The position numbers and the translations under genes were made by a program. DNA of 40,061 bases, from NCBI GenBank assembly GCA_947491305.1, contig CANLIL010000023.1, forward strand, positions 1 to 40,061. Reading direction: 5' to 3'. Origin of the DNA: Flavobacteriales bacterium (lineage in GTDB: Bacteria; Bacteroidota; Bacteroidia; Flavobacteriales_D; Crocinitomicaceae). Under the pieces are notes generated by a model. That model made no database searches and had not been told where the DNA came from. It saw only the letters and a list, made by a program, of their open reading frames with translations. Below, piece after piece: positions 1-40,061 of this stretch; the first letter of the stretch is position 1, and the number at the start of each line of letters is the position of its first letter.

Positions 1-1
1 A

Positions 2-100
2 ATGTGTTTAGCGCATTTTGGTGCTGATGGAAAATTCATCGGTAAATCAGAATGTAAAATGGATAAAAAAGCATGTTGTTCTGAAAAAGGAAAACACTAA
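2..100 (+). CDS. C-terminal end of an unidentified protein (5' truncated by window edge)
   Basis: The frame is open from the window edge to a TAA at 98-100 and encodes about 32 residues. The tail is rich in Cys and Lys (CLAHFG near the start, SECKMDKKACCSEKGKH at the end). A clear terminator hairpin follows, which supports a real gene end. I do not recognise the family. The Cys-Cys tail could bind metal or be oxidised, but this is speculation from composition alone. The ATG at 2-4 is probably internal, because the piece has no recognisable N-terminal feature. Confidence 0.55.
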   Translation: MCLAHFGADGKFIGKSECKMDKKACCSEKGKH

Positions 101-122
101 ATTTCTCCACTGTTATAAAATT

Positions 123-151
123 AAAAGGACGCTATAAGTGTCCTTTTTTTT
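123..151 (+). terminator. Rho-independent terminator after the truncated first gene
   Basis: The arms AAAAGGACGCT and AGTGTCCTTTT pair around a 3-nt loop (one G-T wobble), and the right arm runs into a T tract to 151. It lies 22 bases after the TAA of the upstream gene. Confidence 0.85.
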
Positions 152-256
152 GCTTTCAACTTTTGATTTTACTTATTTCGAATCATTATCGATTAAATAG
201 AAAACTATCCTTTTCAAATTGAACATTCTTAGTATATTTACCTAAAATTAGTAGAT

Positions 257-781
257 ATGTTAGCACCTTTTAATTTACAAAAATGGATTGATGAAAACCG
301 TGATATATTAAAACCACCGGTTGGAAATAAAAATCTTTACAAAGAAGCAGGCGATTTTATTGTTATGGTTGTTGGTGGTCCAAATGCCCGTAAAGATTAC
401 CATTTTAATGAAAGTGAAGAGTTATTTTATCAGTTAGAAGGTGAAGTAACTGTTCGGATTCAACACGAAGGAAAAGCAAAAGACATAGTAGTTAAAGAAG
501 GTGAAATGTTTTTATTACCTGGCAACACACCTCATTCGCCGATGAGAGGTCCAAATACAGTTGGTTTAGTAATTGAGAAAGTAAGAAAAGGAACCGATTT
601 AATGGATGGATTGATGTGGTTTTGTGAAAAATGTAACAACAAATTACATGAATACCGTTTTCCATTGTCGAATATAGAAAATGATTTCTTACCACGATTC
701 AAAGAATATTATAATTCAGAAGCATTAAGAACATGTAAATCTTGTGGACATGTTATGGAAGCGGACGAGAAATTTATCTAA
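257..781 (+). CDS. nbaC: 3-hydroxyanthranilate 3,4-dioxygenase
   Basis: This 174-aa cupin enzyme opens the ring of 3-hydroxyanthranilate with O2 to give 2-amino-3-carboxymuconate semialdehyde, the precursor of quinolinate in NAD synthesis from tryptophan. The Fe(II) ligands of the family are visible as H49, E55 and H93, and the substrate arginines as R45 and R97. The C-terminal rubredoxin-like metal site typical of bacterial forms is intact (C123xxC126 and C160xxC163). Length matches the bacterial family. No other kynurenine-pathway gene is in the window, so the gene stands alone here. A weak -7-like box (TATATTTA, 233-240) lies upstream. The gene ends 8 bp inside the 3' end of the convergent T9SS cargo gene. 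The symbol haaO is also used for this enzyme. Confidence 0.95.
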   Translation: MLAPFNLQKWIDENRDILKPPVGNKNLYKEAGDFIVMVVGGPNARKDYHFNESEELFYQLEGEVTVRIQHEGKAKDIVVKEGEMFLLPGNTPHSPMRGPNTVGLVIEKVRKGTDLMDGLMWFCEKCNNKLHEYRFPLSNIENDFLPRFKEYYNSEALRTCKSCGHVMEADEKFI

Positions 782-3700
782 TCAAATTTACATGCCCGTT
801 TTGTTCGGTGATGTAATTCTTTAAATCTTTGTACGTTAATTTCCAAATATAGGTACCGTCTTGGCATTTATACCCTTTATACGTTCCGTCCCAGAAGTCT
901 GAAGTTGATGTCATTTGGTATAACTCTTCTCCCCAACGGTTGTAAATAATTAATTCAAACCATTGAACGTTATATGCTGTAACAGAAAATGTCTGGTTGT
1001 ATTCATTGTCATCAGGTGAAAACGTATTTGGAATATAAACTAAAGGATTAAAGTAAATCGTAATATTGTCTTTTGCTCTACAACCATTTTGATCAGTGTA
1101 CTCTACCGTATAGGTGATTTCTTGTTCCGTAGAAGTAAATGGATTCTGGCAATTAACACAGCTTAAATAGGTACTTGGCGACCAACTGAAACTACCTGGA
1201 GTTGTTGAAATTGCATCCAATTGAATTTCGTCTCCAGGAATGGCATATACATCTGGACTTGTCTGAATAAAAGCGGTTGGAAATAACGAAACGGTAACGT
1301 ATGCAGTGTCGATACAACCAATCGCATCTGTACCAATAACATTGTACGTAGTTGTTTGCGTAGGAGTAGCAATCACTGAACTTGCAGTTGGAAAATCGAT
1401 ACTTGCTGCAGGTATCCATTGATAGGTTTCCGCTCCTGAGGCCCAGAGATTCGCGTTGTCACCTAAACAAATGGTCGTATCATTTCCAGCATCAATTGCA
1501 GGGAAAATAACATCGATGTAAACACTATCTGTTAATGTTCCACATGCATTTGTAAAGTCACAATAATAGGTAAAATCATTTAGTGGATTTACACTAACTG
1601 TTGCTCCAGTTGTTGTATTTATTGAAGTGTTTGGATACCAAAAATAAGTATCGGCTCCTGATGCTGTTAATGTACCACTCGTGTTTTTACAAATTTTCAA
1701 CGTATCAACTAACATTGGAATAGGGCTGTCGAAGAAAACATTCACTAAGACAGAATCTGAATAGACACAACCGTTAGGTGAGGTTATAACAACATTATAG
1801 CTAGTCGTATTTGTTGGTGTTGCAATTGGATTTGAACTACTTCCATTTGAAAGTGTATTTGCAGGTGTCCAATTATACGTGCCTCCACCTGTTGCAAAAA
1901 TTGGAACAGAATTCCCAATGCAGAGGGACGTGTCATTTGCGACAGTATAAACATCATTAAATACAACTATTGAAGTTTGTAGGGTGTCAGCTCCGCAACT
2001 ATCAGAGATGATTACAGTAAAAGTTGTTGATTGATTTATATTGGTTGTAGGATTTGAAATAAATGGATCACTGACTAAATTTGCTGGCGACCATTGATAC
2101 ACGGAACCTCCATATGCTTCTAATTGAAATAAATCCCCCGGACAAATTGCTCCATTTGGTTGCACAACACCCCCTTGAAATGAACCTATTGAAATATCAA
2201 AGGTCGTTGTATCTGGTGTAAAACAACCATTGGAATCTGCAACAATTAATGTGATTGTATAATTTCCTGCAACAGAATAATTATGTGAAGGATTTAATTG
2301 TGTTGAGGTGGAGCCATCTCCAAAATTCCAGAAAAATGAATTTCCGTTGGTACTATTATTAGAAAAAACTACAGGAGCCGGAATGCAAATTAAAGGCGCT
2401 GGATTGGTCACTACAGCATCAATTACATTCAGTTCAAATTTAAATGCGGCTAAATTGCAATTTGAACTTGGGTTTTGCGGCGACCATGCACTTGGCGTTG
2501 TCGTGAATCCAAAATTATCACCGCCACACGCGGCACATACAGCATGGTAAATTCTTCCAGTTTTATCAAATCGACTGGTTCCTCCATCAACATGATTGAA
2601 GCTAGAAGTAGCGCCCCCGAAATAGGTCCCGTATTTTAGTGTAGTTGCATTTGGACCTAAAACAGCAATGTAAAAATTTGAACCATTTGTTGTAAGTTGA
2701 TAGCCGTCTGTTGTAGTAGGGAAATTATTTGTAGTGCTAAATTGTGCTTGATTACTATACAATGTATTAATCGTTCCACCCCAACCAGAAATGTAAATTT
2801 CATAACAATTGGAAACCAAAAAAGCCGTTGGAGAAATTTCTGGATGACCAGTTCCAGCTCCGATCATAGTTGTCCAAAGTACTGTTTGAAGGTTGTTGTT
2901 GTATTTTCGAATAAATTGGCCTGAATTAGCATTTCCATATTTTCCAGGTGAAATTGCCCATGCAGTTTCTGTTTGACCATATACGTATACATTATCATCT
3001 AAATCTAATTGTACAAAGTAAGATTGATCGAATTCTCCTTGACCGATGTAGGTCCCCGCTAATTGCGTCGATGTTATACCATTCAATTTCACTAAAAAAC
3101 CATCCGATACACCACCATTAAATGTCAGGTCATTTCCAGCTATAACAGGTAAATTGGAAGAATTGGTTCCTCCTGTTACAAAAACATTTCCATTACTTGC
3201 AAGCTGAATTGAATTCCCAGATTCTAGTTGGCTGCCTCCAAAATATGTAGACCAAACTAAATTGGATAAACCCGTATTCATTTTTAAAATTACGGCATCT
3301 TGATCTCCATTGAGTGATGTTTGACTTGCTCCAACCGTTGGGAAATCAGAAGATTGCGTGCTCGTTGTAACATAAATAAAATTGTCTTTCGTTATTATTT
3401 CACCTCTAAATGGATCGCCGTAATTGTAATTTAACGCGCCAATATTTACACCATCTGTACCTGTTCCACCTATGTAAGTTGAAGCAACTAATGCTGAACC
3501 AGCGGCATTGAATCGCGTGACGAAAAGATCAGTTCCATTATAACCCAATTCGTTTTCTGCGATGATTGGTCCACCATTAAAGGTATTGTCATAGCACCCA
3601 TTATTTGTTGGAAAATTGTTAGAGCCTGTAACACCAAACACATACAAATTATTAAGCGAATCAACTACCAAACTATGCGGCGCTTCATTTCCTGCGCCAC

Positions 3701-4688
3701 CCAGATAAGTAGAATAAATTAAACTGGTTCCATTGGCGTTAAATTTAGAAATGGCAACATCAAAACCAGTCATAGAAAACGTTGCCCCATTAAATACATA
3801 ATTATAATTGTAGCCTCCATTAATGGTTAAATCGAATGCTCCAGCTGTTGTTGGGTAGGATCCAATGCCTGTAAAGACAATTCCGCCGGCATATAAATTT
3901 CCAGCTTGATCTGGTGTCGCAGTCATTCCCCAATTATCAGCTGTTGCGCCTGTAAATGAAGAGAATACTAAGAGCGGATCAATTGTTAATATTGCGGAAT
4001 GATCGTAATCGTTTGGAAAAGCAAAACTAAGTTGATTATTTGATAACTGAAATTCAATTTCAACTTCTTTTTTAACACCATTTTTTTCCGTCCATGCTAT
4101 TGGTTTTGACTCGGTAATTGTTCCAAATCGATGTGAAATAACCAAGCTTCCATTTTCAGATAAAACAACTGAATTTGCTCCCGAAATTTCTGCAGTTACT
4201 AAATTTACATCGGTATTTGGTTGCAGAATAAAAGTATATTGAAGTTGATTGTTTTCACTCGTTAAAACGGCATCTATACCAGGATAAATCGATTTATATT
4301 TTGCAGTTGAATAACTATAAATATTTGATTTCCATTTAGTTGAATCATTTCCTAAGAAATAATTTTTATACCAACTAGATGGGTTTTCATAGTTAATTTC
4401 ATTTGCCCAATTCGCATTAATAAACTGTTTTAAGATAGTTTGGGTTTTGAAAAGGGAATCTTCTAAATGATTATCTTCACTTATAGTATGTTGGTGTTTC
4501 GATTTTGCATCGTGCAAAAAATAGGCAAACCCTTCTTTTCCAACTAATAACTCCCCTTGATTTAGTTCAACTTTACTTGAGATAGATGCATCCCACTGAC
4601 CTTTGTTGGGATGAATCCAAACGCTTTCTTGTGTGTTACCTAAAAAGGCCACAAAAAAGAACATCAAAAGCCACGTAATTTTAAACAT
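774..4688 (-). CDS. Secreted multidomain protein with SBBP/PKD domains and T9SS type B (CHU_C) sorting domain
   Basis: This 1304-aa protein has an N-terminal signal peptide (MFKITWLLMFFFVAFLG). An N-terminal domain follows (about residues 24-240), like the one usual in Bacteroidota SBBP proteins and starting WIHPNKGQW. Next come several beta-propeller-type SBBP repeats (STYLGG, STYIGG, STYFGG; about 245-760) and a PKD domain around residue 790 with FWNFGDGS. Repeated Ig/PKD-like modules with ...LCIGN...A.G...Y.W.P motifs run to about 1200. The last ~90 residues form the gliding-motility C-terminal (CHU_C) type B sorting domain, with IPNTFSPDD, YNRWGE and WDGTYKG. It is expected to be exported by Sec and then T9SS to the surface or medium. 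The ligand or role is unknown; an adhesin-like surface protein is the usual guess. Its 3' end overlaps the dioxygenase gene by 8 bp. Confidence 0.9.
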   Translation of the reverse strand: MFKITWLLMFFFVAFLGNTQESVWIHPNKGQWDASISSKVELNQGELLVGKEGFAYFLHDAKSKHQHTISEDNHLEDSLFKTQTILKQFINANWANEINYENPSSWYKNYFLGNDSTKWKSNIYSYSTAKYKSIYPGIDAVLTSENNQLQYTFILQPNTDVNLVTAEISGANSVVLSENGSLVISHRFGTITESKPIAWTEKNGVKKEVEIEFQLSNNQLSFAFPNDYDHSAILTIDPLLVFSSFTGATADNWGMTATPDQAGNLYAGGIVFTGIGSYPTTAGAFDLTINGGYNYNYVFNGATFSMTGFDVAISKFNANGTSLIYSTYLGGAGNEAPHSLVVDSLNNLYVFGVTGSNNFPTNNGCYDNTFNGGPIIAENELGYNGTDLFVTRFNAAGSALVASTYIGGTGTDGVNIGALNYNYGDPFRGEIITKDNFIYVTTSTQSSDFPTVGASQTSLNGDQDAVILKMNTGLSNLVWSTYFGGSQLESGNSIQLASNGNVFVTGGTNSSNLPVIAGNDLTFNGGVSDGFLVKLNGITSTQLAGTYIGQGEFDQSYFVQLDLDDNVYVYGQTETAWAISPGKYGNANSGQFIRKYNNNLQTVLWTTMIGAGTGHPEISPTAFLVSNCYEIYISGWGGTINTLYSNQAQFSTTNNFPTTTDGYQLTTNGSNFYIAVLGPNATTLKYGTYFGGATSSFNHVDGGTSRFDKTGRIYHAVCAACGGDNFGFTTTPSAWSPQNPSSNCNLAAFKFELNVIDAVVTNPAPLICIPAPVVFSNNSTNGNSFFWNFGDGSTSTQLNPSHNYSVAGNYTITLIVADSNGCFTPDTTTFDISIGSFQGGVVQPNGAICPGDLFQLEAYGGSVYQWSPANLVSDPFISNPTTNINQSTTFTVIISDSCGADTLQTSIVVFNDVYTVANDTSLCIGNSVPIFATGGGTYNWTPANTLSNGSSSNPIATPTNTTSYNVVITSPNGCVYSDSVLVNVFFDSPIPMLVDTLKICKNTSGTLTASGADTYFWYPNTSINTTTGATVSVNPLNDFTYYCDFTNACGTLTDSVYIDVIFPAIDAGNDTTICLGDNANLWASGAETYQWIPAASIDFPTASSVIATPTQTTTYNVIGTDAIGCIDTAYVTVSLFPTAFIQTSPDVYAIPGDEIQLDAISTTPGSFSWSPSTYLSCVNCQNPFTSTEQEITYTVEYTDQNGCRAKDNITIYFNPLVYIPNTFSPDDNEYNQTFSVTAYNVQWFELIIYNRWGEELYQMTSTSDFWDGTYKGYKCQDGTYIWKLTYKDLKNYITEQNGHVNLIR

Positions 4689-4833
4689 AATACAAAACGA
4701 ATTTAGTGAAATTCTATTGAAATGACAATTAAAATTTAACTTCTCCTAAGCTTAACACTTTTTATGTGTAAAAGGTTGCCTAAACTATTGAAAAGTTTAT
4801 TATTTTTTCTTAATATCAGTAAAATTAAAAGCT

Positions 4834-4841
4834 TAAATTTG
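4834..4841 (+). promoter_or_regulatory. Bacteroidota -7 box for the purF-like gene
   Basis: TAAATTTG matches TAnnTTTG exactly and lies 25 nt before the ATG at 4867. No TTG is present at the usual 19-nt spacing, so the -33 element is weak or absent. Confidence 0.5.
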
Positions 4842-4866
4842 TAGCTTAAATTATCCTTCTTTAGGC

Positions 4867-6768
4867 ATGAGCGATGCAATAAAACACGAGTGCGGAATTG
4901 CACTTATTCGATTAAAAAAACCTCTTCAGTATTACTATGACAAGTATGGAACGGCATTTTACGCACTAAGTAAACTTCATTTATTAATGGAAAAACAACA
5001 CAATCGCGGTCAAGATGGCGCTGGTGTTGCGAACATTAAATTCAACATGGAGGCTGGAGAACGCTATATTTCACGTTTACGGTCGATTGACAGCAAACCG
5101 ATTCAGGATATTTTTGATCAGATTAACAATCGTTTTAAACAAGTTGGTGAAGAGAATCCAGCAAATTTAAAAGATGTTGATTATTTAAAAAAGAATGTTG
5201 GTTTTACAGGAGAATTATTTTTAGGTCATTTGCGTTATGGAACTTTTGGACGAAATTCAATTGAAAGTTGTCACCCATTTTTGCGCCAAAATAATTGGAT
5301 AACAAGAAATTTGGTTGTTGCAGGTAATTTTAATTTAACAAATGTCGATGAATTATTTGATGTGTTGGTTGAAATTGGCCAACATCCAAAAGAAAAGTCA
5401 GATACCGTTACAGTTTTAGAAAAAATCGGTCACTTTTTAGACCAAGAAAATGAAGCGCTTTACAATGAATTAAAACCGCAAGGCTATTCAAACCCAGAGA
5501 TTTATGCGAAAATTGAAGAACGCATTGATATTGAAAAAATACTGAAACGTGCTTCTTCTGATTGGGATGGTGGTTATGCCATGGCTGGATTATTTGGTCA
5601 CGGCGATGCGTTTGTACTGAGAGATCCTTCTGGAATTCGTCCAGCATATTGGTTTGAAGATGATGAAGTGTGTGTGGTTGCCTCTGAACGCCCTGTTATT
5701 CAAACAGCGTTTAATTTAAAAAGCGAACAGATAAAGGAGTTAACACCAGGTCACGCATTGATTATTCGTAAAAATGGAAGCGTAAAAGAAACGTTAATTA
5801 ATGAACCAGAAGAAGCATTAAAATGTTCTTTTGAGCGTATTTATTTCTCCAGAGGTAATGACATTGAGATTTATAATGAACGAAAATTGTTAGGTAAAAA
5901 CGTAGTTCCTCAAGTTCTAGATGCTATTGGACACGATTTAGATAATTCTGTTTTTTCGTTTATTCCAAACACGGCTGAAGTTTCATTTTACGGAATGATC
6001 AAAGGTTTAGAAGATTATTTAAACGACCGTAAATTCAATGCAATTAAAGCATTAGGATCAAACATAACGGAAGAGAAATTACACGAAATTATTTACCAAC
6101 GTGCGCGAATTGAAAAAATCGCTATCAAGGATGCTAAATTGAGAACGTTTATCACGCAAGATGACTCACGGGATGATTTAGTGGCGCATGTTTATGACAT
6201 CACTTACGGTAGTGTGAAACGCAACCAAGATAATTTAGTGATCATTGATGATTCGATTGTACGAGGAACAACTTTAAAGCAAAGTATTTTAAGAATATTA
6301 GACCGTTTAGATCCAAAAACGATAGTTGTTGTTTCCTCTGCTCCTCAAATTCGCTTTCCTGATTGTTATGGAATTGATATGGCTAAAATGGGCGATTTTA
6401 TTGCATTTGAAGCAGCAATCAGTCTGTTAAACGATCAAGGTAAAACAGCACTAATTGAAGATGTGTATCAAAAATGTAAAGCACAAATTGATTTACCGAA
6501 AGAACAAATTAAAAATTATGTAAAGGAAATATATGCGCCATTTACAGATCAGGAAGTTTCAGATAAAATTGCTCAATTGTTGACACCGCCGATGATCAAT
6601 GCAAAAGTTATAATTATCTACCAAACGGTGGAAAATTTACACCAAGCTTGTCCGAAAAACTTGGGTGACTGGTATTTTACAGGGAATTATCCAACTCCAG
6701 GTGGGAACAAAGTGGTAAACAAAGCATTTGTGAATTGGATGGAAGGCAAAAACGAACGCGCATATTGA
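4867..6768 (+). CDS. Amidophosphoribosyltransferase-like protein (long PurF paralogue type)
   Basis: The protein has an N-terminal Ntn-type glutamine amidotransferase domain and a C-terminal PRTase domain. The nucleophile is C9 in HECGIALIRL, so removal of an 8-residue leader would expose it. RGQDGAG and GHLRYGTFG are glutaminase signatures. The PRPP loop is VIIDDSIVRGTT, about residue 460. At 633 aa it is well over 100 residues longer than standard PurF (about 470-510 aa). The usual PVPDSG segment is replaced by FIPNTAEVSFYGM. It matches the second, long PurF-like protein common in Bacteroidota. The likely reaction is PRPP plus glutamine to phosphoribosylamine, but the changed segments leave room for a different acceptor or a regulatory role. 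It stands first in a packed run with the kinase and gpmI. Confidence 0.8.
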   Translation: MSDAIKHECGIALIRLKKPLQYYYDKYGTAFYALSKLHLLMEKQHNRGQDGAGVANIKFNMEAGERYISRLRSIDSKPIQDIFDQINNRFKQVGEENPANLKDVDYLKKNVGFTGELFLGHLRYGTFGRNSIESCHPFLRQNNWITRNLVVAGNFNLTNVDELFDVLVEIGQHPKEKSDTVTVLEKIGHFLDQENEALYNELKPQGYSNPEIYAKIEERIDIEKILKRASSDWDGGYAMAGLFGHGDAFVLRDPSGIRPAYWFEDDEVCVVASERPVIQTAFNLKSEQIKELTPGHALIIRKNGSVKETLINEPEEALKCSFERIYFSRGNDIEIYNERKLLGKNVVPQVLDAIGHDLDNSVFSFIPNTAEVSFYGMIKGLEDYLNDRKFNAIKALGSNITEEKLHEIIYQRARIEKIAIKDAKLRTFITQDDSRDDLVAHVYDITYGSVKRNQDNLVIIDDSIVRGTTLKQSILRILDRLDPKTIVVVSSAPQIRFPDCYGIDMAKMGDFIAFEAAISLLNDQGKTALIEDVYQKCKAQIDLPKEQIKNYVKEIYAPFTDQEVSDKIAQLLTPPMINAKVIIIYQTVENLHQACPKNLGDWYFTGNYPTPGGNKVVNKAFVNWMEGKNERAY

Positions 6769-6785
6769 TATAAATTTTCTCCACC

Positions 6786-7676
6786 ATGAAAAAACAAACA
6801 GCTCTTATTTTTTATTTATTAGGTGCTTACGTTGTTCTTCAATTTGCTTGGTGGGGATTTCATTTAATTGAATTAACAGCTTCTTCGCACAAGGACCCAC
6901 AATTTGTAACAAAGCGAATTTTGATGGTCGTTGGGGAAGGTTTTGTTTTCTTCACCATTCTACTAATTGGCTTATCCAAAATTCGCTCTTCCATTAAAAA
7001 AGAATTGCAACTATCGAAGCGTCAAAATAATTTCATGTTATCGGTTACACATGAACTGAAAACACCTCTTTCCGCAAATAAATTGTATTTACAAACTTTA
7101 CAAAAGCATGGTTTAGATGAATCGAAACGCTCTAAATTTATTGACAAAGCAATTCAAGAGAACGACCGTTTAGAAACCATGATTAGCAATATTTTAAGTG
7201 CTGCTCAATTAGAAAACAAAGGAATTGTAGTGTCAAAAAACACGGTTGATTTAGCACAACTATTTCACCAAATTATCGAGAAAATTCACAAAAGAAATCA
7301 ACGTGAATTTATTCAAGCAGCGATTGAACCTGGTTTGTTTGCGTCTGTGGACACCTTTATTATTGAAACAATTTGCAATAATTTAGTTGAAAATGCGCTG
7401 AAATATGCAGGTGAAAATGCACGCATTGAAGTGTATTTGAAAAAGACGGAACAGCAACTCGTTTTTGGTATTAAAGACAATGGTCCGGGTATCGATTTTG
7501 AGACACAGCAAGCCATGTTTCAAAAATTCTACCGTGCTGGAAACGAAGAAACGCGGCAGCAAAAAGGAAGTGGATTAGGCTTGTTTATTGTGGATCAATT
7601 GGTTAAAGTTCATGAGAGTAAAATTATGTATCGTTCGAATTCACCATCTGGTGCAATTTTTGAAATAACTTTATAA
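6786..7676 (+). CDS. Membrane sensor histidine kinase, HisKA/HATPase_c, no HAMP
   Basis: This 296-aa inner-membrane kinase has two predicted TM segments (about 5-29 and 45-67) enclosing only a short external loop. The dimerisation/phosphoacceptor helix follows directly, with H89 in SVTHELKTPL. The ATP-binding domain shows an N box (NNLVENALKYAG), a G1 box (DNGPGID), an F box (FQKFYRAG) and a G2 box (GSGLGLFIV). No HAMP, PAS or sizeable sensor domain is present, so the signal may be sensed in the membrane. No response regulator is adjacent. The gene starts 17 nt after the purF-like gene and ends 1 nt before gpmI, so it is probably co-transcribed with both. Confidence 0.9.
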   Translation: MKKQTALIFYLLGAYVVLQFAWWGFHLIELTASSHKDPQFVTKRILMVVGEGFVFFTILLIGLSKIRSSIKKELQLSKRQNNFMLSVTHELKTPLSANKLYLQTLQKHGLDESKRSKFIDKAIQENDRLETMISNILSAAQLENKGIVVSKNTVDLAQLFHQIIEKIHKRNQREFIQAAIEPGLFASVDTFIIETICNNLVENALKYAGENARIEVYLKKTEQQLVFGIKDNGPGIDFETQQAMFQKFYRAGNEETRQQKGSGLGLFIVDQLVKVHESKIMYRSNSPSGAIFEITL

Positions 7677-7677
7677 G

Positions 7678-9192
7678 ATGACAAAAAATTTAGGATTAAT
7701 TATTTTAGATGGCTGGGGTATTGGGAATGGCACTGAATCAGATGCGATTGCACATGCCAAAACGCCATTTATGGATCATTTATTGGATAGTTATCCGCAT
7801 GCCACTTTACAAACTAGTGGCGAAAATGTTGGATTACCCGAAGGTCAAATGGGAAATTCTGAAGTAGGTCATCTAAATATTGGTGCTGGTAGAATTGTCT
7901 ACCAGGAATTGACACGCATCAACAAATCCATTCGTGATGGAGATTTTTTCCAACACCCTGTTTTAGTGCAAGCGATGCAACAAGCCAAAGAAAAAGGAAA
8001 GTTGCATTTAATGGGCTTGGTTTCTAAAGGTGGTGTTCACAGTTCTCAAGCACATGTTGTAGCCTTGTGTAAAATGGCAAAAGATGCTGGAATTCAGGAT
8101 GTTTTTGTTCATGCATTTACTGATGGAAGAGATTGCGATCCAAAAAGTGGTTTAGCTTTTTTAAAAGAATTAGAAGTTGATATGCAGCAAACTTCGGGTA
8201 AAATTGCAACTATTATTGGTCGTTATTTTGCTATGGATCGTGATAACCGATGGGAACGCATCAAAAAAGCATATGATTTGTTGGTGCATGTTAATGGTGC
8301 TACTTTTTCCAGTGTTTCTGAAGCCATTGAAGCTTCTTATGCTAAAGGAATTACAGATGAATTCATTGAACCGATTGTGCTAACTGAAAATGGTTCTCCA
8401 ATCACTTCTATTGCATCTGGAGATGTGGTTATCAATTTTAATTTTAGAACTGATCGTCCGCGTGAAATATCATTGGCATTGACGCAAAAAGATTTTCCTG
8501 AGTTTGAAATGAAGGCCTTGGATTTGAATTATTACACGATGACGAATTATGACGCAACGTTTAAAAATGTGCATGTAATTTTCGAAAAAGATAATTTAAA
8601 AAACACGCTTGGCGAAGTACTTTCAAAATTAGACCGTACACAAGTTCGCATTGCTGAAACAGAAAAATACCCGCATGTAACTTTCTTTTTCAGTGGTGGA
8701 AGAGAAACAATTTTCCCGAACGAAGAACGCATCTTAGTTGATTCCCCAAAAGTTGCCACCTACGATTTACAGCCAGAGATGAGTGCATTTTCAGTGCGTG
8801 ATAAAATCATCACATCCATTGAAACAGCAAAGCCAAATTTCATTTGTTTAAATTTTGCAAACCCAGATATGGTGGGGCATACAGGAGTTTATCCAGCCAT
8901 TCAAAAAGCGGTTGAAACAGTTGATTCCTGTTTAAAAGATGTGGTAACGGCTGGATTAAAACAAGGATATGAATTTTTGGTGATTGCCGATCATGGTAAT
9001 GCAGATTATGCTATCAATGCTGATGGCTCTCCCAACACGGCACATTCTTTGAATCCTGTTCCTGTAATTTTGGTGACAAATGATAAAAATTGTCACTTAG
9101 AAGACGGAATTTTAGCAGATGTTGCACCTACTATTTTAAGAAGATTGGGGATTGCAGCTCCGATAGAAATGACGGGACAATCGTTGGTGTAA
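7678..9192 (+). CDS. gpmI: 2,3-bisphosphoglycerate-independent phosphoglycerate mutase
   Basis: This 504-aa cytosolic enzyme interconverts 3- and 2-phosphoglycerate in glycolysis and gluconeogenesis using two Mn ions. D11 in ILDGWG and the phospho-acceptor S61 in GQMGNSEVGH are present. So are the other family motifs: FTDGRDCDP, GRYFAMDRDNRW, NFRTDRPRE, the metal-binding VIADHGNAD, and TAHSLNPVP near the C-terminus. Length is typical of the family (about 510 aa). It follows the histidine kinase by a single base, so it is translated from the same message. A structured GC-richer element follows its stop. Confidence 0.97.
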   Translation: MTKNLGLIILDGWGIGNGTESDAIAHAKTPFMDHLLDSYPHATLQTSGENVGLPEGQMGNSEVGHLNIGAGRIVYQELTRINKSIRDGDFFQHPVLVQAMQQAKEKGKLHLMGLVSKGGVHSSQAHVVALCKMAKDAGIQDVFVHAFTDGRDCDPKSGLAFLKELEVDMQQTSGKIATIIGRYFAMDRDNRWERIKKAYDLLVHVNGATFSSVSEAIEASYAKGITDEFIEPIVLTENGSPITSIASGDVVINFNFRTDRPREISLALTQKDFPEFEMKALDLNYYTMTNYDATFKNVHVIFEKDNLKNTLGEVLSKLDRTQVRIAETEKYPHVTFFFSGGRETIFPNEERILVDSPKVATYDLQPEMSAFSVRDKIITSIETAKPNFICLNFANPDMVGHTGVYPAIQKAVETVDSCLKDVVTAGLKQGYEFLVIADHGNADYAINADGSPNTAHSLNPVPVILVTNDKNCHLEDGILADVAPTILRRLGIAAPIEMTGQSLV

Positions 9193-9195
9193 TTT

Positions 9196-9273
9196 GCGCT
9201 AAGGATTGACGTGAAAAGCCCGCACTCCGATGGCTATCGGAGGAGGACTTGTAACAAAAGCCTGCTCGAGCGC
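9196..9273. repeat. REP-like structured intergenic element
   Basis: The stretch between the convergent genes gpmI and rfaE2 is GC-richer than its surroundings. It is bounded by the complementary pentamers GCGCT (9196-9200) and AGCGC (9269-9273). A perfect 7-bp hairpin lies inside (CTCCGAT 9225-9231, ATCGGAG 9236-9242, loop GGCT). Two near-identical decamers flank the hairpin: AAAAGCCCGC at 9214-9223 and AAAAGCCTGC at 9256-9265. It has no T tract, so it is not a standard terminator. From general familiarity it resembles dispersed intergenic repeats of Bacteroidota genomes, but only one copy is in this window. Confidence 0.6.
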
Positions 9274-9281
9274 CCTAAAAC

Positions 9282-9797
9282 TTATTGATTAATTTTTTCG
9301 ATGGTTGCAGTGGTTGAAAACCCATCTTCGAATTCAATCGCGTGAACTGTTCCTCCTTTTTTTAGGATAATATCCGAACCAACGATGTATTTTTTAGAAG
9401 TAGCATCTTTCTCTAAAGGATCGTAATCAGCACCTTTCGCAAGAATGTCAGGTTGCAAAGCTTCAATAACAGCTAATGGTGTGTTTTCATCAAATAGAAG
9501 TACCATGTCCACAAACCCTAAACCTGCTAATACAAAAGCTCTTGCGTCTTCAGAATTAATTGGTCGGTTGGTTCCTTTTTCTAATTGGCGAACCGAAGAA
9601 TCAGTATTGATAGCAACAACCAAACGGTCGCCTAAAGCAGCAGCTTTCGCTAAATAGGCTACATGACCTTTGTGTAAAATATCAAAACACCCGTTTGTAA
9701 AAACAACTTTTTGTCCTTTCATTTGCCAAATTCCAACCAGGCGTTTGGCTTGTTCAAGTTCAGTTATTTTGTGCGTTAATGCGGCTAATCTGCTCAT
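9282..9797 (-). CDS. rfaE2: D-glycero-beta-D-manno-heptose 1-phosphate adenylyltransferase
   Basis: This 171-aa nucleotidyltransferase activates heptose 1-phosphate with ATP to ADP-heptose for the LPS core. It has the cytidylyltransferase fold with TNGCFDILHKGH (HxGH motif, about residues 34-45), NTDSSVRQL, the family PDILAKGADY segment, and FSTTATIEKI at the end. It corresponds to the C-terminal half of HldE, encoded separately as is usual outside enterobacteria. The kinase half is not in the window. It lies 11 nt downstream of panD and is probably in one transcript with it. Confidence 0.93.
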   Translation of the reverse strand: MSRLAALTHKITELEQAKRLVGIWQMKGQKVVFTNGCFDILHKGHVAYLAKAAALGDRLVVAINTDSSVRQLEKGTNRPINSEDARAFVLAGLGFVDMVLLFDENTPLAVIEALQPDILAKGADYDPLEKDATSKKYIVGSDIILKKGGTVHAIEFEDGFSTTATIEKINQ

Positions 9798-9808
9798 TTA
9801 TGGTAGAG

Positions 9809-10159
9809 TTAATCTATTCGATTGGTTGTTTCATCTGGAAAAACTAATGAAGGTTTGAAGTTTTTCGCTTCTTCAAAATCCATCAAAGCATACCCAATAA
9901 TGATAATGATATCACCTGTTGCAACGCGACGCGCAGCAGGGCCATTCAAACAAATTGTACCGGAATTTTTATCGCCTTTAATGACGTATGTTTCAAATCG
10001 TTCGCCATTGTTTATGTTGACAATTTGAACGCGTTCACCTTCAATTAAATTTGAAGCATTCATCAATGTTTCATCAATGGTAATACTGCCAATATAATTT
10101 AGATCGGCTTGTGTAACTTTTACACGGTGAATTTTTGATTTTACTACTTGTATCAACAT
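9809..10159 (-). CDS. panD: Aspartate 1-decarboxylase precursor
   Basis: This 116-aa proenzyme is cleaved between G24 and S25 (NYIGSITID) to form the pyruvoyl cofactor, and then converts L-aspartate to beta-alanine for pantothenate. The conserved N-terminal [10 protein letters not shown] and the central [12 protein letters not shown] are both present. Length is normal. It lies 88 nt downstream of panC, which uses its product, and 11 nt upstream of rfaE2. Confidence 0.97.
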
Positions 10160-10247
10160 ATGCTCTGTATTCGGCGCAAATGTAATTGAAATTTAATTAG
10201 TGCTAAAATAAAAGCAGTTTAAAAATCAAATTTTTCTTTAAATGCAC

Positions 10248-11084
10248 TTAAAATTGCATGTTGTCGATTAAGCGAACTTCGCCACAATGTGCAGCGATAC
10301 AGCAAGTTGCTTCAGCTGACCATTCATCGGTTAGTTCTTTCAAGGATTGACTGTCAACGATGGCTAAGTATTCCAGTTTTAATTCGCCTTTGTTGAAAAA
10401 ATCAACGGCTGCTTGCTGAGCTTCATTTGGTGTTTTATGTGGTTGCAGCGATCGAATGAATTGTAAAGTTTGAAAAATAATCAACGCAGCTTCTTTTTCG
10501 TCGTTTGACAAACGTAAGTTTCTGCTACTGAGTGCTAATCCGCTTTCAGATCGTTTAGTATCACACGGCACAATTTCGACAACGGAGCCAAGAACTGCTA
10601 CCATTTTTTGGATAATCGCCACTTGTTGAAAATCCTTTCTACCAAAAAACGCTTTATCTGGCTCCACTATTTTAAACAAATTATTAACGACGTGAACAAC
10701 ACCTTTAAAGTGCCCTGGTCTAAATTCGCCTTCTAATACAGCATCCATTCCTTCTAAATCAATGACCTTAAACGCGTCATTTTCAGGATAAATTTCACTG
10801 GAAGAAGGTGCGAATATTAAAATATTTTCAAATTCACTTAGCAAGTTAATGTCTTCGTCCAGCATACTTGGATATTCGGCTAAATCAGCTGCATTATTAA
10901 ATTGTATTGGATTGACAAAAATACTTACAACAACCCTATCCGTTTGCTCTAATGCTTGTTTTACAAGTGATAAATGTCCGTCGTGCAGCGCGCCCATCGT
11001 AGGAACAAAACCGATAGTTTCGCCTCTTAATCGCACTTCTTGTAAGGCTACTTTTAAGCTATTTCGAGTATGATAGACATTCAT
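10248..11084 (-). CDS. panC: Pantothenate synthetase
   Basis: The enzyme joins pantoate and beta-alanine with ATP to give pantothenate. The HIGH-type motif is seen in VPTMGALHDGH, followed by VNPIQF, GRKDFQQ and the SGLALSSRN segment. I place the start at the ATG at 11084, giving 278 aa (MNVYHTRNSL). Translation could be read from a TTG three codons earlier, but the ATG is a better start and the homologous region begins there. A TAGTTTTG -7 box lies 29 nt upstream. panB is not in the window. Confidence 0.95.
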   Translation of the reverse strand: MNVYHTRNSLKVALQEVRLRGETIGFVPTMGALHDGHLSLVKQALEQTDRVVVSIFVNPIQFNNAADLAEYPSMLDEDINLLSEFENILIFAPSSSEIYPENDAFKVIDLEGMDAVLEGEFRPGHFKGVVHVVNNLFKIVEPDKAFFGRKDFQQVAIIQKMVAVLGSVVEIVPCDTKRSESGLALSSRNLRLSNDEKEAALIIFQTLQFIRSLQPHKTPNEAQQAAVDFFNKGELKLEYLAIVDSQSLKELTDEWSAEATCCIAAHCGEVRLIDNMQF

Positions 11085-11113
11085 TTCAGGCAATTGTTAA
11101 ACCGTTAAGGGGA

Positions 11114-11121
11114 CAAAACTA
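11114..11121 (-). promoter_or_regulatory. -7 box for panC-panD-rfaE2
   Basis: The minus strand reads TAGTTTTG, an exact TAnnTTTG match, 29 nt before the panC ATG. No TTG is seen at the ideal spacing. Confidence 0.45.
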
Positions 11122-11154
11122 TTTCTTTTTAATGAAGTTTCGCTTTTTTTTCTA

Positions 11155-11162
11155 TATTTTTG
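11155..11162 (+). promoter_or_regulatory. -7 box for the GT5-like/DUF4270/glmS run
   Basis: TATTTTTG matches TAnnTTTG and lies 26 nt before the ATG at 11189. It is divergent from the panC box, about 34 bp away. Confidence 0.45.
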
Positions 11163-11188
11163 TACTGATTTTACGAATAATATAATTC

Positions 11189-12010
11189 ATGGTGAAAAAG
11201 AAAATACTTTTTGTGTCGCAGGAAATTTTACCATTTCTTCCTAAATCTGAAGTAGCAAGTACTGCTCGAAGATTACCACAAGGAATTCAAGAGGCAGGAA
11301 AAGAAATTCGCGTATTTACGCCTCGTTTCGGCAGTATAAATGAGCGTAGGCATCAACTTCATGAAGTGATTCGTCTCTCAGGAATGAATTTAGTAATCGA
11401 TGACAATGATCATCCATTAATCATAAAAGTTGCATCAATATCAGCGGCAAGAATGCAAGTTTATTTCATCGACAATGATGAGTTTTTCAAACGAAAAAAC
11501 ACGACAACTGATGAAGATGGAAACGATTATGCTGACAATGACGAGCGTTCAATGTTCTTCTGTAGAGGAGTTTTAGAAACCGTTAAAAAACTAGGTTGGC
11601 AGCCAGATGTAATTCATTGCCACGGTTGGATGACTTCTTTAATGGCTTTGTATATTAAAAAACTATACAACAAAGACCCTCATTTTGCTGACACAAAGGT
11701 TGTTTATAGCATTTATAATGATGGCTTTAACAAAAATTGGGATGCTCGTTTTGCAGATAAACTTAAATTTGATGGATTCGATGATGAGGTTGTTAGCCAA
11801 ATGCAAGATACAAGTTACGAAAACATTACGCGTGTAATTTCAAAGTATGCAGACGGAATTAATATCGCAAGTGAAACAATTTCTTCTGAATTACAAAAGA
11901 TTTACGATGATGCAACGTGTTTGAAACAAGAATTCGTAGCAGAAGAAAATCAAACAAAAGTAATGTCTGAATTTTTTAATAAAGTAATTGAAGAAACTGT
12001 TCTTATATAA
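11189..12010 (+). CDS. Glycogen/starch synthase N-terminal-domain (GT5-like) protein, probably non-catalytic
   Basis: This 273-aa protein resembles only the N-terminal half of GT5 glycogen synthases (KKILFVSQEILPF, FTPRFGSINERR, DVIHCHGWMTS). The second GT-B domain, which carries most ADP-glucose contacts, is absent; true GlgA is about 480 aa. At the N-terminal KTGGL site it reads K19-S-E-V-A, so the Lys remains but the Gly-Gly is lost. The short form is conserved in Bacteroidota next to panC and DUF4270, so it looks like a stable protein and not a decayed gene. Real glycogen synthesis is doubtful. The gene is followed immediately by the DUF4270 lipoprotein gene. Confidence 0.8.
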   Translation: MVKKKILFVSQEILPFLPKSEVASTARRLPQGIQEAGKEIRVFTPRFGSINERRHQLHEVIRLSGMNLVIDDNDHPLIIKVASISAARMQVYFIDNDEFFKRKNTTTDEDGNDYADNDERSMFFCRGVLETVKKLGWQPDVIHCHGWMTSLMALYIKKLYNKDPHFADTKVVYSIYNDGFNKNWDARFADKLKFDGFDDEVVSQMQDTSYENITRVISKYADGINIASETISSELQKIYDDATCLKQEFVAEENQTKVMSEFFNKVIEETVLI

Positions 12011-12011
12011 A

Positions 12012-13316
12012 ATGAATTTAGTGTATAAACTATTATGGCGGAAAGTTGGTATACTTTCCGCTACTTTTTTGTCTGGTATTTTTTTATTTAGTGCGTGTAA
12101 TAAAGCCGATTCAACATTGGGGTTAAACGCATTAGATCCGACTGATTTGTTGAATGCGAACCAAGTAGACACTTTTACACTAGAGACATACACAATAGTT
12201 GAAGATTCTGTCATCACTGATAACCCAGCATTTTCATTGTTAGGTTCTTACAATGATCCTCAATTTGGTTCGTTTGACGCTAGTTTTTACACACAATTAC
12301 GTTTGTCAGGAATTAACCCAAATTTTGGTGACATTTCAACAATCACTGTCGATTCGATAGTTTTAGGATTGGAATATGCAGGATATTACGGGAAATTTAA
12401 TCAGCAATCGTTGGAAGTTTATGAAATAACAGAAAGTTTACACATTGATTCAACGTATTATGCTTTTTCGTCAAAAACAATTAACAACGTAAATTTGGTT
12501 GAACCTGGTTACGAACAATTCATACCAAAACCAACTGGTGGAACAGTTATTGGAAGCGACACCGTTGACACCCAATTACGCATTCGTTTGAGAAATACGT
12601 TGGCGCAACAATTAATCAATGAAGCTGCTTCAACAGGTACAAATTTTGCTTCGAATGAAAACTTTTTAAATTATTTCAAAGGGTTAAAAATAAAAGTGAA
12701 CAATCCGCCACAAGCAAGTGGGACAGGTGGTGTATTTTATTTTAACATCAACGATCCTTTGTCAAAAATGACCATTTATTATACACAGAATTCGAATAAA
12801 AAACGGTTCGATTTTTTAATTAATTCTGAATGTGCAGATTTTAATCACGTTGAAGTGGATAATTCTGGTAAACCAATTGCAAATGTAATTGCAAATAATG
12901 CAGCAGGACAAAAAGAGTTTTATGCACAAGCGTTTAAAACGAGAGCAGTTGTTAAAATGAAAGGTGTAAAGAATTTACCAAATAATATTGTCATTCATAA
13001 AGCACAAATTTTATTACCAATTCAATACCAAATGGGTGCAACGTATGGTATTCCAAATGAATTATCTGCTTCTATTAGAATTAACAATCAACTGTCGGGT
13101 ATTGGTGTTTTTGGTATTTATGACCCAAGTTATAAACGTTATACTATTGATGCTCGAAATTATATTCAAGCACTAATAAAAGGTGAAATTGAGACGGATG
13201 AACTATTGGTTTCTCCGCGATATTTTATCACAGGAGCCGAACGTGTTATTTTTAATGGCCAACAAACCATTAATAAAAGTAAACCTAAACTTATTGTTAC
13301 CTATACTGAATTTTAA
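12012..13316 (+). CDS. DUF4270 family lipoprotein
   Basis: The protein is 434 aa and starts at the ATG at 12012, one base after the preceding stop. An earlier TTG in frame would overlap the GT5-like gene and put extra charged residues before the signal peptide. The lipoprotein signal ends in LFSAC with C29 as the lipidated residue. The body is a beta-rich DUF4270 domain with ...LLGSYNDPQFG near the front and KPKLIVTYTEF at the end. The function is unknown in the family. Its fixed position between the GT5-like gene and glmS (5-nt gap) suggests a link to cell-surface glycan or envelope work, by inference only. Confidence 0.85.
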   Translation: MNLVYKLLWRKVGILSATFLSGIFLFSACNKADSTLGLNALDPTDLLNANQVDTFTLETYTIVEDSVITDNPAFSLLGSYNDPQFGSFDASFYTQLRLSGINPNFGDISTITVDSIVLGLEYAGYYGKFNQQSLEVYEITESLHIDSTYYAFSSKTINNVNLVEPGYEQFIPKPTGGTVIGSDTVDTQLRIRLRNTLAQQLINEAASTGTNFASNENFLNYFKGLKIKVNNPPQASGTGGVFYFNINDPLSKMTIYYTQNSNKKRFDFLINSECADFNHVEVDNSGKPIANVIANNAAGQKEFYAQAFKTRAVVKMKGVKNLPNNIVIHKAQILLPIQYQMGATYGIPNELSASIRINNQLSGIGVFGIYDPSYKRYTIDARNYIQALIKGEIETDELLVSPRYFITGAERVIFNGQQTINKSKPKLIVTYTEF

Positions 13317-13321
13317 TAATT

Positions 13322-15166
13322 ATGTGTGGAATAGTTGCTTATATTGGAAAAAAAGAAGCTTACCCAATTGTGGTTAAAGGCTTAAAAAGATTAGAATATA
13401 GAGGATATGATAGTGCAGGTGTTGCAGTATTAAACAATGATTCCTTGCGTGTTTTTAAACGTTCAGGAAAAGTTGCCAATTTAGAGGCCTTTACTGAAGG
13501 AAAAGATCATTCAGGGTATGCTGGAATTGGTCATACGCGATGGGCAACACATGGTTTACCAAACGACATTAACGCGCATCCACATTCTTCAGAAGATGGA
13601 AGAATTGCATTGATTCACAATGGAATCATTGAAAATTATAACTCGCTTCGTGAAGAATTAACGAAAAGAGGGTATGTTTTTCAAAGTCAAACGGACACGG
13701 AAGTATTGGTTCATTTGATTGTTGAAATTCAAAAAAACGAACAAGTTTCGTTAGCTGAAGCAGTTCGTTTAGCTTTGTTAAATGTGATTGGTGCCTACGC
13801 GATTGTTGTATTATCTCAAGACAATCCGACACAACTTATTGCAGCACGTAAAAGTTCACCATTGGTTGTCGGAATCGGGAATGACAATGATTTTTACCTT
13901 GCTTCAGATGCGACACCAATTATTGAATATACCAACCGCGTTGTTTATTTAGAAGATGAAGAAATTGCGGTTGTTGATATCAACGATGGCTTAAAAATCA
14001 CCAATTTACGAAACCAAGAGATTCCACCGTATGTTCAGGCATTGGAATTGCAATTAGAGGCCTTAGAAAAAGGTGGATACGAGCATTTCATGTTGAAAGA
14101 AATCCATGAACAGCCACGTTCTATTCAAGATTGTTTTAGAGGTCGTTTGAATGCTGAAGAGGGTTGGGTTTCTTTAGGAGGTGTGAAAGATTTTGAACAG
14201 AAAATGGTCAATGCGCAACGCATCATCATGATAGCTTGTGGTACTTCTTGGCACGCTTGTTTGGTTGGAGAATACTTATTCGAAGATTTAGCGCGTATCA
14301 ATGTCGAGGTTGAATACGCTTCAGAATTTAGGTACAGAAATCCAATCATCAATGAAAATGATGTGGTTATTGCAATTTCTCAATCAGGCGAAACTGCGGA
14401 TACAATGGCTGCACTCGAATTGGCAAAATCGAAAGGCGCAACAATATTAGGGATTTGTAATGTGGTTGGTTCATCAATTTCAAGAATTACAGATGCGGGT
14501 TCATATACGCACGCAGGACCTGAAATTGGGGTTGCATCTACTAAAGCTTTCACTGCTCAAGTGACTGTTTTAACGTTAATGGCTTTGTCTTTAGCGCATA
14601 AAAAAGGAACATTGAGTGAAACAAAATTCAGAACAATGTTATCTGAATTGGAAGCGATTCCAGAGAAAGTGAAACGTGTATTAGAGCGCAATGCTGAAAT
14701 TGAAGCGATAGCAGCGGTTTACAAAGATGCTACAAACGCTTTGTATTTGGGACGTGGAAGTTCATTCCCTGTAGCTTTAGAAGGAGCATTAAAATTGAAA
14801 GAGATTTCATACATCCACGCAGAAGGCTATCCAGCTGCAGAAATGAAACACGGACCAATTGCCTTAATTGACGAAGAAATGCCAGTTTTTGTGATTGCTA
14901 CAAAAGGTACTTCTTACGAGAAAGTGGTGAGTAATATCCAAGAAGTGAAAGCACGTAAAGGAAAAATCATAGCGATTGTAACCGAAGGAGATGTCGATGT
15001 AAAAGCGATGGCGGATCATGTGATTGAAATTCCAGATACAGACGAACATTTAGTTCCGTTGTTAGCAACAATCCCGTTGCAATTATTGAGTTATCACATT
15101 GCCGTAATGAGAGGATGTAATGTTGATCAACCAAGAAATTTAGCGAAATCGGTAACGGTGGAGTAA
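13322..15166 (+). CDS. glmS: Glutamine-fructose-6-phosphate aminotransferase (isomerizing)
   Basis: This 614-aa enzyme makes glucosamine 6-phosphate from fructose 6-phosphate and glutamine, the first step to UDP-GlcNAc for peptidoglycan and LPS. The glutaminase domain begins MCGIVAYIG with nucleophile C2, followed by GHTRWATHG. Two SIS sugar-isomerase domains follow, with CGTSWHA, SQSGETADT, LGRGSSFPVALEGALKLKEISY and HAEGYPAAEMKHGP. The C-terminal tail PRNLAKSVTVE carries the catalytic Lys. Length is normal. No glmS ribozyme is expected or seen, because only 5 nt separate it from DUF4270. A strong terminator follows. Confidence 0.98.
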   Translation: MCGIVAYIGKKEAYPIVVKGLKRLEYRGYDSAGVAVLNNDSLRVFKRSGKVANLEAFTEGKDHSGYAGIGHTRWATHGLPNDINAHPHSSEDGRIALIHNGIIENYNSLREELTKRGYVFQSQTDTEVLVHLIVEIQKNEQVSLAEAVRLALLNVIGAYAIVVLSQDNPTQLIAARKSSPLVVGIGNDNDFYLASDATPIIEYTNRVVYLEDEEIAVVDINDGLKITNLRNQEIPPYVQALELQLEALEKGGYEHFMLKEIHEQPRSIQDCFRGRLNAEEGWVSLGGVKDFEQKMVNAQRIIMIACGTSWHACLVGEYLFEDLARINVEVEYASEFRYRNPIINENDVVIAISQSGETADTMAALELAKSKGATILGICNVVGSSISRITDAGSYTHAGPEIGVASTKAFTAQVTVLTLMALSLAHKKGTLSETKFRTMLSELEAIPEKVKRVLERNAEIEAIAAVYKDATNALYLGRGSSFPVALEGALKLKEISYIHAEGYPAAEMKHGPIALIDEEMPVFVIATKGTSYEKVVSNIQEVKARKGKIIAIVTEGDVDVKAMADHVIEIPDTDEHLVPLLATIPLQLLSYHIAVMRGCNVDQPRNLAKSVTVE

Positions 15167-15181
15167 AACATATTTTACGAT

Positions 15182-15218
15182 AAAAAAAACCAGCAATAAT
15201 AAATTGCTGGTTTTTTTT
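15182..15218. terminator. Bidirectional Rho-independent terminator between glmS and phhB
   Basis: A perfect 16-bp stem (15182-15197 with 15203-15218, core ACCAGCAAT/ATTGCTGGT) has a 5-nt loop AATAA. A-rich and T-rich flanks act as U tracts in both directions. It sits 15 nt after the glmS stop and 8 nt after the end of the convergent phhB gene. Confidence 0.95.
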
Positions 15219-15226
15219 CGATTAGT

Positions 15227-15460
15227 TTATACTAAATCCAAAGCTTTTGCAAGTTCGCTGTCTTTATGAGTGACTGTATTTCCCTTATCATGGGTTGTTA
15301 AAACCACATGGACTCTAGTGTATTCATTTGTCCATTTTGGATGGTGATTCATTTTTTCAATCTGAAGACTTGCTTTTAACATCCATTCCATTGCATCAGA
15401 AAAAGTAGTAAACTCAAATGTTTTCTGCAAGCTATTTTCTAGTTCTATCCATTCTTTCAT
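15227..15460 (-). CDS. phhB: 4a-hydroxytetrahydrobiopterin dehydratase (pterin-4a-carbinolamine dehydratase)
   Basis: This 77-aa protein has the family signature EKMNHHPKW (H39, H40, P41), then Y47, H57 (TTHDKG) and the late Asp of THKD. It recycles the pterin cofactor of aromatic amino acid hydroxylases. It is shorter than the roughly 100-aa human enzyme because it lacks about 20 N-terminal residues, which is common in flavobacterial members; the active-site part is complete. It lies 36 nt downstream of the TonB receptor gene. A TATCTTTA near-match to a -7 box just upstream suggests its own promoter. No phenylalanine hydroxylase is in the window. Confidence 0.93.
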   Translation of the reverse strand: MKEWIELENSLQKTFEFTTFSDAMEWMLKASLQIEKMNHHPKWTNEYTRVHVVLTTHDKGNTVTHKDSELAKALDLV

Positions 15461-15496
15461 TCTGTAAAGATAAATCGATTAATGTAATTTTCTGAT

Positions 15497-17890
15497 TTAG
15501 AAATTAATAACTGCTTTCACATTGAATGAACGTCCCATATTAAACACACCAACTCTTCCTGTTGCTGGATTTTCAGGTGCATATTTCAAGCGACTCAAAT
15601 GGTTCTGAAAAGCTGTGTCCAACAAATTATCTACTTGAATAGCTAGAAACAAAAAGTCGTTCTTTTTAAATAGATTCAACGTGGTATGAACACCAACGTT
15701 TAATAAGCTATACGCTGAAGTAGCTGTTTCGTAATTTTCAGCAAATCGATTTTGAGCAAAGTAATGATCTATTGAAAATTGGAAGGTTGTATTGGTAAAT
15801 GTTTTCCCCCATTTTTTTCGTGTAGCTTTTATTTCACCTCGGTATTTTGGCGCTGGTGTAAATGGCATATAGGCTACGTTTCCATTCATTTTGGAATTAA
15901 ACTGCGCGTTTACATATGCAAAAGAATTGGCGATGTGTAACCAATCCAATGGGTGAGGATGAATATCAATATAAATTTCTCCACCAAACAAAAGCGCATT
16001 TTGTTGCTTAAATTGATAAGCAGGTGTTGGATCACTTGGGTCAGGAATACTATCGCCACCTAAAACACTCACTAATTTTTCGGTGTAAATTGCGTTACTC
16101 AATTGATTGACAAACGGTGAAACTTCAAGCGTTAAATGTTCTCTGTTTACCAATAATGAAAGATCGATCTGTTGACTAAACTCTGGTTTTATATCCTTCG
16201 ATCCGTATTCGTAACGAAACGTTCCTTCGTGCTTACCATTTGAGGCTAATTCTGCTAACGTTGGTGCTCGATATCCTCTTGAGAGATTTAATTTAATGGT
16301 TGTGCTCGGCTTTACCTGGTAACTAACACCTAAACTCCCGGATAAACCATTAAACGCTTGACTTATACGATCAAATTTTAATGCTGCATTTTCATCCATC
16401 GTAGGCATTTCATTCGTGTCTAAACGCAATGCGTCGGAAGTCAGAACGCGTGAGTCAAATCGAATTCCACCCGCAATATTCCAATTTTTTGCAATTGTTT
16501 TTTGGGTGTAAAGAAATCCACCAATATCAAAGAAACCATATGCTGGAATGATGAATTCAATTCCTTTGTTTTCATTTTGTTGGTACATCCCACTAATCCC
16601 AAAAGATGTTTCCCACTTTTTTAATTCTTTTAAATTATAGCGAAAAGCATAGTTTACAGTGGATAAATCAAATAATAAATCAATTGCTTCTGGTGCTGTT
16701 ACATCTCCAAATTCTTTTCGAATGTTTTTTTGAAATGCAATATCAGAATGGAAAACACCATTTTTCATCTTTACTTGTGTTGCATTTGCTACTCGTATGT
16801 GGTGAATTTGTTGATGCGGGAATCCAATTTTATAGCCATTTAAATCGCTTGTAGTTGCACTGTTTTCTTCTCCATTTTGATTGACAACTAAAAAATTTCC
16901 CAATGAATCGCGTTCTCCTTCCACCATATTGATGGTAGAATTGTACGAGCTAAAAGACAAGCTTGAAGTACCCCATTTTTTCTGCACGCCCAATTGAAAG
17001 CTACCATTGTACTCATTAAATCCTGAATTGTAAACAATCCCATCGTATTGATTGCGGTAATTTCCAGCCATTTTAGAACTAAATCGCACATTCCAAAAGA
17101 AGTCTTTTTGTCTTCCTTGATTGAAGATCGAGTATCCAAAGAAGTTGTGATTGGATTGATAATTACTTAAAATTTGCGTTTTGATTCCATCTGCATTCAT
17201 TGGTTTTGGCGCTAAGAAATTTACTACGCCTGCAATTGCATCAGAACCGTAAAGTAAACTTCCAGGGCCTTTTATAATTTCTACTTGATCTACCGAATAT
17301 TCATCGATTTCAATACCGTGTTCGTCACCCCATTGTTGTCCTTCCTGACGGATTCCATCATTTAATGTAATCACACGATTGTAACCCAAACCACGAATGA
17401 TTGGCTTTGAAATAGCCGTTCCCGTTGCAATTTGATCAACCCCAGGAATTCTTTTTAAAGCGTCAACAAGGTTGGTTGAACTTTGTTCTGTTAATTGTGC
17501 TTTTTTTACTTGTAGCACATTCAACGGACTTCTTTTTAGTTCGGTACTTCTCGATACGCCTGTAATTAATATATCATTATATTCGGTGACGTTTGGAGAC
17601 AATTCAAGTACGATTGTTGTGTCCTTTTGTAATGTTATTTTTTGAATTAATGTTTCATAACCATCTGTAAAGCAAATGATTTGATACGTACCTTTCGGTA
17701 AGTTTGAATAGGTGAAATGGCCATCATTTGAAACTTCTTGTACTTTATTTAAGTTATGAATTTCAATTGTAGCGCTTAATTTTTCTTTTGTTTCTTTTGA
17801 TTGAATGGTGCCGTTTAAACTTACTTGTCCGAAACATAAAAGTGAAAAGGACAAAAAAGTGAGCATCAAAAAAGTATCTTTTTTTTGCAT
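15497..17890 (-). CDS. TonB-dependent outer-membrane receptor, ZnuD-like
   Basis: This 797-aa protein has a signal peptide ending near CFGQ and then a CarboxypepD_reg-like beta-sandwich (about 24-105). A plug domain follows (about 115-230), with RGLGYNRVITLNDGIR, DQVEIIKGPGSLLYGSDAIAG and VVNF. The C-terminus is a 22-strand-type beta-barrel ending in an aromatic residue (KAVINF). The barrel segment with RGYRAPTLAELASNGKHEGTFRYEYG and a His-containing IYIDIHPHPLDW recalls ZnuD-type metal receptors. Together with the upstream His-rich protein this suggests uptake of zinc or another transition metal. Substrate is inferred from resemblance and context only. No ExbB/TonB genes are nearby. Confidence 0.88.
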   Translation of the reverse strand: MQKKDTFLMLTFLSFSLLCFGQVSLNGTIQSKETKEKLSATIEIHNLNKVQEVSNDGHFTYSNLPKGTYQIICFTDGYETLIQKITLQKDTTIVLELSPNVTEYNDILITGVSRSTELKRSPLNVLQVKKAQLTEQSSTNLVDALKRIPGVDQIATGTAISKPIIRGLGYNRVITLNDGIRQEGQQWGDEHGIEIDEYSVDQVEIIKGPGSLLYGSDAIAGVVNFLAPKPMNADGIKTQILSNYQSNHNFFGYSIFNQGRQKDFFWNVRFSSKMAGNYRNQYDGIVYNSGFNEYNGSFQLGVQKKWGTSSLSFSSYNSTINMVEGERDSLGNFLVVNQNGEENSATTSDLNGYKIGFPHQQIHHIRVANATQVKMKNGVFHSDIAFQKNIRKEFGDVTAPEAIDLLFDLSTVNYAFRYNLKELKKWETSFGISGMYQQNENKGIEFIIPAYGFFDIGGFLYTQKTIAKNWNIAGGIRFDSRVLTSDALRLDTNEMPTMDENAALKFDRISQAFNGLSGSLGVSYQVKPSTTIKLNLSRGYRAPTLAELASNGKHEGTFRYEYGSKDIKPEFSQQIDLSLLVNREHLTLEVSPFVNQLSNAIYTEKLVSVLGGDSIPDPSDPTPAYQFKQQNALLFGGEIYIDIHPHPLDWLHIANSFAYVNAQFNSKMNGNVAYMPFTPAPKYRGEIKATRKKWGKTFTNTTFQFSIDHYFAQNRFAENYETATSAYSLLNVGVHTTLNLFKKNDFLFLAIQVDNLLDTAFQNHLSRLKYAPENPATGRVGVFNMGRSFNVKAVINF

Positions 17891-18022
17891 GATTTAATTT
17901 TTAAATAAATAATTGTAATGAACACTTCAACTAGATCAAATTCTCTAGAAGAAAATGTAATCAGATTCGAATGCATAACATACGATCTATCTCAATTGAA
18001 TATGAAATGTTAAAATGTTGGT

Positions 18023-18041
18023 GAATCAAAAGTATTGATTC
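18023..18041. promoter_or_regulatory. 19-bp palindrome upstream of the TonB receptor gene
   Basis: GAATCAA and TTGATTC (7-bp arms, perfect) flank AAGTA, giving a 19-bp inverted repeat between the His-rich gene's stop and the receptor's start. Its size is that of Fur/Zur-type operators, though the sequence does not match a consensus I know. It could also fold as a weak intercistronic RNA hairpin. No U tract follows. Confidence 0.35.
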
Positions 18042-18050
18042 GTTTAAAAA

Positions 18051-18425
18051 TTAAATCGTGTAGGGTGGACCTCTGTTAGAAGTTTGACAGCTTCTTTTAA
18101 TTAATTCTCCTGAATAAGAATGGACAAAAGTTGGGAATGAATTGTAGCTAATTAAATGAAATTCAAAGCTTGATTGTAAGTGTGAATTAAGTAAATGGTG
18201 TTCACAAATATCACAACTAGGATCTCCTTCATTGATGTGATTTTTGTCTGAACAATGGTTAGAATCTAAAGAAAAATAAAGCGATTTTTCACAGGCATTC
18301 GCATGACTGTGCAGAACAACATGATGCTCGTGATGGTGAAAAAAAGCTTGAAAAGGACTGCTTACTAAATAAATTAGTAAAAAGATAATGGATAAATTTA
18401 TGGTAAGCTTTTTCTTCATTAGCAT
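18051..18425 (-). CDS. Small exported His-rich, Cys-containing protein (putative metal binding)
   Basis: This 124-aa protein has one N-terminal hydrophobic segment (about 8-28; signal peptide or anchor). A His cluster follows (HHHEHH at 30-35, then H39 and H41), then C45 and H57-C58, a CDICEHH motif (C71, C74, H76, H77), and a C-terminal RGPP at 118-121. It has 14 His in all. The layout (hydrophobic start, central CxxC, terminal RGPP) recalls the small DUF2946-type proteins found beside metal TonB receptors, but I cannot assign it firmly. It precedes the ZnuD-like receptor by 160 bp on the same strand, so a role in metal sensing or handing over metal in the periplasm is plausible. The start could be M1 (18425) or M3 (18419). 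Confidence 0.8.
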   Translation of the reverse strand: MLMKKKLTINLSIIFLLIYLVSSPFQAFFHHHEHHVVLHSHANACEKSLYFSLDSNHCSDKNHINEGDPSCDICEHHLLNSHLQSSFEFHLISYNSFPTFVHSYSGELIKRSCQTSNRGPPYTI

Positions 18426-18427
18426 TT

Positions 18428-18457
18428 CAAAGTTAGGTATTTTTTCTTTAAAATCAA
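18428..18457 (-). promoter_or_regulatory. Promoter of the His-rich protein/TonB receptor genes
   Basis: The minus strand has TTG (18457-18455), a 19-nt spacer and TAACTTTG (18435-18428). This is the complete Bacteroidota -33/-7 arrangement, and the best one in the window. The -7 box ends 2 nt before M1 and 8 nt before M3 of the His-rich protein, so the mRNA should be leaderless or nearly so. Confidence 0.7.
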
Positions 18458-18491
18458 TTTAATTAAGTTAATTTGTAGTAGATTCTTACAC

Positions 18492-18860
18492 ATGCAAAAA
18501 ATTAAAATCACAGATACAATCTCTTCAAAGAATGCTGATTTTTTTCAATCGGTTTTTGAAATTGTTAAATTAATTCCTGCGGGAAGGGTGACATCATATG
18601 GCGCAATAGCCAACTGTTTAGGAATGAAAAAATCAAGTCGAATGGTTGGTTGGGCAATGAATGCATCTCATTCAATTCCTGGGATACCAGCTCATCGTGT
18701 TGTCAATAGAAACGGCTTGTTAACTGGAAAAGCACATTTTTCAGGTCCCGATGAAATGGAAGCACGGTTGAAAAACGAAGGAATTGAAGTGATTGACAAT
18801 CAAGTGGTTAATTTTAAAGTGCTTTTTTGGGATCCATTGGATGCGCTTGCTATAAAATAA
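18492..18860 (+). CDS. Alkyltransferase-like (ATL) DNA-binding protein, MGMT family with Ala at the Cys site
   Basis: This 122-aa protein matches the DNA-binding domain of O6-alkylguanine-DNA alkyltransferases: IPAGRVTSYGAIANCLG (recognition helix region), SSRMVGWAMN with the Arg finger, then IPAHRVVNRNG. The reactive Cys of PCHRV is replaced by A67, so it cannot accept an alkyl group. ATL proteins with Trp or Ala at this position bind O6-alkylguanine and steer the damage to nucleotide excision repair. The N-terminal MGMT domain is absent, as is usual for ATLs. It is divergent from the His-rich protein gene and 47 nt upstream of the epimerase. Confidence 0.9.
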   Translation: MQKIKITDTISSKNADFFQSVFEIVKLIPAGRVTSYGAIANCLGMKKSSRMVGWAMNASHSIPGIPAHRVVNRNGLLTGKAHFSGPDEMEARLKNEGIEVIDNQVVNFKVLFWDPLDALAIK

Positions 18861-18895
18861 TACGCTTAAAAAGAACTTTAATAGGTGAAACATTG

Positions 18896-18903
18896 TAATT
18901 TTG
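18896..18903 (+). promoter_or_regulatory. -7 box 4 nt before the SDR epimerase start
   Basis: TAATTTTG is an exact TAnnTTTG match. Only 4 nt separate it from the ATG at 18908, so transcription would begin at or next to the start codon (leaderless mRNA). No TTG lies 19 nt upstream. Confidence 0.5.
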
Positions 18904-18907
18904 ACAC

Positions 18908-19909
18908 ATGGTATTGGTAACTGGCGGAACAGGACTTTTAGGAAGTCATTTATTGGTTAGATTAGCGCAAGATGGTCAAAAAGTCCGTGTTTTATTCCGT
19001 TCAACCCAAAAAATTGAACGTGTAAGAAAGGTGTTTGATTATTACTTTTCAGATAAATCAGCCACTTATTTCGACTTATTAGAATGGGTTGAAGGAGATT
19101 TATTGGACCTGTTTGATTTAACCAATGCATTTAAAGACATTACAACGGTATATCATTGTGCAGGATTTGTTTCATTTGCACAACGCGATTTCACGAAGTT
19201 AATGAAAATCAATCGTGAAGGAACTAAAAATGTGGTCAATTTCTGTTTGAAATTTAACGTGCAAAAATTAGTTTATGTTAGTTCAACTGCAGCAATCGGG
19301 GGCGATGAAGGAGCAATAATAACCGAACAAACAAAATGGGTGCAATCACCAGATACGAGCCCGTATTCGATTTCTAAATATTCTGCTGAAAAAGAAGTTT
19401 GGCGCGGAATCGAAGAAGGTTTAAATGCTGTTATTGTCAATCCTTCGGTGATATTTGGTGCTGGAAATTGGGACGAAAGTTCGTTAACAATTTTACGAAC
19501 TGTTGCGTCAGGCTTTCCGTTTTACACGAATGGTTCAAATGCGTTTGTTGATGCACGCGATGTTGCTGAAATCATGGTTCAATTGATGAAAAGCGACTGT
19601 GATAAAGATCGTTTTTTATGTTTGGGCGAATCGATTTCATTCAAAGAATTAATGACTATGATAGCGTTAAAATTGCATAAAAAACCGCCACATATTGATA
19701 CACCTAAGTGGATGATGGGCATAACGTGGCGCATCGCTTCTTTTGTATCTTTGTTTACTGGAAAATCTCCAGCAATCACTAAATACAGCGCAAAAACTGC
19801 ATTTGGAAATAAAGTGTATTCAAATGAGAAAATTAAAACGGCACTAAATTTTCAATTTCGATCATTAGATGAAACACTAGATAATTCAATTAAAGGAAGG
19901 ATTTATTAA
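18908..19909 (+). CDS. NAD(P)-dependent epimerase/dehydratase family protein (extended SDR)
   Basis: This 333-aa Rossmann-fold protein has the nucleotide-binding GGTGLLG motif at residues 6-12, an acidic/basic patch VRVLFRS for cofactor choice, VYVSSTAAIGG, and the catalytic YxxxK pair Y153/K157 (YSISK). It is closest in feel to dihydroflavonol-reductase/3-beta-HSD-like extended SDRs; the substrate is not evident. It precedes the carotenoid genes by 31 nt on the same strand. It may be co-transcribed with them, and a role in modifying the carotenoid end group is possible but unproven. Confidence 0.85.
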   Translation: MVLVTGGTGLLGSHLLVRLAQDGQKVRVLFRSTQKIERVRKVFDYYFSDKSATYFDLLEWVEGDLLDLFDLTNAFKDITTVYHCAGFVSFAQRDFTKLMKINREGTKNVVNFCLKFNVQKLVYVSSTAAIGGDEGAIITEQTKWVQSPDTSPYSISKYSAEKEVWRGIEEGLNAVIVNPSVIFGAGNWDESSLTILRTVASGFPFYTNGSNAFVDARDVAEIMVQLMKSDCDKDRFLCLGESISFKELMTMIALKLHKKPPHIDTPKWMMGITWRIASFVSLFTGKSPAITKYSAKTAFGNKVYSNEKIKTALNFQFRSLDETLDNSIKGRIY

Positions 19910-19940
19910 ACATTTTTTATAAAAAGTTGTTTTAAACAAG

Positions 19941-20591
19941 ATGGATTTTCAAAAAGTATACAGGAAAAAAAAAGAAGTGATATTAATCGCTACGATTTTG
20001 ATTTTTTATACTGTAGGAATTATTGGAATGTCTATACCTGCAGAACGTGAATATTTTGCATCGCTATCGTATTTAAATCTTTTATTGTCGTTTGCTTTAA
20101 TAATTTTAGGGCGTAAAACTCAAACTCTTCGCTTTTTAGGATTCTTAGTTTTTTGCTTCATAATTGGATTTGTTGCAGAGCTTATTGGCGTTCACACGAG
20201 ATTTTTATTTGGATCCTATCATTATGGAGAAAACCTTGGAATGAAAGTTTTTGAAGTTCCTTTAATTATTGGCTTAAATTGGGGTATTTTAGTCGTGATT
20301 TCAGCTTCGCTCTTTCAACGTTTTCAGTTACCTATTTTCATTAAAATAGTGCTTGCTACCGTGTTGATGGTTTTTTTAGATTTTTTAATGGAACCTGTAG
20401 CCAATGATTTAGATTTTTGGTACTGGAAAAATGATCAAATCCCTTTGTATAATTTTGTGTGTTGGTTTGCAATTTCATTGATTCTTCAGTATTTTTATGG
20501 TTACATTTACAAATTGGCTGAATCAAATCGTGTTTTTAATGTATTGTATTTCGTCATGGTGATTTTTTTTAGTTTACTTAATATTTTATAA
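19941..20591 (+). CDS. cruF: CruF-type carotenoid biosynthesis membrane protein (1,2-hydratase family)
   Basis: This 216-aa integral membrane protein has about six hydrophobic helices. The conserved polar segments of the CruF/bisanhydrobacterioruberin hydratase family are present: AELIGVHTRFLFGSYHYGE followed by VPLIIGLNW, then DFLMEPVANDLDFWYW and YNFVCWF. Members add water to the psi end of linear or monocyclic carotenoids, giving 1'-hydroxyl groups. It is 1 nt upstream of crtZ and two genes before a lycopene cyclase, so the assignment to carotenoid synthesis is firm. The exact hydration substrate is inference. Confidence 0.88.
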   Translation: MDFQKVYRKKKEVILIATILIFYTVGIIGMSIPAEREYFASLSYLNLLLSFALIILGRKTQTLRFLGFLVFCFIIGFVAELIGVHTRFLFGSYHYGENLGMKVFEVPLIIGLNWGILVVISASLFQRFQLPIFIKIVLATVLMVFLDFLMEPVANDLDFWYWKNDQIPLYNFVCWFAISLILQYFYGYIYKLAESNRVFNVLYFVMVIFFSLLNIL

Positions 20592-20592
20592 T

Positions 20593-21069
20593 ATGTATTG
20601 GTGGGGTCCTTTTGTTTTAATCGCAAGTTTTTGTATCATGGAATTTATGGCATGGGCAACGCATAAATATGTGATGCATGGCACAATGTGGTTTTTTCAC
20701 GCGGATCACCATGTCGCAGAGCCAGGTTTTTTTGAGCGTAATGATGTCTTCTTTCTGATTTATGCCATACCTTCTTGGTTGTGTATAATGTTGGGTATGA
20801 TTTACAACAATTATTATTCTGTTTGGATTGGTTATGGTATTGCTTGCTATGGTTTTGCCTATTTTATGATTCACGATGTTTACATTCACAGAAGATTTAA
20901 ATGGTTGAGAGATATTGACACACCTTATTTCATGGCCATTCGTAAAGCACATAAAATTCACCATAAATATACGGGCAAGGAAGACGGTGAGTGTTTTGGA
21001 ATGCTATGGGTACCGCGCAAATATTTTTTGGAAGCTAAAAAAGCTTTTGAAGCAAAATCTAAGAAATAA
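20593..21069 (+). CDS. crtZ: Beta-carotene 3-hydroxylase, fatty acid hydroxylase superfamily
   Basis: This 158-aa di-iron membrane hydroxylase shows all His boxes: HKYVMH (H24, H29), HADHH (H36, H39, H40), HDVYIH (H94, H99) and HKIHH (H120, H123, H124). The downstream GKEDGECFGML is typical of CrtZ. It hydroxylates C3 of beta-ionone rings, turning beta-rings into zeaxanthin-type ends. It starts 1 nt after cruF, and its TAA shares one base with the ATG of the lycopene cyclase gene, indicating translational coupling. Confidence 0.95.
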   Translation: MYWWGPFVLIASFCIMEFMAWATHKYVMHGTMWFFHADHHVAEPGFFERNDVFFLIYAIPSWLCIMLGMIYNNYYSVWIGYGIACYGFAYFMIHDVYIHRRFKWLRDIDTPYFMAIRKAHKIHHKYTGKEDGECFGMLWVPRKYFLEAKKAFEAKSKK

Positions 21070-21767
21070 TGAGTCTTTACGGGTGGGTAATAATCGCAAC
21101 AATTAGTGGACCTTTTTTATTGAGTTTTGATAAAAAAGTACATTTTTATTCTAATTGGAAAGCGTTATTTCCTGCTTTGTTAGCTATCGGAACTATTTTT
21201 TTAATATGGGATAGCTATTTCACAACTAATGGCGTTTGGGGTTTTACCGCTGAATATATTTCAGGTATCTACATTGCGAACTTACCGCTGGAAGAAGTCC
21301 TTTTTTTTCTAGTTGTTCCCTATGCTTGTGTGTTTATTTACGAGGTTTTAATTGCATATTTTCCAACATTTAATAATAAGAAGTTAACCAGTATTTTTGC
21401 CTTCTTTTTCACGTTTTCAGGTTTTACTTTTGGGATTACACACTTAGAAAATTGGTACACTGCAACAGCTTGTATCATTAGTGCGTTACTGACTCTTGGA
21501 TTTTATTTTATTTACCGTGTAAGTTGGTACAGCCAATTTGTCAATGCTTTTTTAGTAGCATTAGTTCCTTTCATTATTGTAAATGGAATATTAACTGGTG
21601 CGGTGACGGAGCAACCCGTTGTTTGGTATAGTGAATTACACATTATGGGGCCTAGAATTATTACTATTCCAATGGAAGATATTTGGTACAATTATTCAAT
21701 GTTACTTCCAATAATTGGAATTTATGAATATCTAAAGAAAAAATTCATACGGTTTAAAGCGAATTAA
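21069..21767 (+). CDS. Lycopene beta-cyclase, CarR-domain (CrtYc/CrtYd fused) type
   Basis: This 232-aa membrane protein is made of two homologous lycopene-cyclase domains, as in the heterodimeric CrtYc/CrtYd enzymes but fused in one chain. The acidic motif PLEE (73-76) of the first domain and PMED (about 201-204) of the second are both present. It cyclises the psi ends of lycopene to beta-rings. It overlaps crtZ by 1 bp. Its 3' end overlaps the convergent YD-like gene by 36 bp. crtB and crtI are not in the window. Confidence 0.9.
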   Translation: MSLYGWVIIATISGPFLLSFDKKVHFYSNWKALFPALLAIGTIFLIWDSYFTTNGVWGFTAEYISGIYIANLPLEEVLFFLVVPYACVFIYEVLIAYFPTFNNKKLTSIFAFFFTFSGFTFGITHLENWYTATACIISALLTLGFYFIYRVSWYSQFVNAFLVALVPFIIVNGILTGAVTEQPVVWYSELHIMGPRIITIPMEDIWYNYSMLLPIIGIYEYLKKKFIRFKAN

Positions 21768-22625
21768 TACAAGTGAATTATTCGCAACATTCCGCTGAAT
21801 TAGGTTGACAAGAAATTGGGTTGTTGCATTGTATAAAAAACTTGTTTCAGTAGTTAAGCTTCCATTCTCGAAGTTCAATTGTTCGGTAACATTTCCTTTT
21901 TCGTCGTATTGATATCGAATTTCTTCATTCTTAGCTGCCGGCTCACTCGTTATTTTAGTGATTGAAGTTAAATATCCTTTTTCAGAATAGGCGAAACGTG
22001 TTGTAGTCGTTTGTTGACTGACAGTGAATTCCTCAATTTTTTCAATCATTTTCCCAGTTGAATCTAAATGGGTTGTTTCTGTTAAATAAGGTAACTTATA
22101 ATTGTTAAAATAAATTCGTTGTACGTTATTTGGACCTAAATTGATTTTGATTGTTTCAACATAAAGTACTTCTTTTATTATGGCTTCCTTTTTCTTTATT
22201 TCCACAAACGTTATTTCTTCATCACATATTCCTTGGTTATTGAAATTGAATTGTTTGCCTGCTAAACTTTCTTTTTTACCTTTTTTTATGATTTTTATTT
22301 GTCCAGCTTCAGTATAGGAAAAAATGACCCAGTTACTGTCTTTTGTACCGTCATTTTTTCTAGTTTCTACTTTTGACAGCATTCGCCCAGTTTTGTCAAA
22401 TTCAAGCGCATAGATTTCTTTTGTAGCTTGAATAGGTTCGCCCACTTTTTTAAAGGAATATTCACCAACAATGCGTTTTATTTTTGCATCGTGAACAACT
22501 TCATCGTTGAAGAAAGGTTGATCAGCAAATAAACTTCCATTTTTCGTATTCAAGAGTTGGGCTAATGATTGAAACACGATTAATTGGCTGATTACGACTA
22601 AAAAAAGATATTTCTGTTGTTTCAT
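21732..22625 (-). CDS. Secreted protein with YD/RHS-like repeats, function unknown
   Basis: This 297-aa protein has a signal peptide ([23 protein letters not shown]). The body is beta-rich, with short repeats such as [24 protein letters not shown] and [12 protein letters not shown] that resemble YD/RHS or MORN-type beta repeats. No sorting domain or lipobox is seen, so it is probably periplasmic. It overlaps the preceding SSP411-like gene by 4 bp (ATGA-type coupling), and its 3' end overlaps the lycopene cyclase gene by 36 bp. Confidence 0.8.
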
Positions 22626-24616
22626 CTATCAGAATTTTGTTGAAGTAATTCTAAGATTTTTGAAACATCGTCGGTTGGCATTAAACATGTTCCTTCGTAA
22701 CAAATAGTGCATTTGGTAGCTAAGTTTTCAGATTTAGTAAACGTGAAAATTGTTCCTGGTAAATAGTGTTTTTTAACTTTATTACTTAATTCCAATGCTG
22801 CTTCTCCTGAAAAATCTAAGGTGTAAAACGGATCGGTGAATTTAAAAGCTAAACGGGCCCAATTGGAATAGCCTGAACCATAATGTTCCATTCCGTCGTA
22901 AACATTTGCGAGTTGTTGTTCCGAAATTTTCACAAAAGATGCTTGATGACTGAGTTTTCCTAAATCAAAAAGAGCGTGTGCCATCACTGAATTACTAGCT
23001 GGAATCACATTGTCGTTGATTTCCATTTTTCGTGCGATTAATGTCGATGATTTTTCAGTGAAAAAGAACATTTTACTGCTTTCATCTTGAAAATGCTCCA
23101 ACACATACGCACACATTTTTTCTGCTTCTTTTAGCCAAACAGCATCAAAAGTAATTTGATACAAGGCAATAAACGCTTCAATTGTATGGGCATAATCGTC
23201 TAAAAATCCAGCAATTTCACTCTTCCCTGCATGGTATTTTCGCCATAATTTTCCAGTTGAAGTTAATTGATGTTTTTGAATCCAACGCGCGTTTTTCAAG
23301 GCTAAATATAAAAATTCTGTTTCCTCAAATTGTGCATATGCTTTGCAAAGTCCTTTTAAGGTCAAAGCATTCCAAGAAGTTAAACATTTGTAATCGAGTC
23401 CAGGTCGAATTTTTTCCGAACGCTGCTCCAAAAGATGGGCATTCAATTGTTGGATGTTGGTTTCCAATTCCTCCAATGTCCAATTCATCTTCTTAGCAAA
23501 AACTTCATCAGATTCTGATCGCAACAAAATGTTCTTTCCTTCTTCCCAATACCCACGTTGGTTTACCGAATAAAAATCAAGAGCCCACGAGAATTTTTCA
23601 TTTAATAAATGTTCAAGTTCCTGTTTCGTCCAACAATAAAACTTCCCTTCTTCGCCTTCGCTATCTGCATCTAACGCTGAATAGAATGCACCTGACTCAT
23701 CCAGCATTTCCCGTTCAAGCCAAGCAATTGTTTGGTAAACAATTCGTTTATAAAGTGGTTTTTTGAAATGTGCATATGCCGTTGAATACAAATCAATTAA
23801 TTGGCCATTGTCATAGAGCATTTTTTCAAAATGAGGCACTTTCCATAGCATGTCGACAGAGTACCTTGAAAAACCGCCACCGATTTGGTCATAGATACCT
23901 CCTAAAGCCATTTTATCCAATGAAAGCGCCACGTGTTTTAGTACATTTTCATGGTCAAATCGCACACCGTATTGCAGTAAAAATTCATAATTTGAAGGCA
24001 ATGGGAATTTTGGCGCTCTACTATCTCCTCCTTCCATTCGGTCAAAATTACGCGCCCAGCGAACGACTAATTCGTGTAATCTTTCCGCTTCGAATAGCGG
24101 AATTTGACGGGCATTTTCTATGAGGTCGCTTTGAATAATTCCTTCGTGTAAATTTCCGGCATATTCAAGCGCTTTTTCCAAATCGTTTTTAAACGTATGT
24201 TGAATCGATGTTAAAATATGTTTCCATTGATCTCTAGGGAAATAGGTTCCTCCATAAATCGGGCGACCATCGGGTAACGTAAAACAATTCAACGGCCAGC
24301 CTCCTTTTTGCGTCATTAATTGAACGGCTGTCATGTAAACATGGTCAACGTCTGGTCGCTCTTCTCGGTCAACTTTCACACAAATGAAATGTGCATTCAT
24401 TAATTCTGCTACCTCTTCATTTTCAAATGATTCATGTTCCATCACATGACACCAGTGGCAAGCAGAATAACCGACGCTGATTAAAACTAATTTATTTTGC
24501 GCTTTGGCTTCTTCAAAAACTGAATCAGTCCATGGAACCCAGTTGACAGGATTGTGTGCATGTTGCAACAAATAGGGTGATGTTTCGTGAATTAATGCAT
24601 TACTAGGTCGTTCCAT
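22622..24616 (-). CDS. Thioredoxin-domain protein of the SSP411/YyaL (DUF255) family
   Basis: The 664-aa protein has an N-terminal thioredoxin-like DUF255 domain (about 1-165) with the family opening [14 protein letters not shown], the CxxC at C53-H-W-C56 ([11 protein letters not shown]), VDREERPD and GGWPLNCF. The rest is an (alpha/alpha)6 barrel like that of GlcNAc 2-epimerases/glycosidases, with [15 protein letters not shown] and [10 protein letters not shown]. Biochemical function is not settled for the family. It lies 17 nt downstream of the AsmA-like gene and is coupled to the next gene by a 4-bp overlap. Confidence 0.93.
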
Positions 24617-24633
24617 TTTTTTGTGCTAAATCA

Positions 24634-27297
24634 TTAATTCAGTTCGATTTCTTCCTCTTTTTCTTTGGTTGACTCTGTCTTCCAATTTTTCAGTTTATTC
24701 TTAATTTTCGAATCTTTTTTCGGCTTGTTGTCAATGACTGGATCATCCGTTTTTTGGTTGCCAAATTCTACTTTCAATACTTCTTTAGGCATTTCTTTTG
24801 GTTGGTAGATTTTGACAGTTGAATCTTTACCAAATAGTCCAAACTCCGTTTTTAACATTGATTTAACTGTTTGCTTTTCAGCTTCTCTATTCAAGCGAGC
24901 TTGTTCACGTTTTGCATCTTTATCCCACGTGATTGTTGGATTGTCAATTTGACCTTTCATCCGCATGAAAACAATCATTCCAGTACCATCATCTTCTTCT
25001 TCACCAAATTCAGTCATTTTAGCTCGGGCTTTTATTGCACGTAAATTAAATGCAAAGCGGTAATCTACATTGTTTGAAAATGAATGCGTACCAGCCGTTT
25101 TCAATTCCAATGCTGACGATTTAATGACCATTTCTGGTATTTCTAACTGTCCATTTTGAATAATAAATGTATTTTCTAAGGTTTCGAATTTTAAATCATT
25201 TAATTTTTGGCCAAAACTTTCAATGTTTTCCTTCCCAATTAAGAGTTTTGCCGTCGTTGTATTCAAGCTTTCTGTAATTGCTTTAAACGCTTCAACTCCT
25301 TTCAAGCGACCATCCACAATTTTTAATTGAACCTGAGCTTTAATCGCTGAAGATACAATACCAGATTTTAAATCAAATGGCGCTTCAAAGTAAACACTTG
25401 CTGCTGCTGTTCCAGAAATATTATTTTCATTGATCACTTTTTGATGAAAGTTTTCCCATTCAACAAACAATGGTTTAAAGTGTATATTGTTTCCTGCTAA
25501 ATTTGTTGTAATGGTGAAAATTTCTGGATTTTTCTCTTCGATGCGTAAATTTCCACTGACTGTTGCACCGGCAGTTTGCAACGAAATTGTCGGGAAATAT
25601 AAGTTTCTGTTGCGCATTATCAATGAGCCATTTACTTGATTGAACGTATGTTTTTCATATTTCAAAGCACCAACGTTTAATTGTAATGTAGCGTCGATGG
25701 TATTGGGTAAAACAAAATTTCGGGCATCTTGGATTTTTTCTTTTTTGGTGGTGGTTCCTAAATCTTGTACATCAATGAAATTCCCTTGTATGGAGACATC
25801 AGCTATTAAATTTCCTTTGTTTTTGAAGAATGGCACAATGTTTTTAAAGATTCCATCGATTGCAAGATCACTTTTACCAATCGTAAGACGAACATTTTCA
25901 ATTCCAGCTTCATCATTTCTCAAATACATAATTCCATTCATGTCGTTGAAATAACGTTTATCGTTTTTTAATTTTAATCCAACATGTTTCAATTCAATTT
26001 GTCCTTCACATGCTCGAATTTCAAAATCTTTTTTTCCATTTTTTAGGTGTACGGTTTGAATGTCAAATTGGGTAGTAATGCCCACGTCTCCAAAAATTTT
26101 CTCAATGTATGGCAAATTGAACAAGGTATGCAGTGTTTTCAAATGAATAGAGCCTTTCGCATTGCCTTTGTATGTAGGATTGTCAAAATTTGTAATCAAC
26201 AATGCACCTGAAAATGGTCCGCCAATTGAATTGAAATGAATATTTGTCAAGCGAAGAAATTCTTTTTCAGCAGCACGATTCGACCGATAGGAACCTTTCA
26301 ATCCAATGGCGTTGATTTTAATATTTTTTTCTTTTTCTTTCAAAGAACCATTTTGAATTCCAAAATCACACGTTATTTCAGATGCTGCATCCGTGGCTCT
26401 TTTTCCGTCGATGAATAAGTCGAAATAGACTGTTCCTTTTCCTTCGTAATGATTGATATTATCTACGGCTTCATTCTTGAAATTGTTCGCGATATCCGTT
26501 AATTCAATATCTTTTGAATGGATTTCAAATGCATAGTTTTCAGATGATACAGCTCCTTTAAATGTGAACGGTAAATTCGCAATTTGAATGATTGAAACAG
26601 GAAACGTAACCGTATTTTTCACTTGATCCACCAACAAATCAAGGTCAAATTGAATTGATTTATTAGAAATCAATGTAACATTTTTACTTTTTGCTTTGTT
26701 TATTTTCGCTGTTGTTTTCGCATGCAAGGTAAATTTTTTCTCAGAGAAATCGCCGGTTAAATCCATTTCATCAATGTGTGTTTTATAGGATTGTTGAATG
26801 GCCTGATTCTGGTAGGAGAATCTAAAATTTTCAAAATGAACGTGTTCCAATTTAAAGTTAAAAGCTGAAACAGTGTCTGATTTGTTTTCTTTAAAGATTT
26901 CGTAATTAATAGCGCCTGTTGGACTGACTTTCATTTTCAACGTGCCAGGATCAACTTCAATCGACTGAACAACGTATTTTTCATTCCAAATATCGTTCAC
27001 ATTGAATTTTAAACGAATTTGATCACTGTAAAGCAAAGTGTCTTTCCCAGTATACGTTTTGTACGTATCTTTTATTAATACTTGATTGAAATCTACGGCA
27101 AGTTTTGGGAATGTTCCCCAAAATGTAAGGTCAACTTCCGAAACAGCAACTTGAGCTTTTAAATTTTTATTGATTTCTTGAATGACAACGCCACAAATCT
27201 CATCCTTAAAAAAGTAAATTCCACTTGTAATTAAGAGGAAAATGCTCATTAAAATCCCGATAAACCAAAGGCTTATTTTAACAATTCTTTTTTTCAT
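24634..27297 (-). CDS. AsmA family envelope protein
   Basis: I place the start at the ATG at 27297 (887 aa; MKKRIVKISLW); a second ATG is directly before it at 27300. A TTG further upstream would add a charged tail ahead of the membrane segment. One N-terminal TM helix (about residues 8-29) anchors a long beta-rich periplasmic region. It ends in an AsmA-like C-terminal domain (repeated lipid-groove type strands, ...VDGRLKGVEAFKAI...) and a Lys/Glu-rich tail. AsmA-like proteins are thought to move phospholipids between the membranes or affect outer-membrane assembly. A -7 box lies 6-9 nt upstream. Confidence 0.88.
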   Translation of the reverse strand: MKKRIVKISLWFIGILMSIFLLITSGIYFFKDEICGVVIQEINKNLKAQVAVSEVDLTFWGTFPKLAVDFNQVLIKDTYKTYTGKDTLLYSDQIRLKFNVNDIWNEKYVVQSIEVDPGTLKMKVSPTGAINYEIFKENKSDTVSAFNFKLEHVHFENFRFSYQNQAIQQSYKTHIDEMDLTGDFSEKKFTLHAKTTAKINKAKSKNVTLISNKSIQFDLDLLVDQVKNTVTFPVSIIQIANLPFTFKGAVSSENYAFEIHSKDIELTDIANNFKNEAVDNINHYEGKGTVYFDLFIDGKRATDAASEITCDFGIQNGSLKEKEKNIKINAIGLKGSYRSNRAAEKEFLRLTNIHFNSIGGPFSGALLITNFDNPTYKGNAKGSIHLKTLHTLFNLPYIEKIFGDVGITTQFDIQTVHLKNGKKDFEIRACEGQIELKHVGLKLKNDKRYFNDMNGIMYLRNDEAGIENVRLTIGKSDLAIDGIFKNIVPFFKNKGNLIADVSIQGNFIDVQDLGTTTKKEKIQDARNFVLPNTIDATLQLNVGALKYEKHTFNQVNGSLIMRNRNLYFPTISLQTAGATVSGNLRIEEKNPEIFTITTNLAGNNIHFKPLFVEWENFHQKVINENNISGTAAASVYFEAPFDLKSGIVSSAIKAQVQLKIVDGRLKGVEAFKAITESLNTTTAKLLIGKENIESFGQKLNDLKFETLENTFIIQNGQLEIPEMVIKSSALELKTAGTHSFSNNVDYRFAFNLRAIKARAKMTEFGEEEDDGTGMIVFMRMKGQIDNPTITWDKDAKREQARLNREAEKQTVKSMLKTEFGLFGKDSTVKIYQPKEMPKEVLKVEFGNQKTDDPVIDNKPKKDSKIKNKLKNWKTESTKEKEEEIELN

Positions 27298-27306
27298 CAT
27301 CACCAA

Positions 27307-27314
27307 CAAATTTA
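27307..27314 (-). promoter_or_regulatory. -7 box for the AsmA-like operon
   Basis: The minus strand reads TAAATTTG (exact TAnnTTTG), ending 6 nt before the first of two tandem ATG codons (27300 and 27297). The message would have almost no leader. Confidence 0.45.
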
Positions 27315-27451
27315 ACACCGAATTCTTTCGTTCATTCGTTCGTTCTCTGAACTTATTAACGAGCAATTGTGGGGTTTTGTTGTACCTATTAATTTCTTTT
27401 TAAATATTATCACAAATCATGTTTTTGCGCTTTCCAATTCTCTAATTCTAT

Positions 27452-27459
27452 TATCTTTG
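27452..27459 (+). promoter_or_regulatory. -7 box for the PfkB kinase gene
   Basis: TATCTTTG is an exact TAnnTTTG match 15 nt before the ATG at 27475. A TTG at 27425-27427 lies 24 nt upstream of the box, slightly more than the usual spacing. Confidence 0.5.
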
Positions 27460-27474
27460 TTCAAAATTTTTAAA

Positions 27475-28389
27475 ATGAGTTTATTAACAGTAGGCAGTGT
27501 TGCCTTTGATGCAATTGAAACCCCTTTTGGGAAAACAGATAAAATTATTGGTGGAGCGGGAACATACATTGCTTTAGCTGCAGCTTTTCATGCAAAAAAT
27601 CAAAAAATTGTTGCCGTTGTTGGGGATGATTTTCCACAAGAAATGCTAACACTTTTAGAAGAAAAAGGTGTTGATTTAGAAGGTTTACAAATCAAAAAAG
27701 GGGAGAAAACATTTTTCTGGTCAGGGCGCTATCACAACGATATGAACTCAAGAGATACCTTGGTTACAGAATTGAACGTATTGGAACATTTTGACCCGAT
27801 TATTCCTGAAAAATACCAAGGAGTTGACTATTTGATGTTGGGGAATTTAAGTCCACAAGTGCAACGCATGGTGATTGAACGTTTAACGGTTCGTCCAAAA
27901 TTAATCGCAATGGACACCATGAATTTTTGGATGGATATTGCGTTGGATGAATTGAAAAAAACCTTGAAATTAGTTGATGTATTGATCATCAATGACGAAG
28001 AAGCACGTCAATTATCGCATGAATATTCATTGGTGAAAGCGGCGAAAGTAATTCGTGAAATGGGGCCGAAATATTTAATCATCAAAAAAGGTGAACACGG
28101 AGCATTGTTGTTTCACCATGAAAATATTTTCTTCGCACCGGCATTGCCATTAGAAGAAGTTTTTGACCCGACAGGTGCAGGCGATACATTTGCTGGTGGA
28201 TTTATGGGCTACATTGCAGCTACAGATGACGCATCGTTTGAAAACATGAAGCGTGCGATTATTACGGGATCTGCAATGGCTTCGTTTTGTGTTGAAAAAT
28301 TTGGCACAGAACGCTTAACTGAAATAACAAAAGAAGAAATAGAACAACGCGTGCAACAATTTGTAGCATTAGCAAACTTTAACTTTTAA
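27475..28389 (+). CDS. PfkB/ribokinase family carbohydrate kinase
   Basis: This 304-aa kinase starts at the ATG at 27475 (MSLLTVGSVAFDAI). The longer frame from a TTG at 27367 would add an unrelated hydrophobic tail and skip the -7 box. Family signatures are the N-terminal IIGGAGTYIA and the C-terminal DPTGAGDTFAGGF (about residues 230-242), holding the catalytic Asp and anion hole. The middle has IINDEEARQL and YLIIKKGEHGALL. The sugar or nucleoside substrate cannot be read from the sequence. It precedes the DUF349 gene by 34 nt and may share its transcript. Confidence 0.92.
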   Translation: MSLLTVGSVAFDAIETPFGKTDKIIGGAGTYIALAAAFHAKNQKIVAVVGDDFPQEMLTLLEEKGVDLEGLQIKKGEKTFFWSGRYHNDMNSRDTLVTELNVLEHFDPIIPEKYQGVDYLMLGNLSPQVQRMVIERLTVRPKLIAMDTMNFWMDIALDELKKTLKLVDVLIINDEEARQLSHEYSLVKAAKVIREMGPKYLIIKKGEHGALLFHHENIFFAPALPLEEVFDPTGAGDTFAGGFMGYIAATDDASFENMKRAIITGSAMASFCVEKFGTERLTEITKEEIEQRVQQFVALANFNF

Positions 28390-28395
28390 CAACTG

Positions 28396-28411
28396 TAGAA
28401 ATACGTTTCTA
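28396..28411 (+). other. Small hairpin between the PfkB and DUF349 genes
   Basis: TAGAAA and TTTCTA form a perfect 6-bp stem closed by a TACG tetraloop, within the 34-nt gap between the two genes. No U run follows, so it is more likely a processing or stability element than a terminator, if it has any role. Confidence 0.3.
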
Positions 28412-28423
28412 AAAATCTGCGTA

Positions 28424-30130
28424 ATGGAAAAGAATACATTTATTGAAGAATTGGAAAAATTAGCACAAAATGAAGATGTGTTAATGGCGAGTAGAGAGGT
28501 AAACGAATTAAAAGTTCGATTTGATGATTATATTCTGGAAGAAGAACGAAAAGATCAAGTGGCCCTTTTGAATGCTCAAGCGGAAGGCATCGCTTACGAT
28601 TCAATAGATTTCAAACCATTTAAAGATGCTTTTTATGAAATTTATTCTGTTTACAAAGCAAAACGAAAAGAAGTTATAGATGCAAAAAACGCAGTTGAAA
28701 CTGAAAATTTAAAAGCAAAAAAAGCCTTGATGACACAATTAAAAGATGTTATCGAAAATGAAGAAAACATTGGGGCAGCTTACGGCGCATACAAAGAAAT
28801 ACATGAAAAGTGGAAAGCGATAGGCGATATCCCACGTGAACAACGTGATCAAATTCAACAAGATTATTCGCGCTTATTGGAAGTGTTTTTCTACAATATG
28901 AAAATTTATCGTGAACTTAAAGACCACGATTTAAAACGTAATTACCAATTAAAATTAGCTATTGTCGAACAAATAGAGCAACTAAAAAATAAACAATCTA
29001 TTCGAGATATTGAAACTTCATTGAAAACAATTCAAAATGAATGGGAAGAAGTTGGTCCTGTAGCCAATGAAGAGTGGGAAAAGTTGAAAGATAATTATTG
29101 GGCAAGCGTTCGTGAAATTTATGAAAAGATCAATTTATTTTACGATGAACGACGTACAACATTACTTGAAAATTTAGAAAAGAAAAAAGCGCATTTAATT
29201 ACAACGAAAGCAATCATTGATGCAATTTCATCATATGATTCTGTAAAAACGTGGGAAGATGCGACTAAAAACTTATTAGCCATTCAAGAAAATTGGAAAA
29301 CGATTGGTTTTGGTCCTCGTAAAGAAAACGAAGAAGTTTGGCAAGAATTCAGAGCAATGTGCGATGATTTCTTTGCTAAGAAAAAAGCATTTTTTGGAAC
29401 AATTCAAGAAAAATTCACAAAAATTGGCGATCAAAAACAAGCATTGGTTGATCAAGTAATTGCATTAAAAGGTTCTACAGATTGGAAAGCAACAGGCGAA
29501 AAAATAGTTGCGCTGCAAAAACAATGGAAAACAATTGGACACGCTGGTCAAAAGTTGGAACAAAAATTATGGTCAGATTTTAGAGGTGCTTGCGACACGT
29601 TTTTCAATGCGCGTCAAAAACATTTTGAAGAGCAAGATAAGCAATTGGAAGTAAACTTATTAGCGAAGCAAACGATTATTCAAGCTGTTGAAAGCTATGT
29701 TGTTCCTGAGGACAAAAAACAGGCCTTAGCTGATTTGAAAGAATTTACAACTTCGTTTAATACTGCTGGTCGTGTTCCTCTTAAAGATAAGGATAGCAAT
29801 TATTTAGCATTTAAAAAAGCAATTGATAGTCATTATAGTAAGCTGAAGTTAGAAGGACAAGAAAAAGACCAAGTTTTCTTCCAAGCTCGAATTGACACTT
29901 TGTCTTCAAGTCCAGAAGCTTCCCGATTATTTGCAAAAGAAAAAGCGGAAATTCGCCAACAAATTGAACAATTAAAAGGCGATATTTTACAATATGAAAA
30001 TAACCTTGGATTCTTTGCGAAATCTAAAGGAGCTGATGCATTGCGAAAAGATGTAGAAGGAAAAATCAACCATTCAAAAAATAAAATTGATTCGTTAATT
30101 CGAAAATTAAAGATGATTCCAAATGAATAA
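28424..30130 (+). CDS. DUF349 repeat protein
   Basis: This 568-aa, highly charged, helical (coiled-coil-like) cytosolic protein has five recognisable DUF349 units, each with W/F-x-x-x-G followed by a pro/charged turn and a W..F/Y helix. They are centred on EKWKAIGDIP (about 130), NEWEEVGPV (206), ENWKTIGFGP (290), KQWKTIGHAG (367) and TSFNTAGRVP (444). The spacing is 76-84 residues. No enzymatic motif is seen. The family's role is unknown. The 3' end overlaps the next gene by 8 bp. Confidence 0.92.
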   Translation: MEKNTFIEELEKLAQNEDVLMASREVNELKVRFDDYILEEERKDQVALLNAQAEGIAYDSIDFKPFKDAFYEIYSVYKAKRKEVIDAKNAVETENLKAKKALMTQLKDVIENEENIGAAYGAYKEIHEKWKAIGDIPREQRDQIQQDYSRLLEVFFYNMKIYRELKDHDLKRNYQLKLAIVEQIEQLKNKQSIRDIETSLKTIQNEWEEVGPVANEEWEKLKDNYWASVREIYEKINLFYDERRTTLLENLEKKKAHLITTKAIIDAISSYDSVKTWEDATKNLLAIQENWKTIGFGPRKENEEVWQEFRAMCDDFFAKKKAFFGTIQEKFTKIGDQKQALVDQVIALKGSTDWKATGEKIVALQKQWKTIGHAGQKLEQKLWSDFRGACDTFFNARQKHFEEQDKQLEVNLLAKQTIIQAVESYVVPEDKKQALADLKEFTTSFNTAGRVPLKDKDSNYLAFKKAIDSHYSKLKLEGQEKDQVFFQARIDTLSSSPEASRLFAKEKAEIRQQIEQLKGDILQYENNLGFFAKSKGADALRKDVEGKINHSKNKIDSLIRKLKMIPNE

Positions 30131-30791
30131 ATTCATTAACGCCCTTCTATTGTTTACCTTGTTTCCAACGATGCTTTTTACCATTGCTGTTGGATTCGAT
30201 ATGCCCATCGAATTTTTAAGAACTTCTGGTCAACAATTACCGTATCGTTTTGAGATTTTCCTAGCATTGGGTTTGTTTATTTTTATCATTTTATTGCGAA
30301 GAACTGTGAGAAGATGGATGGGCATGCGTTTGGTGAATCAATTGCAAAAATTTAAGTGGAACCAACGAATGAGCCAAGAACGAATTAAAAGGGTCATTGT
30401 TTATACAATAATGGAAGCAGTTGTTTTGTTTTTTGTTGGTTCAACACTTTATAACATTACAGAAGAAGCTATTTTTCCGGCACTTGCATTTTGCTTTGCA
30501 ACGCTCGATAATTTTATCTTTTTGTTTTACGGGACACGCTTTCAGAAATTTAGAATTGGCGTGACTTCCAAAGCAATTATTTCGGCAGATCGAGAAGTTT
30601 CCTTGATTTACTTTTACGGTTTAAGAAAAATCTCCATCCACCAACAGTCGATTTTTTTCGATTACATAAAAGGCTTACAATTATCTTTTCCGTTGGATTG
30701 CCTTCCAACTTCTGAAAAAGAAACATTTTTTAACGCTGTTGAAGCACAAGTGGACACCGACAAAGTGTTTGTTACTTCGGTTAGAGATTAA
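30123..30791 (+). CDS. Membrane protein with C-terminal PH-like region, function unknown
   Basis: This 222-aa protein has about four TM helices (about 5-25, 43-60, 90-110 and 118-135). A soluble tail of about 85 residues follows, with short beta-strands (GVTSKAIISADREVSLIYFYGLRKISI) that suggests a bacterial PH-like fold. I do not recognise a named family. It overlaps the DUF349 gene by 8 bp, implying translational coupling and perhaps a joint role. Confidence 0.8.
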   Translation: MNKFINALLLFTLFPTMLFTIAVGFDMPIEFLRTSGQQLPYRFEIFLALGLFIFIILLRRTVRRWMGMRLVNQLQKFKWNQRMSQERIKRVIVYTIMEAVVLFFVGSTLYNITEEAIFPALAFCFATLDNFIFLFYGTRFQKFRIGVTSKAIISADREVSLIYFYGLRKISIHQQSIFFDYIKGLQLSFPLDCLPTSEKETFFNAVEAQVDTDKVFVTSVRD

Positions 30792-30827
30792 GAATAAATT
30801 CCCAATTTTTCCAATTTCTGGACATTT

Positions 30828-30842
30828 CTACGTAGGCACGTA
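30828..30842. promoter_or_regulatory. Candidate operator: CTACGTAG palindrome plus ACGTA direct repeat
   Basis: CTACGTAG (30828-30835) is a perfect 8-bp palindrome. ACGTA occurs at 30830-30834 and again at 30838-30842 (8-bp period). It is about 31 bp upstream of a -7 box and 72 bp upstream of the NarL-type kinase ATG, a position fit for a regulator such as a LuxR/NarL-type response regulator. The regulator is a guess. Confidence 0.35.
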
Positions 30843-30872
30843 TTTTTTAGTCAACTGAAAAACAGCTGCTTA

Positions 30873-30880
30873 TATTTTTG
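30873..30880 (+). promoter_or_regulatory. -7 box for the NarL-type histidine kinase gene
   Basis: TATTTTTG matches TAnnTTTG, 33 nt before the ATG at 30914. No TTG is found at the normal spacing, which would fit an activator-dependent promoter. Confidence 0.45.
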
Positions 30881-30913
30881 GAACGTTTAATGCTTTAGGT
30901 TCTAAAAAAGAAA

Positions 30914-32341
30914 ATGAATAATTACAATAGTCATACAGCGCAAGATTCCAACACATATTTTGTGAGTGATGACCAACACTTTTTTTCAAAACATTGGATA
31001 ACATCCATTTCACCGTATTCTAATTTTGCTTCGCATAGCACAGCATTGTTGGTTGCCCATCCTAACTTGACCATTCTTTATAACAATGAGTCTTTTCACC
31101 AACTGATGACAAAAAAAGGGTTGATTATTCAGATAAATGGCAATATTTTGGATTTTTTTAAGCAGTTTCTACAACCTACAATTTACGGGTGTATTTGTGA
31201 TATTATTTTGCGAAAAGAATCTAAAATTATTCAAAATGCATTTCAAGTAGACAAACAAGTTTATGCCATTTCCATTCATACTGAGTTGAACTGCAATGTT
31301 AATTTCATTTTCTATAAAACCAATAAGCTAAGTGAAGCATCTAATACCATCAATTTATTGGGCACTACCTTTCCTAATTTACCCATCATTCAATTTGAAA
31401 TGGAAATGGAGCTAGATCGTTCAATTCATTTCAATGCAATGAGTGCGAATAGCGAAAAAATTATTCCGTTTTTTTCTGTTAAAAAATGCATTGATCAGCC
31501 AGCATATTTTTTGAACATGATTGAATACGCTGACCAAAATTTGTTTTCTGAAAGTTGTGAAAAAGCACTGTTGAATGATGAGATATGGCATGTTGAATTT
31601 AGGTTAAATCCTGAAAATGGGGAACAGCTCTTTTTTTCGATGCATTCAAAATTTTATATTTCTGATGATGGAACATTTAAATGGTTTGGATTTTTAGAAA
31701 ATATCACGTCTAAAAAAGCGTTCGAAAACGAGAAATCTGCTTTAATTTATGAAACCTTAGATTACGAAAGAGCTCGATTTTCAATGGAATTACACGATGG
31801 TCTTGCTCAATATTTAGTTGGCTTGAATTTATACCTTAATCAGTTGGAAATAACCGATGAATACAATAATTCTGTGCTTGAAAAATGTAAAAACTTAATT
31901 CAAGTCAGTATTCAACAAACACGCTCATTGTGCTATAATTTGACACCGCCTGAATTAAATAATGGATTTATAAATGCATTAAAAGCTTTATTTGATCGAC
32001 TCAATGGTTTTAATCATGTGAAATGTTCTTTAGTACTTGAAACCATTCTTTCACATGAAAACCTTCAGCAATTTGATGCTTACAATGTATTTCGAATTAT
32101 TCAAGAAGCCATTAACAATGCTTTGAAATACAGTAATTGTTCAAAAATTGTTTGTGAATTTAAGCTTGAAAACAACAAACAGATCATTCGAATTAGTGAC
32201 GATGGCAGTGGGTTTGATTTAACACAAATAGAAAAAGGTTTGGGTTTAAGAAACATGGAACAACGTGCAAAAATCGCTAAAGTAGCATATGAAATCTCAT
32301 CTGAAATTAATGGTGGAACAAGCATTCAACTTATTTTATAA
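30914..32341 (+). CDS. Soluble NarL-type sensor histidine kinase (HisKA_3)
   Basis: This 475-aa kinase has no TM segments. The first ~275 residues look like two PAS-like regions; the second ends in WFGFLENITSKKAFE, a PAC-like signature. The HisKA_3 dimerisation helix has phosphoacceptor H294 in MELHDGLAQYLVGL. The ATPase domain shows FRIIQEAINNALKYS (N box), ISDDGSGFD (G1) and KGLGLRNMEQRA (G2). Such kinases normally phosphorylate a LuxR/NarL-family response regulator, but none is in the window. It probably reads a cytosolic signal through the PAS part. Confidence 0.9.
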   Translation: MNNYNSHTAQDSNTYFVSDDQHFFSKHWITSISPYSNFASHSTALLVAHPNLTILYNNESFHQLMTKKGLIIQINGNILDFFKQFLQPTIYGCICDIILRKESKIIQNAFQVDKQVYAISIHTELNCNVNFIFYKTNKLSEASNTINLLGTTFPNLPIIQFEMEMELDRSIHFNAMSANSEKIIPFFSVKKCIDQPAYFLNMIEYADQNLFSESCEKALLNDEIWHVEFRLNPENGEQLFFSMHSKFYISDDGTFKWFGFLENITSKKAFENEKSALIYETLDYERARFSMELHDGLAQYLVGLNLYLNQLEITDEYNNSVLEKCKNLIQVSIQQTRSLCYNLTPPELNNGFINALKALFDRLNGFNHVKCSLVLETILSHENLQQFDAYNVFRIIQEAINNALKYSNCSKIVCEFKLENNKQIIRISDDGSGFDLTQIEKGLGLRNMEQRAKIAKVAYEISSEINGGTSIQLIL

Positions 32342-32394
32342 CAAGACAAGCTGTCAGTGTTTTTTTTAGGCATATGTTTTGACAGATTATTCAA

Positions 32395-33186
32395 ATGAAT
32401 CAACAAGGAAGTCGTTTTGGGAGTGGTATTGAAGCTTTTTTATATGCTGGAATACTTGTTCTATCGATGTGGTTGGTATTTTGGGCACAACATTTATTTC
32501 GCTATGATTTTTACCAATTAGGTGTTCTTCCTCAGACTTTTTCTGGTTTAAAAGGCATATTATTTATGCCATTGATTCATGATAAATTTGAAATTGAACA
32601 CATCTTAAACAATACGTTTGCAACTTTTTTTCTGACTGCAGCATTGTTTTATTTTTACCGTGAAATTGCATTGAAAGTCTTATTTTTTGGATGGTTTTTT
32701 ACAGGTTTTTTCTTGTGGATTTATGCCTTGAATAATGGCGCATATCATGTTGGAATGAGTGGCGTAATTTACGTTTTAGCTGGATTTTTATTTACATCTG
32801 GTGCCATTCGACATTACATGCCCTTGCAAGCCATTTCTTTGTTTGTAGTTTTTATTTACGGCAGTATGATTTGGGGTATTTTTCCAATGAAAGCACATGT
32901 TTCTTGGGAAGGTCATTTTGTAGGTTTAATCGTTGGGATTGCATTGGCTTATATTTACAAATCTAAAGGTCCCCAACGACCAAAATACCAGTATGAAATC
33001 GAACAAGAAATGGGACTCGAACCGATTGATTTAGAAGCGATTTGGATTGAAAATCAACGTGTTATTCAAGAGCAATTCGAAGCGAATGAAAATCCAATGA
33101 ATGAAAATGTTGCACCGAAACAAATCGTGTATCATTTCATGCCTAATCAAACGAAAGTTGCGCCGGAGGATAAAACTGATCAATAA
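32395..33186 (+). CDS. Rhomboid family intramembrane serine protease
   Basis: This 263-aa protein has about six TM helices and a hydrophilic C-terminal tail of about 70 residues. The catalytic Ser is S122 in HVGMSGVIY and the catalytic His is H174 in WEGHFVGLIVG. H69 and N72 (HILNN) in the second helix fit the oxyanion residues. It cleaves single-pass membrane proteins in or near the bilayer; the substrate is unknown. Its last 44 bp overlap the convergent sixA-like gene. Confidence 0.93.
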   Translation: MNQQGSRFGSGIEAFLYAGILVLSMWLVFWAQHLFRYDFYQLGVLPQTFSGLKGILFMPLIHDKFEIEHILNNTFATFFLTAALFYFYREIALKVLFFGWFFTGFFLWIYALNNGAYHVGMSGVIYVLAGFLFTSGAIRHYMPLQAISLFVVFIYGSMIWGIFPMKAHVSWEGHFVGLIVGIALAYIYKSKGPQRPKYQYEIEQEMGLEPIDLEAIWIENQRVIQEQFEANENPMNENVAPKQIVYHFMPNQTKVAPEDKTDQ

Positions 33187-33631
33187 TTTTACCTGTCCCA
33201 GGTCCAATTGCTTGCCATGAATCTACTAACACTTCAATTTTAGCATATTCGCATGTTTGTAGTAGACAATTTTCTTCAGTCAAGTATTTGATGAAATTCG
33301 AAATACCATCGTTGTGTCCAATAAATAGCACTTCTTTTTCATTAGTTAATTGCTCGATGATTGTTTTGTATTCACCCTTGGGACATAAGTACAAAGCATG
33401 GGCGAATGATATTTTTTTACAATTTAACTGCGCTTTAAGTCCTTCCAATGTTTGTTGCGTTCGTTGCGCATCTGAACAAAAACACTGATCAATTTTAAGT
33501 TCTTTGCTAGATAAATAATGCGCTAATATTGCAACTTGAATTTTACCTTCTGGCAATAAATCTCTTTCAAAATCAGATTGATTTCGATTAGGATAAACTG
33601 TTTTAGCATGTCGAATAAAATGTATGATCAT
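33143..33631 (-). CDS. SixA-type histidine phosphatase
   Basis: I place the start at the ATG at 33631 (162 aa; MIIHFIRHAK). A TTG five codons earlier is also in frame but less likely. The phosphoglycerate-mutase-like superfamily motifs are FIRHAKT near the start (nucleophile His at residue 7) and FIGHNDGIS in the middle (second catalytic His). Length and lack of an insert fit the SixA branch, which removes phosphate from phosphohistidine in signalling proteins. The actual substrate is not known. The 3' end overlaps the rhomboid gene by 44 bp. Confidence 0.88.
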   Translation of the reverse strand: MIIHFIRHAKTVYPNRNQSDFERDLLPEGKIQVAILAHYLSSKELKIDQCFCSDAQRTQQTLEGLKAQLNCKKISFAHALYLCPKGEYKTIIEQLTNEKEVLFIGHNDGISNFIKYLTEENCLLQTCEYAKIEVLVDSWQAIGPGTGKIIDQFYPPAQLSFD

Positions 33632-33723
33632 TGTGTTTATGTTCAATTTTTATAAAGATAAAGATTCAATGCTATTATTTTGTTATTCTATTGATTTATT
33701 ATATATTTATTCAAATTTTCAAT

Positions 33724-34815
33724 ATGAAGAACTTAGCCAGCCTAATTTTATCAATCGTTTTTTTAAATGCAAACGCTCAATTAGTTTTAAACAAAATAGA
33801 TTTTGCAACTGGTGGCGACACGGTGAGAATGAGCAAAGCCTTTGATATAGCAATTGATTATACGACAACGGGTCCTAACACGACTTGGAATTTTTCAAAC
33901 TTAACGCCAACAAGTCAAGTAGTAAAAGATTTTAAAACCTTAGGCACGTCTCCATTTTTACAGTTTTATTTTGGTTTATTCGCCCCTCTAAAGTACCAAG
34001 CAAGTTATTTTTTAGAAAACACGACATTACCGATTGCTCAAATCACTCAAATTTTACCAATTTCAATTGATAATGTAAACCAATTAACTCGCCGTTCCAA
34101 TGATTCAGTAACATCTATTGGTTATTCCATGACTGTTTCAGGAACTGCATTGCCTTTTAAATCGGATACGATTGAAAAACGCTATGATTTTCCAGTTCAA
34201 TACGGAACATCATTCACCTCAAGAGGTTATACGTTCATTGATTTTAACCCAATATTAGATGCCAAATGGATTCAGCACCGTAAACGAAATTCTACGGTTG
34301 ATGGCTACGGAATGATTACAACACCTTATGGAACGTTTAATGCGATTCGTATCAAACACGAAATCAAAGAAACCGATTCTATATTTTATGTTTTACCGAT
34401 TATTGGTGGACTTTGGATTCCTTTATCACTTCCTAAAAGTAATGAATATGAATGGTGGACAAACAATCAAAAAGAGCCAATTTTAAAGATTACTACGACT
34501 GCGCTGGCTAGCAATGAAACCGTCACTGCGATTGAATACAGAGACATCTATCGCGGCTTAGATTTAGGCATTACTGAACAAACTATTGATTTTAGTATTT
34601 CCCCAAATCCTGTAAAAGAACACGCCCTAATTGAGTGCAATTCAATGATAGAATCAATTCAAGTTATCGATGAAATGGGTAAAGTCTGTAGCACGATTCC
34701 GAACATTAATAATGTTACTTATGAGCTAGATCTTTCAAGCTTAAAAAGTGGTTCATACTCTGTTGTGCTCCAAAAAAATGGTAAATCACTTACAAAACAA
34801 TTGATAAAATTGTAA
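33724..34815 (+). CDS. Secreted protein with T9SS type A sorting domain
   Basis: The start at the ATG at 33724 (363 aa) gives a clean signal peptide, MKNLASLILSIVFLNANAQ. An open extension upstream would precede it with another hydrophobic stretch and is unlikely. The central ~260 residues are beta-rich with no family I recognise. The last ~75 residues are a type A Por-type sorting domain, with ISPNPV at the front, SIQVIDEMGK, LDLSSLKSGSYSV and KQLIKL at the end. It should be exported by Sec and then T9SS, and attached to the surface or released. It is divergent from the sixA-like gene. Confidence 0.88.
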   Translation: MKNLASLILSIVFLNANAQLVLNKIDFATGGDTVRMSKAFDIAIDYTTTGPNTTWNFSNLTPTSQVVKDFKTLGTSPFLQFYFGLFAPLKYQASYFLENTTLPIAQITQILPISIDNVNQLTRRSNDSVTSIGYSMTVSGTALPFKSDTIEKRYDFPVQYGTSFTSRGYTFIDFNPILDAKWIQHRKRNSTVDGYGMITTPYGTFNAIRIKHEIKETDSIFYVLPIIGGLWIPLSLPKSNEYEWWTNNQKEPILKITTTALASNETVTAIEYRDIYRGLDLGITEQTIDFSISPNPVKEHALIECNSMIESIQVIDEMGKVCSTIPNINNVTYELDLSSLKSGSYSVVLQKNGKSLTKQLIKL

Positions 34816-34856
34816 ATCTTTCAATAAATATACGTTTCCCACATTGATTTCTTACT

Positions 34857-34864
34857 TACCTTTG
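34857..34864 (+). promoter_or_regulatory. -7 box of rnpB
   Basis: TACCTTTG is an exact TAnnTTTG match. It ends 5 nt before the first base of the P1 helix (34870), which agrees well with transcription starting at the RNA's 5' end. A TTTC at 34835-34838 sits near the -33 position (18-nt gap). Confidence 0.7.
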
Positions 34865-34869
34865 TGTCG

Positions 34870-35251
34870 AAGGCAAATCGGTCTATCGCTGTTCATCGTA
34901 AGATGAAAAGAGGAAAGTCCGGGCAGTATAGAGCACCGTACTTCCTAACGGGAAGGTCTTAAAGAAGTGATTTTTTAAGAACAGAAAGTGCCGCAGAAAG
35001 GAAAACTACCTGAATAACTTGTTTGTTCGGGAAAAGGTGAAAAGGTGTGGTAAGAGCGCACCGTGCTGTTGGCGACATCAGTAGCAAGGTAAACCTTACG
35101 GACTGAAAGACCATGTAAACCGAGGCATGAGGGTTGCTCGCCCAAACTCGGAGGGTAGGTCGATGGATTCCAATTGTGAAGTTGGAACTAGATAAATGAT
35201 AGACGTTTTGATTTCGGTCAGAATACAGAACCCGGCTTATAGATTTGCCTT
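34870..35251 (+). ncRNA. rnpB: RNase P RNA, bacterial class A
   Basis: This is the catalytic RNA that trims the 5' ends of tRNA precursors. The universal core is clear: GAGGAAAGTCCGGGC (P4 5' half) near 34910, GGTAAGAGCGCACCG (P11/P12 region) near 35048, AGAACCCGGCTTAT (P4 3' half) near 35227, and AGGGTAGGTCGATGG near 35152. Helix P1 closes the molecule: AAGGCAAATC (34870-34879) with GATTTGCCTT (35242-35251), 10 bp perfect. Length is about 382 nt. A T-rich tract follows directly, so P1 could double as the terminator stem. The 3' end shares its last base with the stop codon of the convergent lipoprotein gene. Confidence 0.98.
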
Positions 35252-36165
35252 TATTTTTTTTCTTCCTTTTGAAGAAGTTGTTCTATACTTTTGAAATTTT
35301 TCAAGGTTAACAACGGATTTTTTACCGCCCAATTAAACGTTCTATTTTGATAGGCATAACGACTTTTAGTTGAGCTTTCAAGTGGAAAGAAATTCCCTTT
35401 TGCAGCGATAATACGATTCATTTTTTCTTGTTGTATCGCGCGTCTTAACAGTAAAGCATTTGAATAATTTCTTGCTTGTTTTACAATGGCAAATACTGCT
35501 AAGTCAGTGTACGTTTTTTCTTTCGGAAACAACAAGGTTATTTTTTTTCTTATTGAATAGTCCAATGCCATAAAGTCTGAATATTTACTAATTACTGCTG
35601 AATTATTTACTGCTGTGTCTTGGTTAGATTTATGTTTAAAAAATTGTTTAACCCAATTAGGAAAATCTGATTTCTTTTTTCGAAGTAACTGTTTTACTTC
35701 GGCTAGCATTGGTGTAAAATAGGATGTTTTAGTTGAAAGGGATGACCAATTATCAGATGCGAAGACACCTCTGTAGCTAGCTTTTGTGTTCAAGGAATCG
35801 TTTACAATGGTGTAAATATAGGGATTGTATCCGATGGCAACAATTGGATTTTTTAAGGTCATTTGTAGTGCATTCAAACAGTTTGCTTTTTCCATCCCAA
35901 CAAGTGAAGAAAGTAAGATTGCATCAATTCGAGTAGCAGTTTTTTCTTTGTTTAATTTTTCAATTAGTTGTTGCTCGCTCAGCGAAATTATGTAAACTTT
36001 AATCCCGAATTTTTTAGTAAACTGTTTAAAAACTGGAAGATCTTTCTTTGTCAAAAAGTCAGATGCCAGAACAATGTATTGATGCGGTAAAGGTTTCGCG
36101 ACTTCAGTAGAACAACTCTGAAGAACCCAACTAATAGCTAGATAAAAAAATATTTTTTTAAACAT
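35251..36165 (-). CDS. Periplasmic binding protein-like lipoprotein
   Basis: This 304-aa protein has a lipoprotein signal ending VLQSC with lipidated C18. The rest has the order of a type II periplasmic binding protein: YIVLASDFL strand, FTKKFGIKVYII, DAILLSSL, NPIVAIGYNPYIYTI, then KEKTYTDLAVFAIVKQARN and GNFFPLE near the end. It is most like the Fe(III)/ABC-type solute-binding proteins. No permease or ATPase gene is adjacent, so transport is unproven. Its C-terminus (QKEEKK) is encoded by the T/C-rich tract just downstream of rnpB. Confidence 0.75.
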   Translation of the reverse strand: MFKKIFFYLAISWVLQSCSTEVAKPLPHQYIVLASDFLTKKDLPVFKQFTKKFGIKVYIISLSEQQLIEKLNKEKTATRIDAILLSSLVGMEKANCLNALQMTLKNPIVAIGYNPYIYTIVNDSLNTKASYRGVFASDNWSSLSTKTSYFTPMLAEVKQLLRKKKSDFPNWVKQFFKHKSNQDTAVNNSAVISKYSDFMALDYSIRKKITLLFPKEKTYTDLAVFAIVKQARNYSNALLLRRAIQQEKMNRIIAAKGNFFPLESSTKSRYAYQNRTFNWAVKNPLLTLKNFKSIEQLLQKEEKK

Positions 36166-36169
36166 AGTA

Positions 36170-36177
36170 CAAAGATA
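36170..36177 (-). promoter_or_regulatory. -7 box for the binding-protein-like lipoprotein
   Basis: The minus strand reads TATCTTTG, an exact TAnnTTTG match, with only 4 nt to the ATG at 36165. This again predicts a leaderless message. Confidence 0.5.
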
Positions 36178-36219
36178 GACAAGATTTTATGTTTCATTTC
36201 ATCAATAGGTGATTTTCAT

Positions 36220-36227
36220 TAACTTTG
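36220..36227 (+). promoter_or_regulatory. -7 box for the HEAT-repeat/thioredoxin-like pair
   Basis: TAACTTTG is an exact TAnnTTTG match, 31 nt before the ATG at 36259. TTTC at 36197-36200 lies 19 nt upstream, one base from the TTTG form of the -33 element. Confidence 0.55.
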
Positions 36228-36258
36228 TAAAACACATCTCAACGAGCAACAACAACGC

Positions 36259-36822
36259 ATGAAAGTTAAAATAAAAAAAATAGTCGAAGATTTAAATTCA
36301 GGAAATGCAACTAAAATATCTGCAGCAATTAGTGCGTTGCAGGTAAACGGCGATGTAACTGTTTTAAAACCACTAGCTGAAGTACTTTGTACAGAACTAG
36401 ATCCTAAAAACAAACAAGAAATCATTGAGTTTTTCTCTACTTTGAACGATTCTTCTGCTGTTGATGCAATGATCGAATTAGTAAAAGACACTCACTTTAT
36501 CGGCATTCGTTCAGTTCTTTTGTCAACCTTGTGGAACAGTAAATTAGATTACAGTTATTATTTGCCAGAATTTGTAGAGATTGCATGTGAAGGTGATTTT
36601 ATGGAAGCCTTAGAATGTTTAACGATTATTGAAAACATGGAGTCTGCGTTTGAAGAACGACACATTTTAGAAGCGCAGCTGCATTTGAAAGATTACATGG
36701 AAAACCCAAGTCCTAAAGATCCTAAAAAAGCCCAAATAATGAGTGAGATTGCTTTGTTATTGAAAGATTTTATAGAACTTGATGACGATGATATTTCTCA
36801 GTATTTAATTGATGAAGATTAA
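36259..36822 (+). CDS. HEAT-repeat-like protein
   Basis: This 187-aa all-helical cytosolic protein has short antiparallel helix pairs of about 35-40 residues (KISAAISALQ..., VLKPLAEVL..., AVDAMIELVKD...IGIRSVLLSTLW...). This is the HEAT/ARM-type pattern. The C-terminus is very acidic (DDDDISQYLIDED). It has no catalytic motif and is probably a protein-binding scaffold. It lies 16 nt upstream of the thioredoxin-like gene on the same strand. Confidence 0.8.
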   Translation: MKVKIKKIVEDLNSGNATKISAAISALQVNGDVTVLKPLAEVLCTELDPKNKQEIIEFFSTLNDSSAVDAMIELVKDTHFIGIRSVLLSTLWNSKLDYSYYLPEFVEIACEGDFMEALECLTIIENMESAFEERHILEAQLHLKDYMENPSPKDPKKAQIMSEIALLLKDFIELDDDDISQYLIDED

Positions 36823-36838
36823 TTTTAACAACAAATAA

Positions 36839-38014
36839 ATGAAACAGTTTTTAGTTTTAATTGCATTAATTTTTTCAGCTAATTTAATGGCGCAAGGAGC
36901 AATTAATTTTTCTGATAGCACCTATGAAGAAGCGTTGCAACATGCCAAAAAAGACAATAAATTATTGTTTATTTTCTTATACGATTTGGAATGTTCTCAT
37001 TGTGAAAACATGCGTAAAAATGTCTTAACACAAGCAAAAGTGTATGATTTTTTAAATCAAAACTTTGTTAACTTTAAATTGGACAGTAAAAGTGAAAAAG
37101 GAATTCAATTTATTCAAAAAAACAAGATTCCTTCTTTTCCAGCATTTTTATTTAGAGATTCAACCGAAGCCGATGTTATAAATTTTACAGGTGAAATGTC
37201 TGCAAACGAATTTATTGAAGAAGCAAGTAATGCTTTGAATCCAATGAAATACCAAACAAATTTAGCGGCTGCTTTTGACAAAGACACAACCAATGGCATC
37301 ACTTGTTTAGCGTATTTGAACAGTTTAAAACGAAGTATTCAAAAAGAGAATATGGTAGGAATAGCCAAACGTTATTTAAGCACACAAACTGAATCCCAAT
37401 TATTATCTGTCTTAAATTGGAAAGTAATGGCACTAGGTGTAAATGATTTACAAGCCAAAGAATTTGAATTTATACGCGCGCACAAAAATGAATTTATTCA
37501 ATTGACTTCTCAAAAACGTTTTGAAATCAAAGTGAATAGTGTTGTAAAAAAAGAAATGAAACAAGCACTTGATTTCAATTTGGCGGAGGCATATTCTAAA
37601 AATCATACAATCGCTGAATCACTTCAATTAAAATCTGTCGACAGTATTTTGTTTTTATACGACGTTCAATTTTACGAAAAAACAAAAAATTGGAAAGCAT
37701 ATGAAAAAGTAGTGGAGAACGACGTGAAAAATTTCGGATGGGAAAACAAAAAAATGCTGAATGAAATTGCATCTAATTATTACAGAAGTCTGCCAACAAA
37801 AGAAAATTTATTATTTGCAATTACTTTAGCAAAACGATCGAATGAAATTGATAACATGTACAATAGTAATTATTTAATTGCCAAGTTATACAACAAATTG
37901 AAGGATGTGAAAAACGCTAAAATTTATGCGAAACGCGCATTTGATGTTGCAACATCAAAAAACATCGACAAAGCAGAGATTTTAAAATTATATAAAGAAT
38001 TAGGGATGAATTAA
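36839..38014 (+). CDS. Secreted thioredoxin-family protein with helical C-terminal region
   Basis: This 391-aa protein has a signal peptide (MKQFLVLIALIFSANLMAQG). The thioredoxin-like domain (about 25-140) has the redox pair C52-S-H-C55 in DLECSHCENM and the cis-Pro segment KIPSFPAFLF. The remaining ~240 residues are helical with a TPR-like end (NYLIAKLYNKLKDVKNAKIYAKRAF). It probably acts in periplasmic thiol chemistry; its partner is unknown. The stop overlaps the convergent sufD gene by 4 bp. Confidence 0.88.
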   Translation: MKQFLVLIALIFSANLMAQGAINFSDSTYEEALQHAKKDNKLLFIFLYDLECSHCENMRKNVLTQAKVYDFLNQNFVNFKLDSKSEKGIQFIQKNKIPSFPAFLFRDSTEADVINFTGEMSANEFIEEASNALNPMKYQTNLAAAFDKDTTNGITCLAYLNSLKRSIQKENMVGIAKRYLSTQTESQLLSVLNWKVMALGVNDLQAKEFEFIRAHKNEFIQLTSQKRFEIKVNSVVKKEMKQALDFNLAEAYSKNHTIAESLQLKSVDSILFLYDVQFYEKTKNWKAYEKVVENDVKNFGWENKKMLNEIASNYYRSLPTKENLLFAITLAKRSNEIDNMYNSNYLIAKLYNKLKDVKNAKIYAKRAFDVATSKNIDKAEILKLYKELGMN

Positions 38015-39282
38015 AATTCCCATCCAAATCGTTCTTTTAAAATACTTTGTGTGAATTGTTGCACATCTTCAGATGCTATTTTTTCTAATACATCTCCAAT
38101 AAAGGCTGAAACCATTAAATGGCGGGCCGATTTCTCAGATAAACCTCTTGCGCGCAAGTAAAAAACAGCTTCTTCATCCAATTGACCTGTAGTTGATCCG
38201 TGCGAACATTTTACGTCATCTGCATAGATTTCTAATTCAGGTTTTGAATTCACTGAAGCATTGTCAGATAATAGCACGTTTCCATTCGATTGAAATGCAT
38301 TGATTTTTTGTGCGTCTTTTCGAACAAATACTTTCCCATTAAAAACAGCAGTAGCTTTATCATCAATAACTCCTTTGTACAATTCATTCGAGTTGCAATG
38401 TGGAGCTAAGTGATCAACAACAGTATGGTTATCAACGTGTTGATTTTCTTTTAATAAATATGCGCCATTTAGATTTGTAGTACAATTTGTACCTGCAACA
38501 TTGATTGTCAAGTTATTTCTAACCAAGGTGCCATTTAATGTAAGCGTGTTGATCGTAAATGTTGAATCTTTTGCTTGTTGAACATTTTCTGTTGCAATCG
38601 TATAATTTCCTGCTTCTTCGTATTGAATTTTATCAATGGTTAAATTGGCATTTTCTTCAACGAAAATTTCAGTTACAACATTGTTGAAGCTGGTTGTTGC
38701 TTCATAAGAAAATGCTCCGAAAATTAAATCTGCTTTCGAAAATTTATCGCAAAAAAGATAATTACGGGTATTCGCGACCGTTTGATTTCCTGTTAAAATT
38801 TGAATGATTTGTATCTTTTTTTGAACGTGTGTGTTGGGTGCAATGTTCACGTAAATTCCATCAGACGCATAAGCTGAATTCATTGAATTAAATACACTTC
38901 CTTCATTTTTTGCTAATTGACCAACTGTCGCTAGCTCTACTGCTGTACATGCTGTTAATGGTTTGATTGTTACACCATTAATCACTTCACCATACGATAA
39001 ATCGCTTCTAAAAATACCATTTTCAAAAACGAAAGTTACAGCATTTTCAGCAATTGAATACTTCGGTAATTTACGTGTATATTCTGTTTTAATTTGCGGT
39101 TCGATTGCTGCAATTTTTCCTACACGGGTATATTTCCACTGTTCATTTCGTGTCGTTGGAAATTCAGAAGAATTTAATTGAGCAAGCGCATCTTCAATTA
39201 CATCTTGAGAAAATGTAAGGGAAGTTGGAATTAAAGCGGTTGTAAATTTTGCTAATTTAGTTGTTGACAATGGAGTGCTCAT
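38011..39282 (-). CDS. sufD: Fe-S cluster assembly protein SufD
   Basis: This 423-aa protein has the SufB/SufD family beta-helix core and C-terminal signature DDVKCSHGSTTGQLDEEAVFYLRARG, followed by SARHLMVSAFIGDVLEKI. SufD pairs with SufB and SufC in the SufBC2D scaffold that builds Fe-S clusters. It starts 21 nt after the sufC stop. No sufS or sufE gene follows; the next gene is convergent. Confidence 0.95.
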   Translation of the reverse strand: MSTPLSTTKLAKFTTALIPTSLTFSQDVIEDALAQLNSSEFPTTRNEQWKYTRVGKIAAIEPQIKTEYTRKLPKYSIAENAVTFVFENGIFRSDLSYGEVINGVTIKPLTACTAVELATVGQLAKNEGSVFNSMNSAYASDGIYVNIAPNTHVQKKIQIIQILTGNQTVANTRNYLFCDKFSKADLIFGAFSYEATTSFNNVVTEIFVEENANLTIDKIQYEEAGNYTIATENVQQAKDSTFTINTLTLNGTLVRNNLTINVAGTNCTTNLNGAYLLKENQHVDNHTVVDHLAPHCNSNELYKGVIDDKATAVFNGKVFVRKDAQKINAFQSNGNVLLSDNASVNSKPELEIYADDVKCSHGSTTGQLDEEAVFYLRARGLSEKSARHLMVSAFIGDVLEKIASEDVQQFTQSILKERFGWEF

Positions 39283-39303
39283 TCGATCACAGTTTTATTT
39301 AAA

Positions 39304-40059
39304 TTAGTTATTATCAACTTCTGCTTTAATCCAGTCGTATCCTTTTTCTTCCAATTCTAGTGCTAGTTCTTTCGATCCAGATTTCACAATTTTTCCGTCA
39401 TATAAAACATGAACAAAATCAGGAACGATGTAGTCTAATAAACGTTGGTAGTGTGTAATTACGATGGTTGCATTTTCAGGTGATTTTAATTTATTTACAC
39501 CACTTGCAACAATTCGAAGCGCGTCAATATCTAAACCAGAATCTGTTTCATCTAAGATTGCCAGTTTAGGCGCTAACATAGCCATTTGGAAAATTTCATT
39601 GCGTTTTTTCTCGCCTCCAGAAAATCCTTCATTGACAGAACGTGAAGCTAACTTAGCGTCTAATTCTACAATGGCAGATTTTTCACGAACTAAGGCCATA
39701 AAATCTTTTGCTGAAATAGCTTCTTGACCTTTATATTCTCTGATTTCGTTTAATGCAGTTCGCAAAAAGTTAACGTTGGATACACCAGGAATTTCGATTG
39801 GATATTGAAATGCTAAAAACAATCCTTCTCGTGCTCGGTCTTCAGGTGACATTTCCAACAAATCAGCGCCATCAAAATCTACTTCACCTGATGTGATTTC
39901 ATATTCTTCGCGTCCAGCTAAAACAGATGCCAAAGTACTTTTCCCAGCTCCGTTTGGGCCCATAATTGCGTGAATTTCTCCAGCATTTACTTCTAAATTT
40001 AATCCTTTTAAAATTTCTTTGCCATCAATTGAGGCGTGTAAATTTTTTATTGTTATCAT
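39304..40059 (-). CDS. sufC: Fe-S cluster assembly ATPase SufC
   Basis: This 251-aa ABC-type ATPase has Walker A GPNGAGKS (34-41), the Q-loop region FQYPIEIPGV, the ABC signature FSGGEKKRNE, Walker B LAILDETDSGLD and a switch His in VITHYQR. It powers the SufBC2D scaffold. The gene is complete and begins 3 bases from the window edge, so sufB is expected just beyond it. Confidence 0.97.
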   Translation of the reverse strand: MITIKNLHASIDGKEILKGLNLEVNAGEIHAIMGPNGAGKSTLASVLAGREEYEITSGEVDFDGADLLEMSPEDRAREGLFLAFQYPIEIPGVSNVNFLRTALNEIREYKGQEAISAKDFMALVREKSAIVELDAKLASRSVNEGFSGGEKKRNEIFQMAMLAPKLAILDETDSGLDIDALRIVASGVNKLKSPENATIVITHYQRLLDYIVPDFVHVLYDGKIVKSGSKELALELEEKGYDWIKAEVDNN

Positions 40060-40061
40060 AT

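Follow-up and report, generated by a model that had tools for sequence, protein, structure and literature searches.

Among the closest described systems is CruR (BP2923, a DUF2946 protein) of Bordetella pertussis, the leader of bfrG/crtA (PMC9426467), which is reported to stall ribosomes at an RAPP motif (PMC12992588) and to respond to copper through a CXXC motif (PMC9426467), with a CXXC-to-RAPP spacing of 45 residues that is conserved within one or two residues. Its receptor CrtA is placed in a separate copper-transporter cluster (PMC12914433). In published arrest work RGPP is the most robust motif and a strong ribosome-arrest motif (PMC12992588), and in the RxPP arrest geometry the first Pro occupies the P site and the second the A site (PMC12992588, PMC10951233). 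According to the survey in PMC12992588, RAPP/RGPP uORFs precede TonB receptors across Gram-negative bacteria; in the available part of that paper no metal, spacing or RNA switch is worked out for Bacteroidota, and neither KGPP nor KAPP is mentioned in the main text. In our literature search a transition-metal nascent-chain sensor was found described for copper only.

The locus studied here lies in the window (the whole stretch of 40,061 nucleotides analysed) and is of the TonB-related RAPP/RGPP uORF kind described in that survey. The original prediction of a small ORF with 14 His, a CxxC and an RGPP end in front of a ZnuD-like TonB receptor was confirmed, with a gap of 160 nt between leader and receptor. 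The features are:

18428..18457, (-) strand: Bacteroidota-type promoter, TTG (18457), 19 nt, TAACTTTG (18435-18428)
18051..18425, (-) strand: leader ORF (uORF), listed at 124 aa, the ATG at 18419 giving a more probable 122 aa
18204..18215, (-) strand: CDIC (CxxC) codons, putative metal site at a spacing of 43 residues to RGPP
18063..18074, (-) strand: RGPP codons (AGA GGT CCA CCC), predicted arrest site
18043..18057, (-) strand: helix 5' arm GATTTAATTTTTAAA, spanning the leader stop codon, perfect complement over 15 bp
18023..18041, (-) strand: inner hairpin GAATCAA-TACTT-TTGATTC in the gap, from the MFE fold and the sequence
17891..17905, (-) strand: helix 3' arm TTTAAAAATTAAATC, directly before the receptor ATG
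15497..17890, (-) strand: ZnuD-like TonB-dependent receptor, 797 aa, with Pfam PF07715 and PF00593 over cut-off

We interpret the His-rich ORF as an arrest-peptide leader that would act in cis on the receptor gene and sense metal, with a probability of roughly 0.7. The observations behind this reading were computed: conserved pairing of the two genes, an alignment of leaders in which CxxC and PP are invariant, a near-fixed spacing between them and, in a minority of lineages that includes that of the window, a helix with a position tied to the stall site.

Besides its His residues the leader holds 5 Cys, including C-D-I-C, its C-terminal end (...SNRGPPYTI) leaves three residues after RGPP, and a hydrophobic, export-like N-terminal stretch was recognized by eye. 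Leader homologues begin at the second ATG (18419) and the first ATG sits 2 nt past the -7 box, therefore the 122-aa start is preferred and the first ATG is probably not the true one. Judging from the promoter sequence, transcription probably starts close to the leader ATG. It is one of 10 matches to TTG-N17-22-TAnnTTTG in the window, so its rank as the best one there is not established. Among the 105 leaders examined TAnnTTTG was found upstream of 64, as compared to 7 of 105 leader-receptor gaps, the stretches being of unmatched length (mean 300 vs 117 nt). No intrinsic terminator was found in the window's gap, as both listed sites fall elsewhere, and 151 pairs (relatives included) gave 4 terminator-like matches. 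In the whole 2.53-Mb genome MGNG[G/C]NCCNCC matched 16 times, and 9 of these matches had an Arg codon. Apart from the leader, the 8 sites of the latter kind fall in open frames 19-94 codons long, judged by eye to be non-genes, so that no plausible protein other than the leader ORF was found to carry RAPP/RGPP close to its C-terminus. The occurrence of the leader and its RGPP is not due to chance.

Pairing of the two genes was widespread. A leader was present before 17 of 18 assessable close receptors and at 59/80 named Bacteroidota loci (57/79 with a shorter distance limit), and was absent by the search used at the other 21 of the 80. The gene-neighbourhood survey bore out the idea that the two genes are a conserved unit, with an apparent link to the uptake of metal, and the outcome that would speak against it, a pairing not conserved in relatives, did not occur. 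Among the 395 genomes that represent the class, 121 were matched by the leader profile (E<=0.001); in an early search 15 of 99 genomes matched, comprising that of the window, 5 that carry real leaders and a remainder that proved spurious on inspection of all but L010, L011 and L015. Among loci chosen because profile or motif matched, 88/95 had a CxxC-(40-48)-xxPP leader, ending in RGPP (50), RAPP (22), KGPP (12), RSPP (2), KSPP (1) or LLPP (1), and a TonB receptor followed in 61 of the 75 that were assessable; 60 loci were taken nearly in rank order of profile matches, a few edge or partial matches and one other being skipped. A restriction of leaders to one receptor clade, suggested by a first control set of receptors L049-L059 (0/11 with a leader), was contradicted by the next 20 ranked (10/20 with a leader) and dropped. 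Downstream of the receptor no general conserved partner was found among the loci surveyed. A DUF2721-like gene was seen in 13 loci, of which one was checked with Pfam, and a cation-efflux gene was seen in four Hymenobacter loci, one of them (L111) without a leader and the other three with leaders lacking the CxxC.

The receptor consists of a carboxypeptidase-regulatory-like part (below the Pfam cut-off), a plug and a barrel, and its nearest solved structure is ZnuD, both by sequence and by fold. The metal cannot be read from the fold by itself, as the VIA-align Z of ZnuD (38.1) is little above those of ChuA (36.9) and OprC (35.9). All NCBIfam scores were below cut-off: 143.6 and 139.5 for the heme-receptor models TIGR01785 and TIGR01786, and 108.9 bits for ZnuD NF038289, which has a curated cut-off of 950 bits. 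Heme could also be the substrate, given that the heme-receptor models outscore the ZnuD model. The zinc ligands reported for ZnuD are Asp-99, His-100, Glu-340 and His-499 (PMC4557270), and with the PDB chain numbering inferred to be the paper's plus 14, receptor residues E190, H191 and H554 align with ZnuD ligands. Among 37 receptors H191 and E393 were invariant and D189, E190 and H554 were present in at least 90%; E393 falls immediately beyond the block that aligns, and its match to Glu-340 was assigned by hand. With ZnuD as the closest solved structure and putative counterparts for its zinc ligands, zinc appears moderately favoured over copper as the metal.

A 15-bp helix joins the 3' end of the leader with the receptor start in the window, and a helix as long was found in 0/500 shuffles. 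Its pairing sum, T=15.6, was reached by 0/60 shuffles; T is taken over a range of 9-36 nt past the R codon, a choice with a mild bias towards motif-anchored helices. After thinning of the gaps to clusters inside each of two sets, a like helix (T>=5) was seen in 46/119 gap clusters (22/61 and 24/58), as compared to 12-13% of shuffles; between the sets, L144 and L145 alone are similar to set-1 gaps along most of the gap, and for others the similarity is confined to shorter parts. About 60% of the gap clusters are without such a helix, hence other outputs must exist. The receptor start paired with nt 17-21 downstream of the R codon at 0.28-0.33 vs 0.06 in shuffles (64 clusters, p=0.025), the same measure giving 0.05-0.07 in 119 control gene pairs. 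This was also visible in the second set (58), where receptor-start pairing at nt 18 was 0.40 vs 0.06 (p=1e-4), and with local shuffles (p=0.004 and 1.6e-4). The helix position is set by the stall motif and not by the stop codon; helix start against tail length gave a slope of 0.07 (p=0.57 against zero, 61 pairs, relatives included). When a stalled-ribosome footprint was blocked in silico, the predicted openness of the window's start region rose from 0.36 to 0.59. The mean predicted opening over the 64 clusters was small (0.48 to 0.54), with changes above 0.1 as gains in 13 and losses in 2 of them, and in 11 and 3 of the 119 controls. A stalled ribosome could leave the 3' part of the window helix free to pair at its side. 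As Shine-Dalgarno pairing is reportedly not generally used by Bacteroidia (PMC9976891), the helix would hide the receptor start region itself.

The output could instead be of the CruR type, where the RGPP stall shields the mRNA from Rho and metal (copper) frees the ribosome, so that Rho stops transcription before the receptor and the helix is secondary. The layout is that of Bordetella cruR-bfrG (CXXC, RAPP-like end, spacing of 45 vs 43, gap of 162 vs 160 nt), and C exceeded G before the motif in 144/151 leaders (relatives included) vs 28% of 517 control genes. However, this excess is expected from the amino acids and local codon usage (0.102 observed, 0.100 expected, p=0.24, 50 loci; p=0.32 for the window), and after this codon control the Rho signature was rejected as independent evidence. 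Such an output also leaves the stall-site-anchored helix unexplained, and the receptor is closer to ZnuD than to OprC, though OprC is near by fold. We therefore regard it as unlikely, even if it is the best of the alternatives.

The leaders diverge to ~20% identity yet keep the CxxC, the PP and the distance from CxxC to RxPP. Invariant positions in the alignment of 20 leaders (A3) are limited to two Cys and two Pro, and a His is conserved. Among close leaders, which were not preselected, the spacing was 43 residues in 16/17 and 44 in 1/17; an sd of 1.05 comes from leaders preselected for 40-48. In the named loci a CxxC at 40-48 was missing in 32 of 59 leaders, 24 of which had HxHC or CxC at 44-50 and 8 neither. 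The His count varied from 5 to 14 across 25 leaders and the length from 95 to 136 aa where an ATG was found. A cis-acting nascent-chain regulator fits this pattern, since the His-rich part and the length vary while the arrest motif, the CxxC, the spacing and, where found, the stall-tied helix stay. Sensing had been named as an option in the original prediction and stands together with the conserved unit, whereas a His-rich protein catching metal at the envelope is unsupported by the same pattern. That the mature protein is a periplasmic metal binder feeding or buffering the receptor, with RGPP incidental, is suggested by its 14 His, its export-like N-terminus and the adjoining receptor gene, but this is improbable given the variable His count and length, the invariance of only two Cys and two Pro, and RGPP/RAPP being found in no other plausible protein of the genome; nor does it explain the fixed spacing and the stall-anchored RNA pairing. 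A secretion monitor like SecM, sensing export capacity and not metal, would share the export-like N-terminus, the RxPP arrest end and the start-masking stem reported for SecM and ApdP-type leaders, but is very improbable since the CxxC and a His are conserved in the leaders and a TonB receptor follows in 61/75 loci, with sec or yidC, judged by eye, in none of the other 14.

We infer the following for the proposed metal-sensing leader, from arrest and the binding of metal to co-transcription, the identity of the metal and the direction of its effect. A single promoter, upstream of the leader, would serve both genes. When metal is poor the ribosome would stall at RGPP, covering the last leader codons and keeping the helix open, and the freed receptor start would turn the receptor ON. 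In this stalled state the CxxC would be ~45 residues from the peptidyl-transferase centre, roughly at the mouth of the exit tunnel. Metal, with zinc favoured, may bind the emerging Cys/His site and release the ribosome by folding or by pulling of the exported chain; the released ribosome would finish, the helix would reform and the receptor would be OFF.

In a family sample (n=48) a leader only was found at 26 loci, an adjacent Fur-like gene only at 7, both at 1 and neither at 14 (Fisher p=0.009). With a p value uncorrected for the tree, and with a Fur-like neighbour at none of 79 loci in the named set, this exclusivity is weak. The Pfam FUR cut-off was passed by 6/7 Fur-like genes, and the one at L058 was found solely by a profile built from these genes. 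In the window genome one Fur-family gene was found, by eye without the Cys pairs of the regulators adjoining sister receptors. Tentatively, and at somewhat less than even odds, the leader may represent a nascent chain that senses zinc throughout the Bacteroidota and gives ZnuD-type receptors control by translation in place of a Fur-like repressor, with a Cys/His site one exit-tunnel length before RxPP/KGPP and, in part of the lineages, a start-site helix at the edge of the stalled ribosome. If true, metal sensing by a stalled nascent chain would be general, and receptor control would be accounted for in a genome with one Fur-family gene found. The near-fixed distance from metal site to stall motif offers a concrete test of the tunnel-length idea, and the system also tests stall-controlled switching in a phylum generally without Shine-Dalgarno pairing.

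As to family membership, the suggested check for a DUF2946-like protein was negative, as the window leader does not match PF11162, and the Pfam (to E<=1) and NCBIfam searches assigned it to no family. Still, PF11162 weakly matched 2/20 leaders (best E 0.021). In the class it was found in 2/149 genomes. The member at L222 lacks an RxPP end, and the one at L221 was also matched by the leader profile, with an E of 6.9e-7 when just two loci were searched. The two weak matches and the double match of L221 make a distant relationship between leader and DUF2946 likely.

Taken together, the window leader resembles CruR as described in being a small, putatively exported ORF with a CXXC, an RxPP end and a TonB receptor downstream, at similar spacing (43 vs 45 residues) and gap (160 vs 162 nt). 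It differs in the lack of a PF11162 match, in RGPP instead of RAPP, in its His-rich composition and in the ZnuD-like receptor, and a start-masking helix is predicted here whereas Rho termination was demonstrated for CruR. ZnuD of Neisseria meningitidis is the nearest solved structure, and its putative zinc-ligand counterparts are conserved in the receptors, although identity is 20-23%, the NF038289 score is far below cut-off and the window receptor adds the N-terminal carboxypeptidase-regulatory-like part. CutF of Rhodobacter capsulatus, as presented in PMC9973294, is an exported leader that likewise has a Cys motif, a Pro-rich end and a stem-loop over the next start, but there copper turns a multicopper oxidase ON, the motif is CxxxC and stalling by the CutF end is not demonstrated. 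The predicted switch resembles in its logic SecM-secA and uDF_RQH-secDF2 (PMC10987492), where a stalled ribosome is reported to open a structure hiding the downstream start region; those leaders monitor protein export, whereas the window leader has a likely metal site before its stall motif.

The pairing of a small His-rich ORF (the leader) with a ZnuD-like TonB receptor gene is real, and the two most likely constitute a regulatory unit. The elements in the window are:

just upstream of the leader ORF, minus strand, promoter TTG-19-TAACTTTG (sequence match)
18051..18425, minus strand, leader ORF of 124 aa with 14 His, 5 Cys, CDIC and the end SNRGPPYTI
15497..17890, minus strand, TonB receptor of 797 aa, 160 nt downstream of the leader ORF
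15227..15460, minus strand, pterin-4a-carbinolamine dehydratase of 77 aa, same strand, 36 nt past the receptor

Homologues of the leader start at its second ATG (18419). Among named records, a Crocinitomicaceae MAG (L060) is closest, with 88% receptor identity. The dehydratase is smaller than the ORFs (>=80 aa) taken in by our neighbour survey of receptors. The leader's promoter had been called the best in the window; a TTG-19-TAACTTTG promoter does exist there, but it is only one among 10 matches of this type across the window. TAnnTTTG was present upstream of 64 of 105 leaders vs 7 of their leader-receptor gaps, in stretches of unmatched length (mean 300 nt upstream, 117 nt for gaps). Since the motif is common upstream of leaders and rare in gaps, the sequences fit a single transcript begun ahead of the leader and covering both genes.

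The original prediction that small protein and receptor form a conserved unit was borne out in relatives. The receptor matched in 118 of 240 family genomes (E<=1e-60), and among the 19 best receptors (L030-L048), 18 of them assessable as one starts at a contig edge, 17 had a small upstream ORF ending RGPP, KGPP or RAPP, L046 being the sole one without. An upstream ORF of this kind was likewise found at 59 of the 80 best loci of a named-genome scan. With lower ranks included (50 receptors, 48 assessable), 26 had the leader only, 7 an adjacent Fur-like gene only, 1 both and 14 neither. A leader search of 99 genomes matched 15, namely the window's own, 5 with real leaders and weak ones that were spurious where inspected; the leader profile A3, run on 395 genomes from the class, matched 121 (E<=0.001). 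Among 95 loci picked on profile or motif match, a CxxC-(40-48)-xxPP leader was present in 88 (RGPP 50, RAPP 22, KGPP 12, RSPP 2, KSPP 1, LLPP 1) and absent in 7.

Downstream of the leader, a TonB receptor was found at 61 of 75 assessable loci, and the other 14 genes include 7 small lipoproteins of one kind, 3 ABC ATPases and 1 DUF4625 protein. The lipoproteins (~190 aa, ITTLxYTL...DLDGDGG...DHQF) directly follow RxPP leaders at L157, L233, L236, L243, L244, L253 and L267; the two of the seven tested, L157 and L233, matched no Pfam family at E<=0.001. ABC ATPase genes follow RxPP leaders at L019, L022, L159, L264 and L265, and at the first two a receptor-like start comes next, by eye. A DUF2721-like gene lies near and downstream of the receptor at 13 loci (e.g. 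L092, L103, L119; one Pfam-tested).

MGNG[G/C]NCCNCC occurs 16 times in the whole 2.53-Mb genome, 9 times with an Arg codon, and the 8 Arg-codon matches other than the leader's lie in open frames of 19-94 codons, judged by eye to be non-genes. The genome has 12 TonB barrel matches, and no convincing RxPP leader was found upstream of 10 other barrel genes (one with 196 nt available; the C80 hit set aside); a motif match upstream of another receptor, at L214, has its frame interrupted by stop codons. A Cys-rich small exported-type protein precedes another TonB receptor (L219:1158-1610; C5:22000-25100 of the same genome). It resembles NCBIfam HYC_CC_PP (E 0.0036, under that model's cut-off), has PPP close to its end and may, from its sequence, be a second leader type.

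Across 20 leaders, reaching down to 18% identity with the window protein, two Cys and two Pro alone are invariant and one His is nearly so. CxxC and RxPP lie 43 residues apart in 16 of 17 close leaders and 44 in the other; within the set of 88 leaders, preselected for 40-48, 83 have a spacing of 43-46 (mean 43.7, sd 1.05). The length ahead of CxxC varies (sd 11.7). At the named loci, CxxC stands at 40-48 in 27 of 59 leaders, the remaining 32 having HxHC at 44-50 (15), CxC at 44-50 (9) or neither (8). In CruR, the DUF2946 leader of Bordetella pertussis, the CXXC-to-RAPP spacing is 45 as compared to 43 in the window, and lengthening it by 5 residues spoils copper control (PMC9426467). KGPP instead of RGPP was also seen at L037, L038, L040, L041, L043 and L044, and lysine may thus be able to sustain arrest on Bacteroidota ribosomes too.

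At the leader stop, GATTTAATTTTTAAA is the exact complement of TTTAAAAATTAAATC ahead of the receptor ATG, and this helix length was reached in 0 of 500 shuffles (fold z=-5.4). Pairing of the receptor start with nt 17-21 after the Arg codon of the stall motif reaches 0.28-0.33 across 64 gap clusters; shuffles give 0.06 (Wilcoxon p=0.025 on the summed pairing), and 119 control gene pairs 0.05-0.07. At nt 18 the value is 0.40 vs 0.06 (p=1e-4) in a second set, of 58 clusters. The effect persisted when each arm was shuffled on its own (p=0.004 and 1.6e-4). The pairing sum T, between the receptor start and nt 9-36 after the Arg codon, was at least 5 in 22 of 61 and 24 of 58 clusters vs 12-13% of shuffles. 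Helix starts in 61 pairs with T>=5, relatives counted, lie 13.6 nt (sd 4.4) downstream of the Arg codon and do not shift with the position of the stop codon (slope 0.07, test against zero p=0.57).

By our arithmetic, a ribosome with the first Pro codon in its P site would have its edge at ~nt 21 after the Arg codon, within the helix. When pairing was barred under the stalled footprint, computed openness of the start region rose from 0.36 to 0.59 in the window and on average from 0.48 to 0.54 in the 64 clusters (p=2.7e-4); shifts >0.1 were seen in 13 up and 2 down of these vs 11 up and 3 down of 119 controls (p=0.019). Since initiation in Bacteroidia is described as governed by low structure and upstream A instead of Shine-Dalgarno pairing (PMC9976891), a start-region helix is an apt lock, and stems opened by stalling are reported for SecM, the export-monitoring arrest leader, and a secDF2 leader (PMC10987492). 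A metal-relieved arrest peptide combined with a start-masking helix is the likeliest mechanism. The helix is absent from most gap clusters examined and therefore could not be the sole output. As for a Rho-type output, 144 of 151 leaders have more C than G ahead of the motif vs 28% of 517 control genes, an excess we discount as amino acids and codon usage predict an equal value.

The sensed metal would, somewhat more probably than not, be zinc. ZnuD is the nearest solved structure by sequence (E 4.6e-25), the only one at 1e-20 in a receptor profile search (4.1e-35) and the best structural match of the AlphaFold model (mean pLDDT 86.6; Foldseek 1.5e-38; Z 38.1, rmsd 2.0, 586 aligned), with ChuA and OprC little behind. 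Seven sister receptors lack a leader and carry a divergent Fur-family gene (6 above the Pfam cut-off), and 4 Hymenobacter loci have a cation-efflux gene close to the receptor. Against zinc we count that CruR senses copper and that NCBIfam heme-receptor models outscore the ZnuD model on the receptor, all under cut-off, although ZnuD itself was at first misannotated as a heme receptor (PMC4557270). Being under the NCBIfam cut-off, the receptor is not classed as ZnuD proper.

RAPP/RGPP uORFs ahead of TonB receptors have been surveyed in Gram-negatives in general (PMC12992588; arrest-motif background also in PMC10951233), and the kind is therefore known. That survey reports no Cu-related uORF class in Bacteroidota, and in the literature searched, mostly outside subscription journals, we found neither a zinc-responsive leader of this kind nor a detailed account of the Bacteroidota group. 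KGPP leaders are frequent, and surveys limited to RAPP/RGPP would therefore miss them. The window leader does not match the Pfam model of DUF2946 and is not assigned to that family. Taken together, the proposed system would resemble CruR on its input side and SecM on its output side.
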